From an uncultured Bacteroidales bacterium (GTDB lineage: Bacteria; Bacteroidota; Bacteroidia; Bacteroidales; Muribaculaceae), in contig CAMKGM010000015.1 of NCBI GenBank assembly GCA_946412245.1, positions 1-55,268 of the forward strand: DNA of 55,268 bases, given 5' to 3'. Numbering within the stretch: the first letter of the stretch is position 1; each line of letters opens with the position of its first letter. The position numbers were made by a program, and so were the translations under genes. Positions 1-55,268 of the stretch are shown piece after piece. The notes under the pieces are model-generated. The model was not told where the DNA came from and ran no database searches. It saw only the letters and a program-made list of their open reading frames with translations.

Positions 1-1253
1 ACACCTGGTTCAGTTCGTGGCTGTGGCCCATCTCGCTGTTTGACGGCATCAACAATCCCGGCAACGAGGAAATGAAATACTACTACCCCACCAGCGACCT
101 GGTGACCGCCCCCGACATCATCTTCTTCTGGGTGGCACGCATGATTATGGCAGGATATGAATTTGTGGGCGAAATGCCGTTCCGCAACGTCTATTTCACT
201 GGTCTTGTGCGCGACAAGTTGGGCCGCAAGATGTCGAAGTCGCTGGGCAACAGCCCCGATCCGCTGATGCTCATCGACAAGTTCGGTGCCGACGGCGTGC
301 GCATGGGCATGATGCTCAGCGCTCCCGCAGGTAACGACATCCTCTTCGACGAAGCACTGTGCGAGCAAGGCCGCAACTTCAACAACAAGATTTGGAACGC
401 TTTCCGTCTGGTGAAAGGCTGGGAAGTGGCCGACATCGAACAACCCGAGCACAGCCGTCTGGCCGTAGAGTGGTTCCACAGTGTGCTCGACGCCACGCTG
501 GCCGAGGTGAAGGACCTCTTCACCAAGTTCCGTCTCAACGAGGCGCTCATGGCCATCTACCGTCTGTTCTGGGAAGAGTTCTCGGCCTGGTATCTCGAAA
601 TCGTGAAACCAGCTTACCAGAAGCCCATCGACGCCAAGACGATGGATGCCACGCTCTACTTCTTCGACACCCTGTTGCGTCTGCTGCACCCCTTCATGCC
701 CTTCATCACCGAAGAGCTGTGGCAGCACATCAGCGAGCGCAAGGACGGCGAGAGCATCATGTATGCCCGCATTCCCGAGCCTGGCACGCCCGACGAGGCA
801 CTGCTCAAGGCTATGGCCGAGGCCAAGGAGATTGTGGCCGGTGTGCGTAGCGTGCGCTTGAGCAAAAATATCCCCAACAAGACCGCTATGCAGCTCAGCA
901 TCGTGGGCAAGTGGACCAATCCGCTGAAGTCTATCATTATGAAGGTAGCCGCCCTTGACAACGTTGCCGAAGTTGAGACAAAAGATCCCACGGCAGCCTC
1001 GTTCATGGTAGGCACCACCGAGTTTGCTGTGCCACTGGCAGGCAGCATCGATGTGGAGGAGGAGCTCAAGAAACTCGAGGCCGAACTGCAATATGCCCGC
1101 GGCTTCCTCGCCACTGTCGAGAAGAAACTGAGCAACGAACGCTTTGTGGCCAATGCTCCCGAGGCCGTTGTTGCCGGCGAGCGCAAGAAACAGAGCGACG
1201 CCCTCAAGAAGATTCAAACCCTCGAAGAGAGCATCAAGGCCCTCAAGCAGTAA
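1..1253 (+). CDS. valS: Valine--tRNA ligase, C-terminal part (5' end outside window)
   Basis: This is the 3' portion of valyl-tRNA synthetase, the cytosolic class I enzyme that charges tRNA-Val. The frame is open from base 3, so the ATG at 72 is internal. The first codons read TWFSSWLWPIS, a conserved ValRS active-site stretch. KMSKSLGNS follows at about 228-254 and is the class I KMSKS signature. The anticodon-binding helical domain comes next, then a charged coiled-coil tail (EEELKKLEAEL onward), which is typical of the ValRS C-terminal arm. The stop is TAA at 1251-1253. No frameshift or missing residue is visible in the part present. Identity is certain. Confidence 0.97.
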   Translation, partial: TWFSSWLWPISLFDGINNPGNEEMKYYYPTSDLVTAPDIIFFWVARMIMAGYEFVGEMPFRNVYFTGLVRDKLGRKMSKSLGNSPDPLMLIDKFGADGVRMGMMLSAPAGNDILFDEALCEQGRNFNNKIWNAFRLVKGWEVADIEQPEHSRLAVEWFHSVLDATLAEVKDLFTKFRLNEALMAIYRLFWEEFSAWYLEIVKPAYQKPIDAKTMDATLYFFDTLLRLLHPFMPFITEELWQHISERKDGESIMYARIPEPGTPDEALLKAMAEAKEIVAGVRSVRLSKNIPNKTAMQLSIVGKWTNPLKSIIMKVAALDNVAEVETKDPTAASFMVGTTEFAVPLAGSIDVEEELKKLEAELQYARGFLATVEKKLSNERFVANAPEAVVAGERKKQSDALKKIQTLEESIKALKQ

Positions 1254-1263
1254 CCGACAGACT

Positions 1264-1345
1264 TTTGATAGAACCTCATGAATCAACCTTTTGCCTATCG
1301 CTAGAACCTCATGAAGCAACCTTTGCTTATAGCAAGGGCCTCATG
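1264..1345 (+). repeat. Imperfect tandem repeat after valS
   Basis: About three degenerate copies of a unit containing AACCTCATGAA followed by CAACCTTT lie directly downstream of valS. No ORF is supported here. Function unknown. Confidence 0.5.
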
Positions 1346-1375
1346 AAGTGAGCGACGCTCTGCAATGTCACACAA

Positions 1376-1409
1376 AGAGGGGTGTATCCTAACTTGGACA
1401 CACCCCTCT
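1376..1409. terminator. GC-rich hairpin between valS and the 3D-domain gene
   Basis: AGAGGGGTGT at 1376-1385 pairs with ACACCCCTCT at 1400-1409, and TCC/GGA extends the stem inside. There is no long T-run on either side. It lies between two convergent genes, so it is probably a weak shared terminator. Confidence 0.5.
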
Positions 1410-1470
1410 CTTATACCATCTCACACTCGCGCAATAGCCGATTGCTTCACCAGCGCAATAGCGGCCGCGC

Positions 1471-1848
1471 TCACTTGACTTTGCGCACCGTCACCTTGGC
1501 TGACCTGAACCACGAGGCATTGGAGCGATGAATGAGGAAATCAATCTTGCGATGGCCACCCATCTTGTCCTTGACCACCCACTTGCCGTTAAGTTGGGGC
1601 ATGGTTTCGCTGGTCACCTCAATGGTGTCGTTTAAACTGAATCCGGCACGATACATGTCACGCGAGAGCGCCACCCAGCGAATCTCCTGATTCTTGAGCT
1701 TTGTGCGATCGATGTAGTCGCCACTTGCGGTGCGACTTCCGGCACCCGACGCTCCGGGATAATAATAGGTGGCAAATAGTGTGTAGTCATCGCCTGCAAC
1801 TGCGGTTAGCGCTACGATTGATATGAGTAAAAACAGTATCTTTTTCAT
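1471..1848 (-). CDS. Small secreted 3D-domain (double-psi beta-barrel-like) protein
   Basis: This is a 125-residue protein with a clear N-terminal signal peptide (MKKILFLLISIVALTAVA), so it is exported. The mature part carries ATYYYP near its start. It ends with a block KIDFLIHRSNASWF followed by KVTVRKVK, which resembles the end of the 3D (Asp-Asp-Asp) domain of YocH/YabE-type cell-wall proteins and the related RlpA-like barrels. Those families bind or cut peptidoglycan, but no catalytic assignment can be made from this sequence. It is a single gene convergent with valS. A TATCTTTG -7 box on the minus strand (1905-1912) lies about 60 bp upstream of the ATG. The domain call is by eye. Confidence 0.7.
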   Translation of the reverse strand: MKKILFLLISIVALTAVAGDDYTLFATYYYPGASGAGSRTASGDYIDRTKLKNQEIRWVALSRDMYRAGFSLNDTIEVTSETMPQLNGKWVVKDKMGGHRKIDFLIHRSNASWFRSAKVTVRKVK

Positions 1849-1904
1849 AGAATTTGTTTTGATTATGCACGTTAAATTTTGTAATAATTGACTGTTTCAC
1901 ATCG

Positions 1905-1912
1905 CAAAGATA
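1905..1912 (-). promoter_or_regulatory. Bacteroidetes -7 box for the 3D-domain gene
   Basis: CAAAGATA on the plus strand reads TATCTTTG on the minus strand, a perfect TAnnTTTG -7 element. No clear -33 box is seen. Confidence 0.5.
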
Positions 1913-2001
1913 ACATATCTATTTGTAAATGAACACATTTATCCATTCTTTAACGCGCTTGTTAAAGAATGTTGAATTGCAAGCACCTTATTCATAAACA
2001 T

Positions 2002-2033
2002 AAAAAAGGTGCTGAACCACACGACTCAGCACC
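2002..2033 (-). terminator. Intrinsic terminator of the Wzc-like kinase gene
   Basis: On the minus strand GGTGCTGA pairs with TCAGCACC (2026-2033 and 2008-2015) and is followed by six T (2002-2007). It lies about 45 bp after the stop codon. Confidence 0.8.
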
Positions 2034-2078
2034 CTCACATCTGTCGGGTTGCGCCACCACGAGGTGGCACAGAGATTA

Positions 2079-4502
2079 TTATTTCTTCTTACGCTTGAAC
2101 ACCTTGAGCAACGACTTAATCTTGTTGTCTTTCTCGTCTTCGTCAGAGGCATATCCGTAGCCGTAACCGTAGCCATAGCCGTAACCGTAGCCATAGCCAT
2201 AGTTGTAACCGTAGTGCTTGTTGTTGGCCTTCATGTCGTTGAGCAGAATTGACAGGTTCTTGATTTTGCCTTCCTCAGACATGCGCTCCAGGTCGGGCAG
2301 GAATCGGCTGTCAATCTTGCCGTCGCGCATCACATAAATGGTGAGGTCAACATGGCGGTTAATGATGGAAGCGTCGGCGATAAGGCCATAGGGCACAGTG
2401 TCGAGCACGATGTAGTCATAGCGCTTGCGCAGCTCGTCAATCAGTTGACCAAATCGCTTGGACATGAGCAGATTGGTAGGATTAGGAGGAATTGCACCCA
2501 CGCAGAGCACGTCCAAATTCTCGTTGATATAACCCTTGACGAGCAAGTTGTCAATATTGTCTTCTTTCTCTGACAGATAGGTACTCACACCACGACCGCT
2601 GTTCTCCAGTTGCATATACTCGGTGAAACGGCCTTTGCGCAAGTCAAGGTCTATAGCAATCACACGCTTCTGGGCATAGGCAAAGGTGAGCGCCAAGTTA
2701 ATAGCCACGAAACTCTTACCCTCGCCTGCCATGGTCGATGTCATCTGCAGCACAATGCCCTCACCGTCGCGCTCATGAACCACATAGTCCAAGTTGTTGC
2801 GTACAATGCGCAATGCTTCAGTAATGCGATCGTGGCCGTTCTCAGTGACGACGACCTCCTTATCTTTCTGGTCGCCGCGTTTCTCGGGCAAGTCGCCAAT
2901 GATGGGCAAACTACAGTTCTGCTCCACATCGCCGCGGGTGTGCACCATCGTGTCAAGTGATTTAATCCAGTGAATGACGAATAGAATCAGCGCAGGCAGC
3001 AACAGGCCCAGCAACAGACCGGTGGTCATAATCTTACTCGGAACGGGAGCAATCTGGCCGTTTGAGACAGCCTTCTCAATCACCTTGGCATTAGGCTCGG
3101 TAATGGCCAGCTGCAGGGCATTCTCCTCGCGCTTGTTGAGCAGGTAGAGGTAGAGTTGCTCCTTGATTTGCTGTTGGCGAGTGACCTGAGTGAGCGCTTT
3201 TTCGTGCGACGGCACGGCCGTCATGCTGCTGGTGGCGCGGCCCTCTTGCGAGCGAGCGTTCGAAACCTGCATGCGCAGCGAGTTCAGGTAGTTGCTCAGC
3301 GAATTCACAATAGTGCTCTTCATAGACGCAAGCGAGTTGGTGAGCTCAATCATCACGGGGTTCTCCGAACTTGACGTGGCCGCAATCTTCTGGTATTTGA
3401 GCATAGCCTCGTTATACTGAGCAATCTGGCTCTCGATACCGGTGTTGGCAATACCGGTGTTGCTCGGAATGAGTTCGTTGCCGTTCATGCGGCTCACATA
3501 TTGCAGAATCTCGTTGGCCAGGCTGTACTGCATGCTGGCATTGTTGGCATTCTCGGCCATACGCACGCCAGTGCTCGGATCGCTGAACATGGTGGCATTC
3601 ACCGAACCCACCTTGAGTTGAGCTACCTGACTGTCAACACCGCTCAGGTCCTCGGCAATGGTCACGATACGGTCAGAGATAAAGGCCTCGGTGCTACGTG
3701 CCACACGGTTCTTATCGTTGATGGCGTCTTGAATATAAACTGCAATCAGCGCGTTCAGAATGTCGGTAGCGAGCTTGGGATTGTCGCACGTCATGGTGAG
3801 CCTCAGCACATCGCTGTATTTCTCAGGCGACTCGGCTGTGAGGCGCGACTTGTAACCCACAGCAGCATCGTGGATAGTCTTCACGCGGACAATTACCTGG
3901 AAGTCCTTGTACTGCTCGGTATATTTTTGGGTCTTGGTGATGGCAATGGGGCCAAACGCCGTGTTCACCTTGTTGCCAAACTTCGCCTTTGCCCAGGGAC
4001 CATCGTTGATTTTGTATTCCAGATCGTTGCCACCCTTGGGCACCACGGTCATAGTGAACGGTTCGGTGATTTCGCGCAGCGGAGTGATTTGCAGCGGAGC
4101 AGTCTTGTAACTGTTCACGTCGCGCAGATACACATGACCATAGTACTGAATATTCAAGCCTAGTTGGTTCACCACCTCCTCCATAAGTTCAGTTGAGGTA
4201 ATCTTATAGATTTCATTAGGAATGAAACTGGAGGCCGGCGTAATGCCCAGGTCAGAGAACACCTGCGACTGGCTACCGGTCGACTGGCTGGTATTCGTTG
4301 TGAGAAGTATCAGCGCCTGTGAGCGATATTGCTGAATTTGCGATTTGCTATACAGATAAGCCAATGAGCCACAAATTATAATTGAAATCACAAACCAGTA
4401 CCAATTGCGCAGACACGCCATCAGGAACTCTTTGATTTGGATTCCGGTGTTTGTGCTTTTGCGTGAGCTTTTATTCACGCTCTCTTCAATAATTTCTTGC
4501 AT
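2079..4502 (-). CDS. Wzc-like polysaccharide co-polymerase / tyrosine autokinase
   Basis: This 807-residue inner-membrane protein controls chain length and export of capsule or exopolysaccharide. It has the Wzc layout. A first membrane helix (about residues 34-51) precedes a long periplasmic Wzz-type domain with coiled coils, and a second helix lies at about 490-512 (GLLLGLLLPALILFVIHW). A cytoplasmic BY-kinase domain follows, with Walker A MAGEGKS near 590, Walker A' IAIDLDLRKG and Walker B YIVLDT. Such kinases autophosphorylate a C-terminal tyrosine cluster. Here the cluster is unusually regular: 11 tyrosines alternating mostly with glycine, then an acidic and lysine-rich end. No glycan biosynthesis genes are adjacent. 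A minus-strand -7 box lies at 4564-4571. Confidence 0.9.
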   Translation of the reverse strand: MQEIIEESVNKSSRKSTNTGIQIKEFLMACLRNWYWFVISIIICGSLAYLYSKSQIQQYRSQALILLTTNTSQSTGSQSQVFSDLGITPASSFIPNEIYKITSTELMEEVVNQLGLNIQYYGHVYLRDVNSYKTAPLQITPLREITEPFTMTVVPKGGNDLEYKINDGPWAKAKFGNKVNTAFGPIAITKTQKYTEQYKDFQVIVRVKTIHDAAVGYKSRLTAESPEKYSDVLRLTMTCDNPKLATDILNALIAVYIQDAINDKNRVARSTEAFISDRIVTIAEDLSGVDSQVAQLKVGSVNATMFSDPSTGVRMAENANNASMQYSLANEILQYVSRMNGNELIPSNTGIANTGIESQIAQYNEAMLKYQKIAATSSSENPVMIELTNSLASMKSTIVNSLSNYLNSLRMQVSNARSQEGRATSSMTAVPSHEKALTQVTRQQQIKEQLYLYLLNKREENALQLAITEPNAKVIEKAVSNGQIAPVPSKIMTTGLLLGLLLPALILFVIHWIKSLDTMVHTRGDVEQNCSLPIIGDLPEKRGDQKDKEVVVTENGHDRITEALRIVRNNLDYVVHERDGEGIVLQMTSTMAGEGKSFVAINLALTFAYAQKRVIAIDLDLRKGRFTEYMQLENSGRGVSTYLSEKEDNIDNLLVKGYINENLDVLCVGAIPPNPTNLLMSKRFGQLIDELRKRYDYIVLDTVPYGLIADASIINRHVDLTIYVMRDGKIDSRFLPDLERMSEEGKIKNLSILLNDMKANNKHYGYNYGYGYGYGYGYGYGYGYASDEDEKDNKIKSLLKVFKRKKK
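2149..2215 (-). repeat. In-frame Gly-Tyr codon repeat in the kinase tail
   Basis: A 6-bp GGN-TAY unit is repeated in frame, with 12-bp higher-order similarity. It encodes the tyrosine cluster. Gain or loss of units would change tyrosine number without a frameshift. Confidence 0.8.
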
Positions 4503-4973
4503 ATTGTGAGTAGTTTTTGTGTTCGTTTACAAGACAGGCTTTTCACCTTAATAAATAATCGTGCAAAGATAGTGATAAATTTTGTGTTAAGTACCAAAAA
4601 AGTAGCAAAATTTACATCACCGGTTTTCGACGAACGTTGGCAAATGTGAAAAACACACAATCAACCGATTTGTAAAAAAGTGTTTCACAAGTGCCAAAAA
4701 AGCAAAAAATCGCATTTTTAACCCCAAAAAAGGGTTTAAAGAACCGAGGTGCGTTTTTATTTATTTAACATCTAAACAACGAAATAAGTCGAATTTACCA
4801 CGATTTAACGTTTGGCCGAAAATTTAAATGAAATTAACTTGATATTCACATTATTAATGTTTTGTAGTCCAAAAAAAGGTGGTAATTTTGGCGCTGTATT
4901 TTCACCTCATAGCGGTGAAACTCATTTATTAAATTGAAATATCAACCTATTAAAGTTTTATAGTAAGTAAGTT
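4503..4973. other. AT-rich divergent promoter region
   Basis: This 471-bp gene-free stretch lies between the divergent kinase and inositol-phosphate synthase genes. It holds a minus-strand -7 box (CAAAGATA, 4564-4571) for the kinase and a complete plus-strand promoter at 4861-4890. The remainder is A/T-rich with A-tracts. No ORF or RNA gene is recognised. Confidence 0.7.
4861..4890 (+). promoter_or_regulatory. Promoter of inositol-phosphate synthase
   Basis: TTTG at 4861-4864, an 18-nt spacer, then TAATTTTG at 4883-4890 matches the Bacteroidetes TTTG/TAnnTTTG consensus. The predicted leader is about 75 nt. The -33 box is embedded in TTTTGTAGTC (4860-4869), a 10-mer also found at 7230 and 11802. 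Confidence 0.75.
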
Positions 4974-6281
4974 ATGACAAATTCAAACACAAAACCCGCT
5001 ACCGGCAAATTAGGTATCATGGTAGTAGGATTAGGTGCCGTGAGCACAACCTTTATGACTGGTGTTATGATGACTCGCAAAGGGCTGACCAAGCCTGTGG
5101 GTTCAATGACCCAATACGACAAGATTCGCGTTGGCCGCGGTGCCGATAAGAAGTATCTGCACTATAAAGACATTGTACCTATCGCCGACCTGAACGACAT
5201 TGAGTTCGCTGCTTGGGATGTATTCCCCGTGAACGCCTACGAATCGGCTATGAATGCAAACGTTCTTAAAGAGAAAGATATTGAACCCGTGAAGGACGAA
5301 CTGCTCAAGATTAAGCCCATGAAGGCCGCCTTCGACAAGAACTATGCCAAGCGTCTTGACGGTGACAACATCATGCACGGTGCAACCCGCTGGGAAATGG
5401 TGGAGAACCTGCGTGCCGACATCCGCAACTTCAAGCAGGAGCGTGGCGTGGACCGCGTGGTTGTGCTCTGGGCAGCATCTACTGAAATCTATGTAGCTCC
5501 CGACATGAAGTATCATGGCACCATCGAGGCTCTCGAGGCAGCTATGAAGGCCGACAACAAAGAGCAAATCGCTCCCTCAATGTGCTACGCCTACGCAGCC
5601 CTCAAGGAGAATGCCCCCTTCATCATGGGTGCTCCTAACACCACCGTCGACATTCCCGCCATGTGGGATCTCGCTGAGGAGACTAAGGTGCCCATCGCAG
5701 GCAAGGACTTCAAGACTGGCCAAACGCTGGTTAAATCCGGTTTCGCTCCCATCATCGGCACTCGTTGCCTGGGTCTGAGCGGCTGGTTCTCAACCAACAT
5801 TCTGGGTAACCGCGACGGCCTCGTGCTCGACGAGCCCGCTAATTTCCGCACTAAAGAGGTGAGCAAGCTGTCGACCCTCGAGTCAATCCTCGTTGAGGAA
5901 AATCAGCCCGACCTCTACACCAACTACTTCCACAAAGTGCGCATCAACTACTACCCGCCTCGCGACGACAACAAGGAAGGTTGGGACAACATCGACATCT
6001 TCGGATGGATGGGCTATCCTATGCAAATCAAGATCAACTTCCTGTGCCGCGACTCTATCCTGGCAGCTCCCTTGTGCCTCGACCTGTGTCTGCTCATCGA
6101 CCTGGCTCACCGCGCCGGCCGCTATGGCACACAGCGCTTCTTGAGCTTCTTCCTCAAGAGCCCGATGCACGACTACACCAAGGGCGAAGTCCCCGTAAAC
6201 CACCTGTTCCAGCAGTATGTGATGCTGAAGAACGCCATTCGCGAAATGGGTGGCTACGAAGCCGACGAAGAAATCGACTAA
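4974..6281 (+). CDS. myo-Inositol-1-phosphate synthase (MIPS)
   Basis: This cytosolic enzyme converts glucose-6-phosphate to inositol-1-phosphate with NAD, the first committed step to inositol lipids. It has 435 residues, the size usual for bacterial MIPS. The N-terminal Rossmann motif VVGLGAVSTT (residues 17-26) is clear. Further blocks typical of the family are visible, such as VVLWAASTE, GKDFKTGQTLVKS, GWFSTNILGN and the conserved mid-domain IDIFGWMG. MIPS is known to feed phosphoinositol sphingolipid synthesis in Bacteroides. Here the gene converges on a minus-strand set encoding a nucleotidyltransferase, a CDP-alcohol transferase and a PIG-L deacetylase, which supports an inositol-lipid role. 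It has its own promoter (4861-4890) and a strong terminator. Confidence 0.93.
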   Translation: MTNSNTKPATGKLGIMVVGLGAVSTTFMTGVMMTRKGLTKPVGSMTQYDKIRVGRGADKKYLHYKDIVPIADLNDIEFAAWDVFPVNAYESAMNANVLKEKDIEPVKDELLKIKPMKAAFDKNYAKRLDGDNIMHGATRWEMVENLRADIRNFKQERGVDRVVVLWAASTEIYVAPDMKYHGTIEALEAAMKADNKEQIAPSMCYAYAALKENAPFIMGAPNTTVDIPAMWDLAEETKVPIAGKDFKTGQTLVKSGFAPIIGTRCLGLSGWFSTNILGNRDGLVLDEPANFRTKEVSKLSTLESILVEENQPDLYTNYFHKVRINYYPPRDDNKEGWDNIDIFGWMGYPMQIKINFLCRDSILAAPLCLDLCLLIDLAHRAGRYGTQRFLSFFLKSPMHDYTKGEVPVNHLFQQYVMLKNAIREMGGYEADEEID

Positions 6282-6310
6282 TCAACGATTTGTTTTCATA
6301 ATCATCAAGA

Positions 6311-6342
6311 AAGAATCCTGCGGTCACTGCCGCAGGATTCTT
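6311..6342. terminator. Strong bidirectional terminator
   Basis: AAGAATCCTGCGG (6311-6323) and its perfect complement (6330-6342) form a 13-bp stem with a 6-nt loop TCACTG. The stem ends in A-rich and T-rich flanks, so it can end MIPS transcription and the convergent operon. Confidence 0.85.
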
Positions 6343-6462
6343 TTGTGTATATACCCAAAACGGAATCGGACTATATGATTAAGACGGAGGATGAAGTGCG
6401 GTCGTTGACGCACATTCTCGAGGAACCTCGTGTGCCAAGTTATGGGGTTGGCAGGAGACTGT

Positions 6463-7218
6463 TTACAGCGATTTGAGGGCCTCGGTGTGGAGGGCGAAGG
6501 CTTCGGCAGCGCCGCAGCGACATTCCAAGCCACGGAATTTCTCCATGGGAATGTGCCAGTCGTCGAGCAACGGCTGCATGCCTTGACTCACATGGCACAG
6601 GCATGCCTTGTGCTTGAGATCGACCACAGGGTCGATGTTCACCCAGTGCGTGGGCGTGAACATCTGTGACTGTGTGCCCGACATCGCCTCCATATAATAG
6701 AGTCGGAATGTGCGCCCCACGCGTCGCCAAGCGTCAAGCACCAGCAAGCCACAGGCGGCGTGATCGCGGTGGCTATCGATGGGCCAATGGGTGATGACCA
6801 CATCGGGTCTTTCCTGTTCAAGCAGTTCACGCATCTCCTTGTAGCGGGCCACATTCACCTCGGTATTGCCATCGACCTGGTTCATAAAAATGTGGCGAAT
6901 GCCCATTACGCGACAAGCATTCTCCGACTCCGCCACACGCACGGCAGCCGCCTGATCGTGACTCATGCCCTCAATACCGGCCTCACCGCGTGTGAGATAC
7001 ACGCTCACAACTTCATTACCTGCTTGCTTGAGCAGGCACATGGTGCCACCGGCACAGGTCTCGGGGTCGTCGGGATGAGCACCGACAACCAATATTTTCC
7101 TCTTACCACCATAGGCCACCGCATTGTCGTTGGCTGCCGCTGTCAGCGGTATTCCTCCCAAAATGGTTGCTGCCGCAGCGGCGCCAGCACCTTTCAGCAT
7201 GTCGCGTCGAGTAATCAT
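6463..7218 (-). CDS. PIG-L/LmbE-family deacetylase with Tat signal
   Basis: This 251-residue protein belongs to the LmbE/PIG-L family of zinc de-N-acetylases, which includes MshB (GlcNAc-inositol deacetylase) and the eukaryotic GlcNAc-PI deacetylase. AHPDDPE at residues 47-53 is the family metal and catalytic motif. A second histidine block (HWPIDSHRDHAA) supplies the third ligand region. The N-terminus TRRDMLKG followed by a hydrophobic alanine-rich stretch is a good twin-arginine signal, so the folded enzyme probably acts in the periplasm or at the membrane surface. It is the last gene of the minus-strand inositol-lipid set, and a 45-bp gap containing a perfect palindrome separates it from the HAD gene. 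The substrate is not known; an inositol-linked GlcNAc is suggested only by context. Confidence 0.85.
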   Translation of the reverse strand: MITRRDMLKGAGAAAAATILGGIPLTAAANDNAVAYGGKRKILVVGAHPDDPETCAGGTMCLLKQAGNEVVSVYLTRGEAGIEGMSHDQAAAVRVAESENACRVMGIRHIFMNQVDGNTEVNVARYKEMRELLEQERPDVVITHWPIDSHRDHAACGLLVLDAWRRVGRTFRLYYMEAMSGTQSQMFTPTHWVNIDPVVDLKHKACLCHVSQGMQPLLDDWHIPMEKFRGLECRCGAAEAFALHTEALKSL

Positions 7219-7228
7219 AAGTTTCTAT

Positions 7229-7247
7229 ATTTTGTAGTCTACAAAAT
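7229..7247. promoter_or_regulatory. Perfect palindrome upstream of the PIG-L gene
   Basis: ATTTTGTAG (7229-7237), one central T, then CTACAAAAT (7239-7247). It sits 11 bp ahead of the start codon in the gap after the HAD gene. It contains the 10-mer TTTTGTAGTC shared with two neighbouring promoter regions, so an operator is possible. Confidence 0.5.
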
Positions 7248-7263
7248 CAATAACAGGCTCTTA

Positions 7264-7989
7264 CTAAAGCAACTGAGTGAGCGAGGTAATGCGGCAGGTA
7301 TCGGCAGGAACATCGATGGCATCGTTCTCGTCCTCGGTCCATCCGGGGCCCTGCATCCACGCGGTAGCACAGCCCAGCGAGTGAGCCGGCAAGATATCCT
7401 TCTTGAGACTGTCGCCCACCACCAGCACCTGTTCAGCCTCCAGCTCGAGGGCATCAACCCCCAAGCGGAACAGCGTGGGATTAGGTTTGCGAATGCCCAC
7501 CACGGCACTCTCAATAATACCCTTGAAAAAATGACGAATGCCCAAGTCGCGCACCACCTCATCGATGTTGCCATAGAAATTGCTCACCAGCATGAGAGGG
7601 AATCGGCTTGAGAGCGTCTCGAGCACCGGCAACGCCTCAGCAATGCTCTGCTTAGCCTCGGCATAGCAATGTTGCGCGATAATTTCGCCCCACTCCACCA
7701 GTTGTTCTTGTGAGGCATCGGTCCAATTTTGTTGCTCAACATACTGCAATTCAATGGTCATCTTCTTGCGCAACAACTGCAGAAAATTGTCGCTGGGCAG
7801 AATGTGGCGCACCTTGGCGAGTTCGCGCTCGGCAAAGACATAAGCCTCGCGAAACTGCTCGAGCGAGATGGGCACCTGTGCCTTGCGATAGCCGTCCCAA
7901 ATGACCCAACTCCAGTGCACCCCGCGGCTGTCGATGGTGCCGCCATAATCAAAGATAATACCCTTGATGTTATTGCTGATAGCCGCCAT
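7264..7989 (-). CDS. HAD-superfamily hydrolase
   Basis: This 241-residue cytosolic HAD-like phosphatase has motif I DYGGT at residues 14-18, a helical cap, motif II LVSNFYGN, the motif III lysine in RKPNPTLF and motif IV GDSLKKD. The nucleophile aspartate is present. The usual second aspartate (D+2) is glycine, as in some HAD phosphatases such as the YihX type, so catalysis may be altered. It overlaps the start of the neighbouring CDP-alcohol transferase gene by 20 bp, which implies co-translation. By context it could dephosphorylate an inositol-phosphate or lipid intermediate, but the sequence does not fix the substrate. Confidence 0.85.
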   Translation of the reverse strand: MAAISNNIKGIIFDYGGTIDSRGVHWSWVIWDGYRKAQVPISLEQFREAYVFAERELAKVRHILPSDNFLQLLRKKMTIELQYVEQQNWTDASQEQLVEWGEIIAQHCYAEAKQSIAEALPVLETLSSRFPLMLVSNFYGNIDEVVRDLGIRHFFKGIIESAVVGIRKPNPTLFRLGVDALELEAEQVLVVGDSLKKDILPAHSLGCATAWMQGPGWTEDENDAIDVPADTCRITSLTQLL

Positions 7990-9016
7990 TTTTCAGTTGT
8001 TTTACGAATTGCTTACAGAATCGTTCGTGGGTAATAATCATATAAGCCATCATAGCATTGAGCACCACAATCTCAAAGACGAAGTAGAGCCACGGAGCCT
8101 TGATAATGACCGAGATAAACATAGCAATAATGCGGGTGTTGAACGAGAGCATATTGGTGTACTTCATGAGCGGCAAGCTCTTCATGCGGAAGTCGTCGCG
8201 GAACCGTTGCGGAATGGCATTGCCGAAGCGTGCCTTGAATTCACGCCGCAGGCCTTGCATGGCCGGTGTGAATGCCTCTTGCTGACGGGTGTAGTTGCGA
8301 TAGAAGAAGAGTGTGAGTTTCTTCATGAAGTTCTTGCCCCACGACAGTTGCTCATATTGTTCAGTGAGCATTTCAGAGCTATCAAGCTCGCTTCCCTCCT
8401 CGCCCTTGAGGAAGAAGAGATGGAACTGGCGGTAATAGTCGGCACTGGCGGCCTGCTTGGCATGACACAGGCCCGCAAACACTGCTATAGACCAAATAAT
8501 CCAGTTATGCCCGTTACCGTAGCAAAAGTAGTCGCCCAGCAGGCTGTCGCCAAACTGCAATTCGCGGAACACGAGCGAGAAATAGATGGCGAAGAACCAG
8601 AGGTCGCCGCTCACGCCGTCCAGAATGCGGCCCAGGCGCGAATACTGGTGTGTGAGGCGCGCGAGCTGACCATCGGCGCTGTCGTAGGTATTAGCCCAAA
8701 TAATCAGGAAGATCCCGAGATAATTGAGCCAAATGTAAGGTTGCGCTCCAAAGTAGAGCAGAATGCCACCGGCCACGCCCAAAAAGATAGACGCGATGGT
8801 GACCACATTGGGCGTGATGCCCAGTTTCGAAAACAGTTTAGCCCAAGCAAAGCCCAGCGGGCGATAGAACCACAGGTCAATAGTCTCCTCAGTGTCAAGC
8901 GACTTGAGTGACTGCTTATATTCCTTTCTTAAATCGTTTAAAGCCATGAGTGGTGATGAAATAAGGGTCCGAGAGAGTGTGTGTCCGGACAATGATTTGT
9001 ATGATAACGAGGTCAA
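7970..9016 (-). CDS. CDP-alcohol phosphatidyltransferase-family membrane protein
   Basis: This is a 348-residue integral membrane enzyme with several helices (for example residues 70-90 and 95-110). The family signature is present at residues 112-138: DSADGQLAR, eight residues, then G, RIL and D. The family moves a phospho-alcohol between a CDP carrier and a lipid. The fourth signature aspartate is displaced: the sequence reads DGVSGD where D-x3-D is expected. The ATG at 9016 overlaps the stop of the ATP-grasp gene as ATGA. An internal ATG at 8947 (MALNDLRKEYK) is an equally good start, since the first 23 residues look unconserved. Together with MIPS and a nucleotidyltransferase it is the likely inositol-headgroup transferase; acceptor (diacylglycerol or ceramide) unknown. 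Confidence 0.88.
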   Translation of the reverse strand: MTSLSYKSLSGHTLSRTLISSPLMALNDLRKEYKQSLKSLDTEETIDLWFYRPLGFAWAKLFSKLGITPNVVTIASIFLGVAGGILLYFGAQPYIWLNYLGIFLIIWANTYDSADGQLARLTHQYSRLGRILDGVSGDLWFFAIYFSLVFRELQFGDSLLGDYFCYGNGHNWIIWSIAVFAGLCHAKQAASADYYRQFHLFFLKGEEGSELDSSEMLTEQYEQLSWGKNFMKKLTLFFYRNYTRQQEAFTPAMQGLRREFKARFGNAIPQRFRDDFRMKSLPLMKYTNMLSFNTRIIAMFISVIIKAPWLYFVFEIVVLNAMMAYMIITHERFCKQFVKQLKNGGYQQ

Positions 9017-9885
9017 GAACCGGCTTGACGTTCCTTGATGAGAGTGAGAATGCGCTTAGCGATGTGGGGCGCGGCCTCAACGCGACATGGGGCGAAGCTG
9101 GGCCAGTCGTTGAAGTCAATGATTTGTATGCCGCCCTCGGGCGAGATGATGCAGTCGCCGCCATAAATCTCGACATTCAGTTCGTTGGCAGCCTTGTTGC
9201 ACAGCATCTTGAGTTCCTTAACATCAAAGGTTATGCCCTGCGACTTGCCATTGACCTCTTCCCAGCCATACTTGCTGTGTCCCTGGTCAAAGGGATAGAA
9301 CCAATAGAAGAAGTTGGAGCCTTTCACACCGTAGAACTTGACGAGGTCGCCCTCAAGATGCACATTGATCACGGCACGCTTTATGCCACGCAAGAAGTAC
9401 TCCTGCAGCACCTCTTGTGCCTCCTCAGGATGACGCACATAGGACACATCTTCCTTGTGCATGGCATGGAAGTCGCCGCGCTTAATCCAGCAACTCTTGA
9501 ACCCGCTCTTCTTGAGCATCGACTTGATGTTCTCGTCGGTGTTGACAATGAGGCTCTCTGGGTAGGGAATGCCGTTGCCCAGCAAGATGCGTGTCATGCG
9601 CTCGCGGGTGCAGTTCTCGATACCGTAGCCCGAGTTAATGACCAGTCGACCGTTATCCTCAAGTCGCTGCAAGTTTTCAATGGACTCTTGCTGCCGGCAC
9701 ATGGTCATGACAAACTCCTCTTCAACCCCATTGCGGTTAAACTGCTCCTCGCTATAGATATTCACCAAACAACCGCGCTTGCGTAGCTGCTCGGCTGTAG
9801 CGTTGAAGATAGCGGTGTCGTTGCCAATGTGGTTGGGCGAGTAGACTCCCGCTCTCATAATTCCGGCTATATTGATAACTGCCAT
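9013..9885 (-). CDS. ATP-grasp (RimK-like) ligase or kinase of unknown substrate
   Basis: This 290-residue protein has the look of an ATP-grasp enzyme. A Rossmann-like N-terminal part is followed by a nucleotide-binding lysine block (SCWIKRGDFHAMHKEDV) and a C-terminal magnesium site IIDFNDWPSF, which fits the D-x-N-x-P pattern of RimK-type ligases. ATP-grasp enzymes join a carboxylate to an amine or thiol through an acyl phosphate; the inositol polyphosphate kinase ITPK has the same fold. It sits between the nucleotidyltransferase (15-bp gap) and the CDP-alcohol transferase (4-bp overlap), so it is almost surely translated with them. Its role in an inositol-lipid cluster is unexplained: it could modify or phosphorylate the headgroup or attach an amino acid. 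No signal peptide is seen. Confidence 0.75.
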   Translation of the reverse strand: MAVINIAGIMRAGVYSPNHIGNDTAIFNATAEQLRKRGCLVNIYSEEQFNRNGVEEEFVMTMCRQQESIENLQRLEDNGRLVINSGYGIENCTRERMTRILLGNGIPYPESLIVNTDENIKSMLKKSGFKSCWIKRGDFHAMHKEDVSYVRHPEEAQEVLQEYFLRGIKRAVINVHLEGDLVKFYGVKGSNFFYWFYPFDQGHSKYGWEEVNGKSQGITFDVKELKMLCNKAANELNVEIYGGDCIISPEGGIQIIDFNDWPSFAPCRVEAAPHIAKRILTLIKERQAGS

Positions 9886-9900
9886 AGTGTGTGTGATGTA

Positions 9901-10626
9901 TTAATGTTCAGTATGTTGATGAAAAGATGATATAAATTGTTCAGCCACAGGAATATCGGCGGCATGATCCACATCGATGATTTTGTCGATGGAATAGGCC
10001 TGAAGCGAGAATCCGTTGTCGACCAGAGCGCGTTGAAAGTTACGCATGCGCGAAATGCCCTGTTCAATGCAGCGGTCAAGCACCTCAAATGCCTTGTGAC
10101 TCATCGCATAGATGCCGCCAGAAACATATTTCGCACCGTCAAAAGGCTTGTCGCGGAAAGCCGTAATGTTCATGTCGGCATCGTTGTCAACCTCCACGTA
10201 GAGAGGTTTCTCGTCGTCAATGAATGGCGTGACCGCCCACATACCATCGTGGGTGTCATCATTCTCAAAAGCCGCCACATAGCCCGCAAAGTCTTGCTCT
10301 CGGAAGATGGTGTCGACCGTAGTGAGGCAGAATTTTCCCTCGGGTATGACGCGACTCAGTTCCCAAAAACTGTGCATCGAACTGGGAGTGGTCTTCACCA
10401 CAAGGTGGAGCGGCACCGGCAACTCTAACTGTTCGAGAAAACGGCGCACCTCGGTCATGTGCTCGTTGACAATGATGCTGATACTCTCAGCACCGCAGCG
10501 CAGAAAGATGTTAATAAGCCGCAGAATCATAGGCTCGCCGCAAAGCGTGACGAGCGGTTTGGGCCGGCTCACTCCTTCCTGGGCCAGTCTCGACCCTTCG
10601 CCTGCTGCTATTATGGCATAGTTCAT
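9901..10626 (-). CDS. Sugar/polyol-phosphate nucleotidyltransferase
   Basis: This 241-residue cytosolic protein opens with the signature AAGEGSRL and RPKPLV of the NTP-transferase family, at about residues 7-26, with the magnesium-binding TVDT further on. It activates a phosphorylated sugar or polyol to an NDP derivative. Immediately downstream are the ATP-grasp and CDP-alcohol transferase genes. Known di-myo-inositol-phosphate pathways pair an inositol-1-phosphate cytidylyltransferase with a CDP-alcohol transferase, so by context this enzyme may make CDP-inositol from the MIPS product. That is inference: the family also contains glucose-, mannose- and choline-phosphate enzymes, and no specificity residue was identified. 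Confidence 0.85.
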   Translation of the reverse strand: MNYAIIAAGEGSRLAQEGVSRPKPLVTLCGEPMILRLINIFLRCGAESISIIVNEHMTEVRRFLEQLELPVPLHLVVKTTPSSMHSFWELSRVIPEGKFCLTTVDTIFREQDFAGYVAAFENDDTHDGMWAVTPFIDDEKPLYVEVDNDADMNITAFRDKPFDGAKYVSGGIYAMSHKAFEVLDRCIEQGISRMRNFQRALVDNGFSLQAYSIDKIIDVDHAADIPVAEQFISSFHQHTEH

Positions 10627-10644
10627 ATCGCTCAGTTATTAGTG

Positions 10645-11778
10645 TTAAGTGAGAATGGGATCGGTGGGGTCATCGTCATCCTTGGTGAGGTCAAGCACCA
10701 CATTGTCCTTGCCGCGCTCAAAGTACTGCTTGCGCAAGGGATTGGCATGGTTCTCGTCGTAGGTTTTGCGATGGCGATAAATATCAATAGCGGTGAAGAT
10801 GGCCTGTCGCAAGGAATCTTCGTGAGCAATGCCCTGCCCCACTATGTCGTAGCCCGTTCCGTGGTCGGGGCTGGTGCGCACATAGGGCAGTCCGGCGGTG
10901 AAATTCACGCCGCTATCCATTGAGAGTGCCTTGAACGGGGCAAGACCTTGATCGTGATACATGGCCACAACGCCATCAAAGTGGGTGTAGAGTTTGCTAC
11001 CGAAGAAGCCGTCGGCGGCATAGGGCCCGAAGCAAAGCACCTTGTTCTCGGTCGCTTCCTGAATGGCGGGAATAATTTGCTCCTGCTCCTCCTTGCCCAG
11101 CAAGCCATGCTCTCCGGCATGCGGATTAAGTGACAGCACGGCGATGCGAGGTCCCTGGCAGGCGAAGTCGCGTTTGAGCGACTTGTTGAACTGCATGATG
11201 GTTGACAAAACCGTTTCGCGCGTCACTGCTTGGGGCACATCGGCAATGGGTTTGTGAATGGATACCAGCGCCACACGCAGTTGCTCAGCGCATAGAATCA
11301 TGAGCGCTTTCTCGCCGGTACCCAAACTCGCTTCGAGATACTCGGTGTGACCCGGGAACTGAAATTCGTTGCTCTGAATGTTCTCCTTGCTGATGGGGGC
11401 GGTGACCAAAACATCAATTTTGCCTTGTTTCAGGTGTTGAACCGCTGCCTCAAGGGCATCAAAGGCGGCCTTGCCGGCTTGCTTGTCGGGCTGTCCAAGT
11501 TCCACCTTTACCTCATCGCGACAAACCTCAAAGAGGTTAGGCACGTTGTCCTTCAGGTTGTTGATGTCGCGAGTATAATGTATTTGGAACGCGGGCATCT
11601 CCAGTGCCTTGCGGTGATAGGTAAGGATTCTACTGGACCCGTAGATGATGGGCTGGCACAGCTCAAGCATCGCATTGTTGCTCAATGTTTTGAGAATAAT
11701 CTCATAACCTATGCCGTTAGTGTCACCCTGTGTGATGCCCACACGAATTTTTCGGTTATTATCTTGATTGTTACTCAT
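10645..11778 (-). CDS. pdxA: 4-Hydroxythreonine-4-phosphate dehydrogenase
   Basis: PdxA is a cytosolic, metal- and NAD-dependent enzyme of pyridoxal-5'-phosphate synthesis that oxidises 4-phosphohydroxy-threonine. The start IRVGITQGDTNGIGYEI is the family's N-terminal block. The metal and substrate region PGHTEYLEASLG and the histidine stretches YHDQGLAPFK and RTSPDHGTGYDI are also present. At 377 residues it is slightly longer than usual, with an acidic C-terminal extension (KDDDDPTDP). It is first in a minus-strand transcription unit with its own promoter (11831-11862), 18 bp ahead of the nucleotidyltransferase. No functional link to the inositol genes is obvious. Confidence 0.95.
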   Translation of the reverse strand: MSNNQDNNRKIRVGITQGDTNGIGYEIILKTLSNNAMLELCQPIIYGSSRILTYHRKALEMPAFQIHYTRDINNLKDNVPNLFEVCRDEVKVELGQPDKQAGKAAFDALEAAVQHLKQGKIDVLVTAPISKENIQSNEFQFPGHTEYLEASLGTGEKALMILCAEQLRVALVSIHKPIADVPQAVTRETVLSTIMQFNKSLKRDFACQGPRIAVLSLNPHAGEHGLLGKEEQEQIIPAIQEATENKVLCFGPYAADGFFGSKLYTHFDGVVAMYHDQGLAPFKALSMDSGVNFTAGLPYVRTSPDHGTGYDIVGQGIAHEDSLRQAIFTAIDIYRHRKTYDENHANPLRKQYFERGKDNVVLDLTKDDDDPTDPILT

Positions 11779-11830
11779 TATCTTAAAATAGTTGTTTCTA
11801 ATTTTGTAGTCAATAGACCTTGTGAAGGGT

Positions 11831-11862
11831 CAAAATTACAACAAATTCAGCAAACGGGCAAA
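11831..11862 (-). promoter_or_regulatory. Promoter of the pdxA / inositol-lipid operon
   Basis: On the minus strand TTTG (11859-11862), a 20-nt spacer and TAATTTTG (11831-11838) make a full Bacteroidetes promoter. The predicted start is about 45 nt before the pdxA ATG. TTTTGTAGTC at 11802-11811 (plus strand) lies in the leader. Confidence 0.75.
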
Positions 11863-11863
11863 C

Positions 11864-12814
11864 TTATTGCAGTATTTGGCGCTCGACATTATATCGTGGC
11901 CTGTCCTTGACCTCAATATAGATTTTACCGATGTACTCGCCAACAATGCCCAGCCCTATGAGAACACAGCCGCCAATGAACCAGAGCGAAAGGATGAGCG
12001 AAGCCCAACCGCTCACGGCACGACCGCTGAAGTAGGCAATGAGCACATACACAAGAATGCCAAGTGCAACCAGTGTAAAAATGACACCCAAGGAGAGTAC
12101 CATGCGCACGGGCTTGATGCTGAACGAGGTGATGCCGTTCACGGCAAAGCTCAACATCTTGCTCAGCGGATACTTACTCTCGCCGGCAGCCCGCTCGGTG
12201 CGATCGTAGTAGACAGAGTCGGTGCGATAACCCACAAGCGGCACGATGCCGCGCAAGAACAAGTTGCGCTCGCGGTACTTCATAAGCTGGTTCACAGCTC
12301 GGCGGCTCATCAGGCGATAATCGGCATGATTATAGATGCTCTTCACACCCAAGCGGCGCATGAGTTTATAGAAAGCCTTGGCCGAGTTGCGCTTGAACCA
12401 AGTGTCGGTCTTCCGCTGGCGGCGCACGCCATACACGATGTCGCAGCCCTGGTGATACTTATTGACCATCTCGGTCATCACGCTCACATCGTCTTGCAAG
12501 TCGGCATCGATGCTTATGATGATGTCGGCCCGTTCGGCTGCCACCTCAAGGCCGGCCATGAGTGCATTTTGATGACCCACATTGCCGGCCAACTTCACGG
12601 CGCACACCTCTTGGTGCTGACCGGTAAAGCCTTCGATGAGTTGCCAGGTTGAGTCAGTGGACCCGTCATTGACGTAGAGTATCCGGCTCTCCTCGCCCAC
12701 CAAGCCGGCATCGACCATAGTCTTGAGTTGGTCACGCAATCGCTCGGTGGTGAGGGGTAGCACTTCCTGCTCGTTGTAGCAGGGAACCACGATATACAAA
12801 ACGTCTTTTTTCAT
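11864..12814 (-). CDS. Family 2 glycosyltransferase (GtrB/DPM1-like)
   Basis: This 316-residue membrane-anchored glycosyltransferase has a GT-A domain with VVPCYNE near residue 14, VNDGSTDST near 50 and the DADLQDD metal site near 105. Two C-terminal membrane helices follow (about 225-250 and 262-285), an arrangement typical of GtrB/YfdH and bacterial dolichol-phosphate-sugar synthase-like enzymes. These transfer glucose, mannose or a modified sugar from an NDP donor to undecaprenyl phosphate. It lies 7 bp after the endonuclease I gene and upstream of the pdxA promoter, so it belongs to the rlmN-nuclease unit with possible read-through into the inositol set. Sugar specificity cannot be read. 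Confidence 0.9.
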   Translation of the reverse strand: MKKDVLYIVVPCYNEQEVLPLTTERLRDQLKTMVDAGLVGEESRILYVNDGSTDSTWQLIEGFTGQHQEVCAVKLAGNVGHQNALMAGLEVAAERADIIISIDADLQDDVSVMTEMVNKYHQGCDIVYGVRRQRKTDTWFKRNSAKAFYKLMRRLGVKSIYNHADYRLMSRRAVNQLMKYRERNLFLRGIVPLVGYRTDSVYYDRTERAAGESKYPLSKMLSFAVNGITSFSIKPVRMVLSLGVIFTLVALGILVYVLIAYFSGRAVSGWASLILSLWFIGGCVLIGLGIVGEYIGKIYIEVKDRPRYNVERQILQ

Positions 12815-12821
12815 CTCTCGA

Positions 12822-14903
12822 CTAATTATTGAGACCTAAAATGATGTTAATCAAGGCAGTTACATCACTCACGTTCACGGCGTTGTCACTATTGATATCG
12901 GCAGCTTCCTTGTCCATGGGAACGATGTTCAGTATCATGTTGATTAAGTATGTAACATCGCTCACATTCACCAGACCATCACGATTCACGTCGCCCAGTT
13001 GCCACTGCTGCGCATCGGCCAAGGTCACCTCAATGAGGTTTGACCAGTCGCTTTGAGCATTGGCACCGATGGCCTTCACCTTGTACTCGTAGGTGCCGTC
13101 TTGAGTGAGGTTCTGCACATTATAGCTTGTAGCGGTGATTCCGGTGATGGTGCGGGTGTTCTCGTCGCCCGACTCGCTCACGGCCTTGAGCGTTGCGGCC
13201 GACGCGTCGCCGGCATAAACCTTGACGCCCTTGAGCTGCACACGCTTCTTGTTGATTGTATTTTCAATCTTAATGCGGTTGGTGGGGCTTGCCGCGCCTG
13301 TGAGTACTGCGGTATAGACAGCATCGGTGGCGGTCAGCGTAAAGGTCTCGCTGTCGAGTTCGTTCTCGTTGCCGTCAATCACACTCACCTTCATTTGCGT
13401 GCCGCTGTCGCTACCAAAATACCTGCCGGTCACTTTCACGGTGGTGACACCATTGCTTGAGGTGAGATTGACCGACGGACTAATCACATAGCCTGTGCCG
13501 CTTGAAGTACCCAAACGGAAGTAGCCTTCGTCTTGATAAGTCTTGCCATAAGCGGTCCATGTGGTGCCCGAGCTCATATCCTCATCGAGCAGCAGGGTGT
13601 ATTCGGCGGGGGGCACATAGCCTTTTTTGTTGACATAGAGGGTATACGTTTGCGCTCCGGTTACCGCGCCCCAGTTGGCGGTAAACGAGGTTCCGGTAAC
13701 ATTGGTAGCGTCGGTAGCTACGGGTGCGGTAATGGTGGAACCGTTCACGGTGGCTTTGAGGGTAACAGTAGCACTCACCTCGCTGCTCGACACGGTGAGT
13801 GTGCCGGTGTAGGTGCCGATAGTGCCGGAGTTAAATGTTACATAGATGTTGGTGCCGGTAATGGCATCGGCAGCGCTGATGGTCTGCGGATAGGCCGAGA
13901 AACCCGTGCCGGAGATGGTCACGGTGAGAGGTTGCAACAGGCCAACGCCCTCAACATCTACAGTGGCTGTCAGGCGGTTGCCGGGCGTGGTACTGCCCAT
14001 GTTAATGATTGAACCATCCTCGGGCAGATTGAGTACCGGATTGTTGGGGTTGACGGAGCCGCCCGGAGTCCAGTTGGTTCCCACCATATTGCCCCACACA
14101 TATTCCACCAACTCGGGATAGTCGATGTAAGGGTTGCGGTTGCCCTGATATTCACTGCTATAGATGGCTTCATTACGGGCTATTTCCTTTTGGCTCACGG
14201 GGTCCTTGCGGTGCCACTCGAGCAGCATTTGTAGGGCCCAGTTGGTGAACACGGGGTAACTGTTGCCGTTGAGCATGGTCGATGCTTGGTTATAGTTCTT
14301 CCAAGAAGAGATTTCATCATTGTAGCAAGTGGCGAGATAGAAATAAGAGCGCGCAAAGTCGCCCTTGTACTCATCGTCAGGCTCAAACACGGTGCCGGTG
14401 TAACCACTGTAGGTGCTGGTGCCGAGTTTGCCCTTCGCCACAATGTTGCCATTCGTCAGGCGCGTGCCGTTGGCGCACTCGCCGAAGGGAAAACTGCTTC
14501 GCTGGCCATTCACGCGAATATCGGTGGGATAGAGGTGGAACAAGTCGGTATAAGCCTTATGACTTGATGAACCGCCGAACCAGCTGTTGGGCATGGAGTG
14601 CTCTCGGTTCCAGCCTTCACCCACATCAGTTGCGCTTGAGCCGTTGTCGTCAGGCCCGTACACGGCTGTGGAGTACATATCAATAATGTGATTGTTCGCG
14701 TCCAAATCTTTCGTTTGCATAAACGAGAGTACTTTACTATAGCTGAGCTTGGTGTGATTCTTGATAATGTTATAAAGCGCTGTGAGCAGTGCTTCGCCCG
14801 TCTTGTTCTGAGCTGCGTTGTAGTAGCCGGTGGGCACTGACGCCAAGAGCATTGCCGGGAAAGCAATGAGGGCTACCATGGTGCTGATGAAATACTTTTT
14901 CAT
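12822..14903 (-). CDS. Secreted endonuclease I with dockerin-like C-terminus
   Basis: This 693-residue exported nuclease has a signal peptide (MKKYFISTMVALIAFPAMLLA) and an Endonuclease_1 (EndA/NucM-type) catalytic domain to about residue 280, with the active-site block NREHSMPNSWFGG and later DLFHLYPTD. The middle holds Ig/Fn3-like beta domains. The last 60 residues contain two EF-hand-like loops (GDVNRDGLVNVSDV and INSDNAVNVSDV), a type I dockerin-like pair. Almost the same module ends the BspA protein at 53226-55085. A role in degrading extracellular DNA or RNA for food is likely. What the dockerin-like module binds is unknown; no cohesin is seen in the window. Confidence 0.92.
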   Translation of the reverse strand: MKKYFISTMVALIAFPAMLLASVPTGYYNAAQNKTGEALLTALYNIIKNHTKLSYSKVLSFMQTKDLDANNHIIDMYSTAVYGPDDNGSSATDVGEGWNREHSMPNSWFGGSSSHKAYTDLFHLYPTDIRVNGQRSSFPFGECANGTRLTNGNIVAKGKLGTSTYSGYTGTVFEPDDEYKGDFARSYFYLATCYNDEISSWKNYNQASTMLNGNSYPVFTNWALQMLLEWHRKDPVSQKEIARNEAIYSSEYQGNRNPYIDYPELVEYVWGNMVGTNWTPGGSVNPNNPVLNLPEDGSIINMGSTTPGNRLTATVDVEGVGLLQPLTVTISGTGFSAYPQTISAADAITGTNIYVTFNSGTIGTYTGTLTVSSSEVSATVTLKATVNGSTITAPVATDATNVTGTSFTANWGAVTGAQTYTLYVNKKGYVPPAEYTLLLDEDMSSGTTWTAYGKTYQDEGYFRLGTSSGTGYVISPSVNLTSSNGVTTVKVTGRYFGSDSGTQMKVSVIDGNENELDSETFTLTATDAVYTAVLTGAASPTNRIKIENTINKKRVQLKGVKVYAGDASAATLKAVSESGDENTRTITGITATSYNVQNLTQDGTYEYKVKAIGANAQSDWSNLIEVTLADAQQWQLGDVNRDGLVNVSDVTYLINMILNIVPMDKEAADINSDNAVNVSDVTALINIILGLNN

Positions 14904-14929
14904 AGTTGTAAAAGTTTATGTGTGTGTTT

Positions 14930-16012
14930 TTACTTGTTAGTCGGGGTTTTGCGGGTTGGCTGAGGCTTGGTGGCCGGTTGCGCGGCCTTTACCTTGCCGG
15001 CGAGCATACCGCAGGCGGCGCTGATGTCCTCGCCACGACTGCGGCGAATGGTGCACGTGATGCCGCGGCTGTTCAGATAGTCGCGGAACTGTGCCATGCG
15101 CTCGTCGCTGCTGGTGCGCAGCTTGGGTATGTCTGGAATCATGTGATAGCGAATGAGATTGACGCGCACATGCTCGTCGGGAATGATTTCGCGCAAGGCC
15201 TCGGCGTGCTTGATGTCGTCGTTGAACCATTGCCACATGATGTACTCAATCGAGAGGCGGCGCTGGTGAGCGAAGTCGTAGTCGCCAAGCATCTGCATCA
15301 CTTCCTTGATGGGATAAATCTTCTCGAGTGGCATCATGGAGAGTCGCTCCTCGGCAATGGCATTGTGGACGCTCACAGCGATATGCACCTGTGTTTCCTC
15401 AACCAGTTGTCGCAAAGCGGGCTTCACACCCACGGTTGACACGGTGACGCGCTTCGGGCTCCAGGCAAATCCCCACGGGGCGGTCATAATCTCAATGACC
15501 TTGAGCACCTCATCGATGTTGTCCAGCGGCTCACCCATGCCCATGAACACCACATTGGTCACATCGGCTGCCTCAGGAACGCTCAGCACCTGGTTGATGA
15601 TTTGGTTTGCGGTGAGATTTCCGGAGTAGCCCTGTCGGCCTGTCATGCAGAAGTAGCAGTTCATCCTGCAGCCCTTCTGCGACGAGATGCACAGCGTCAC
15701 GCGGTCGTCCTCGGGAATCATCACAGTCTCCACCTGTTTGCCCTCGCCCACGTCAAAGAGGTACTTCACTGTACCGTCGGCACTGGTCCGCGCATTGACA
15801 GGAGCCGCGAGGCCCACCGTGTAATGTTCCGAGAGTTTCTCGCGATTAGCCTTAGAGATGTTCACCATGGCATCAAAGGTTGTCACACGCTTGTTGTAAA
15901 TCCAGTCAGCAAGTTGCTTGGCAACAAACTTGGGCATTCCCAACGCAAGTACAGTGCGCTGCAGTTCATCGAGCGTCATGCCCGCCAGCGGGCGCTTATT
16001 TTTCAGTTCCAT
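14930..16012 (-). CDS. rlmN: 23S rRNA/tRNA adenine-C2 methyltransferase RlmN
   Basis: RlmN is a radical SAM enzyme that methylates A2503 of 23S rRNA and A37 of some tRNAs. The cluster-binding cysteines are visible in GCRMNCYFCMTG near residues 116-126 (CxxxCxxC). Other family blocks are VVFMGMGEPLDN and SIEYIMWQWFND. At 360 residues it is the normal size. It ends with a Pro/Thr/Lys-rich tail (TKPQPTRKTPTNK), likely disordered. A minus-strand -7 box TATATTTG lies at 16035-16042. The endonuclease I gene follows 26 bp downstream. Identity is secure. Confidence 0.96.
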   Translation of the reverse strand: MELKNKRPLAGMTLDELQRTVLALGMPKFVAKQLADWIYNKRVTTFDAMVNISKANREKLSEHYTVGLAAPVNARTSADGTVKYLFDVGEGKQVETVMIPEDDRVTLCISSQKGCRMNCYFCMTGRQGYSGNLTANQIINQVLSVPEAADVTNVVFMGMGEPLDNIDEVLKVIEIMTAPWGFAWSPKRVTVSTVGVKPALRQLVEETQVHIAVSVHNAIAEERLSMMPLEKIYPIKEVMQMLGDYDFAHQRRLSIEYIMWQWFNDDIKHAEALREIIPDEHVRVNLIRYHMIPDIPKLRTSSDERMAQFRDYLNSRGITCTIRRSRGEDISAACGMLAGKVKAAQPATKPQPTRKTPTNK

Positions 16013-16284
16013 AGTATCAATATTAAATAACTTGCAAATATAATAATAAATAACTTACCAACCACAACCTTTCACCAAAAATCGCACACTTGAACCAATT
16101 CCTCTCATTAGGATTTATACTAAAACATTATATCACAACATTAGGATTTTCCCCACCGCATTAGGTTTCTTCCCACGGCATTAGGATTCTTCCCACAGCA
16201 TTAGGATTCTTCCCACATTGCACTCCCTCACTCGCGGTTTTGCGCCCGTTCGGTTGCGAGCACTTCGTGGTTCTGACCGAAGCC

Positions 16285-16535
16285 CACTCCCTTTCACTAA
16301 ATTCGCAAAATTCGCATTTAAAAATTCTGCGCAAAGCGCACTCCTTTTCGCCAAATTCGCAAAATTCGCATTTTAAAATTCTGCGCAAAGCGCACTCCCT
16401 TTCGCTAAATTCGCAAAATTCGCAAAATTCGCATTTAAAAATTCTGCGCGAAGCACACTCCCTTTCGCTAAATACACAAAATTCGCAAAATTCGCAAAAT
16501 TCGTATTGAAAAAAATTCTGACCGAAGCGCACTCC
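16285..16535. repeat. Nested 54-bp / 9-bp tandem repeat
   Basis: CACTCC marks unit starts at 16285, 16339, 16393, 16456 and 16530. Unit length grows with the number of AAAATTCGC 9-mers inside (two, two, three, four). Each unit ends in AAAATTCTG and a GAAG-containing stretch. Confidence 0.85.
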
Positions 16536-16609
16536 AGTCCGGTTGCGCACCACCCTCCAGTCTCCCCTATGCTGCGACTCCCGTCGCAGCCCTCTCCACC
16601 CTCACAGCC
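16457..16609 (+). repeat. Dispersed repeat, copy A
   Basis: Nearly identical to 17370-17513 about 0.9 kb away, differing by one 9-bp AAAATTCGC unit and a few bases. It contains a perfect hairpin GCTGCGAC/GTCGCAGC at 16570-16589. Confidence 0.85.
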
Positions 16610-16631
16610 CCCTCCACCCTCACAGCCCTCT

Positions 16632-16710
16632 CCGCCAAAGCATCTCCCCTCTCCGCCAAAGCATCTCCCCTTTCCGCCAGAGCATCTCCCCTTTCCGCCA
16701 GAGCATCAGC
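16632..16710 (+). repeat. 21-bp tandem repeat
   Basis: Four copies of a 21-bp unit beginning CCGCCA(A/G)AGCATC start at 16632, 16653, 16674 and 16695. No coding role is supported. Confidence 0.8.
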
Positions 16711-16867
16711 CGGAGGCTGACATTTGGGTAACCCTCTTTGATGATTGCGGTGCGAGCGATAGCGAGCAGCACAATCATCAAGGGGGGTGTTGCGACCCTC
16801 TCCATCGTCGCCGGCGGCGACCCCCTCGCTTATCTATCAGTCTAAAACCTTCTGCCCTTCTAAAAAA

Positions 16868-16928
16868 ACTGACAACTGATAACTCATAACTGATAACTGA
16901 CAACTGATAACTGACAGCTGACAACTCA
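16868..16928 (+). repeat. AACTGAY heptad repeat tract
   Basis: About eight degenerate copies of the 7-mer AACTGAT/AACTGAC. Related tracts lie at 31313 (inverted), 36189, 38669 and 41612. Confidence 0.75.
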
Positions 16929-17054
16929 TTTCAATCTGTGTGTTTGCCATCGCATTCACATCTCTCTTGTATTATCTTCGCCCTCGCATATGAACCTTAA
17001 TTGAAAAAACACTCATGACAAACCACTCTATTCCCATCCACCATTCCCAAAAAG

Positions 17055-17077
17055 ATGGCCGATCTCGGCCATTTTTT
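17055..17077 (+). terminator. Orphan hairpin with T-run
   Basis: ATGGCCGA (17055-17062) and TCGGCCAT (17065-17072) form a tight stem followed by TTTTTT. No gene lies upstream on this strand, so it ends either an unseen small RNA or read-through. Confidence 0.5.
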
Positions 17078-17369
17078 CCCGGAAAGATGCATACCATCTT
17101 TGTACCGCATTCGTACTGCCCATCATACCACCTTCGTTGTCCCTATCGTACCACTTTCGCCACCCCCACATTGTACCACCTTCGTTATGCTCTCTTTTGT
17201 CAACTTTCTATCACTCAAACACTTCCAACATTTCCCAACTTTCCCACATTTCCCGGTTTTCCCACATTTCCCAAAAGATTCACCCTTCCTACCCTTCCCA
17301 AATGTTTCCCAACTCACAACTCCCATCCACCTCATCTGCCTCCTCGACTCTACATTGCTGGCCGAAGGT

Positions 17370-17513
17370 ACTCCCTTTCGCTAAATTCACAAAATTCGCA
17401 AAATTCGTATTGAAAAAAATTCTGACCGAAGCGCACTCCAGTCCGGTTGCGCACCACCCTCCAGTCTCCCCTATGCTGCGACTCCTGTCGCAGCCCCCTC
17501 CACCCTCACAGGC
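17370..17513 (+). repeat. Dispersed repeat, copy B
   Basis: Second copy of the block at 16457-16609, with one fewer 9-bp unit. Confidence 0.85.
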
Positions 17514-17567
17514 CATTTTATTCTTTATATAAATTTTTAATCGAAATAGGATAAATCTTCATGAAGA

Positions 17568-17598
17568 TTTGTTTTCTGCTATCTTTTTCGTAAATTTG
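17568..17598 (+). promoter_or_regulatory. Promoter of the nucleoside kinase gene
   Basis: TTTG (17568-17571), a 19-nt spacer and TAAATTTG (17591-17598). The expected start near 17605 lies after the ATG at 17600, so translation must begin at the ATG at 17633. Confidence 0.8.
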
Positions 17599-17632
17599 CA
17601 TGCTAATTACCATCTATACATCCATTTTACCC

Positions 17633-19321
17633 ATGCTCCAAATTCGATGCAAGAACAACAACATCACCAAGAGTTTTCCCGAGGGAACCTCTTTGCTTGA
17701 TGTTTATCAGGAGTTTGCCGACGAACTCCAATTCCAGTATCCCGTGGTTTCGGCCAAAGTCAATAACGCCTCACAAGGACTCAAGTTCAGGCTCTACCAG
17801 AACCGCGATGTGGAGTTTGTCGACGCCCGCGGCGGCTCCGGTCACCGCGTGTATGTACGGTCGCTCTGTTTCGTGCTCTACAAGGCATGTAGCGACGTGT
17901 TCCCCGGCAGCAAACTGTTCATTGAGCATCCGCTGTCGCTGGGCTACTACTGCAACTTCAAGAAACGAGGCAATGAACCGCTGACCGACGAGGATGTGGA
18001 ACTCATCAAGCAACGCATGCGTGAAATTGTAGACCTGGACATGCCCTTCCGCCGTCACGAGGCCACAACCGAGGAGGCCGTGCGCGTGTTCTCGGAACGC
18101 GGTTTCTCTGACAAGGTAAAGCTACTGGAAACCAGTGGCCAAATCTATAGCGACTACTACACCCTGGGCGACACCGCCGACTACTACTACGGCCCGCTCG
18201 TGCCCTCAGCAGGCTATCTGCAGGTGTGGGACATTGAACGCCTACACGAGGGACTCTTGCTGCGCGTGCCCGACCGCCATAACCCCACCAAACTAGCCGA
18301 GAAACTCGATATGCCCAAGACCTTTGAGATGTTTGCCGAGAAGGTAAAATGGGATGTCATCATGCGCCTATCGAACGCCGGCGACGTGAACAAGGCCATC
18401 TTGAACGGCAATGCTTCGCAACTCATTCAGGTGAGCGAGGCTCTGCAAGAGAAGAAAATCGTGCAGATAGCTGAGGAGATTGACCGCCGTTTCCGTGCCG
18501 AGAAAGACCCCATTCGCTTGGTGCTCATCACCGGGCCATCGAGTTCGGGCAAGACCACCTTCTGCAAGCGTCTGTCCATCCAGTTGCTCGCTTGCGGACT
18601 GCGGCCTCTGTCGTTCTCGACCGACGACTACTTTGTGAACCGTGTCGACACCCCGCTGCTACCCAATGGTGACTACGACTTCGATAACATCAAGGCCGTT
18701 GACAGCGAACTGCTTGAAGATCACCTCATGCGACTCATGCAGGGCGAACGCGTCGAAGTGCCTGAATACAACTTTGTGACGGGCAAGCGCGAGTTCAACG
18801 GCAAGAAACTCAAACTGAAAAACGACACTGTACTCATTATTGAGGGTATTCACGCGCTGAACCCCATGCTCACTGAAAAAATCCCCAACAGCGCAAAATT
18901 CAAGGTCTATGTGTCGGCCCTGACCAGCATCTCGCTCGACGACCACAACTGGGTGCCCACGCGCGACAACCGACTGTTGCGACGCATCATTCGCGACTAC
19001 AACAAGGGAGCTTTCAGCGCACGCGAGACCATCAACCACTGGAAGAACGTGTGCGAGGCCGAGGAGCAATGGATTTTCCCCTTCCAGGAGACTGCCGATG
19101 TCATGTTCAACTCGGCACTCAACATTGAGTTTGCCGTCTTGCGCACCCACGCCGAGGTCATCCTCGCATCGGTACCCAAGAACTGCCCGGAATATGCCGA
19201 GGCACACCGCCTACTCAAGTTCATACACTACTTTATCCCGGTCGACGACAAGGAAATACCCCCCACCAGCATCATGCGCGAGTTCTTGGGCGGCTCCAGC
19301 TTCAACTACAACCGCAAGTAA
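17633..19321 (+). CDS. Uridine kinase / phosphoribulokinase-family nucleoside kinase with TGS domain
   Basis: This is a cytosolic P-loop kinase of about 562 residues. The N-terminal 60 residues look like a TGS domain (LQIRCKNNNITKSFPEGTS), as in threonyl-tRNA synthetase. A ThrRS/AlaRS second-additional-domain-like stretch follows. The C-terminal half is a uridine kinase domain with Walker A GPSSSGKTT near residues 301-309, FSTDDYF and IIEGIHALNP. This architecture is known in Bacteroidetes and Firmicutes as a putative nucleoside kinase, probably phosphorylating uridine or cytidine with ATP. The start at 17633 is chosen because the promoter -7 box ends at 17598. Two secreted nucleases nearby make nucleotide salvage a reasonable context. 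Confidence 0.88.
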   Translation: MLQIRCKNNNITKSFPEGTSLLDVYQEFADELQFQYPVVSAKVNNASQGLKFRLYQNRDVEFVDARGGSGHRVYVRSLCFVLYKACSDVFPGSKLFIEHPLSLGYYCNFKKRGNEPLTDEDVELIKQRMREIVDLDMPFRRHEATTEEAVRVFSERGFSDKVKLLETSGQIYSDYYTLGDTADYYYGPLVPSAGYLQVWDIERLHEGLLLRVPDRHNPTKLAEKLDMPKTFEMFAEKVKWDVIMRLSNAGDVNKAILNGNASQLIQVSEALQEKKIVQIAEEIDRRFRAEKDPIRLVLITGPSSSGKTTFCKRLSIQLLACGLRPLSFSTDDYFVNRVDTPLLPNGDYDFDNIKAVDSELLEDHLMRLMQGERVEVPEYNFVTGKREFNGKKLKLKNDTVLIIEGIHALNPMLTEKIPNSAKFKVYVSALTSISLDDHNWVPTRDNRLLRRIIRDYNKGAFSARETINHWKNVCEAEEQWIFPFQETADVMFNSALNIEFAVLRTHAEVILASVPKNCPEYAEAHRLLKFIHYFIPVDDKEIPPTSIMREFLGGSSFNYNRK

Positions 19322-19369
19322 GCATCGCTTCTCAAAACACATTCTCTGACTGTCAATTGCGTGCGCTCG

Positions 19370-20701
19370 CTATTGGTTCCAGTCACCGATGTTATAGGAT
19401 GCCTCCACCTGCGCTTCAATGTCGTCGGGCAGGTTGCAGAAGAAGTCAAGTCCCGTGAGTTCCTCAATCTCGTCTATACTCTTGGCATAGTCACTATAGG
19501 TGATGGTGCCAAGTTGCTGGCCGGTGGTGTGCTCGGTCCAGAAACCTATCGCCTTATACTGATTGTCTTTCACTACGAGTATGCACATATAGAAGTATTG
19601 CGGAATGAGGATGTGGCTGGAGCAACTCACATTGATGGGATCAGTGTCGGTGTAACCACGAATCTGTTCGGCCTTGTCAATCGTGCCGGCTTTCACCACA
19701 TAGAGCGTGTCGCAGAAGTCGCGGTCGTAGCCACGGCTGTTCACCCATTGTTCAAGCTTGAGCCACACACCGGCATTGTGCGACTGGTGCTGTGGATGGA
19801 TGTTGGTGGTATAGAATGTCTGGGTGTTCGATTCCTCGTTATACTGCCTATCGTCGGACATGCACATATGGCCGCGAGAGAATCCCGAGTTGGTGTAGTT
19901 GTCGTGCGTCCACTGATATTCGGTGGGAATATTGGGATCAACGCTGAATCGTGTCTGCGTTCTGCCGAAATTGTTGTCGGGCGTGTTAGCATCGAAGCGG
20001 TAACAGGTCCAATGGTTCGACTTCTTGGTGATATCCCACTCAATCTGATAGGTAATCACTTCCTGATTGTTGTAGGTGGTGGTAGGAACACTATATACAT
20101 AATTTCCGGCGGTTCCCAGGTGGGGGAATTCCATACGCCATGCCACTGCGCATTGTGCCAGTTCGGAATCCTTGTTGGCATTCACATTGTTGTCAATAAG
20201 GGTGAATGTGGCCGTGCTCACGGTGCTGCTCACGCCGTCCTTGATGGCGATGGCACTGAGCGAGGTGGTCTCGTTGATGGTGATGGGCCCCGTGTAGCGC
20301 GTGCCGTGGGTGGCCGATGGTGTTGTGCCGTCGGTGGTGTAATAGATGATTGCCCCTGCGGTAGCACACGAAATGGTCACAGTGGTGGCTTGCAGGAATT
20401 CGCCGCCATTGGGCGAGAATACGGGCGTGGCCACGGTTATGGTCTGTCCGGTAATCACGATGTTGAGCATCTGCGAGTACAGGAAGTCATGGCTCTCGGT
20501 GCTTCCGTTCACATAAATTTTAACACCGATGCCATTGATATCGCCAAATTCGCCACCCACATAGCGCACCGAGTCAATGCCGGTGAAAGTGTGAGTAGTG
20601 TTATCTTTCAGAGTGACGGTAACTGACTGTTGCGCAGCAGCCGGCATGATGGCGGCAACGGCACAAACGACTAAAAGCAGGATGGAATATATCTTCTTCA
20701 T
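19370..20701 (-). CDS. Secreted DNA/RNA non-specific endonuclease
   Basis: This exported nuclease of about 443 residues has a signal peptide (MKKIYSILLLVVCAVAAIMPAAAQ). After an N-terminal beta region comes a chitobiase/hexosaminidase C-terminal-like domain (ATPVFSPNGGEF, then IIYYTTDGTTPS). The C-terminal half is a NUC-type ββα-metal nuclease with SRGHM near residue 275 carrying the catalytic histidine and TNIHPQHQSHN carrying the metal-site asparagine. The start was placed at the third of three tandem ATGs because AGGAGGAGG precedes them. An upstream ATG at 20722 overlaps the preceding stop codon. It is probably co-transcribed with the 20719-22494 gene. It lacks the dockerin-like tail of the other nuclease. 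Confidence 0.9.
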   Translation of the reverse strand: MKKIYSILLLVVCAVAAIMPAAAQQSVTVTLKDNTTHTFTGIDSVRYVGGEFGDINGIGVKIYVNGSTESHDFLYSQMLNIVITGQTITVATPVFSPNGGEFLQATTVTISCATAGAIIYYTTDGTTPSATHGTRYTGPITINETTSLSAIAIKDGVSSTVSTATFTLIDNNVNANKDSELAQCAVAWRMEFPHLGTAGNYVYSVPTTTYNNQEVITYQIEWDITKKSNHWTCYRFDANTPDNNFGRTQTRFSVDPNIPTEYQWTHDNYTNSGFSRGHMCMSDDRQYNEESNTQTFYTTNIHPQHQSHNAGVWLKLEQWVNSRGYDRDFCDTLYVVKAGTIDKAEQIRGYTDTDPINVSCSSHILIPQYFYMCILVVKDNQYKAIGFWTEHTTGQQLGTITYSDYAKSIDEIEELTGLDFFCNLPDDIEAQVEASYNIGDWNQ

Positions 20702-20718
20702 CATCATTCCTCCTCCTT

Positions 20719-22494
20719 TCATCGTTTAATGGTTTTATGGCCGTTCACCACATAGATGCCAGCGGGCAACTCGTTCCAGGGCAGTTGCATCTTCACGCCC
20801 AGCATGTTGTAGATGCCTTGATGCCGACCGGCCGCCGCATCGGCAGCGACACTATTCACACCGGTAAACACGCCATCTTCAACGCCTTGCAATTCAATTT
20901 GCAAGCCCTGATTCACCGGCGTGACAAAATAGGCACTCGTACCCGGTAGCCACCGTGTGTTTTCATTCACCCAACCAATGGCACCATTGGCAAGCATCAC
21001 CTTGTTAGCATTGTTCAGCTCAAGGGTCATGGGAGTGAAAGTGCCCACGAAACTATAGGCATCGGTCGATGCGATTCGACCTGCCAACTGCACAAGTCCA
21101 CCCGAGGTGTAGGTCACCGTATGGGGGCCCGTCGGCAACAGAGTCACGCCGTCATACATCTTGCCATCAAGGTCCTCACTTGAGCGCACCAAATAGGGAA
21201 CACCCGCCTCCATCTCAGCCACAGGCGAGAACAGCATCTTGCCGGTCTCATAAGTATTACCCGACTCTGAACCTGTGACGGATTCGCCGTTGGTCAAGCC
21301 CGAATATTCCATAATGTTGCCGGTGAAGTCGCCGGTACTGAACGGCAACGTAAATGGAGCCCAAACTCCTGCAGTGAACGCACGGTTCAAGCGCACGCGC
21401 ACACCCACAAGAGACTGTGGCGGCGACACAAACTGCTGCGATGCATCAATCACATAGGTTATGGGATGAGTTTCAGATTGGCTCAAAGGATAGAGCACGC
21501 CATCGCCTGCCACGATGGCTCCGACATCGACCAGCGCGCCTGTATAGGGCATCTCATAGCCGCTTTGGCTCAACCCGTTGTCAAAGGTAAAATCCTCGCC
21601 CACTCGCACGTCGGTCATCGTCACCCAGTCGGCAAGATAATCGTCATATTGGTCAGATGTGATGGCTTTCGGTTCAACGTCGGCTTCGGTCACCGGGTCG
21701 GCAATCACAAGCTGGGTGGTGTTAGTCAAGCCAGCGGCGGGCACAAAACAAGGCAAGCCATTTGCGTTGGTTGTGTATTGCCCGTCAATCCAACCGGCAA
21801 GATGCTGGTTGTAGGCCAACGCGCGGTTAGGATTGATGCCCTGCATGAGCATGGCACCGGTATTGTCGCGCACATAGGCGTCGGTCGTGCCGTTGGCATT
21901 GCGCTTCACTGCCAGCACGCGGGCATTGTAACTGTCGGGCAGATACAACCGTACGGAAGTACCTGGCGTCACATTCTTGAAGTTGCTGATTCCTGTGACC
22001 TGTGGCAGCTGGGCATCAGTCTTGGTATAGGTTACAGTGACCGAGAAGACATAAACAGTTCTAGTTGTTGCCGAGAAAGTAACACTCTGCTGAGAACCCG
22101 TCCAGTTGCCGTTGGTTGCTCCATTCAGATAGGAAAGATTGTTGGCATTGAAATTAATGGCCGTGATGGTGCAATTGGCGGGAACCGAGAACGTGAGCGA
22201 AGCACCACTATTGAGGTAAAGCTCGTAGCATTGCTGGTTGCTATAGTAGTAAATGCTGTTCTTGTACGATGACGTGGTGCTATTGACATTGGTGAGGGTC
22301 ACATCACCAAGGGTGAAGGCGGCGTTGTTTTCCAGATAAGTGCGACCGCCCGTGGCTGGCACTGCTATGCTCATCGCGTTAAGCCCATCAACCGTACTGA
22401 AGTCAAAGGTCACCGTGTGAGTGGTGGCGGCAACGGCCACGTACATCAACGACGTGACCACGCTCATCAACATTGAAAGAAATCTACATTTCAT
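20719..22494 (-). CDS. Large secreted beta-rich protein with sorting-like C-terminal tail
   Basis: This exported protein of about 591 residues has no recognised catalytic domain. The signal peptide is MKCRFLSMLMSVVTSLMYVAVA, starting at 22494. Upstream in-frame codons overlap the MerR gene and are not used. The body is Ser/Thr/Asn-rich and predicted beta. A stretch PGTSVRLYLPDSYNARVLAV and YVRDNTGAMLM resembles OB-fold-like domains seen in Bacteroidales nuclease-associated proteins. The C-terminus (GIYNMLGVKM, then LPAGIYVVNGHKTIKR) matches the widespread Bacteroidetes tail linked to type 9 or related cell-surface sorting. It lies directly upstream of the nuclease gene with overlapping stop and start, so the two may work together. 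Confidence 0.7.
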   Translation of the reverse strand: MKCRFLSMLMSVVTSLMYVAVAATTHTVTFDFSTVDGLNAMSIAVPATGGRTYLENNAAFTLGDVTLTNVNSTTSSYKNSIYYYSNQQCYELYLNSGASLTFSVPANCTITAINFNANNLSYLNGATNGNWTGSQQSVTFSATTRTVYVFSVTVTYTKTDAQLPQVTGISNFKNVTPGTSVRLYLPDSYNARVLAVKRNANGTTDAYVRDNTGAMLMQGINPNRALAYNQHLAGWIDGQYTTNANGLPCFVPAAGLTNTTQLVIADPVTEADVEPKAITSDQYDDYLADWVTMTDVRVGEDFTFDNGLSQSGYEMPYTGALVDVGAIVAGDGVLYPLSQSETHPITYVIDASQQFVSPPQSLVGVRVRLNRAFTAGVWAPFTLPFSTGDFTGNIMEYSGLTNGESVTGSESGNTYETGKMLFSPVAEMEAGVPYLVRSSEDLDGKMYDGVTLLPTGPHTVTYTSGGLVQLAGRIASTDAYSFVGTFTPMTLELNNANKVMLANGAIGWVNENTRWLPGTSAYFVTPVNQGLQIELQGVEDGVFTGVNSVAADAAAGRHQGIYNMLGVKMQLPWNELPAGIYVVNGHKTIKR

Positions 22495-22501
22495 GATGCC
22501 G

Positions 22502-22846
22502 TCAGTTTTTAGCGATGGTATCGAGAGCTCGCTGCAACGACTTGAGCTGCTCGCGAACACCTTTGAGACGCTCAATTACTTCAAATTGCTTGCTCACACC
22601 GTCGCGATTGCGGCGTATCATCGCCTGGGCGGCATCCAGTTTCAAGCCCTTCTCTTTCACCAGAAAATATATCATCCTGATGGTTTCGATGTCCTTGGGT
22701 GTATAGAGTCTGATATTCTTGGCATTACGTTGGGGCTTGATAATGGTGAACTCCTTTTCCCAAAAACGCAAGGTACTTGCCGGAATGTTCAGAATTTCAG
22801 CCACATCGCCTATCCGGTAGAATCGTTTATCTAATTCGTCACTCAT
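22502..22846 (-). CDS. MerR-family transcriptional regulator
   Basis: This 114-residue DNA-binding protein has the MerR winged helix at about residues 9-78 (YRIGDVAEILNIPASTLRFWEKEF, here cited only as a family match) and a C-terminal dimerisation helix. There is no effector domain or cysteine sensor, as in the small MerR-like regulators common next to housekeeping genes in Bacteroidetes. It is divergent from alaS. A minus-strand -7 box (CAAAAATA on plus, 22867-22874) overlaps the alaS promoter, so it might affect both. The downstream secreted-protein gene starts 7 bp after its stop. Confidence 0.9.
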   Translation of the reverse strand: MSDELDKRFYRIGDVAEILNIPASTLRFWEKEFTIIKPQRNAKNIRLYTPKDIETIRMIYFLVKEKGLKLDAAQAMIRRNRDGVSKQFEVIERLKGVREQLKSLQRALDTIAKN

Positions 22847-22862
22847 GGTTCAATGCATTTAA

Positions 22863-22894
22863 TTTGCAAAAATAATAATAAAAACCTAACTTTG
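22863..22894 (+). promoter_or_regulatory. Promoter of alaS
   Basis: TTTG (22863-22866), a 20-nt spacer and TAACTTTG (22887-22894). The leader is about 78 nt. The region overlaps a divergent -7 box for the MerR gene. Confidence 0.8.
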
Positions 22895-22978
22895 TGGGTT
22901 ATTTTGCGTAAAAGTACTCATTTTGATTCATTCACGCAACAAAAACAAGAAGAAAAACTCTAAATACACACACAAAAT

Positions 22979-25600
22979 ATGTTGACTGCAAAACAAATAC
23001 GGGAATCATTCAAAGAATTCTTCGAGAACAAAAATCATCACATCGTGCCATCGGCACCCATGGTCATCAAGGACGACCCCACACTCATGTTTACCAACGC
23101 CGGTATGAACCAGTTCAAGGACATCATTCTGGGCAACAAGCAGCCGCAATGGCGCCGTGTGGCCGACTCGCAGAAGTGTCTGCGCGTGAGCGGCAAGCAC
23201 AACGACTTGGAGGAAGTGGGACACGACACTTATCACCACACCATGTTTGAGATGCTCGGCAACTGGTCATTTGGCGACTACTTCAAGAAAGAGGCCATCG
23301 ACTACTGCTGGGAATACCTGGTGAAGGTGCTTGGACTTGACCCGAAGAACCTGTATGCCACCGTGTTTGAAGGCTACCAACCCGAAGGCTTGGAGCGCGA
23401 CAACGAGGCAGCCGGCTACTGGTCACAATATCTGCCCGAGGACCACATTATCAACGGCAACCGCCACGACAACTTCTGGGAGATGGGCGAGACCGGTCCC
23501 TGCGGCCCCTGTTCCGAGATTCACATCGACCTGCGCCCCGATGAGGAAAAGGCAAAAATGTCCGGTCGCGACCTGGTAAACAAGGATAATCCGCAAGTGA
23601 TCGAAATTTGGAACCTCGTGTTCATGCAGTATAACCGCAAGGCCGACATGAGTCTGGAGCCGCTGCCCGCCAAGGTGATTGACACCGGCATGGGCTTTGA
23701 GCGCCTGTGCATGGCATTACAAGGCAAAACTTCGAACTACGACACCGACGTGTTCCAACCCCTCATCAAGAAGGTGGGCGAGATTGCAGGCAAGCGCTAT
23801 GGCGAGAATCACGATACCGACGTGGCCATGCGCGTGATTGCCGATCATGTGCGCACCATCGCTTTCTCAGTGGCCGACGGTCAGTTGCCCAGCAATGCCA
23901 AGGCGGGCTATGTGATTCGCCGCATCCTGCGCCGTGCCGTGCGCTACGGCTACACCTTCCTGGGCATGAAAGAAGCGTTCATGTATCGCCTCATCGACAC
24001 CCTCATTGAGAGCATGGGCGAAGCCTATCCTGAACTTCCCGCTCAAGCCGACCTCATCAAGCATGTGACCAAGGAGGAGGAAGAATCCTTCCTGCGCACG
24101 CTCGAGACCGGCATGAAGATGATTGACAATGTGATTGCCGAGGCCAAGAAACAAGGCAAAACCGAGATTGAGGGCGAAAAAGCGTTTGTGCTCTACGACA
24201 CCTACGGCTTCCCGCTCGACCTCACCGAACTCATCTTACGCGAGAACGGCATGACCGTGAACATCGACGGCTTCAATGCCGAGATGAAGAAGCAGAAAGA
24301 GCGCGCCCGCAATGCCGCCGCCGTGGAGACGAGCGACTGGGTAGAACTGCGCGAGGGTGTGACCGAGTTTGTGGGCTACGACCTCACCGAGTGCGACACC
24401 GAGATTCTACGCTACCGCAAAGTGAAGCAAAAGAACAACGAATACTATCAGATAGTGCTTGCGCGCACCCCCTTCTACGCCGAGATGGGCGGTCAAGTGG
24501 GCGATAAGGGCTACCTGCAGAGCGGTGACGAGAAAATTGAAATCATCGACACCAAGCGCGAGAACAACCTGCCCGTGCACATCGCCAAGCGCTTGCCGAG
24601 CGATGTAACCGAACCTGTTCACGCTGTCATCGACGTGAAGGCTCGCCAAGCCATTGCCTGCAACCACACGGCCACTCACTTGCTCCATGCCGCACTGCGT
24701 CAAGTGCTCGGCACCCATGTGGAGCAAAAAGGCTCGTATGTCGACAGCAAGATTCTACGATTCGACTTCTCGCACTTCAAGAAGATGACTCCCGAAGAGA
24801 TTCGTGAGGTGGAGCATGTGGCTAATGCCATGGTGCGCAACGCCACACCGCGCGAGGAATATCGTGATCTGCCCATTCAACAGGCACGCGACATGGGTGC
24901 CATGGCGCTGTTCGGCGAGAAATATGGCGACAAAGTGCGCGTCATCAAGTATGGTTCATCGGTTGAGTTGTGCGGTGGTACCCATGTCGACAACACGGGT
25001 AACATTGGCATGATCAAGATCATGAGCGAGAGCAGTATTGCTGCAGGAATCCGCCGTATCGAGGCCATTACTGGAGAAAAGGTGGAGAGCGCACTCGACC
25101 ATTTTCAAGACATGCTTACCGAAATCAAATCGTTGTTCAACAACGCACCCGATGCCATGGTGGCCGTGAAGAAGTCGATTGCCGAGAATGCCTCTTTGCA
25201 GAAACAAATCGACACCTTTGTTAAAGACAAGATCAAGTCGGCCAAGGAGGCTGTGCTCCGTGATGCCGAGCAGGTGGGCAATGTACGCATTGCCAAGATG
25301 TGTTACCCCGCGATGTCCGAGGTGGTGAAGGGTATTGCCTTTGCCATCAAGGCCGAGTGTCCAGAAAACACTATCTTCCTGGCTGCCACGCAAGATAATG
25401 GCCGACCCACCCTCACCGTGCTCATTACCGAAGACCTTGTGAAGAATTACGGTCTGAATGCAGGTGCCATTGTGCGCGAGGCTGCCAAACTCATCCAGGG
25501 TGGTGGTGGCGGACAGCCGCACTTCGCTCAGGCTGGTGGCAAGAATGCCGACGGCCTCAGCGCTGCCCTCGACAAGATGCGTGAGCTCTTGAACATCTAA
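22979..25600 (+). CDS. alaS: Alanine--tRNA ligase
   Basis: This is a full-length class II alanyl-tRNA synthetase of 873 residues. The N-terminal catalytic domain starts [16 protein letters not shown] with [25 protein letters not shown]. The editing domain has the zinc motif [11 protein letters not shown] and [10 protein letters not shown]. The C-terminal DHHA1/C-Ala part ends with [14 protein letters not shown]. It charges tRNA-Ala in the cytosol and clears mischarged Ser and Gly. Its promoter lies at 22863-22894 and a clear intrinsic terminator follows. No irregularity is seen. Confidence 0.98.
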
Positions 25601-25632
25601 TCCCTCTCACTTGACAGGGATACACTAAGCTC

Positions 25633-25676
25633 AATGGCTGTTGCAACTCATACCGCAACAGCCATTTCTATTTTTG
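25633..25676 (+). terminator. Terminator of alaS
   Basis: AATGGCTGTTGC (25633-25644) and GCAACAGCCATT (25655-25666) form a perfect 12-bp stem with a 10-nt loop, followed by the T-rich TCTATTTTTG. Confidence 0.85.
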
Positions 25677-25680
25677 CAGT

Positions 25681-25780
25681 TTTGTTTGCTACGATAGACA
25701 AATCCACATTATTTGCATCTTTGTTTGCTACGATAGACAAAACCATATTTTTTGCAGTTTTGTTTGCTACGATAGATAAA
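25681..25780 (+). repeat. Three 39-bp tandem promoter-like repeats
   Basis: A 22-bp core beginning TTTGTTTGCTACGATAGA recurs at 25681, 25720 and 25759, exactly 39 bp apart. Each core supplies a -33-like TTTG and is followed by an AT-rich stretch ending TTTG. Confidence 0.85.
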
Positions 25781-25794
25781 ATTCATTATTTTTG
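25763..25794 (+). promoter_or_regulatory. Promoter of the AAA/DUF4143 ATPase gene
   Basis: TTTG (25763-25766), a 20-nt spacer and TATTTTTG (25787-25794), formed by the last copy of the 39-bp repeat. The leader is only about 10 nt, so the transcript is nearly leaderless. Confidence 0.65.
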
Positions 25795-25811
25795 CAAAAA
25801 AATAACTACAA

Positions 25812-27020
25812 ATGGAACTAATTGAAAGAAAATCTTACACCGATCGCATCCTTCATTCTTTAGGTAAAGGACTCATCATCGCCTTAACCGGTCAAAGGCG
25901 TGTAGGGAAAAGTAGCATTCTGAAACTCCTTCGCAACACCCTTACGCAGAATAACAATAATGTCATTTATATAAATAAAGATAAAGACGAGTTTCATTCA
26001 ATCAATGACAACAAATCATTTAGCAAATATGTTGCTCAGCATCTCTCGAATGATAAGAACAATTACTTACTGGTGGATGAAATTCAGAACATCGAATCTT
26101 TTGAACTTACACTAAGGAGTCTACAAGCCGACAATGAGTGCGACATTGTTATCACAGGTAGCAATTCAAAAATCTTGTCAAGTGAACTATCAACATACCT
26201 TGCCGGTCGATTTGTTGAAATACATATTCAAAGTTTAAGCTACAATGAATTTCTCTCTTTCCAAAACATTGAAGATTCTCAAGAATCGATTATCTCTTAT
26301 TTAGATTTGGGTGGTTTACCTCAATTAAGAACAATCGGTTTGAACGACATTGACTTTATTGACGATTATCTCCAAGATGTGTGTAACACTGTGGTTTTGA
26401 AGGACATCATTGAAAGATATAAAATCAGGAACATCACATTGCTCAACAATCTGATTGAATTCATAAGCGACAACATTGGGAAACCCATTTCAGCAACTAA
26501 CATTGCTAGATACCTCAAATCACAAAGAATTGACACAACAGCCTACGGTGTTCTCAATTACATTAATTATCTATGCAGTTCGTTCATTATCAATAGGGTA
26601 AAACGCTATGATATCCATGGCAAACGTCTGTTTGAATCTAACGAGAAGTATTATTTTGAAGACCTCGGTATTAGAAATAGCATCATGAAATCACATCATC
26701 ATGTGGGAGACATTGAAAAACTGATTGAAAATGCCATTTACCTACATCTGAGGAACATGGGGTATGTTGTGTATGTTGGACAATTACGTAATACTGAAAT
26801 TGATTTTATCGCTCAAAAAAGAAATCGCACAATCTACATCCAAGCGACCTATTTACTTGCTTCACAAGAGACTATAGAAAGGGAATTTGGAAATTTAAAA
26901 TTAATTAAAGACAACCATCCTAAATATGTCGTTTCTCTTGACAACCTATTTGAGCAAACAAACGACAATGGCATCATTCACATCAATTTGCGAAAATTCT
27001 TACAACTTAGCGACTTATAG
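25812..27020 (+). CDS. AAA_14 ATPase with DUF4143 domain
   Basis: This 402-residue protein has an AAA_14 ATPase domain (Walker A GQRRVGKS at residues 27-34, Walker B LLVDEIQN, sensor VITGSNSK) followed by a DUF4143 domain with a nuclease-like core (NTEIDFIAQKRNR, similar to a degenerate restriction-endonuclease fold). The family is very common in Bacteroidetes and archaea, often in many copies, and its function is unknown. Base composition is clearly more AT-rich than alaS and the ABC genes on each side, which suggests acquisition. It is a single gene behind triplicated promoter-like repeats and converges on the ABC operon with only 8 bp between stops. Confidence 0.88.
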   Translation: MELIERKSYTDRILHSLGKGLIIALTGQRRVGKSSILKLLRNTLTQNNNNVIYINKDKDEFHSINDNKSFSKYVAQHLSNDKNNYLLVDEIQNIESFELTLRSLQADNECDIVITGSNSKILSSELSTYLAGRFVEIHIQSLSYNEFLSFQNIEDSQESIISYLDLGGLPQLRTIGLNDIDFIDDYLQDVCNTVVLKDIIERYKIRNITLLNNLIEFISDNIGKPISATNIARYLKSQRIDTTAYGVLNYINYLCSSFIINRVKRYDIHGKRLFESNEKYYFEDLGIRNSIMKSHHHVGDIEKLIENAIYLHLRNMGYVVYVGQLRNTEIDFIAQKRNRTIYIQATYLLASQETIEREFGNLKLIKDNHPKYVVSLDNLFEQTNDNGIIHINLRKFLQLSDL

Positions 27021-27028
27021 CAATGTAA

Positions 27029-27808
27029 TTAGCGGGACTCGTAGTCGCAGGTGGCAGGATTGAAGCGCACTGCCTGCGAGGAGAACACGTCATCCATCAC
27101 AGAGCTCGCCACCATTTCTTGGGTGGGGCCTGTCACCACAGTGCGTTCTTTCGTGATGAGCCACAAGGCATCGGTGAGCAGGAGCGAACGCGATATGTCG
27201 TGCGTGGTAAGCAGGATGGCCTTGCCACGGTCATGTGCTAGCGTGGCGAGCAGATTCATGGTCTCGATGCGGCTTGCGGCATCAAGGAATGCAGTGGGTT
27301 CGTCGAGCACAATGACGGGGGTCTCTTGCGCCAGCGCCTTGGCAATCATTGCCTTCTGGCGTTCACCGTCGCTCAATTCCGACACATAGTTATCGGCTTT
27401 TCCTGCAATGCCCACATCATGCAAGGCGGCCTCTACAATCTCTCGATCGTGCGAGCTCATGCGTCCCAAGAACCCCGTGTGTGGCTGACGGCCCAGGCCC
27501 ACAAGTTCGCGCACCGTGAGCGCCCCAGCCATGATGCGCTCGGTCGACACCAGTCCAATGATGCGCGACCGTTCGTGTTGCGACATTTCGGTCACATCCT
27601 TGCCCTTCAATTCTATGCTGCCTCCAACGGGTCGTGCAGCACATGTGAGGGCACGCAACAGCGTAGACTTACCGGCACCGTTCTGCCCCAACAAGGCAAC
27701 CAGTTCACCTTCATTGAGCGTGAGATTCAGCCCTTGCAGCAGCGTGGTCACTTGTTTTCCGTGCACATAGCCCACAGCCAGGTCGTGAGTGGTGAGTATT
27801 GCTTTCAT
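27029..27808 (-). CDS. ABC transporter ATP-binding protein (FecE/BtuD/HmuV type)
   Basis: This 259-residue cytoplasmic ATPase energises the adjacent permease. Walker A GQNGAGKST lies near residues 41-49, signature LSDGERQK near 143, Walker B VIVLDEPT, and the switch histidine in LLTTHDIS. Sequence and order match importers of iron-siderophore, heme or cobalamin. Its start overlaps the permease stop by one base, so the three genes form one unit reading binding protein, permease, ATPase. Substrate cannot be fixed; no TonB receptor or riboswitch is seen nearby. Confidence 0.94.
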   Translation of the reverse strand: MKAILTTHDLAVGYVHGKQVTTLLQGLNLTLNEGELVALLGQNGAGKSTLLRALTCAARPVGGSIELKGKDVTEMSQHERSRIIGLVSTERIMAGALTVRELVGLGRQPHTGFLGRMSSHDREIVEAALHDVGIAGKADNYVSELSDGERQKAMIAKALAQETPVIVLDEPTAFLDAASRIETMNLLATLAHDRGKAILLTTHDISRSLLLTDALWLITKERTVVTGPTQEMVASSVMDDVFSSQAVRFNPATCDYESR

Positions 27809-28851
27809 CAGTTGAAATATTGAATTTTACGGCGATTCAAGATAATATAAATAATAATGGGCACACCTATGATGGGCGTGATGGCATTGATGGGAATGAC
27901 ACCATGCTTTCCGGCTACACTCACCCAGGTGCACAGCAGCGCCACATCGGCACCGGCAAGCATAGTCACCGGCATAAGCGCACTGTGGTTGCTGGTACCC
28001 AGCGTGAGACGTGCGATGTGAGGCACCACCAACCCAAGGAATCCGATAGGACCGCAGAAAGCCGTCACCACAGCCGTGAGCACACCGGTAATGAGCAACA
28101 GGATGCTACGTGTGCGGTGCGTGTTCACGCCCAGATTTTCGGCATAACGAGTGCCCAGCAACAAGGCATTGAGCGGTTTCACCATAAGGGCCGATGCCGC
28201 CAACCCGGCCACAATGAGTGTGGCATAGACCGGCATCTGGTCGAGCGACACCCCCGAGAAGGTGCCGAAACCCCATGCCACATAGTTGTGCACGCCCTCC
28301 TCGGTTGCCACCGAGTTGAGCAACTGCACCACGCTCGAGGTGAGATAACTCACCAAAATGCCCACAATGAGCAACATCGTGCTGCTGCGCACAATCGACG
28401 AGAACACGATGAGTATCACCAGCACCAGCGCAGCACCGGCAAAAGCACCCAGCAGCGTGGCGATATAACTGCCCACCGACGCTCCAAACACGCTGCCCAC
28501 ATTGCCACCCAGCGCCAGCATAATCACGGCCACGCCCAGTCCGGCACCCGACGACACACCCAGTATCGACGGACCGGCCAGTGGGTTATTGAAGGTGGTT
28601 TGCAGCAACAGACCCGAGATGGCAAGCGCGGCACCGGCAAGCAAGGCGGTGAGTATCATGGGCACACGCGACTGCAAGATAATGGTATCCCATGCCGTGT
28701 TGCCACTGCTCCCGCCCGTGAGTATCTTCCAAACGGCACTGCTCTCAATATCGACCGAGCCGCACAGCAGGTTCAGTGCCACAAGCGCCACCAGCAGCAC
28801 CAGCAGTGCTACCGTCACGATGGTGAATCTATGTGACCGACTTCTGTTCAT
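27808..28851 (-). CDS. FecCD/BtuC-family ABC permease
   Basis: This 347-residue inner-membrane permease of the FecCD family has about ten hydrophobic helices. Family blocks include SRVPMILTALLAGAALAISG and NPLAGPSILGVSSGAGLGV. FRGPIGFLG-like CGPIGFLGLVVPHIARL near residue 260 is the contact loop for the ATPase. It overlaps both neighbours (4 bp with the binding-protein gene), so the three are translated together. It imports an iron complex, heme or cobalamin from the periplasm. Confidence 0.95.
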   Translation of the reverse strand: MNRSRSHRFTIVTVALLVLLVALVALNLLCGSVDIESSAVWKILTGGSSGNTAWDTIILQSRVPMILTALLAGAALAISGLLLQTTFNNPLAGPSILGVSSGAGLGVAVIMLALGGNVGSVFGASVGSYIATLLGAFAGAALVLVILIVFSSIVRSSTMLLIVGILVSYLTSSVVQLLNSVATEEGVHNYVAWGFGTFSGVSLDQMPVYATLIVAGLAASALMVKPLNALLLGTRYAENLGVNTHRTRSILLLITGVLTAVVTAFCGPIGFLGLVVPHIARLTLGTSNHSALMPVTMLAGADVALLCTWVSVAGKHGVIPINAITPIIGVPIIIYIILNRRKIQYFN

Positions 28852-29963
28852 CGCATTTTCTCGTAATAGCGCAGTTTATAGTCCCCAACCAATTCAGGAT
28901 GGAACAGATAGGTATATTCCCGCAGCAACAATTCAGGATGGAACGGGAATTCCTCGAAGAAGTGCGACTTGTAGGTATCGCAGGCATACACATTATTCTC
29001 TTTAAATGCCTTGAAACTATCATTGAGCGAGTAAGCACCTTTCACATCGGCAAGCGTGTGTATATTAAACGACTTGATGAGCCAAATGTCGGCATCCTGT
29101 GCCTTGTCAAGCACCTGATTGAAGTCCAGTTTCAGCGAGCCCGAGCCTTTTGTGTCGGCCCACGGGTAGTCGCCTCCGGCATCCTTCAGCATCTGCGCCA
29201 TGTAACTCTCGCCGGCCGGCAAGTCCCAAATGCCGCTAATCACCATCTCGGTAATCACCTTGGGCTTGTGCGAAACACTTGCCGCCTGCTCTTTGAGCGC
29301 AAGATACTGTTTCTTAACCTCGGCATAGATGCTGTCGGCCTGTTCTCGCTTGCCCAGTAACTCACCATAGAACTTAATCCACTCAGCGCGTCCCAGCGGA
29401 CTGAACTCCATGTAGTCGGCACACTCAATGAGCGGAATATTAAGGCTTTCAATCTGTCCGTATTTCGCGTCTTGATAGGGCGACAACAAAATGGCATCGG
29501 GGTTCATCTCTATCACCTTCTCAATGGTGGGATTCATCGACGAACCGCAATCGGCCAGCCGCCCTGCCTCAACATCGCGCACCACTGCCTCATCGGTGAA
29601 ATACTGCACATCGACCACGCCGCCCAGCGCGTCAATGGCCCCCAACTCGCGCATCACACTAGTGTGCACGGCCGAGTAAACCAGTGCATTTTGGAGCGGA
29701 GTGCGCACCACCGTGCCTTCGGGCAGGTCTTTGGGCAGTTCCGTGTCTCGCGGCACCAGCACATAAGTGTGCAGCGCTTTGCCTTCGTTCCACGGGTCCT
29801 TGACGGTCACACGGGTATAACCGGGTTGGCGATCCATTGCCAACAGCCGAGCATCAGTGATGGTGCTGTCACGATTCTCATCAACGGCAGTTGTGCTTCC
29901 CTTCACGCCCTTGCAAGCGGCGAGTAGCAGCACAAGCATGGTAGTCAGTACGAGTTGCTTCAT
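28848..29963 (-). CDS. ABC substrate-binding lipoprotein (iron complex/cobalamin type)
   Basis: This periplasmic binding protein of about 371 residues has a lipoprotein signal MKQLVLTTMLVLLLAAC, with Cys17 as the lipid anchor. It belongs to the FecB/BtuF-like class III fold (VMRELGAIDALGGVVDV, PTIEKVIEMNPDAILL, GNP-like helices). The ATG at 29963 gives the best signal peptide; ATG 29969 and TTG 29972 are alternatives. Two identical 24-bp repeats, each carrying a minus-strand -7 box, lie upstream. It is the first gene of the transporter unit. Confidence 0.9.
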   Translation of the reverse strand: MKQLVLTTMLVLLLAACKGVKGSTTAVDENRDSTITDARLLAMDRQPGYTRVTVKDPWNEGKALHTYVLVPRDTELPKDLPEGTVVRTPLQNALVYSAVHTSVMRELGAIDALGGVVDVQYFTDEAVVRDVEAGRLADCGSSMNPTIEKVIEMNPDAILLSPYQDAKYGQIESLNIPLIECADYMEFSPLGRAEWIKFYGELLGKREQADSIYAEVKKQYLALKEQAASVSHKPKVITEMVISGIWDLPAGESYMAQMLKDAGGDYPWADTKGSGSLKLDFNQVLDKAQDADIWLIKSFNIHTLADVKGAYSLNDSFKAFKENNVYACDTYKSHFFEEFPFHPELLLREYTYLFHPELVGDYKLRYYEKMR

Positions 29964-29982
29964 AGTCATCAAATTCTCTTGA

Positions 29983-30006
29983 ATTTTTTAGCAAAATTAG
30001 TGCAAA
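29983..30006. repeat. 24-bp direct repeat with -7 box, copy 1
   Basis: Perfect 24-bp repeat beginning ATTTTTTAGCAAAATTAG, found again at 30066-30089. CAAAATTA inside (29992-29999) reads TAATTTTG on the minus strand, a -7 box for the ABC operon. Confidence 0.7.
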
Positions 30007-30065
30007 CCGAGCGCAAAATAAACAAGCTTGCTTGGTTTTTTGCCGAGGTGCGGCCTAATTTCGCT

Positions 30066-30089
30066 ATTTTTTAGCAAAATTAGTGCAAA
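30066..30089. repeat. 24-bp direct repeat with -7 box, copy 2
   Basis: Second identical copy, 83 bp from the first. The 359-bp gap between the ABC operon and trpS otherwise holds only the trpS promoter. Confidence 0.7.
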
Positions 30090-30225
30090 TAAGTTGCTCC
30101 TGCAACACATCACCTCATTTTTCAACCCCGAGCCACGACAGCATGCGGCTCAAAACACTATGCTACCCAACACTGAAACCACGTACCATCCGACAATGGT
30201 TTTTCAGGGGTTTAACCCGAAACGT

Positions 30226-30256
30226 TTTGCCATGTGCAATAATAATGCTAACTTTG
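30226..30256 (+). promoter_or_regulatory. Promoter of trpS
   Basis: TTTG (30226-30229), a 19-nt spacer and TAACTTTG (30249-30256), with a leader of about 60 nt. Confidence 0.8.
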
Positions 30257-30322
30257 CATCACATTTATGCAAGGATTTGCATATACATTACACATTATTA
30301 TAATTATTAAAATTTCTATCAG

Positions 30323-31312
30323 ATGGAAAAAGTCGTTAGCGGTATTCGCCCCACCGGCAATCTGCACCTGGGCAACTACTTCGGAGCAGTAAAGAGTTTT
30401 GTGGCTATGCAAGACCAGTATCAATGCATGTTTTTCATTGCCGACTGGCACTCGCTCACCACGCACCCCAAGCCCGGAGATATCCAGAATAGCGTGAGAA
30501 CTATCTTGGCTGAATATCTGGCTTGCGGCATCGACCCCGTGAAGGCTCCCATCTATGTGCAAAGCGATGTGCGCGAAACGCTTGAACTCTATCTTTACCT
30601 CAATATGAACTGCTATCTGGGCGAACTAGAGCGTGTAACCACCTTCAAGGAGAAAGCCCGCCAGCAACCCGACAACGTGAACGCCGGACTGCTCACCTAC
30701 CCCACCCTCATGGCTGCCGACATCTTGCAACACCGCGCCGCCAAGGTACCCGTAGGCAAAGATCAAGAGCAGAACATGGAGATGGCGCGCCGCTGCGCAC
30801 GCCGCTTCAACAACATCTATGGTGTGGAATTCTTCCCCGAACCGCAAAACTTCTACTTCAGCGACAAAGCACTGAAGGTGCCCGGACTCGACGGCAGCGG
30901 CAAGATGGGCAAGAGCACCGGCAACTGCATCTATCTGCGCGACGACGACAAGACCATCACCAAGAAAGTGATGAAGGCCGTAACCGATAGCGGACCCACT
31001 GAGCCCAACAGCGAGAAACCCGAGGTCATCGAGAACCTGTTCACCTTCTTGCGCATCGCCTCCACGCCCGATACTTATCAGTACTTCGACGAGAAGTGGA
31101 ACGATTGCTCCATTCGCTACGGCGACCTCAAGAAACAAATTGCGCAAGACTTGTGCGCCATCGTAGCACCCATTCGCGAGCGCATTGAGCAGTTCAGCGC
31201 CGATACCGCTACACTCGACCGCATAGCACGCGACGGTGCCGAGGTAGCACGCCAAAGTGCCCGCGCCACCATCGACGAGGTGCGCCGCATCATCGGCTTC
31301 CGCATCATTTAA
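30323..31312 (+). CDS. trpS: Tryptophan--tRNA ligase
   Basis: This is a complete class I tryptophanyl-tRNA synthetase of 329 residues, the normal length. The HIGH-type motif reads PTGNLHLGNYFGA near residue 10. The KMSKS-type loop reads GKMGKSTGN near 198. FFIADWHSLTT and AADILQHRA are further family blocks. It is monocistronic with a good promoter. An inverted AACTGAY-type repeat tract begins immediately after the stop codon. Confidence 0.97.
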   Translation: MEKVVSGIRPTGNLHLGNYFGAVKSFVAMQDQYQCMFFIADWHSLTTHPKPGDIQNSVRTILAEYLACGIDPVKAPIYVQSDVRETLELYLYLNMNCYLGELERVTTFKEKARQQPDNVNAGLLTYPTLMAADILQHRAAKVPVGKDQEQNMEMARRCARRFNNIYGVEFFPEPQNFYFSDKALKVPGLDGSGKMGKSTGNCIYLRDDDKTITKKVMKAVTDSGPTEPNSEKPEVIENLFTFLRIASTPDTYQYFDEKWNDCSIRYGDLKKQIAQDLCAIVAPIRERIEQFSADTATLDRIARDGAEVARQSARATIDEVRRIIGFRII

Positions 31313-31436
31313 CAGTCTTCAGTTGTCAGTCTTCAGCTATCAGTTGTCGGCTGTCCGTTATCCGTTATCCGAAATCCGAAATCCATTTTCAGCTGTCAGT
31401 CTTCAGCTGCCAGTTGTCGGCTGTCCGTAGTCAGTT
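31313..31436 (-). repeat. Heptad repeat tract, inverted orientation
   Basis: Copies of TCAGTTG/TCAGTCT and ATCCGTT/ATCCGAA-type units, the complement of the AACTGAY and CGGATTTCGG tracts found at 36189, 38620-38693 and 41612. Confidence 0.65.
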
Positions 31437-31525
31437 GGGAACATTTGGGAAAGGAGGGAAGGGTGAATTTTTTGGGAAATGTGGGAAAAATGAAACTTGT
31501 AGACTGTCGTGATGTATGGTTGTAG

Positions 31526-31545
31526 GGTCGCCACCTGTGGCGACC
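31526..31545. repeat. REP-like palindrome
   Basis: GGTCGCCAC (31526-31534) and GTGGCGACC (31537-31545) form a perfect 9-bp stem. A degenerate relative (GTCGTCAC/GTAACGAC) lies at 31605-31622. Confidence 0.7.
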
Positions 31546-32011
31546 GCGATAACCAATGGGTAATCTTTTGTGCAACAATAGAATACACCTTTTTTGCGGT
31601 TGTAGTCGTCACAGGTAACGACCGTACATGATGGCGGAAATGATTGTACTGTTTTCGTTAAGTTTTTGTGTACTTTCGTGAGTTGTTGAGGTATGTAAGA
31701 ATATCAAAGAGCATGGGTGATGCGGCAAAGATAATGCAGGGGCGATGCGGAAGCTATAGCAAACACATAGTAAATAAACAACGGAGTGCTTCCTTTGATC
31801 TATTATGTAAATCCTCTCGAAAAGGACAAAAAGCAACGAAAAGCTTCGATTCGCTCGGTATTTTTCAAGCGAACTGACGGAGGTGTATGCTCCACTGTGT
31901 GATAGCACGGCAGTACTCAGCTGCACGCCGTAAATGTGCAGTCGTATATCGGATTACTTTTACACTGCAAAGCAGCCGGAGGCTAACCTTTAGATAACCC
32001 CCTTTTGATAA

Positions 32012-32052
32012 AACAAAAATCGCAAGCGGTTATTTTATAACTACTTGCGATT
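32012..32052 (-). terminator. Terminator of tRNA-Phe
   Basis: On the minus strand AATCGCAAG (32044-32052) pairs with CTTGCGATT (32018-32026), with GTTAT/ATAAC inside, and ends in a T-rich tail. Confidence 0.8.
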
Positions 32053-32060
32053 CTTGTGAG

Positions 32061-32133
32061 TGGTACCTCCAGGATTCGAACCGGGGACACATGGATTTTC
32101 AGTCCATTGCTCTACCACCTGAGCTAAGGCACC
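32061..32133 (-). tRNA. tRNA-Phe (GAA)
   Basis: This 73-nt tRNA has acceptor arms GGTGCCT and AGGTACC, D-loop AGCTCAGGTGGTAGAGC, anticodon loop CTGAAAA giving GAA, and T-loop GGTTCGAATCC. CCA is not encoded. Promoter and terminator are both present. Confidence 0.97.
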
Positions 32134-32153
32134 TTTGCGCAAATTTGCGAGTG

Positions 32154-32184
32154 CAAAATTACGGCAAACTTTTCAATCTCACAA
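32154..32184 (-). promoter_or_regulatory. Promoter of tRNA-Phe
   Basis: On the minus strand TTG (32182-32184), a 20-nt spacer and TAATTTTG (32154-32161), about 20 bp before the tRNA. The rest of 32185-32393 is AT-rich with nothing recognised. Confidence 0.75.
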
Positions 32185-32393
32185 GAATTTTGCTCTTTTT
32201 TTTCATATTTTTCTTTCAAATTCGTGACAACTACTTGATTTTCTGCACAATAAAAATTATTGCAAAAATCAGCCATTTTAACCGACTTTTGAGCAAGTTA
32301 CATGGTTGGTTGCATTTTCCGACCGAAACTGTGCCGTTGTAACCGAAAAAATGTGTAACTTCGTAGGTTTTTACAATCATCCGCTACAAGGCA

Positions 32394-33683
32394 ATGGAGA
32401 AACTGCTACACTACATCTGGCAACACCGTCTCTGGAACTATGCCGATATGTCGACCAACGATGGCCGGCGGGTGCGCGTCATAGATGTGGGTACACACAA
32501 CCTGGATGCCGGACCTGACTTCTTCAATGCCAAGGTGGAAATTGACGGGCAAATGTGGGTGGGCAACATTGAAATTCATCTGCGCGCAAGCGACTGGAAA
32601 CGGCATCACCACGACTCCGACCCGGCCTACGACAATGTGATTCTCCATGTTGTTGAGAAGGACGACGCACCCGTCTATCGCACGAACGGCGAGAGAATCC
32701 CGCAAATCGAGATGCGAGTGCCCGCACGTTTTGGCGAGGAATATGACGCACTGGTCAACTCGCGCCAAGAGATTTCCTGTCTGTCGCGCATCAAGGAGGT
32801 GCCGCAACTCACCATCACCGAGTGGATTGAGCGACTTGCTTTCGAGCGGCTGTTGGGCAAGGTGGAGCGCATCGGCGAACTGCTCAAGCAACTGTCGGGC
32901 AACTGGGAGGAGGCTTGCTACATCACTTTGGCGCGGACCCTCGGATTCGGCATTAACAGCGACGCACTTGAACGTCTGGCGCGACGCACACCGCTCAGGC
33001 TCGTGGGCAAGCACAGCGACTCCCTACTTCAAATCGAGGCACTGCTCTTCGGCCAAGCCGGATTGCTCGACCCCGGTCAGCACACAGCCGACACCTACTA
33101 TCAGCAACTGTGCCGCGAGTACGCATTCCTCGCCAACAAGTTCTCACTGCAGCCCATGGAGCCGCAAGCCTGGAAGCTCTTCCGCATCAGACCCCAGAAC
33201 TTCCCGCTCCGACGCATAGCCATGCTGGCACACTATTTGCACAACGGATTCAAGTTGATGACCGACATCATCGACGCGCCCAACGAGAAAGCACTGCGAG
33301 CACTCTTCCAGGTCAACCTCACGGGTTACTGGGCCTCGCACGTAAACTTTGGCAAACCGCTCGCTCAACCCCTCGAGGCGCTCAGCAACAGGTCTATCGA
33401 CATTGTGCTCATTAACACCGTCGCACCCCTACTCTACGCCCGAGGCGAACTGACCGACGACTACCGAATGACCGAGAAGGCAGTGGCGCTACTCGAGGAG
33501 CTCAAGCCCGAGAACAACTCCATCGTCGCCAACTTCGTCTTCGCCGGCATTCCCTGCGACGATGCGCTCACCTCGCAGGCACTCATTCAGCTCAAACGCG
33601 CCTACTGTGACAGCCGCAAGTGTATCTACTGCAAAATCGGACACTGGCTATTGAGCCAAACCATTCATCAAAACAACAACTAA
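32394..33683 (+). CDS. DUF2851 family protein
   Basis: This 429-residue cytosolic protein is a Bacteroidetes-specific family of unknown function. The N-terminal block (GPDFFNAKVEIDG, then WVGNIEIHLRASDW and YDNVILHVV) has the spacing of a PD-(D/E)xK nuclease core, D...E-I-H, though that is my reading. The C-terminal two thirds are helical and end in a cysteine pair (CIYC). There is no signal peptide. It is the first gene of a plus-strand run that continues through aroQ and rbfA; the gap to the next gene is 39 bp. Family call is fairly sure, function is not. Confidence 0.8.
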   Translation: MEKLLHYIWQHRLWNYADMSTNDGRRVRVIDVGTHNLDAGPDFFNAKVEIDGQMWVGNIEIHLRASDWKRHHHDSDPAYDNVILHVVEKDDAPVYRTNGERIPQIEMRVPARFGEEYDALVNSRQEISCLSRIKEVPQLTITEWIERLAFERLLGKVERIGELLKQLSGNWEEACYITLARTLGFGINSDALERLARRTPLRLVGKHSDSLLQIEALLFGQAGLLDPGQHTADTYYQQLCREYAFLANKFSLQPMEPQAWKLFRIRPQNFPLRRIAMLAHYLHNGFKLMTDIIDAPNEKALRALFQVNLTGYWASHVNFGKPLAQPLEALSNRSIDIVLINTVAPLLYARGELTDDYRMTEKAVALLEELKPENNSIVANFVFAGIPCDDALTSQALIQLKRAYCDSRKCIYCKIGHWLLSQTIHQNNN

Positions 33684-33722
33684 ACAACACACATAAAACA
33701 CATTCTAAAAAGTTTAACAACT

Positions 33723-34682
33723 ATGAAAAAAATTGCTTTATTCTTTAGCGCCATGGCACTATTCTTCTCTTCGGTCAACGCCGAGCAGGTTGTGTCTTTC
33801 AAATATGGCGACTTTGAGAACTGGATTACTCGCATTATCAAGGAATCGGGCGTGATTGGCGGCAAAGAAAAAACCGTCTATGCCATCGGTCCCAACCAAA
33901 CCATTAAAGGCTCTATCGCCTACAAAAACAAGGGTGGCTCGCCTTGGGCTTCGTCAAACATCATGGCCAAGGTAATGGGTGTCACCAAGACCAGCAACGC
34001 CGTCTTCCCCGACAAGCACAACGGCGGTCGTTGCGTCAAGCTCACCACCATGCTTGAACACGTCAAGGCCATTGGCATCATCAACATGGATGTCCTCGTT
34101 TCAGGAACCATCTTCCTGGGCGAGATGCTCGAACCCATCAAGAGCACAAAGAGTCCTTATAGCAAGATGAACATGGGAATTCCCTTCACGCACCGACCCA
34201 AATTCTTGCAATTTGACTACCGCTTGGTAGCTCCCAGCGAAGCACCCATCTACTCCAGCGGTTTCGGCAAGAAGAAATCACTCACAGGACAAAAGGACTA
34301 TGCCGAGGTCTTCATTCTGCTCCAGCGCCGTTGGGAAGATGCCAAGGGTAACATTCACGCCGCACGCGTGGGTACCGGACGCGAACGCTTCGGCAAGACC
34401 ACAACCGGTTGGGTCAACAAGCACCGCATCCCCATCTGGTATGGCGACATCACCAAGCATGCCGGCTACAAGTCTTACATGGGACTCATCAACAGCAAGG
34501 ACAAGGCTTACTACGCACGCAACAGCAAGGGCAAGATGGTGCGCATCATCGAGGAGCAGTGGGATGACCCCAATGCAACTCCGACCCATGTTATTCTCAT
34601 GATTTCGTCGGGTTGCGGAACGGCTTACACCGGAACTGTGGGCATGACACTGTGGGTTGACAATGTGAGCTACGTTCTGTAA
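33723..34682 (+). CDS. Secreted PCMD-domain protein
   Basis: This 319-residue exported protein has signal peptide MKKIALFFSAMALFFSSVNA. The remainder fits the PCMD (putative carbohydrate metabolism domain) family: WASSNIMAKVMG, GGRCVKLTT, a lipid-like internal GTIFLGEM and a C-terminal TLWVDNVSYV that resembles a carbohydrate-binding jelly roll. PCMD proteins in Bacteroidetes are surface or periplasmic beta-sandwiches often tied to glycan use, but no partner genes for glycan uptake lie here. The aroQ ATG follows 18 bp after its stop. Confidence 0.8.
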   Translation: MKKIALFFSAMALFFSSVNAEQVVSFKYGDFENWITRIIKESGVIGGKEKTVYAIGPNQTIKGSIAYKNKGGSPWASSNIMAKVMGVTKTSNAVFPDKHNGGRCVKLTTMLEHVKAIGIINMDVLVSGTIFLGEMLEPIKSTKSPYSKMNMGIPFTHRPKFLQFDYRLVAPSEAPIYSSGFGKKKSLTGQKDYAEVFILLQRRWEDAKGNIHAARVGTGRERFGKTTTGWVNKHRIPIWYGDITKHAGYKSYMGLINSKDKAYYARNSKGKMVRIIEEQWDDPNATPTHVILMISSGCGTAYTGTVGMTLWVDNVSYVL

Positions 34683-34700
34683 TCGTTGCCCACTCCCCTC

Positions 34701-35135
34701 ATGAAGACTATCAAGATAGCCATCATTAACGGCCCCAACCTGAACCTCGTGGGTGTCCGTGAACCCGACATCTACGGTTCTATGCCCCTTAACGACCACC
34801 TTGAGGCGCTGCGTGTTCAGCACCCCGAGGTGGCGTTCACCTTCTTCCAGAGCAACCACGAGGGCGACATCATCGACGAGATTCAGCGAGTGGGATTCAG
34901 CTGCGCCGGCATCGTGCTCAATGCCGGAGCCCTCACCCACTACTCCTATGCCATCGCCGATGCCGTGCGCTCCGTTCATGCTCCGGTGGTCGAAGTGCAC
35001 ATCAGTGATGTGAATGCGCGCGAACCTTTCCGACGCATCTCGGTCATCAAAGACGCTTGCGCCGCCGTCATCGCCGGGTTCGGACTCAAAAGCTACGACA
35101 TGGCGGTTGACTGGCTAATCGATAACGCTCTGTAA
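34701..35135 (+). CDS. aroQ: 3-Dehydroquinate dehydratase, type II
   Basis: AroQ is a cytosolic dodecameric enzyme of the shikimate pathway that removes water from 3-dehydroquinate. About 144 residues, as usual. The start IAIINGPNLNLVGVREPDIYG carries the catalytic tyrosine and arginine, and FFQSNHEGDIID, NAGALTHYS and VEVHISDVNAREPFR carry the other active-site residues. An upstream TTG at 34686 extends the frame by five codons, but the ATG at 34701 is preferred. It is part of the run to rbfA. Confidence 0.96.
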   Translation: MKTIKIAIINGPNLNLVGVREPDIYGSMPLNDHLEALRVQHPEVAFTFFQSNHEGDIIDEIQRVGFSCAGIVLNAGALTHYSYAIADAVRSVHAPVVEVHISDVNAREPFRRISVIKDACAAVIAGFGLKSYDMAVDWLIDNAL

Positions 35136-35147
35136 ACACGCATCTAC

Positions 35148-35807
35148 ATGAATCAAGCCCTCGAAGACTACATCCTCGCCCACATTGAGCCGGAACCTGA
35201 CAATCTGCGCCAACTCGACCGCGACACACACCTGCGGTTGCTATATCCGCGCATGTGCTCAGGACACATTCAGGGCCGACTGCTCAAGATGCTCACCCGC
35301 ATGATCAACCCCACTCATGTGCTTGAACTGGGCACCTACTCGGCCTACGCCTCACTCTGCCTGGCCGAGGGACTGAGCGATGACCACTGCTCCGTTGACA
35401 CAATAGAAATCGACGACGAACTTGAGGACTTTATCCTACAGCACCTCGCGCAGTCGCCTTTCGGCAATCGCGTGACGCTGCACATTGGCGACGCACTTGA
35501 CATTGTGCCAAAACTCGGCAAAACCTTCGATTTGGTCTACATTGATGCCAACAAGCGACACTACCCGCAATACTACGAACTGGTCATGCCTCATCTCAAA
35601 ACCGGCGGCTTTATCATCGCTGACAACACGCTGTGGGACGGCAAGGTGGCCGAACCCGAGCACAAGCAGAGCGACCGCCAAACGCAGGGCATCCTGGAAT
35701 TTAACCGCATGGTGGCCCAAGACCCAAGCGTGGAGGTGGTCATCATCCCGCTGCGCGACGGTATTTCACTTATACGAAAAAAACAGTTAACTTTGCACAT
35801 TGATTAA
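35148..35807 (+). CDS. SAM-dependent O-methyltransferase (class I, COMT-like)
   Basis: This 219-residue cytosolic protein of methyltransferase family 3 has motif I VLELGTYSAYASLCLAEGL for SAM binding. TIEIDDELEDF and the metal-site region DLVYIDANKRHYPQYY with DNTLWDGKV match catechol-type, metal-dependent O-methyltransferases. The substrate is unknown; bacterial members act on catechols or tRNA (TrmR type). It lies 12 bp after aroQ and 14 bp before rbfA. A -7 box for rbfA lies inside its last codons. Confidence 0.9.
   Translation: MNQALEDYILAHIEPEPDNLRQLDRDTHLRLLYPRMCSGHIQGRLLKMLTRMINPTHVLELGTYSAYASLCLAEGLSDDHCSVDTIEIDDELEDFILQHLAQSPFGNRVTLHIGDALDIVPKLGKTFDLVYIDANKRHYPQYYELVMPHLKTGGFIIADNTLWDGKVAEPEHKQSDRQTQGILEFNRMVAQDPSVEVVIIPLRDGISLIRKKQLTLHID
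35788..35795 (+). promoter_or_regulatory. Internal -7 box for rbfA
   Basis: TAACTTTG lies 27 bp before the rbfA ATG, inside the end of the methyltransferase gene. The -33 region reads TTTC rather than TTTG. Confidence 0.55.
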
Positions 35808-35821
35808 CAAACATTTACCCT

Positions 35822-36196
35822 ATGCAAGGAACAAGATTGGAAAAAATAGCAAGGCTCATTCAAAAGGAACTGAGCGAACTTTTTAGGGCTGAAACCGCCA
35901 AGACTCGCGGCACGATTGTGAGCGTGAGTTCGGTCCGTGTCTCGCCCGACTTGAGCATCGCTCGAGTCTATCTCAGCGTCTTTCCCAGCGACCAAGGCAC
36001 TGCGGTGGTCAAGAATGTGAATGACAACGAGAAGACCGTGCGCTACAACCTGGCACAGCGCGTACGCTTCCAGTTGCGTCGCACCCCCGAACTCGTCTTC
36101 TACCTCGACGACTCACTCGACTACATCGAGCACATCGACCAACTCCTCCAGGCCGACAAGGACTCCCGCACCACCCCCTCAGAAACCGACAACTGA
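35822..36196 (+). CDS. rbfA: Ribosome-binding factor A
   Basis: RbfA is a small KH-type protein that binds the 30S subunit and helps mature the 5' end of 16S rRNA. It has 124 residues. RLEKIARLIQKELSELF opens the protein, VSVSSVRVSPDLSIARVYLSVF is the family's core, and LRRTPELVFYLDDSLDY carries the conserved end. The final codons and stop lie in an AACTGAT heptad repeat tract, so the repeat abuts or supplies the C-terminus (ETDN). The lolC/E-type gene follows after this tract. Confidence 0.95.
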   Translation: MQGTRLEKIARLIQKELSELFRAETAKTRGTIVSVSSVRVSPDLSIARVYLSVFPSDQGTAVVKNVNDNEKTVRYNLAQRVRFQLRRTPELVFYLDDSLDYIEHIDQLLQADKDSRTTPSETDN

Positions 36197-36246
36197 TAAC
36201 TGTCATCTAAAAACTGATAACTGACAACTGATAACTGATAACTCAC
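36189..36246 (+). repeat. AACTGAY heptad repeat tract
   Basis: Tandem AACTGAT/AACTGAC copies begin at the rbfA stop codon and fill most of the gap to the next gene. Confidence 0.75.
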
Positions 36247-36253
36247 GTCTATC

Positions 36254-37474
36254 ATGCATCTGCCCCTCAAAATAGCCACTCGCTACCTGCGCTCCAAAAA
36301 GGCGCACAGCGCCGTCAACATCATCTCCATCATCTCCATTGGTGGAGTGCTGGTCACCACCGCGGCCATGGTGTGCGTGCTGAGCGTCTTCAATGGCTTC
36401 AAGGGTATGATGATGGACCGACTCTCGATGCTCGACCCGCAAATCGCCATCACTGCGACCGTGGGAAAAACCATCAACGATGCCGATAGCGTGATTCAAG
36501 TTGTCAAGACTGTCAATGGCGTGCAGCAAGCTCTGCCTGTGGTTGAGGATCATGCCCTCGCGGTCTTCGCCGACTTTCAGATGCCTGTCAGACTCAAGGG
36601 CGTGCCCGATGACTACGCGCAAATCAACGACATCAAGAGCATCATCATCGAGGGCGACTTCACCTTGCGCGACGATGTGTCACGCTACGCCGTCATCGGT
36701 GTCGGACCCGCCGTTAAACTCAACGCTCGGCCCGGATACTTGCGCATGATTCAGCTCTTTGCGCCACGCCGTCAAGGACGTGTCAACATCAACGACCCCA
36801 TCAATGCCTTCACAGCCGACTCAGTCTTCACAGCCGGCATCTTCCAACTGCAACAGAAGAACTACGACGAAGACCTCATCTTTGTTCACATCGACCTCGC
36901 TCGCGAACTCTTTGACTACTCCTCCGAGGCCACCCAAATCGAAGTCAAACTTGCACCCGGAGCCAGTGAGCAACAGGTCATGAAACAACTCAGCAGCGTG
37001 CTCGGCAATGGCTACACCATCAAAAACCGACTCATGCAGCAGGCAACTTCCTACAAGCTGGTCAACATGGAGAAGTGGATTACCTTCCTGCTGCTCGGCT
37101 TCATCCTCCTCATCGCCACCTTCAACGTCATCAGCGCACTCTCCCTGCTCATTATTGAGAAAGACGATAGCATGCACACCCTGCGCAACTTGGGCGCGAC
37201 TGACAAACAAATCACGCACATCTTTGTACTCGAAGGCTGGCTGATCGCTCTCATCGGGGCTTGCCTGGGCATCATCCTCGGGCTCGCGCTATGCATCTGC
37301 CAGCAACTCTTCGGTTGGCTCAAGCTCTCAGCCGATGCCTCAGCCGTCATCATTCAGGCCTATCCCGTGAAGGTCATCTGGACCGATGTGCTTATTGTCT
37401 TCGCACTCGTGGCGTTGGTTGGATTCCTCACCTCGCTCGTCACCTCACTCATCGTTAGGCGACGACTCAATTAA
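36254..37474 (+). CDS. LolC/LolE-type ABC permease (FtsX family)
   Basis: This 406-residue inner-membrane protein resembles LolC/LolE, which with LolD releases lipoproteins toward the outer membrane. A first helix (NIISIISIGGVLVTTAAMVCVLSV) precedes a large periplasmic domain (about residues 50-265). Three C-terminal FtsX-type helices follow, the first beginning WITFLLLGFILLIATFNVISAL and the last ending in FLTSLVTSLIVRR. No LolD ATPase gene is adjacent. It follows rbfA, a gene order I recall as common in Bacteroidales. Identity as a FtsX-family permease is sure; the Lol role is likely. Confidence 0.88.
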   Translation: MHLPLKIATRYLRSKKAHSAVNIISIISIGGVLVTTAAMVCVLSVFNGFKGMMMDRLSMLDPQIAITATVGKTINDADSVIQVVKTVNGVQQALPVVEDHALAVFADFQMPVRLKGVPDDYAQINDIKSIIIEGDFTLRDDVSRYAVIGVGPAVKLNARPGYLRMIQLFAPRRQGRVNINDPINAFTADSVFTAGIFQLQQKNYDEDLIFVHIDLARELFDYSSEATQIEVKLAPGASEQQVMKQLSSVLGNGYTIKNRLMQQATSYKLVNMEKWITFLLLGFILLIATFNVISALSLLIIEKDDSMHTLRNLGATDKQITHIFVLEGWLIALIGACLGIILGLALCICQQLFGWLKLSADASAVIIQAYPVKVIWTDVLIVFALVALVGFLTSLVTSLIVRRRLN

Positions 37475-37486
37475 TCGCATTGACGC

Positions 37487-38539
37487 ATGGATTGGAGATA
37501 TGAAATAAGGTCGTTCAGCATTGCGGTGCGCCGATTTTGGCGGCACACCGCCACCAACCACAAGATGCTCGCACTCATGCTCTTGGCCGTCACATCGCTC
37601 ATCTCAGTCGCCGTCTACTATCACTCCGACGCACGCCTCTCAAATGGCCCCTGGTCCACCTACGATGACGGACTCTTCAGCGTCAACGAGCCACGCAACG
37701 AGGACTTCGAGAAATTCAACATCCCCGCCGATTTCAAGCAACGACTCGAAAAGCGCAGTGGAGGACGGTTGCTTTGTGCCTACCAAAAGTCGCACACCAC
37801 TCCCATAGGCGATGTCACTGAAATCATTCACATCAACGTCTTTAGCCTCGATAACCGATTTCGCAAAATCTACAACCACGAGCCTACCACAATCAACAAA
37901 CTCACTGCGCAACTACCTTACTTCAAGCAACTTGATATCATGCCACTGGGCAAGGTCTACGGCCATGAGACTGTAGCCTTCAAAGAACGACAACGCGACG
38001 CCGGTGGTTACTACTGCTGCGGTGTGATGGCGTGCGCGCATGAGCGCGTCTACTACTACGAGTCCTACTCACACCATAGCCCTTTCCACGATTGGGAGAA
38101 CGACTCTACCACCTATTTCTACCCATCCAATTCTTTCTACCCGCTCAACTTCACTGTTGACAACATGACTCGCATTGAGAACCGTTTCCTCATTTGGTCT
38201 ATATTCCTCTTTGCCCTGTTCATCCTCACTTTCTTTGTCCTCTACAAGCTAAACACCGGCGGACTTCACCACAACCCTGACCAGCGCAAGCGGCCCATCG
38301 TCTACCCGCCCTCGCGACAGCGGTTCAACATCATCGTAGCCGTCACTGTGATTATGCTCATCACCATGCTCATCACTCTCATCGCGCTATGGCAATTCAA
38401 GGTCAATAGTGCCGTACCATCGGTCACCTATGTCCTCATCGGAGCCATTTTGCTCGCCAACAACCTCCCAGCTCTCGTGCACCTCTACAAGAAGGCTCGA
38501 GGACTCCTCCCCCAGCAAATCTTCCACCACCACCCCTAA
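37487..38539 (+). CDS. Membrane protein of unknown function
   Basis: I do not recognise this 350-residue protein. It has a hydrophobic helix near residues 27-46 (MLALMLLAVTSLISVAVYY), a hydrophilic presumably periplasmic domain of about 190 residues with a Cys-Cys pair (YYCCGVMACAHE), then three helices near 235-255, 285-308 and 315-333. It begins 12 bp after the LolC/E-type gene and is probably co-transcribed. The topology would fit a sensor or an envelope stress protein, but nothing specific supports that. Confidence 0.7.
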   Translation: MDWRYEIRSFSIAVRRFWRHTATNHKMLALMLLAVTSLISVAVYYHSDARLSNGPWSTYDDGLFSVNEPRNEDFEKFNIPADFKQRLEKRSGGRLLCAYQKSHTTPIGDVTEIIHINVFSLDNRFRKIYNHEPTTINKLTAQLPYFKQLDIMPLGKVYGHETVAFKERQRDAGGYYCCGVMACAHERVYYYESYSHHSPFHDWENDSTTYFYPSNSFYPLNFTVDNMTRIENRFLIWSIFLFALFILTFFVLYKLNTGGLHHNPDQRKRPIVYPPSRQRFNIIVAVTVIMLITMLITLIALWQFKVNSAVPSVTYVLIGAILLANNLPALVHLYKKARGLLPQQIFHHHP

Positions 38540-38668
38540 TTTTTGAGATACGCAAGAGATGGTAGTCTAAATCTCACTTTTTTACCCACATTTAGACCTC
38601 CATCGGCACGGATAACGGAGACTGGAGATTGGAGAACGGATTTCGGATTTCGGATTACGGACAACGGA

Positions 38669-38693
38669 GAACTGACAACTGTCAACTCCCAAC
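38669..38693. repeat. Short AACTGAC tract
   Basis: AACTGAC, AACTGTC and AACTCCC copies, preceded at 38620-38668 by GGATTTCGGATT-type units complementary to those at 31360-31385. Confidence 0.55.
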
Positions 38694-39202
38694 TAATATG
38701 AAGTAATCAGGTAGCCACCATTGACCGATGCGCGAACCTTGTAGGCACGCAGACCCACATGTTGTGAGAGCGCTGTACCAGAGACGGGACCGCCCGCACC
38801 TGTCAGCACATTATAGTGCGACTGGCACTTGGAGCAAACTGCCTCAAAGTTGGCTGGATCAATACTCAGCATCACATCAGCGCGATTCTCGACCGGACAT
38901 GAGAGGTCGTAGGCAAGCGGCTCATAGGTGCTCGTAGCAATGTCAAGGCCCTTAATCAGCAACACACCGCCATAGCCGGTGTAGGTATTGGCTGTGTAGG
39001 CGAAGTTTGACGGCAAATGCTTCTCGCGATTGAAAATATTGTACTCGCCCACACCTTCAACTCCGTAGGTAGTCCACAGAGCATAGGTTCCCAGGTCAAT
39101 GCGCACCATGTAGTTAGGCACTACGCGATTATCTACTTTGTTGCAAGCGGACACCATCAGCAGGCAGGTCACTATAAGAATAAGGTGTGTGAAGCGTTTC
39201 AT
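38693..39202 (-). CDS. Rieske-like lipoprotein
   Basis: This exported lipoprotein of about 169 residues has signal MKRFTHLILIVTCLLMVSAC, with the cysteine as anchor. The C-terminal half resembles a small Rieske domain: YDLSCPVE and, 31 residues after that Cys, CSKCQSHYNVLTGAGGPVSG. In true Rieske sites CxH and CxxH bind a 2Fe-2S cluster. Here the first histidine is missing (CPVE), so a cluster may be absent or bound differently. The ATG at 39202 is chosen because a minus-strand -7 box at 39227-39234 covers the earlier TTG. The role is unknown; it is a single gene. Confidence 0.75.
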   Translation of the reverse strand: MKRFTHLILIVTCLLMVSACNKVDNRVVPNYMVRIDLGTYALWTTYGVEGVGEYNIFNREKHLPSNFAYTANTYTGYGGVLLIKGLDIATSTYEPLAYDLSCPVENRADVMLSIDPANFEAVCSKCQSHYNVLTGAGGPVSGTALSQHVGLRAYKVRASVNGGYLITSY

Positions 39203-39226
39203 GTGGCAGTTTGTTTTGTTGTACTG

Positions 39227-39234
39227 CAAATTTA
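39227..39234 (-). promoter_or_regulatory. -7 box of the Rieske-like lipoprotein gene
   Basis: CAAATTTA on plus reads TAAATTTG on minus. It implies a start near 39219 and so decides the ATG at 39202. Confidence 0.6.
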
Positions 39235-39483
39235 GATAAAATTCACGATTTATAAATTAAGAAATCGTTTTTCTATTGAGTAAAATTGATAAAAATATCA
39301 AGAACGAAGCACATTGGCTAAGATCTGCCTAAGATGAAGCCCCATTACACTTGAGGGCCTTTCTCTCAAGTAGTACCCCTAAAAACCATAGTAAAACCCT
39401 TAAAATATAGGCTCATTTCTTAAATGATGTTAAATAACAGAAGATTCTTGCTCAAAAATTATGTTTTATAACATAAAACGATA

Positions 39484-39491
39484 TACCTTTG
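39484..39491 (+). promoter_or_regulatory. -7 box of the candidate small RNA
   Basis: TACCTTTG fits TAnnTTTG. An inverted repeat TTATGTT/AACATAA (39459-39476) covers the expected -33 position, so the promoter may be regulated. Confidence 0.6.
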
Positions 39492-39497
39492 CATCGG

Positions 39498-39643
39498 TTT
39501 TTCATGGTATTAGTTTTTAAGGTTATGAAAATCCAGGCGCCGTGATGGCGGTTGCGCATTTTCAGTATTTAAGGTTTATGTTAATGGTATTAGAAGGTTA
39601 ATTAGTTAAGCAATCCTCGATAGTGATATTGAGGATTTTTTTT
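39498..39643 (+). ncRNA. Candidate small RNA (Bacteroidales-1-like)
   Basis: A stretch of about 146 nt with its own -7 box and a strong terminator but no ORF. It holds two GGTATTAG copies (39506-39513, 39586-39593), each followed by an AAGGTTA box, and a nested hairpin: GAAAAT/ATTTTC (39527-39532 and 39558-39563) around CGCC/GGCG (39538-39550). A short RNA bounded by a Bacteroidetes promoter and a terminator fits what I recall of the Bacteroidales-1 RNA class. That match needs a covariance search. Confidence 0.6.
39612..39643 (+). terminator. Terminator of the candidate small RNA
   Basis: AATCCTCGATA pairs with TATTGAGGATT around GTGA, followed by eight T. Confidence 0.85.
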
Positions 39644-39712
39644 GTGCATACACGTCTTTTCTTGAGAATTATGCCTATATTTGTGGAAATAAACCCAAAA
39701 TAACCAAGAACT

Positions 39713-40222
39713 ATGAAGAAGTTAGCATTAATCATTGCGGCTATTGCCATACTGGTTTCGTGCGGCAGCACCGGCGGCGTAACCGCCGGCATGAGCAAGG
39801 CCGAGCGCAAAGCCTATGTTGCCAATCAGGTGTTTGAGAACCTGGACAAAATGCACTACACCATTGAGGTCGACTACATGACGCAGCGCCGAGGTGGCAT
39901 GCGATCGCTACCCGCCGGCTACGAGCTAGCAATTAAGGGCGACACGGTGATTTCATACCTGCCCTACTTTGGCGAGGTATATGCCACCAGGTCGGCCAAC
40001 TACGGTCAGTTGAAGGGTCTGAACTTCACCGGCATGATTTACAACTACAGCGCGGTGATGGTGAAGCAAGGCGAGTACCGTGTCCAGTTCCAAACTGAGA
40101 CCGAGGAGGATCGCTACTTCTACTCCATTCAAGTGTTTGACAACGGCAAAAGCTACATCGACGTGCTGGGCGAGAACCGCAACGGCATCTCGTTTCAAGG
40201 CGACATGAAGATTGCGTACTAA
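39713..40222 (+). CDS. DUF4251 lipoprotein
   Basis: This 169-residue lipoprotein has signal MKKLALIIAAIAILVSC. The mature part matches the DUF4251 family of Bacteroidetes: a helix KAERKAYVANQV, then a beta-rich core with SYLPYFGEVY and GLNFTGMIYNYS, and YFYSIQVFDNGKSYIDV. It is predicted to sit in the periplasm or on the outer membrane. Function unknown. A -7 box TATATTTG lies at 39676-39683. It is a single gene between the small RNA and the muramidase gene. Confidence 0.85.
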   Translation: MKKLALIIAAIAILVSCGSTGGVTAGMSKAERKAYVANQVFENLDKMHYTIEVDYMTQRRGGMRSLPAGYELAIKGDTVISYLPYFGEVYATRSANYGQLKGLNFTGMIYNYSAVMVKQGEYRVQFQTETEEDRYFYSIQVFDNGKSYIDVLGENRNGISFQGDMKIAY

Positions 40223-40290
40223 TTGAGTAGGAAGTAGACGGAATGTGCAATTTTTTTGCACAAGCATACCGCAGGTTCGGCGAAAAGCAC

Positions 40291-40298
40291 TATCTTTG
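40291..40298 (+). promoter_or_regulatory. -7 box of the NamZ-like gene
   Basis: TATCTTTG, 33 bp before the ATG. No good -33 box. Confidence 0.55.
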
Positions 40299-40331
40299 TA
40301 AAAAATACAATCTGAAAAATATCAGAAAGCA

Positions 40332-41594
40332 ATGAACACTCTAAAACACTTGCTATTGCTTCTCTCATGCACGGCAACGCTAAGCATGAGTGCTTGCAAT
40401 AGTGCCGACAAGGCCGCGAGTGGCGGCTCCACGTCAGGAGTACAAGTAAACACTGAACCACGCGATGGTGTGCTGGTGCAACCAGTGAAACCCGGTGCCG
40501 CACGCACCGACCAATATGTGCCCCTGCTCAAGGGTAAGCGCATTGCGCTACTGAGCAACCAAACGGGCATGGTTGGTGACAAGCATGTGCTTGATGTGAT
40601 GCTCGAAAAAGGGCTGAATGTGACCGTCATCTTTTCGCCTGAGCACGGTTTTCGTGGCAAGGCCGATGCCGGTGAGCACGTGAGTAGTAGCATTGACGAG
40701 AAGACGGGCATTCCCATTGCGTCGCTTTATGACGGCAAGTCGCGCTATCCCGGCAAGGAAACGATGGACAAGTTTGACGTGATTGTCACCGACCTGCAAG
40801 ATGTGGGACTGCGCTTCTACACCTATTATGTAACGATGATCAACCTAATGGAGGCCGCTGCCGAGCACGGCAAGGACTTCGTGGTATTTGACCGCCCCAA
40901 CCCCAACGGCATGACCGTCGATGGCCCCATCCTGGACATGAATCTCAAGAGCGGTGTGGGCCGTCTGCCCATCCCCACCGTCTATGGCATGACCATGGGC
41001 GAACTTGCCCTCATGGCCAACGGTGAGGGCTGGCTCAAGAACGGCACGAAGGTGAAGAACTTGCAGGTGATTCCCTGCGAGAACTACACGCACCAAACAC
41101 GCTACCAATTGCCCATTGCACCGTCGCCCAATTTGCCCAATATGCTCTCCATTTACCTCTATCCGTCGTTGTGCTACTTCGAGGGCACAACCGTGAGTCT
41201 GGGCCGTGGAACCGACTTCCCCTTCCAGTGCTACGGACACCCGCAAATGACGGGCTATAGTTTCGAATTCACCCCGGTGAGCCGCTTTGGAGCCAAGACC
41301 CCGCCACAACAGGACAAATTGTGCCACGGTGTGGACCTGCGCGGACTTGATCCCGAAATGGTGATTGCGCAGGGCATCAATCTGGAATATGTGATTGACG
41401 CCTACAACAACCTGAAGAAGGCCGGCGCACAGTTCTACCTGAAGAGCAACTTCTTCGACAAGCTCATGGGCACTACTCGCGTGCGCCAAATGATTGAGGA
41501 GGGCAAAACCGCCGCCCAAATTAAAGCCACTTGGCGCGAAGGCATTGAAATCTTCAAGAAGCAGCGCCGCCCCTACCTCCTCTACCCCGAATAA
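40332..41594 (+). CDS. Exo-beta-N-acetylmuramidase (DUF1343/NamZ-like) lipoprotein
   Basis: This 420-residue lipoprotein (signal ending TLSMSAC) belongs to DUF1343, now known as the NamZ exo-N-acetylmuramidases, which release MurNAc from muropeptide-derived glycans. Family blocks visible: RIALLSNQTGMVG, IFSPEHGFRG, DLQDVGLRFYTY, DRPNPNGM and LGRGTDFPFQCYG. It would act in the periplasm on peptidoglycan fragments, own or scavenged. Next downstream are a sodium:solute symporter and a WYL regulator, so the set may release and import an amino sugar. MurQ and AnmK homologues are not in the window. Confidence 0.9.
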   Translation: MNTLKHLLLLLSCTATLSMSACNSADKAASGGSTSGVQVNTEPRDGVLVQPVKPGAARTDQYVPLLKGKRIALLSNQTGMVGDKHVLDVMLEKGLNVTVIFSPEHGFRGKADAGEHVSSSIDEKTGIPIASLYDGKSRYPGKETMDKFDVIVTDLQDVGLRFYTYYVTMINLMEAAAEHGKDFVVFDRPNPNGMTVDGPILDMNLKSGVGRLPIPTVYGMTMGELALMANGEGWLKNGTKVKNLQVIPCENYTHQTRYQLPIAPSPNLPNMLSIYLYPSLCYFEGTTVSLGRGTDFPFQCYGHPQMTGYSFEFTPVSRFGAKTPPQQDKLCHGVDLRGLDPEMVIAQGINLEYVIDAYNNLKKAGAQFYLKSNFFDKLMGTTRVRQMIEEGKTAAQIKATWREGIEIFKKQRRPYLLYPE

Positions 41595-41611
41595 CCATCC
41601 TAAAAATCCAC

Positions 41612-41664
41612 TCACAACTGATAACTGATAACTGACAACTCACAACTGATAACTCACAACTCAA
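41612..41664 (+). repeat. AACTGAY/AACTCAC heptad tract
   Basis: Seven or so 7-bp units fill the gap between the muramidase and symporter genes. Confidence 0.75.
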
Positions 41665-41669
41665 CAATC

Positions 41670-43145
41670 ATGAACAACGCTTGGATCGTACTCGCCACCA
41701 TAGTTGGCTACTTCATACTCTTATTTATCATCTCATGGCTTGCCTCGCGCAAGGCCGACACCTCAACAGCGCTCACCGGCGGCCGACAAGCCCCGTGGTT
41801 CATTGTCGCGATTGCCATGATTGGCGCGCCCATCTCAGGTGTGACTTTCGTGTCGGTTCCCGGCCAGGTCGCCACCAAGTCGTTTGCTTATATGCAGATG
41901 GTGCTGGGCTTCGTGGTGGGCTACTTTGTGATAGCCTACGTACTGGTACCGCTATTCTTCAAGCGCAACCTGGTGTCGATTTACGGCTACCTGGAGCAAC
42001 GCTTTGGCGGCAACACGCACAAGACGGGTGCGTGGTTCTTCTTCGTGAGCAAAATGCTGGGCGCGGCGGTGCGTTTCTATGTAGTGTGCGTCACCCTGCA
42101 ACTACTGGTGTTCACACCGCTGGGCATTCCGTTCATCTTCAACATTATCGTGACCATCGCGCTCATCTTCCTGTACACATTGCAGGGCGGTGTCAAGACG
42201 GTGATATGGACCGACACGCTCAAGTCGTTCTGCCTCATCATGTCGGTGGTGCTATGCATCTATTTCATCGCCAAAGGGCTGGGCTACAACTTGGGCGAAA
42301 TGTGCTCGGCGATTGCCGCTGACGACTCGTCACGCATCTTTTTCTTCGACAACCCCAACGAAGGGACCTACTTCTGGAAGCAGTTCTTGGCCGGCATCTT
42401 CATGGTAGTGGCAATGACGGGGCTAGACCAAGACCTGATGCAGCGCACACTGGCGAGCAAGAATGCCCGTGAGTCAAAGAAAGGACTGATTGTGAGTGGC
42501 ATTGTGCAGGTGTTTGTTGTGGGACTCTTCTTGGTACTGGGCACATTGCTGCTGCTCTATAGCCGCAAGAATGGCATTGAGATACCACAAAAGACCGACG
42601 AACTCTTTGGCAAGGTAGCCTTCCACAGCACCATTCCGGTAGTGGTGGGCGTGCTCTTCATTCTAGGTCTCGTATCGGCGGCTTATTCGGCTGCAGGCTC
42701 CGCACTCACGGCTCTGACCACCTCGTTTACTGTTGACATTCTCAAAACCGACCAAAAGGGCGACGATGCCCAATTGGCACGCACCCGCAAACTGGTGCAT
42801 GTGTGCATGGCAGTGGTCATGGGCATTGTGATCTATGTATTCTACCTGCTGAGTAGCGAGGATGCCATCAGTGCGGTCTATAGCATTGCCAGTTACACCT
42901 ACGGACCTATTTTGGGTCTGTTCGCCTACGGCATGTTCGTGCGTGGCAGCGTGCGCGACAAGTGGGTGCCGGTGGTGTGCACTCTGGCTCCTGCACTGAG
43001 CTGGGTGCTGAAATGGGCCATGAACAAGTATTTCGGCTATGAAATCGGGTTCGAATTGCTATTGTACAACGCTGCCTTCACCATGCTGGGATTACTATTA
43101 CTACGCACAGGTAAAAAAACTACTGAGTTAAAGCAGGAAGTATAA
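41670..43145 (+). CDS. Sodium:solute symporter (SSS family)
   Basis: This 491-residue inner-membrane transporter of the SSS/SLC5 family has about 13 helices. The first helix (WIVLATIVGYFILLFIISWLASRK), the conserved FVSVPGQVATKSFAYMQ, and the sodium-site helix around FILGLVSAAYSAAGSALTALTTSF are visible. SSS members import sugars, sialic acid, proline and related solutes with sodium. Because it follows the NamZ-like gene, MurNAc or a MurNAc-containing sugar is a plausible substrate. It ends 20 bp before the WYL regulator gene. Confidence 0.93.
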   Translation: MNNAWIVLATIVGYFILLFIISWLASRKADTSTALTGGRQAPWFIVAIAMIGAPISGVTFVSVPGQVATKSFAYMQMVLGFVVGYFVIAYVLVPLFFKRNLVSIYGYLEQRFGGNTHKTGAWFFFVSKMLGAAVRFYVVCVTLQLLVFTPLGIPFIFNIIVTIALIFLYTLQGGVKTVIWTDTLKSFCLIMSVVLCIYFIAKGLGYNLGEMCSAIAADDSSRIFFFDNPNEGTYFWKQFLAGIFMVVAMTGLDQDLMQRTLASKNARESKKGLIVSGIVQVFVVGLFLVLGTLLLLYSRKNGIEIPQKTDELFGKVAFHSTIPVVVGVLFILGLVSAAYSAAGSALTALTTSFTVDILKTDQKGDDAQLARTRKLVHVCMAVVMGIVIYVFYLLSSEDAISAVYSIASYTYGPILGLFAYGMFVRGSVRDKWVPVVCTLAPALSWVLKWAMNKYFGYEIGFELLLYNAAFTMLGLLLLRTGKKTTELKQEV

Positions 43146-43165
43146 CCTCATAACCTATTGAAACC

Positions 43166-44071
43166 ATGGCACGAAGAAACGTCATTACGGTCTACATTTG
43201 GATTGTTGACACACTGCAACGCTACGGTGCGCTCACGCTGGCACAGCTCAATGACTTGTGGAAACGGTCGTCACTGGGCGACGGTAACCCCATTCCGCGA
43301 CGCACGTTCTTCCACTACCGCGATGCCATTGAGGAGATGTTCGGCATCTCACTCAAGTGCAACCGCTCTACCTTTGAATACTACATTGACGAGGAGGAGA
43401 GCGAGAGCGACTCGCGCATGCAGCAGTGGTTGCTCGACAGTATGTCGATGAGCGGTATGCTCACCAACTCGCGCGATATCTCGCACCGCATCGTGCTCGA
43501 GAATGTGCCATCGGCACGTCAATACCTGTCGGTAGTCATCAATGCCATGCGCGACAACCGACGCATTAAGTTCAGTTACAAGTCCTACAATCGCGTGAAT
43601 GCCTCCGACGGCATCGTCATTGAGCCTTATTTCGTCAAGATTTTCAAGCAACTGTGGTATGTCGTGGGCATGAATGTGAAGGATGGTATCATCAAGACCT
43701 ATGCCTTAGACCGCATGTCCAAGCTCATCATCACGCAAGAGACCTTTGAAATGCCCGAGGATTTTGACCCCATCGAGTTCTTCAAGGACTGCTTCGGCAT
43801 CACCACCAACCGCAACGAGGCCAAGGACATCGTGCTGCGTGTGTCGCCCACCCAAGCGAAGTATTTCAGAGCGCTACCGTTGCACTCATCGCAACAAGAG
43901 GAGGTGCACGACGCTTATTCCATCTTCCGCTACCGTATGCGACTCACCTATGACCTGAAAGAGGAAATCATGTCGCACGGCAGCGATGTGGAAGTGATTT
44001 CACCCCCTGAATTCAAGGCGCAAATCACCACCGAGCTGAAAAAAGCCCTGGCCAACTACGGCCACCAGTAA
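43166..44071 (+). CDS. WYL-domain transcriptional regulator
   Basis: This 301-residue cytosolic regulator has an N-terminal winged-helix-like region (about residues 5-70), a linker, then a WYL domain with RRIKFSYKSYN and KQLWYVVGMN near 150-175, and a C-terminal WCX-like extension. WYL proteins bind a nucleic-acid or nucleotide ligand and regulate transcription; in Bacteroidetes they are common single regulators. It follows the muramidase-symporter pair closely and may control it. The original tRNA-Leu terminator lies downstream in the opposite direction. Confidence 0.9.
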   Translation: MARRNVITVYIWIVDTLQRYGALTLAQLNDLWKRSSLGDGNPIPRRTFFHYRDAIEEMFGISLKCNRSTFEYYIDEEESESDSRMQQWLLDSMSMSGMLTNSRDISHRIVLENVPSARQYLSVVINAMRDNRRIKFSYKSYNRVNASDGIVIEPYFVKIFKQLWYVVGMNVKDGIIKTYALDRMSKLIITQETFEMPEDFDPIEFFKDCFGITTNRNEAKDIVLRVSPTQAKYFRALPLHSSQQEEVHDAYSIFRYRMRLTYDLKEEIMSHGSDVEVISPPEFKAQITTELKKALANYGHQ

Positions 44072-44124
44072 TCCCGCATCAAACAGCGAGGCACAGATTT
44101 CCCCACCCTCTCCTCTTATTTCGC

Positions 44125-44161
44125 AAAAAAAGCACCGCGAGCAAAATTGCCTGCGGTGCTT
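44125..44161 (-). terminator. Displaced original terminator of tRNA-Leu
   Basis: On the minus strand AAGCACCGC (44153-44161) pairs with GCGGTGCTT (44130-44138), followed by a T-run (44125-44131). It points away from the tRNA-Leu remnant at 44169-44184, so it was the tRNA terminator before the element inserted. It may now serve the WYL gene. Confidence 0.7.
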
Positions 44162-44168
44162 GTAACCT

Positions 44169-44184
44169 TGTACTCGGAGCGGGA
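44169..44184. repeat. attL: 16-bp tRNA-Leu 3'-end remnant
   Basis: TGTACTCGGAGCGGGA, identical to 49771-49786 at the 3' end of the intact tRNA-Leu. Sequence diverges right after it (GTCAAATATT instead of tRNA body). Confidence 0.9.
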
Positions 44185-44300
44185 GTCAAATATTCGGAAT
44201 CAAATATTTCCCAATTTCTGCAAATACTTGATTTAGACCACAAAGGTAAAAAATAAATTTGAATTAAAGTGCAATTCAGTGTAAAAAAATAAAGAAAATG

Positions 44301-44332
44301 TTTGTGTAATGTTTGTGTAATTGCTATCTTTG
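44301..44332 (+). promoter_or_regulatory. Integrase promoter with 11-bp direct repeats
   Basis: TTTG (44301-44304), a 20-nt spacer and TATCTTTG (44325-44332). Two copies of AATGTTTGTGT (44297-44307, 44308-44318) overlap the -33 box and spacer and could be an operator. Confidence 0.75.
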
Positions 44333-44357
44333 CATTGAATTATAAAATGATTGAACT

Positions 44358-45797
44358 ATGGCAAAGACAAAGAACACAACTTTTGCACTTGTATTAAACA
44401 GCAGACCCAATAGGTTTGGCAAGTATGCTATCTATGTTAGAATTATTCAAGATAGAAAGATTACAACCACTAAAACTTCAGTCGATGTAGAAAAGAAGAA
44501 CTGGAATCCTGAAGGTGGCAAGAATGAAAACTGGGTAAGGCAAAGTGATCTTGACTTTAAATCCAAAAATGACATTCTAAGCAAGGAACTCGCAAAGGTC
44601 AAGAAAACCTATCAGGAACTCAAGGAAACATCGACAGCAACCACTGAAAACATCATAGCAACTATTAAGGCTGGTGCCAGCAGTGCAACCTTCTTCAAGG
44701 TCGAGGAAGAAAACATGACTGGCTTCGCAGCCAAAAGAGCACAGCAGATTCATGATGAGGGTGGAATAAGAAACTGGAAGATATATGTAACTTTCCTGAA
44801 CAAGCTGGCTGGCTTCCTCGACACTCAACACAAAAAAGAACTGCTGTTTGCAGAAATCACCACTGAATTTGTTCATGACTTTTATAGTTACTTAGGCACA
44901 ATTTCCAACGAAAGGAGCAATGCATCTGCCAAACTATCATTGAACTACAAAGCAACCTTGATGAACAAATTCAAGGCTTTAATGCAGCTTGCTATCAAGG
45001 AAAAGAAGATAACAGCAGACAAAGACCCATTCTTGTTCTTTGAATACAAAGATGAGAACACCACAAAAGAAAAGCTAGATGAAACTGAAATAAAAGCCTT
45101 GCAAGCACTGGAACTGGAAAAAGATAGCCTTGAATGGCATAGCAGAAACTGCTTTTTCTTCAGCTTCTATTGTGCTGGCATGAGGGCTGCCGATGTGCTG
45201 CTGCTAAGGTGGAAGAATGTGGAAGGTGGGAAACTCAACTACACCATGAGCAAGAATGGAAAACTTGTTATCGATAGGGATATTATGCCACAAGCAGCAG
45301 CTATTCTTGATTTATATCGTAGCAAAGACAATAACCCCGGTGATTACATTTTTCCACTCATGAGCAACAGCAAGGATTATTCCGAAGCACTTGCTCAAGT
45401 GGAATTATCGATGCTTCCCAATGATGTAAAACAAAAGGTGTTCAATGAAATTTCTTCTAAGAATGTACTGCTGAACAAAGGGCTTAAAAGGATTGCCAAA
45501 AAGGCTGGCATCAGCAAGAAAGTTACGATGCACATTGCAAGGCATTCATTCGCCAACAAAGCCATGAAGGAAGGCATAAAAAGCAGCAACATACAAGGAT
45601 TGCTGAAGCATTCAAGCCTAAGCATTACTGAAAAGTACATGGGCAATTTCGGCAATCAGGAAGACAACGAAACACTTCACAAGATATTTGGCAATAGCAA
45701 GAAAGCACAACTGCTGAAGCTGATTGATAGTGCCAAACTGAGTGACGAGGATATTAATAAACTCATGGCATCGGTGCTTGCTGTCCTCGACAAATGA
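44358..45797 (+). CDS. Tyrosine recombinase (integrase)
   Basis: This 479-residue phage-type integrase inserts and excises the element at tRNA-Leu. The N-terminal part is the arm-binding domain common in Bacteroidetes integrases. A SAM-like core-binding domain follows at roughly residues 120-230. The catalytic domain shows the first arginine in YCAGMRAADVLLLRW, the H-x-x-R box in MHIARHSFANKAM and the nucleophile tyrosine in SITEKYMGNFG. All key residues are present, so it is probably active. It is next to attL and reads inward, and has its own promoter. Confidence 0.95.
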   Translation: MAKTKNTTFALVLNSRPNRFGKYAIYVRIIQDRKITTTKTSVDVEKKNWNPEGGKNENWVRQSDLDFKSKNDILSKELAKVKKTYQELKETSTATTENIIATIKAGASSATFFKVEEENMTGFAAKRAQQIHDEGGIRNWKIYVTFLNKLAGFLDTQHKKELLFAEITTEFVHDFYSYLGTISNERSNASAKLSLNYKATLMNKFKALMQLAIKEKKITADKDPFLFFEYKDENTTKEKLDETEIKALQALELEKDSLEWHSRNCFFFSFYCAGMRAADVLLLRWKNVEGGKLNYTMSKNGKLVIDRDIMPQAAAILDLYRSKDNNPGDYIFPLMSNSKDYSEALAQVELSMLPNDVKQKVFNEISSKNVLLNKGLKRIAKKAGISKKVTMHIARHSFANKAMKEGIKSSNIQGLLKHSSLSITEKYMGNFGNQEDNETLHKIFGNSKKAQLLKLIDSAKLSDEDINKLMASVLAVLDK

Positions 45798-45825
45798 ACT
45801 GCACAAAACTTAAACACATATAACA

Positions 45826-46473
45826 ATGGAAACAAACAAGTATCTTGAAGGGATTGAAGAACTGGTGGATTACTACCAGTTTCCCAGTGATGCACCCAGC
45901 ACCACATTTGCCAAAGGTTATAATTTGGCTTTCTTTGTAAGTGACTTTTTAAATAGACTGACAAATGCAACACACCCAAAATTTTCACAACTTGAAGAAT
46001 GTAGAGAATTAATAAGATTCTTGACCAAATGCAAGGGTTGTGAAATTACCATGATTGGAAAAATTGATTTAGGTGGTGGGAAAATTACTAAGATACCAGC
46101 ACAATTCAAAGACTGGAATTTTTTAGGCACACTACAAGCCATAGCATCTTTTGAAGCAGATAGGTTGGAAAGGTTATTTAATAAGAATTGCATTCAAAAA
46201 GAAGAAACACTATCAGGAAATAAACTGCTGGGTGAATATGCTGATGAACTGCTGTTTTATATCGAAGGTTTTAACTTTGGTGAAATATCACAAACAAAGA
46301 AATATTCTTTTATTTATGATGCTTTGCGACTAGCCGATGTACTTGCCGGGAACACACAAGCAGTAATTATTACCGAAGAAGGCTTTGACAGCGATATAGG
46401 ACATGAAAAAAGTAAAAAAGTTTATGAATGGTTGAAAGCCTATAAGAAGCACAAAAACAAGCAAAATGACTGA
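45826..46473 (+). CDS. Element protein of unknown function
   Basis: I do not recognise this 215-residue protein. It is helical and charged, with CxxCEI-like KCKGCEIT near residue 75 and a glycine-rich turn DLGGGKITK. It has a lysine-rich C-terminal helix. There is no signal peptide or membrane segment. It starts 28 bp after the integrase stop and is followed by a strong terminator, so int and this gene make one unit. A role in integration control or phage interference is possible but unsupported. Confidence 0.65.
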   Translation: METNKYLEGIEELVDYYQFPSDAPSTTFAKGYNLAFFVSDFLNRLTNATHPKFSQLEECRELIRFLTKCKGCEITMIGKIDLGGGKITKIPAQFKDWNFLGTLQAIASFEADRLERLFNKNCIQKEETLSGNKLLGEYADELLFYIEGFNFGEISQTKKYSFIYDALRLADVLAGNTQAVIITEEGFDSDIGHEKSKKVYEWLKAYKKHKNKQND

Positions 46474-46478
46474 TGCAC

Positions 46479-46526
46479 AAATGCCTAAAACACTTGCCTA
46501 AAAAGCTTGATTTTAGGCATTTTATT
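46479..46526 (+). terminator. Terminator after the integrase unit
   Basis: AAATGCCTAAAA (46479-46490) and TTTTAGGCATTT (46511-46522) form a 12-bp stem, followed by TATTT. Confidence 0.8.
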
Positions 46527-46530
46527 TACC

Positions 46531-46561
46531 TTGTGGGCTTGTTACACTCAAATTAATTTTG
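46531..46561 (+). promoter_or_regulatory. Promoter of the excisionase-like gene
   Basis: TTG (46531-46533), a 20-nt spacer and TAATTTTG (46554-46561). Confidence 0.7.
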
Positions 46562-46622
46562 CACCGACATCAAGCTGCAAGCCATGATGTTGTGGCAGTA
46601 AAACTTGGTGCAAAATTATATA

Positions 46623-46943
46623 ATGAATAACAATACTGCAACACCAGCAATTCCACAAATAGTGGTGCTTCCTGAATCGGAGTGGGCAAGCATCAAGGAC
46701 TTGCTGAAGGAAGTGAAGGACACACTACAAACCAAATCCGATGAGGACATGAAAAGCCAGTGGGTTGAAAGCACCACTGCAAGAAAAATGCTTGGAGTTT
46801 CTGCTAAGACATGGCAAGATTATCGTGACAAAAGAGTGATCCCCTTCAGCCAGTTTGGGAGGAAAATTTATGTGCGTAGGGCTGACATCGAAGCATTTTT
46901 GCAGCAACACTACATCAAAGCAAGAAAGGAGTGTGCCGTATGA
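46623..46943 (+). CDS. Excisionase-like helix-turn-helix protein
   Basis: This DNA-binding protein of about 106 residues has a C-terminal MerR/excisionase-type winged HTH: STTARKMLGVSAKTWQDYRDK, then IPFSQFGRKIYVRRADIEAFL. Such HTH_17 proteins direct excision or regulate small mobile elements. The N-terminal 50 residues form a likely coiled coil. ATG 46623 is preferred over TTG 46605. The stop overlaps the next start as ATGA, so the two are translationally coupled. Confidence 0.85.
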   Translation: MNNNTATPAIPQIVVLPESEWASIKDLLKEVKDTLQTKSDEDMKSQWVESTTARKMLGVSAKTWQDYRDKRVIPFSQFGRKIYVRRADIEAFLQQHYIKARKECAV

Positions 46944-47440
46944 GCAAGAAGAATTATAACATGATTGACAATTTCCTTAGCCAGTCGATGCAAGTCGCAC
47001 ATTACAACCACAAGGAAGGCACTAAAACAAGCTACTACTGCACCAGTGGAGCAAAGATTTTGCCAAATCGACTTTCTATCAGCCGAAACACCGAAATAAC
47101 CAGTGTTCAGCGCAAAGGAAGAAATTTGCTTCACCCTATCACCGGGCAATTACTGGGTAAGTTTAGAGTAGACGAGGAATCACCACTGAAGCAGCACAAG
47201 CCATTCAGGTTAAGAACTCAGCTTTGGGAAGTGCCACTGCACCCCAGCTTCATAGGCTATGGCACTATAGGCATAACCAATGAGGAAGGTAAGATAACTG
47301 ATACTGGTGATTTGGTTATGCTTTTCAGCCATGATGAGTGGAAAACCATAGACATCTATTATTTCGCTGGTATGGGTAATCCAAATGATATGCCACAAGT
47401 AGAAAAGTTTCTTGAAGAATATGTGAAGAACAATCATTGA
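46940..47440 (+). CDS. Element protein of unknown function (beta-rich)
   Basis: I do not recognise this 166-residue protein. It starts MSKKNYNMIDNFLSQSM and contains a probably beta-rich core with conserved-looking HPITGQLLGKFRVDE and LWEVPLHPSFIGYGTIGITN. It is cytosolic. It overlaps the excisionase-like gene by 4 bp (ATGA). Its first codons contain a near-copy of an 18-bp motif that also precedes the integrase and lies at 47484. A hairpin follows its stop. Confidence 0.6.
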   Translation: MSKKNYNMIDNFLSQSMQVAHYNHKEGTKTSYYCTSGAKILPNRLSISRNTEITSVQRKGRNLLHPITGQLLGKFRVDEESPLKQHKPFRLRTQLWEVPLHPSFIGYGTIGITNEEGKITDTGDLVMLFSHDEWKTIDIYYFAGMGNPNDMPQVEKFLEEYVKNNH

Positions 47441-47449
47441 AATCAAAAA

Positions 47450-47479
47450 TGTGGGGTAGGCCTCGCAGCACACCCCACA
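47450..47479 (+). terminator. Hairpin after the 46940 gene
   Basis: TGTGGGGT (47450-47457) and ACCCCACA (47472-47479) form a GC-rich stem without a T-run. Confidence 0.5.
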
Positions 47480-47537
47480 AAATGAATTATAAAATGATTG
47501 ACTTTCTGCAAAGCCAAATCGCATGGCAAAGATAATA

Positions 47538-47614
47538 CTTTTCTCAAATATTCAAAAATCCCTTCACATGGCGAAGCAAAGCCTTCAATGGGATAGATAC
47601 ACTCTTGAGAAAAG
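47538..47614 (+). other. Nested inverted repeats, possible structured RNA
   Basis: CTTTTCTCAA (47538-47547) pairs with TTGAGAAAAG (47605-47614). Inside, ATCCC (47558-47562) pairs with GGGAT (47590-47594), and GAAG (47573-47576) with CTTC (47583-47586). It lies in the 247-bp gap before the 47688 gene. Confidence 0.5.
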
Positions 47615-47687
47615 AAATGCCATTACAAGCAAAATGTGGGCTTCTCAGCCACAATTATTATTCAACACTCAATAACACAAGAAGACA

Positions 47688-48047
47688 ATGACAAACAAGA
47701 ACAATAACACAACTGCACCTTTCTTAGATTATGGTAGACTTGATCCTGATTTTGTGGAAGGGCTACACCTCGACAGCTACACCTCGACAGCTTTTGCTGA
47801 AGTGGTGTGGGAAGGTTGTGAATCACTGGTGAAACAAATCAATAACACTGAAAATGTAGCAAGGCATTCACACCTTTTTAGCTGCTTGCTGATAGGATTA
47901 TATATGCACTATCGATGCTTAGGCTTCAGTGATGAGGAATCACAAAAGGCAGCTTTTGACTTCCTCAACTGCAAGGACTTTCAAGTGCCTTACATCGCAT
48001 TACTGCCACTGGAGTTAAAAGACTTGATAAGGGAGATTAAACTATGA
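47688..48047 (+). CDS. Element protein of unknown function
   Basis: This 119-residue, likely helical cytosolic protein is not recognised. Residues 25-33 come from a short direct DNA duplication (CTACACCTCGACAG twice), giving LDSYTST. A hydrophobic stretch HLFSCLLIGLYMHYRCLGF lies mid-protein, too short and mixed to be a secure membrane helix. Its stop overlaps the next start as ATGA, so it is coupled to the 48044 gene. Confidence 0.6.
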   Translation: MTNKNNNTTAPFLDYGRLDPDFVEGLHLDSYTSTAFAEVVWEGCESLVKQINNTENVARHSHLFSCLLIGLYMHYRCLGFSDEESQKAAFDFLNCKDFQVPYIALLPLELKDLIREIKL

Positions 48048-48754
48048 GCAACACATCATACTTGAACTTTCCCATTTCAATTATTGAAGGAATCTTCGAG
48101 AATCACAATGAAACCTTTAACAACATTGTAAAATGGGCTGCTGCCGATGTTATGAAGGGTTGTAATGGTCAATTCCCAACAGCAAGGCTTCTTGCAGCAA
48201 ACCAGGAACTGCAAATAAATATGCCAGTCAATCAAAGTACCTACCAGCAATGCTTGGATATTTACAAGAAATATACCGGGGCAAGAACTGGACTATCAAG
48301 GGAGAATGCGAAATACTTGAAACAATGCTGGGGCTTCCTCAAAGATTCCGACAAGGTTTTGTGGCTTGCTTTCATAGCTGCAAAAAGCATCATAGGCAAT
48401 AAGGCATACTGCAAAACAAATGACTTGATGCTGTTTGCCCGCATGAATGGGCTTCTTAGGGCTTATGCGAATGAAAAAGATTTGAAGGAGCATTCAAACC
48501 CACTCATTTCAAATTTCTACACTCGCAGAAAAAGGGACACACTCAGGAAAAGACTTGCTGAGGAATTCCACATTAAGTGCTATTCTTTTCACGATAGGGG
48601 TTATTTCATATCTCGAAGGTTATCACTTGAAAGACTGGTGGAACTGGTGGAACTCGATAGGCATCAAAAGAAATCCTATCAAGGGAAGACTGCAAGGGCA
48701 AGAAAAAGGGCACTTGAATTAATTCATGAGAATCTGCTGGAAGATAGCAGTTAA
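48044..48754 (+). CDS. Element protein of unknown function, possible replication or DNA-binding protein
   Basis: This 236-residue basic, helical protein is not assigned to a family. The C-terminal third (TRRKRDTLRKRLAEEF and a later KTARARKRALEL) is strongly basic, as in nucleic-acid-binding proteins. It stands directly upstream of an iteron-like TGTACA array and AT-rich tract, which is where an initiator gene is often placed in small replicons. That position is the only reason to suggest an initiator role. A homology or structure search would decide. Confidence 0.55.
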   Translation: MSNTSYLNFPISIIEGIFENHNETFNNIVKWAAADVMKGCNGQFPTARLLAANQELQINMPVNQSTYQQCLDIYKKYTGARTGLSRENAKYLKQCWGFLKDSDKVLWLAFIAAKSIIGNKAYCKTNDLMLFARMNGLLRAYANEKDLKEHSNPLISNFYTRRKRDTLRKRLAEEFHIKCYSFHDRGYFISRRLSLERLVELVELDRHQKKSYQGKTARARKRALELIHENLLEDSS

Positions 48755-48774
48755 TTTAAGAAAGACATTTTTTA

Positions 48775-48900
48775 ATTTAAGGTGTACATTTTGAGCACCT
48801 TAAATAGAAGGCATACAATCAAGTGTACAATTATTTTGGAAAATGTACAATAAACCCCAAAAATGTACACTGAAATGTGCAATTAATGTACACCTTAAAT
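48775..48900. repeat. Iteron-like TGTACA array bounded by inverted repeats
   Basis: TGTACA (one copy TGTGCA) occurs at 48783, 48824, 48844, 48864, 48876 and 48887. Intervals of 41, 20, 20, 12 and 11 bp are close to whole helical turns. A perfect 16-bp inverted repeat bounds the array (48775-48790, 48885-48900). An AT-only tract follows at 48900-48950. It could be a replication origin or an operator for the next gene. Confidence 0.7.
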
Positions 48901-49000
48901 AATTGATATATAATATTATAATTAATTTTATATAATAAGAATTTATATAACTCACCTTTGGTGATTTTAACTTTTTTCTTTCTATAAAAACCTCAACACA

Positions 49001-49462
49001 ATGCAACAAAAATCGACAAACTTGACACTGGTGACTGGCTTGACACCTCAACAAGAACAAGCAGCAGTGCTGCTGGCTTCAGGTGAAAGTGTTACTGAAG
49101 TAGCCAGCAAGGTTAATGTGAATAGGGCTACAATTTACTTGTGGCAGCAGAAAATAAATTTTCAATGCTTCTATAATCAGCAGTGCCAAATCATTCAGGA
49201 CAACATCAAGAATGGATTATTTGGCTTGTACGAAGATGCACTGCAAGCTGTAAGGGAAACTTTGAAATCCGACAATGAAGCTGCAAGGCTTAAAGCAGCC
49301 ATGTATGTTATTGGCAAGATCGAAATCATGGACACCAGCCAGCAGAATCCAGTGGAAGAAATCAAGAAAATCTGCACTGCCGATGCTTTTGATGAAGAAT
49401 ATATAACTTTCGATAATAAGAAATTTGATGCACTTATGCATGAAAATGGATTGAGTGATTAA
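49001..49462 (+). CDS. Helix-turn-helix protein resembling phage terminase small subunits (phBC6A51-like)
   Basis: This 153-residue protein starts with LTPQQEQAAVLLASGESVTE and then VASKVNVNRATIYLWQQ, a homeodomain-like HTH of the phBC6A51 / HTH_Tnp type. The same N-terminal block occurs in small terminase subunits and in insertion-element proteins. A helical segment (LYEDALQAVRETLKSDNEAARLKAAM) follows, which in terminases mediates oligomerisation. It is the last gene of the element and lies after the iteron-like array. Phage satellites often carry a TerS homologue to redirect packaging, which makes this assignment attractive but unproven. Confidence 0.65.
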   Translation: MQQKSTNLTLVTGLTPQQEQAAVLLASGESVTEVASKVNVNRATIYLWQQKINFQCFYNQQCQIIQDNIKNGLFGLYEDALQAVRETLKSDNEAARLKAAMYVIGKIEIMDTSQQNPVEEIKKICTADAFDEEYITFDNKKFDALMHENGLSD

Positions 49463-49552
49463 TGTTATTCTTCTTGTGTGCTGCCAGTGTGCCTTCATGG
49501 CTCACTGGCTTTTCCATTAAAAACAATATGTGTTTGGTGGATTTTTTCGCCC

Positions 49553-49640
49553 TCATTACACGCACACGAAGAAATATTTTTATGGGGTCACTACACGCAC
49601 GAAGAAATATTTTTGTGCCCTCATTATGCACACGAAGAAA
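49553..49640. repeat. 33-bp tandem repeats beside attR
   Basis: CGAAGAAATATTTTT starts at 49567 and 49600, with CGAAGAAA again at 49633, exactly 33 bp apart. Each is preceded by a TCA(T/C)TA-GCAC-like stretch. Likely arm-type sites for integrase or excisionase. Confidence 0.75.
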
Positions 49641-49717
49641 CAAAAAAGTTTTTCTTTTGAAAATGGGCAGAAAAAGACCTTTTTGAAGAAAAGTTTGTGC
49701 ATAGTTTGTGCAACATA

Positions 49718-49768
49718 AAATAAAAAGCACCATAAAACACTGAATATTAGTGAATTATTGGTGCTTTT
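49718..49768 (-). terminator. Element-borne replacement terminator for tRNA-Leu
   Basis: On the minus strand AAAAGCACCA (49759-49768) pairs with TGGTGCTTTT (49723-49732), with an inner CACT/AGTG hairpin, and ends TTTTTATTTTA. It lies just after the tRNA 3' end, inside the element. Confidence 0.75.
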
Positions 49769-49770
49769 AA

Positions 49771-49786
49771 TGTACTCGGAGCGGGA
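49771..49786. repeat. attR: 16-bp repeat within tRNA-Leu
   Basis: TGTACTCGGAGCGGGA at the 3' end of the tRNA gene, identical to attL. Confidence 0.9.
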
Positions 49787-49857
49787 CTTGAACCCGCACA
49801 GCCGTAATGGCCAAGGGATTTTAAGTCCCTCGTGTCTACCGATTCCACCATCCGAGC
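49773..49857 (-). tRNA. tRNA-Leu (UAA)
   Basis: This 85-nt class II tRNA has acceptor arms GCTCGGA and TCCGAGT, anticodon loop CTTAAAA giving UAA, a long variable arm and T-loop GGTTCAAGTCC. CCA is not encoded. Its last bases are supplied by the integrated element. The promoter is at 49894-49924. Confidence 0.96.
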
Positions 49858-49893
49858 AGCTATTTTGGTAGACGTGCGTCACAAAATGCGCTG

Positions 49894-49924
49894 CAAAGTT
49901 ACTAATTAATTACCAACTGGGCAA
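49894..49924 (-). promoter_or_regulatory. Promoter of tRNA-Leu
   Basis: On the minus strand TTG (49922-49924), a 20-nt spacer and TAACTTTG (49894-49901). Confidence 0.75.
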
Positions 49925-50061
49925 TTTATTGGTTAATTTTTTTTATTATCCCAATTCGCGGCGGTCATTAGGATTGGGGATTACAAGTTGGAGAGCAAAC
50001 GATTGCATGACGAAAAACAACTGAGGCATCAAAAATATTTTCATGTGCAATAAATAATGTG

Positions 50062-50069
50062 TAAATTTG
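50062..50069 (+). promoter_or_regulatory. -7 box of galM
   Basis: TAAATTTG, 35 bp before the ATG. The -33 region reads TTTT. Confidence 0.6.
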
Positions 50070-50104
50070 CGATAATCGTTATAACCAACTAAATTTCAAC
50101 CAAG

Positions 50105-51151
50105 ATGACCATTAAACAAGAAACAATAGTGACGCCCCGGGGCGAGATTAAGATGTACACGCTGGTGAATGCGTGCGGCGCTGCTGTGCGACTGAGTTCG
50201 CTGGGAGCGGGCATCGTGTCGCTGACGGCACCCGACCGCAAGGGCAAGATGGCCGATGTGGTGCTGGGCTATACCCACGCCGATGACTACTTCTACGACG
50301 GCCCTTGCGCCGGCAAGATTCCCGGCCGTTATGCTAACCGCATTGCACGTGGCCAATTCTCACTCGACGGCAAGGACTACCAACTGGCCATCAACAATGG
50401 GCCAAATGCCCTGCATGGCGGTCCCGAGGGCTTCAGCAACAAGCTGTGGGAGAGCGAAGCCACCGACAGTGGCGTAACCTTCACCCTTGTGAGCCCTGAT
50501 GGCGACGAACACTACCCCGGCACACTGCGGGTGCAAGCGCGCTACACTTGGAGCGACACCAACGAGTTGCGACTGGACATCACCGCCACTACCGACAAGA
50601 AGACGGTAGTGAACTTGACAAACCACACCTACTGGAATTTGGCCGGAGAGAATAGCGGCACGGCACTGGATCACGAACTGCAGCTAATGTGCTCGCGCTA
50701 CCTGCCCACCGACGAGACGCTGATTCCAACCGGCGAGATGGCTCCCGTGGAGGACACTCCGATGGACTTCAGGCAGCCTAAACGGTTAGGACAGGACATC
50801 CGCCAAGATTTCCCCGCGCTGAACTACGGCAAGGGCTATGACAATTGCTGGGTGGTAGACGACTGGCAGGCGGGCGAACTGAAGCAGGTGGCGAGTTTGC
50901 ATGAGCCCACGAGCGGCCGAATGCTTGAAATCTCAACCACACAACCCGCGGCACAGGTCTACACCGGCAACTGGCTCGCCGGCTCACCCCTGAACAAGGG
51001 CGGTTTGCGACCCTATAACGACTACGACGGCGTGGCCATTGAGTGCCAGGGGATGCCCGACGCACCCAACCACCCCAACTTCCCCTCGCAAGTGCTCAGC
51101 CCGGGCGAAACCTACCGCCACACCATCGTATTTGCGCTCAAAACGATTTAA
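50105..51151 (+). CDS. galM: Aldose 1-epimerase
   Basis: GalM interconverts alpha and beta anomers of galactose, glucose and related sugars. It has 348 residues. NRIARGQFSLDGKDYQL and HGGPEGFSNKLWE carry the substrate histidine region, NLTNHTYWNLAGE the catalytic acid histidine, and VAIECQGMPDAPNHPNF the catalytic base glutamate. No signal peptide is seen, so it is cytosolic. The transporter gene starts 18 bp downstream, so the two are likely one unit for uptake and use of a disaccharide or hexose. Confidence 0.96.
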   Translation: MTIKQETIVTPRGEIKMYTLVNACGAAVRLSSLGAGIVSLTAPDRKGKMADVVLGYTHADDYFYDGPCAGKIPGRYANRIARGQFSLDGKDYQLAINNGPNALHGGPEGFSNKLWESEATDSGVTFTLVSPDGDEHYPGTLRVQARYTWSDTNELRLDITATTDKKTVVNLTNHTYWNLAGENSGTALDHELQLMCSRYLPTDETLIPTGEMAPVEDTPMDFRQPKRLGQDIRQDFPALNYGKGYDNCWVVDDWQAGELKQVASLHEPTSGRMLEISTTQPAAQVYTGNWLAGSPLNKGGLRPYNDYDGVAIECQGMPDAPNHPNFPSQVLSPGETYRHTIVFALKTI

Positions 51152-51169
51152 TTATCAAAATTCTACAAT

Positions 51170-52507
51170 ATGAAAACAAAACCGAATTTAAGCGAGAAAC
51201 AACTGTGGAACATCAGTTTAGGTTTCTTTGGCGTGCAGATTGCCTATGCTCTGCAGACAGCCAACATCAGCCGAATTTTCCAAACTATGGGAGCCAACCC
51301 TAAGGCTCTGAGTTTCTTCTGGATCCTCCCCCCACTTATGGGTCTCATTGTTCAGCCCTTCGTTGGAAAGTGGAGCGACCGCACTTGGTGCAAATGGGGT
51401 CGTCGTGTTCCTTATCTCATTGCCGGTGCAGCCGTTTCAGTTATTGTCATGTGCCTGTTGCCTAATGCCGGAAAACTGAGCAGCGTATTTTGGGTTGCCA
51501 TGCTTTTGGGCACCATCATTCTCATGTTGCTCGACACCAGCCTTAACATGGCCATGCAGCCGTTCAAGATGATGGTGGGCGATATGGTGAACGAGAAACA
51601 AAAGACACGCGCTTACTCTATCCAAAGTTTGCTGGTCAACGCAGGTCAAGTTGTGGGATCGGTATTGCCTTTCGCGCTGGCATGGTTCGGAATGAGCAAA
51701 GATGCATCTCAAGGCGTTCCCGCCAATCTCACTTGGTCGTTCTACATTGGTGCAGCAGTGCTTATTCTGTGTGTTATCTACACTTGCATAAATGTCAAGG
51801 AGATGCCGCCAGAAGAATTTGCTCAGTACCAAGAGCCCAAACCCGAAGAAGAGAAGAAAGAAAGTATGCTTTCACTGCTCAAAAAAGCCCCATCCACATT
51901 CTGGCAAGTGGGACTTGTGCAGTTCTTCTGCTGGGCTGCTTTCTTGTTCATGTGGAACTATACAACAGGAACAATAGCCGAAACATGCTGGAACACATTC
52001 GACTCCAAATCGGCAGCATTCCAGAGTGCAGGTGACTGGGTCGGTGTAATTTTTGGCGTTGAATCAATTGCAGCAGTTCTTTGGGCTATGGTTATTCCGC
52101 GTTTCAAAGAGCGCAAGCAAGCCTATATCGTAAGCATTCTGCTCGGTGCTGTGGGTTTTGCCATGATTCCGTTCATCACCAATCAGTATGTGCTCATTCT
52201 GCCACTTGCGCTCATTGGATGCACATGGTCTGCAATGCTCGCCCTTCCCTTTACCATTGTCACCAATGCGCTTGAAGGTGACACCCACATGGGCACATAT
52301 CTGGGCCTATTCAATGGCACCATCTGCATTCCACAGATTGTAGCGAGTGTAGCAGGCTTCGGTTTCATGTGGATTTTTGAACAATTCGGCGGAACCATGA
52401 AGTACATGATGTTCGTTTCTGCTATTTTGCTAGCATGTGGTGCATTCTTCGTGCTCAAAATCAAAGAACAGCATGGCAAGAAGGCTGTCGCAAAAGAAGA
52501 AGTCTAA
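51170..52507 (+). CDS. SLC45-type MFS sugar transporter
   Basis: This 445-residue major facilitator has 12 predicted helices. After the second helix comes GKWSDRTWCKWGRRVPYL, the A-loop signature of the SLC45/sucrose-transporter-like group. A charged central loop (EEFAQYQEPKPEEEKKE) splits the two halves. Bacteroidetes members are usually found with maltose or alpha-glucan genes. Pairing with galM supports uptake of maltose, sucrose or a hexose. A good terminator follows. Confidence 0.92.
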   Translation: MKTKPNLSEKQLWNISLGFFGVQIAYALQTANISRIFQTMGANPKALSFFWILPPLMGLIVQPFVGKWSDRTWCKWGRRVPYLIAGAAVSVIVMCLLPNAGKLSSVFWVAMLLGTIILMLLDTSLNMAMQPFKMMVGDMVNEKQKTRAYSIQSLLVNAGQVVGSVLPFALAWFGMSKDASQGVPANLTWSFYIGAAVLILCVIYTCINVKEMPPEEFAQYQEPKPEEEKKESMLSLLKKAPSTFWQVGLVQFFCWAAFLFMWNYTTGTIAETCWNTFDSKSAAFQSAGDWVGVIFGVESIAAVLWAMVIPRFKERKQAYIVSILLGAVGFAMIPFITNQYVLILPLALIGCTWSAMLALPFTIVTNALEGDTHMGTYLGLFNGTICIPQIVASVAGFGFMWIFEQFGGTMKYMMFVSAILLACGAFFVLKIKEQHGKKAVAKEEV

Positions 52508-52535
52508 CGATTTCATCATCACTTTTCATCGCATC

Positions 52536-52576
52536 AAGTGTGCTGCCCCCTCTCGGGCGGCACACTTTGTTTTTTT
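52536..52576 (+). terminator. Terminator of the galM-transporter unit
   Basis: AAGTGTGCTGCCC (52536-52548) and GGGCGGCACACTT (52555-52567) form a 13-bp stem with one G-T pair, followed by TGTTTTTTT. Confidence 0.9.
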
Positions 52577-52597
52577 AAGGCGATTGGCAGTTGGCAG

Positions 52598-52675
52598 TTC
52601 TAGATGTTCTAGATGTTCTAGATGTTCTAGATGTTCTAGATGTTCTAGCAGCACTATATGTTCTTGATGCGCTAG
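52598..52675. repeat. 9-bp CTAG array, upstream copy
   Basis: CTAG starts at 52600, 52609, 52618, 52627, 52636, 52645 and 52672. The two positions skipped hold CTAT (52654) and CTTG (52663). The main unit is TTCTAGATG. Confidence 0.9.
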
Positions 52676-52821
52676 ACGGGATGGGTGGGATGGATGAGTT
52701 ATTTGGGAATGTTGGGAAAGCTGGGAAAGTTGGGAAATCATGGAAACTTGTGTGTTTGGCTTGATTAATTGGCTGACTCTGAACAACATTAAACACTTCC
52801 ATATCATACCGCGAACGTGTG

Positions 52822-52903
52822 CTTTCGTACTGCGTTCGTGTGCTTTCATACTGCGTTCGTGTACTTTCGTACTGCGTTCGTGTGCTTTCGTACTGCGTTC
52901 GTG
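52822..52903. repeat. 21-bp tandem repeat
   Basis: CTTTC(G/A)TACTGCGTTCGTG units begin at 52822, 52843, 52864 and 52885, exactly 21 bp apart. Confidence 0.85.
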
Positions 52904-53104
52904 CCTCAGAGTTCCCGGAGGACATGGAGGGCTCCGTTAAACAGACTTCAAAATGATTAAAAACTTATCAAAGATCGTGAGTGTGCGGGCAAAGATATAT
53001 GACAGAAATACGACCAGCAATGTTAGTCACACAAATGGAGGGAATGCCAAATGGATATTTCTAATTAAGATAATAGATGAAATCAATAAACATGTATAGA
53101 CTTT

Positions 53105-53135
53105 TTTGATTTATTAAATATTATTATTAAATTTG
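53105..53135 (+). promoter_or_regulatory. Promoter of the BspA-family gene
   Basis: TTTG (53105-53108), a 19-nt spacer and TAAATTTG (53128-53135). The leader is about 85 nt. Confidence 0.8.
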
Positions 53136-53225
53136 CAAACAAAGTTATCATTTTAAAATATTATTTTTATCTAATTAAAATAATCCAGAAATAAACATCA
53201 AGAAATAACTTCAAATCATATAGCT

Positions 53226-55085
53226 ATGAAACGATTATTTATTTTCCTAGTGACGATGACGGCCTGCGTTGCAGCATGGGCAGCCGAAGGCTATGCGGTT
53301 TACACCCCTGGCAACACCACGCTTACCTTCTATTACGGAGATAAGCCTGCAGGAGCTTATAGTCTGAATACATCAAGCTATATTCCAAAGTGGTATGAGG
53401 ACCACACCAATGTCAATGTAACGCGAGTGGTCTTTGATCCCTCGTTTGCCCAAGCACGCCCCACTAGTACTTATTTTTGGTTTGATGAAATGGATAAACT
53501 TACTACAATCACGGGCTTAAATTACTTAAACACGAGCGAAGTGAATAATATGTCAGGAATGTTCCGCAAATGTAACAGTCTTACTAGTCTTGACCTTAGC
53601 AACTTCAATACTTCGAAAGTTACTGATATGTCAGCTATGTTTATCAAATGTACAGAACTAACCACTCTTGACCTTAGTAGCTTCAACACAGAAAATGTGA
53701 CCAACATGAATTGCATGTTTGAAGATTGCTCAAGTCTTGTGAGCCTCAATGTGGGCAGCTTCAATACTTCTAAGGTAACTGACATGTATTGCTTGTTTAA
53801 TGCTTGTAAAAACCTTGAAAATCTTAACCTGAGCAGTTTCAACACCTCGAAAGTTGAAAACATGGGGATGATGTTCTGTTTATGCGCAAAGCTGAATAGC
53901 CTTGACCTGAGCAGTTTCAATACATCGAGTGTGGATAATATGAATCAAATGTTCGCTAACTGCGTAAACTTGACGAACCTTAACCTTAGTAGTTTTAATA
54001 CTTCTAAAGTGACTCACATGGATGATATGTTCTATAATTGCAGCAAGCTAGTCACACTTGATTTGAGCAGTTTCAACACTTCAAAAGTAGAACGAATGAC
54101 CAATATGTTCCAGAAATGTTCTAATCTTAAAACAATTATTGCGGGTAATTGGAGCACAGCGTCATTGTTAAATTCATACTATATGTTTGAAGGATGCACT
54201 TCGTTAGTGGGTGGTGCAGGAACCACCTATAGTTCAAGTCACACTGATGCCTCTTATGCTCATGTTGATGGTGGTCCCAGCAACCCAGGCTATTTCACCG
54301 GTGAAGTCTATGACCTTTGGATCAATGACATACAAGTGGCTGGCGGGAACTGTAACGACCTCAGTGGCATTACTGGTGTGAGCGGCACGATGAAATATGA
54401 TGCGTCGAGCAAGACGCTGACGCTTGATAATGCCAGGTTGACTTGTGGTGCGGTGCTTAACAAAGCGTGCATAAGAAGTGACATAGACGGACTGACCATC
54501 AGCCTGAAGGGTACCAATAGCATCTTAGTGACGCCAAATGCCTCTGATGTGGTTGGGATGGTGCTGGCCAACACTACGATAACAGGAGGTGACACACTTG
54601 CGATACAAGGGCGGCGGGTCGGCATCGCCATTAAAGGTGGTAAGACCGTAACGATCAATAATGTCCACAACCTGGTAGTTAGAGGCACAAATGGTATCTA
54701 TTCTTCCACCCCGAGCAACACCAAATTGGTTGTCAAGGGAAGCGGGACTAATGTGCTTGCCACTGGCTCTCAAGGTGCAATACGGGGCATGGGTGACTTG
54801 GATCTGGAAGATGGTCTGAGTTTCATTGAACCCGAAGGAGGCTATTTCAGTAATGCTGCCATGTATGATGCAAGCGGCAATGTCGCCACCCGAGTTGTCA
54901 TCGGCAACAATCTGCGCGGTGACGTGAACGGCGACGGAGCCGTGAATGTAAGCGATGTCACCACCCTCGTCAACATGATTCTGTTCGTCATCCCAAAGGA
55001 CATGACCCGTGGCGACGTTGACGGCAATGGCATTGTCAACGTCTCCGACGTCACCGCCCTCGTCAACATCATCCTCAAGCAATGA
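53226..55085 (+). CDS. BspA-family leucine-rich repeat surface protein with dockerin-like C-terminus
   Basis: This 619-residue exported protein has signal MKRLFIFLVTMTACVAAWA. From about residue 105 there are seven 26-residue repeats of the DUF285/BspA type (MxxMFxxCxxLTxLDLSxFNTSKVTD) and one or two decayed copies. A beta-helical carbohydrate-dataset-like domain follows (about 360-550). The last 58 residues carry two EF-hand-like loops, GDVNGDGAVNVSDV and GDVDGNGIVNVSDV, nearly the same as in the endonuclease I. BspA proteins mediate adhesion to host or bacterial surfaces. A paralogue with almost the same signal peptide starts 117 bp downstream. Confidence 0.9.
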   Translation: MKRLFIFLVTMTACVAAWAAEGYAVYTPGNTTLTFYYGDKPAGAYSLNTSSYIPKWYEDHTNVNVTRVVFDPSFAQARPTSTYFWFDEMDKLTTITGLNYLNTSEVNNMSGMFRKCNSLTSLDLSNFNTSKVTDMSAMFIKCTELTTLDLSSFNTENVTNMNCMFEDCSSLVSLNVGSFNTSKVTDMYCLFNACKNLENLNLSSFNTSKVENMGMMFCLCAKLNSLDLSSFNTSSVDNMNQMFANCVNLTNLNLSSFNTSKVTHMDDMFYNCSKLVTLDLSSFNTSKVERMTNMFQKCSNLKTIIAGNWSTASLLNSYYMFEGCTSLVGGAGTTYSSSHTDASYAHVDGGPSNPGYFTGEVYDLWINDIQVAGGNCNDLSGITGVSGTMKYDASSKTLTLDNARLTCGAVLNKACIRSDIDGLTISLKGTNSILVTPNASDVVGMVLANTTITGGDTLAIQGRRVGIAIKGGKTVTINNVHNLVVRGTNGIYSSTPSNTKLVVKGSGTNVLATGSQGAIRGMGDLDLEDGLSFIEPEGGYFSNAAMYDASGNVATRVVIGNNLRGDVNGDGAVNVSDVTTLVNMILFVIPKDMTRGDVDGNGIVNVSDVTALVNIILKQ

Positions 55086-55107
55086 TGATAGTTGGTTCAG
55101 ATGCCCT

Positions 55108-55165
55108 CTAGCCCCTCTAGCCCCTCTAGCATTTCTAGATAGTCTAGTAGGGCTAGAGCATCTAG
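55108..55165. repeat. 9-bp CTAG array, downstream copy
   Basis: CTAG occurs at 55108, 55117, 55126, 55135, 55144, 55153 and 55162, exactly every 9 bp, while the five bases between vary. Confidence 0.9.
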
Positions 55166-55201
55166 AAAACTGAAAACTATAAACTTAAAAACAAACATAA
55201 T

Positions 55202-55268
55202 ATGAAACGATTTTTTATTCTTTTAGTGACAATGACGGCGTGCATGGCAGCATGGGCGGCCGAACCTT
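55202..55268 (+). CDS. Start of a second BspA-type secreted protein (runs off window)
   Basis: Only the first 22 residues are present: MKRFFILLVTMTACMAAWAAEP. This signal peptide matches that of the 53226 gene at nearly every position, so it is probably a tandem paralogue. No -7 box is seen in the 116-bp gap, which is filled by the CTAG array; co-transcription with the first gene is likely. Confidence 0.75.
   Translation, partial: MKRFFILLVTMTACMAAWAAEP

Follow-up and report, generated by a model that had tools for sequence, protein, structure and literature searches.

The window analysed here is a stretch of 55,268 nucleotides (contig CAMKGM010000015.1 of assembly GCA_946412245.1) from an uncultured, gut-type Bacteroidales bacterium of the Muribaculaceae. 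It contains an apparently intact element of about 5.6 kb (44169–49786) that encodes, in this order, an integrase, orf2, an excisionase (Xis)-like protein, orf4, orf5 and the Rep-like orf6, followed by TGTACA iterons with AT-rich DNA and by a gene for a protein similar to the small subunit of phage terminase (TerS). All seven assigned ORFs are open and lie on the plus strand, and the genome carries one full copy of the element. The features are as follows.

44169–44184, no strand: attL, the distal copy of the 16-bp core (exact repeat of 49771–49786)
44301–44320, plus: two TTTGTGTAA repeats with 11-bp spacing (left pair), probable arm sites of the integrase
44358–45797, plus: tyrosine integrase, 479 aa (Phage_integrase, 5.5e-14; Phage_int_SAM_5; Arm-DNA-bind_5)
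45826–46473, plus: orf2, 215 aa (28% identity to orf2 of element L030)
46623–46943, plus: Xis-like HTH_17 protein, 106 aa (HTH_17, 5.6e-11; excisionase family phrog_66, 3.5e-6)
46940–47440, plus: orf4, 166 aa, well conserved (61–65% identity in four relatives)
47688–48047, plus: orf5, 119 aa (a 63-aa stretch is 27% identical to an ORF in element L005)
48044–48754, plus: orf6, 236 aa, probable replication initiator
48775–48955, no strand: TGTACA iterons that have inverted ends of the TTTAAGGTGTACA type (inverted repeat I1), followed by AT-rich DNA; probable origin
49001–49462, plus: TerS-like protein, 153 aa (phrog_2538, 7.5e-11; phrog_7344, 2.3e-9)
49541–49633, no strand: direct repeats of roughly 25 nt in three copies, spacing 33–35 bp (repeat family D2)
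49694–49713, plus: two TTTGTGCA repeats with 11-bp spacing (right pair), probable arm sites of the integrase
49723–49768, no strand: inverted repeat AAAAGCACC/GGTGCTTTT, read from the sequence
49771–49786, no strand: attR, the copy of the core that covers the 3' end of the tRNA (exact repeat of 44169–44184)
49772–49857, minus: tRNA-Leu(UAA), the integration target

The 16-bp core TGTACTCGGAGCGGGA is present in exact copies at both ends, the right copy covering the 3' end of the tRNA-Leu(taa) gene. The length of this repeat alone is not decisive because random 80-base probes yield matches of at least 16 bp in 17 of 400 draws. Unlike the length, the register of the repeat relative to the tRNA end is decisive: with a probe confined to the final 50 tRNA bases plus 30 bases downstream, 14 of 16 elements examined (10 of 11, 1 of 1 and 3 of 4 in the respective batches) show a repeat that starts 16 to 11 bases ahead of the 3' end of the tRNA. 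In 6 of 6 elements, paired repeats with a spacing of 11 or 12 bp lie inside both ends, at a distance of 133–166 bp on the left and of 80–94 bp on the right, and probably represent the arm sites of the integrase. The inverted repeat adjacent to attR probably provides the tRNA with a replacement terminator; an Rfam search to E 0.1 detects the tRNA only and no other RNA. The earlier note described this locus as a minimal integrative element in tRNA-Leu with exact 16-bp att repeats, and the boundaries, the integrase, the gene content and the typical register of the repeats bear out this description.

The integrase, previously judged intact, is open over all 479 aa and contains three Pfam domains above the cut-off. 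The excisionase-like protein is likewise confirmed by its HTH_17 match and shows 87% identity in L005; this protein and TerS are the only ones among the seven ORFs with Pfam matches to HTH families. The four proteins previously listed as unknown correspond to orf2, for which there is no meaningful family match in Pfam, PHROGs or NCBIfam, orf4, which occurs in two further families of this order as well, orf5 and orf6. The earlier note saw no structural or conjugation genes; searches of the seven ORFs against Pfam, PHROGs and NCBIfam detect no structural, relaxase or conjugation families; the same searches identify no primase domain and no recognisable capsid-remodelling gene.

The iteron-like array is real: TGTACA occurs five times between positions 48751 and 48960 compared with a mean of 0.14 in shuffled sequences, and none of the 500 shuffles reaches five copies. 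Iteron replicons of the Rep_3/RepE-like type have an initiator with two winged helices in tandem, encoded next to iterons and an AT-rich stretch. For orf6, searches yield no plasmid match and no significant Foldseek match in PDB; this gene probably encodes a replication initiator beside a putative iteron origin.

The last assigned gene before attR, at the integrase-distal end of the element, matches PHROG families of terminase small subunits (7.5e-11 for the best one), in agreement with the initial TerS-like assignment, and HTH_Tnp_1_2, an HTH family, is its sole Pfam match above the cut-off. A profile built exclusively from the TerS proteins of the elements identifies a phage TerS encoded beside a Terminase_3 TerL and an SPP1-type portal in genome G012, and another one beside a Mu-type portal in G115. 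Two additional matches were dropped, one (in G162) because the frame contains stops and the other (in G299) because it is a 37-aa chance match within a 1430-aa ORF. The dN/dS values of terS are 0.14–0.25 over four pairs, so the gene is under purifying selection. In structural comparisons the best matches of TerS span mainly its HTH, and the scores of transcription regulators are close to those of known small terminases. By sequence comparison, the TerS of the element is homologous to phage TerS, and a packaging activity is predicted.

Twelve other small tRNA-inserted elements, from the same genus as well as from a different family, have genes in common with this one; the elements of this set are 4.5–7.7 kb in size and target several tRNAs in Bacteroidales. 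A scan of genome contigs returned the G203 contig only. In the two nearest relatives found, the same tRNA-Leu(UAA) is unoccupied. There, the gene of the left flank lies next to different genes, so that these unoccupied sites share the galM side only, and an empty tRNA-Leu(UAA) site with both flanks matching was not found in these relatives. Of the same gene order with variable occupancy for which the earlier note proposed to search related genomes, the arrangement and the unoccupied sites are observed but not the exact gene set at tRNA-Leu(UAA). The decayed end of a larger prophage, raised in the same note as an alternative, is ruled out by the presence of both att ends, the arm-like repeats at both ends and the conserved relatives; the element shows none of the features of a prophage remnant, having no structural genes, open ORFs and a terS under purifying selection. 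The single full copy in the genome would fit an element, formerly a prophage end or a satellite, that no longer moves, but this is highly unlikely given the seven open main ORFs, the att and arm-like sites, the selection on terS, and the relatives in several tRNAs together with the unoccupied sites elsewhere.

In all five other TerS-bearing elements, the gene for the homologous TerS immediately follows a different replication gene, and in three of these it is the last gene. An orf4-bearing element from another family encodes a TerS of the Pfam family Terminase_2 (3.4e-24) just after its Rep, and the similarly built element L163 encodes a DUF5681 protein and TerL, as well as DUF3987, with no capsid gene. 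A clear terminase gene is present in 3 of the 11 elements that were found without using TerS, and similar backbones without TerS are seen in L005, L013 and L158. These terminase genes, together with the exact att repeats and arm-like pairs, the phage TerS identified by the profile, the selection on terS and the lack of relaxase and structural families in the seven ORFs, favour the satellite reading: we propose, with a probability of roughly 60%, that the element is a very small, self-replicating phage satellite that redirects the packaging of a helper. Of the general features of satellites, own functions for integration and replication in an integrated element devoid of structural families are present, namely att sites, an integrase, a Xis-like protein, and iterons with a putative Rep gene. 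A satellite would also capture the packaging of a helper, a role for which the TerS homologue is a candidate, or mimic a packaging site, and would be induced and transferred in particles with the aid of the helper. The terminase evidence favours the possible satellite of the earlier note without proving it, most of the relatives found without TerS having no clear terminase gene. The 8 of 11 elements with no clear terminase gene, the Rep-like orf6 with its iterons, and the resemblance of the TerS HTH to regulators are also compatible with a self-replicating integrative element (an integrated iteron plasmid) that spreads from its own oriT via a helper conjugative element, or otherwise, and in which a captured TerS-like protein serves as a DNA-binding regulator or as an accessory in replication. 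This explanation is less likely, though not negligible, given that no relaxase is detected in the seven ORFs (Pfam, PHROGs, NCBIfam), that the replication gene is followed by TerS-type genes from unrelated Pfam families, and that one similar element has TerL too. Finally, the relatives with similar backbones that lack TerS, along with PICMI, which are packaged without terS according to the excerpt of PMC10803314, could suggest a satellite whose TerS-like protein mainly interferes with the helper by competing for TerL, with packaging achieved through site mimicry. Nothing specific speaks against this possibility, but the additional TerL of L163 suggests active packaging, and we regard it as extremely unlikely.

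Under the proposed satellite reading, the integrase and the Xis-like protein would use the tRNA core together with the arm-like repeats for integration and, presumably, excision; Orf6 would bind the TGTACA iterons and fire a plasmid-like origin, yielding circles or multimers; the TerS-like protein could bind the element DNA and pair with the TerL and capsid of a helper phage; and the DNA, perhaps as concatemers, would be packaged and transduced. The analysis shows the boundaries, the relatives, the unoccupied sites, the iterons, the homology of TerS to phage TerS and the purifying selection on terS. With respect to potential helpers, the PF04466 TerL is found in two of the eight carrier genomes searched, the element's own genome and G173; phrog_2, a terminase large subunit family, matches all eight carrier genomes and was not used as a helper marker because 11 of the 14 control genomes match as well. 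Scans of virus contigs identify no member or relative of the element. The integrase matches 45 phage records, all below 60% identity. Six of the eight records listed were annotated; these are gut 'Bacteriophage sp.' scaffolds (integrase identity 22–26%) that are not counted as family members because they contain no relative of orf4, orf6 or TerS and, in some cases, generic Xis-like matches only.

In the general plan of PICI/SaPI, as given in the excerpt of PMC13376191, the integrase and Xis lie on one side and terS towards the opposite end; replication genes of their own are present, and structural genes are lacking. The element matches this plan, with terS at the integrase-distal end. PICI have a divergent regulator pair near the integrase and a primase/replication initiator pair, and the element is about one third of their usual size. 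It differs from PICI in that it has no divergent regulator pair, all its assigned ORFs being co-directional, no recognised primase or capsid-remodelling gene, and no family-level match beyond the integrase, HTH and TerS. Hence the earlier likeness to phage-inducible islands stands as an analogy in gene plan and fails for the regulator pair and the primase. The PICMI of Vibrionaceae carry a DUF3987-type primase, sit by fis and have no terS (excerpt of PMC10803314). The element resembles those described in this excerpt in its very small size, integrase, HTH_17/AlpA-like protein, replication function and lack of a capsid-remodelling gene, and this analogy suggests that it could be packaged from concatemers; unlike PICMI, it has an iteron Rep and TerS, sits in tRNA-Leu and contains no DUF3987, which is present in L163. 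The element falls outside PICI (no divergent pair or primase), PICMI (no DUF3987 or fis) and IME (no relaxase or mobilisation protein detected in the seven ORFs). NBU1 (excerpt of PMC11389934) is similar in being small, integrase-bearing and from Bacteroidales. However, NBU1 and Tn5520, another small mobilizable element of Bacteroidales, carry a mobilisation protein, and none was found in the seven ORFs (Pfam, PHROGs, NCBIfam). Tycheposons and VEIMEs are small, tRNA-targeted marine elements, some of which are thought to be satellites. The latter two are named in the excerpt of PMC11389934. The element, which is not marine, is likened to them by description only.

Phage satellites are best known from groups other than Bacteroidales, and the literature searched yielded no description of such elements in this order; the satellite list in the excerpt of PMC11389934 names none from Bacteroidales. 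More tentatively, these elements may represent an undescribed family of very small satellites of gut Bacteroidales that is built by plug-in exchange of modules. The chassis would consist of the tRNA integrase and Xis; the replication modules swapped on it would be an iteron Rep, a G2P-like Rep or DUF3987 with a primase; and the packaging modules would be two TerS families of different Pfam/PHROG type, DUF5681 with TerL, or none, which may allow members to select different helper phages. If this is true, compact satellites would add a transduction route in gut Bacteroidales and provide a minimal system in which to determine the genes that a satellite requires. With entire terminase modules exchanged between elements that are otherwise related, it would also become possible to test directly how the packaging gene is linked to the choice of helper.

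The interval 44169..49786 is, near certainly, an integrative element. It lies on a contig that constitutes the entire window, one of 138 in a 3.17-Mb genome. The 16-bp att repeats proposed in the earlier note are exact (44169-44184 and 49771-49786), with the right-hand one forming the 3' end of the tRNA-Leu(UAA) gene (49772-49857, minus strand). Seven ORFs, all co-directional, were assigned between the repeats: integrase, orf2, an HTH_17 Xis-like protein, orf4, orf5, orf6 and a protein resembling the terminase small subunit (TerS). Family scans recovered the integrase and the excisionase-like HTH protein claimed from the sequence, supported the TerS-like identity of the last gene (phrog_2538, 7.5e-11; phrog_7344, 2.3e-9) and, likewise as claimed, returned no meaningful family match for orf2, orf4, orf5 and orf6.

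Several further features of this region were recorded. A 36-nt repeat (83% identity) occurs before the integrase gene (44336-44371) and between orf4 and orf5 (47483-47518), with a similar stretch in L005, a related element. Three direct repeats with 33-35 bp spacing lie between terS and attR (49541-49633), possibly as a site for packaging or protein binding. The neighbours downstream of the gene to the left of the element (43166-44071) differ in three near relatives (L044-L046), which suggests a rearranged boundary.

Of the 16 elements examined, 14 (10/11, 1/1 and 3/4 in three sets) have repeats, 14-28 bp long, that are anchored where the tRNA ends (3'), with spans of 4.5 to 7.7 kb; no such repeat was found in L031, where the contig ends first, or in L172. 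Repeats of at least 15 bp also appeared in 19 of 400 random probes, so that one repeat by itself is weak evidence; the att assignment is convincing because the register at the tRNA end is constant. At tRNA-Leu(CAA) of G173 (locus L032), att-like sites are present at 8313-8340, 15043-15057 and 16028-16055, and the two distal copies among them suggest nested or tandem insertions. In all six elements examined for arm-like repeats (the window element, L005, L013, L029, L030 and L158), direct repeats spaced 11-12 bp apart occur inward of both ends, at 133-166 bp from the left and 80-94 bp from the right. Their motif, which was picked by eye before counts were made, varies with integrase type (TTTGTG, TGTTGATG or GCCAGT); the window element contains 2 extra copies and one unpaired copy near the right end, and L029, L030 and L158 contain 2-5 extra copies. 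These repeats are probably arm-type sites, given also the Arm-DNA-bind_5 domain of the window integrase.

The TerS-like protein matches 6 of 100 other genomes of the genus. In five of these genomes, a small element beside a tRNA gene carries the matching gene immediately after one that is replication-like; the sixth match arises by chance and is not counted as a relative. The orf6 profile matches 6 of 101 genus genomes, and a six-row version 5 of 397 family genomes, all from the same genus (own genome included in both counts). The five orf6 relatives are also small elements beside tRNA genes.

Relatives of the window element (genome or genome/locus, shared protein, tRNA gene)
G303, TerS 77% identity, tRNA-Arg(CCT), order int-orf2-xis-orf4-Rep-like-terS-tRNA
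G187, TerS 67% identity, tRNA-Arg(CCT), order int-orf2-xis-orf4-Rep-like-terS-tRNA
G146, TerS 42% identity, tRNA-Leu gene, integrase end beyond contig
G173, TerS 40% identity, tRNA-Leu gene
G330, TerS 39% identity, tRNA-Leu gene
G203/L005, orf6, tRNA-Leu(CAA)
G315/L013, orf6, tRNA-Arg(CCT)
G308/L014, orf6, tRNA-Lys
G345/L015, orf6, tRNA-Arg(CCG)
G237/L016, orf6, tRNA-Arg(CCT)

The integrase, Xis and orf4 of the window element are also common to L005 and L013; the integrases of L014 to L016 show no blastp link to the window integrase at 1e-3. The G173 Rep contains a G2P/Phage_CRI domain (1e-21), and those of G330 and G146 resemble it by eye; the G303-type Rep has a sub-threshold Phage_CRI match (0.016) and is connected to the G173 Rep by blastp via L122. 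The terS gene, with dN/dS of ~0.14-0.25 in four pairs, comes last in G303, G187 and G330; in G146 and G173 two small ORFs follow it, one of them DUF5681-like.

DUF5681-related features (coordinates within each locus)
L031, 8920-9207, minus strand: DUF5681-like 95-aa ORF after TerS
L032, 8855-9142, minus strand: DUF5681-like 95-aa ORF after TerS
L163 (G336:C40:65000-78000), 5349-6985, minus strand: DUF5681 protein and terminase large subunit (TerL) of a ~7.4-kb element

The L163 element, inserted at tRNA-Arg(CCT), encodes an L032-type integrase, HTH_17, DUF3987, a PriCT_2 primase, the DUF5681 protein and TerL (PF17288, 1.7e-16; phrog_2, 1.6e-31), and no capsid gene was recognised in it. L015 encodes a DUF5681-like protein below the cut-off (0.0022) along with RusA and S24 genes. 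Together with the ORFs following TerS, these occurrences hint at a possible role of DUF5681 proteins as partners of terminase.

The orf4 profile matches 3 of 393 genomes of the order, the own genome and two from other families. At tRNA-Ala of G757 (L122), int, an orf2-like gene, orf4 and a Rep-like gene precede a Terminase_2 protein (3.4e-24, with a weak phrog_2538 match, 1.7e-6), two ORFs and the tRNA; in G520 (L121), the contig end truncates the element after Rep. L163, L167 and L172 have no gene directly in common with the window element. A gene pair (~220 and ~130 aa), similar by eye, is found in L014 (9273-10595), L167 and L172, all three lacking a terminase gene.

In G122 and G322, the site at tRNA-Leu(UAA) retains the tRNA and the galM side, with ~77% identity across 1.85 kb. 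The remaining 1.5 kb corresponds to window 38.7-40.0 kb in inverted orientation, and no element query protein has a match at these loci. The tRNA-Arg(CCT)/secD site was surveyed in the best 30 of 86 matching loci, among 93 genomes. Nine of these 30 are element-free, with rubrerythrin, tRNA and secD present, 11 carry tRNA and secD with other genes and no related integrase, 5 (G187, G340, G336, G242 and G193) hold a small integrase element, and the remaining 5 were not classed, 2 of them having a related integrase. At tRNA-Arg(CCT), G187 and G237 hold different elements.

Eleven elements were identified independently of TerS (L005, L013-L016, L122, L030, L158, L163, L167 and L172). A clear terminase gene is present in three of them, L122, L030 and L163, or in 2 of 10 if L030, a site known beforehand, is excluded. 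Elements without such a gene may not be satellites, or may rely on mimicry of a packaging site, a mechanism suggested for PICMI (PMC10803314, PMC11389934). The window element itself, when tested for membership of PICI, PICMI and IME, did not qualify for any of these classes, and no description of such elements in Bacteroidales was found in the titles and abstracts of the open-licence literature searched. No member of the element set was found in the viral contigs scanned, and element DNA matched phage and plasmid records in the tRNA only, among the matches listed (20 of 69 and 20 of 31). In the own genome, a Terminase_3 TerL adjoins a Terminase_2 TerS (G000:C23, L156, 9459-12055), the latter differing in type from the TerS of the window element. 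This pair possibly represents a resident phage, and the locus is a possible candidate helper, unlinked to the element. With a probability of about 0.6, the window element works like a phage satellite.
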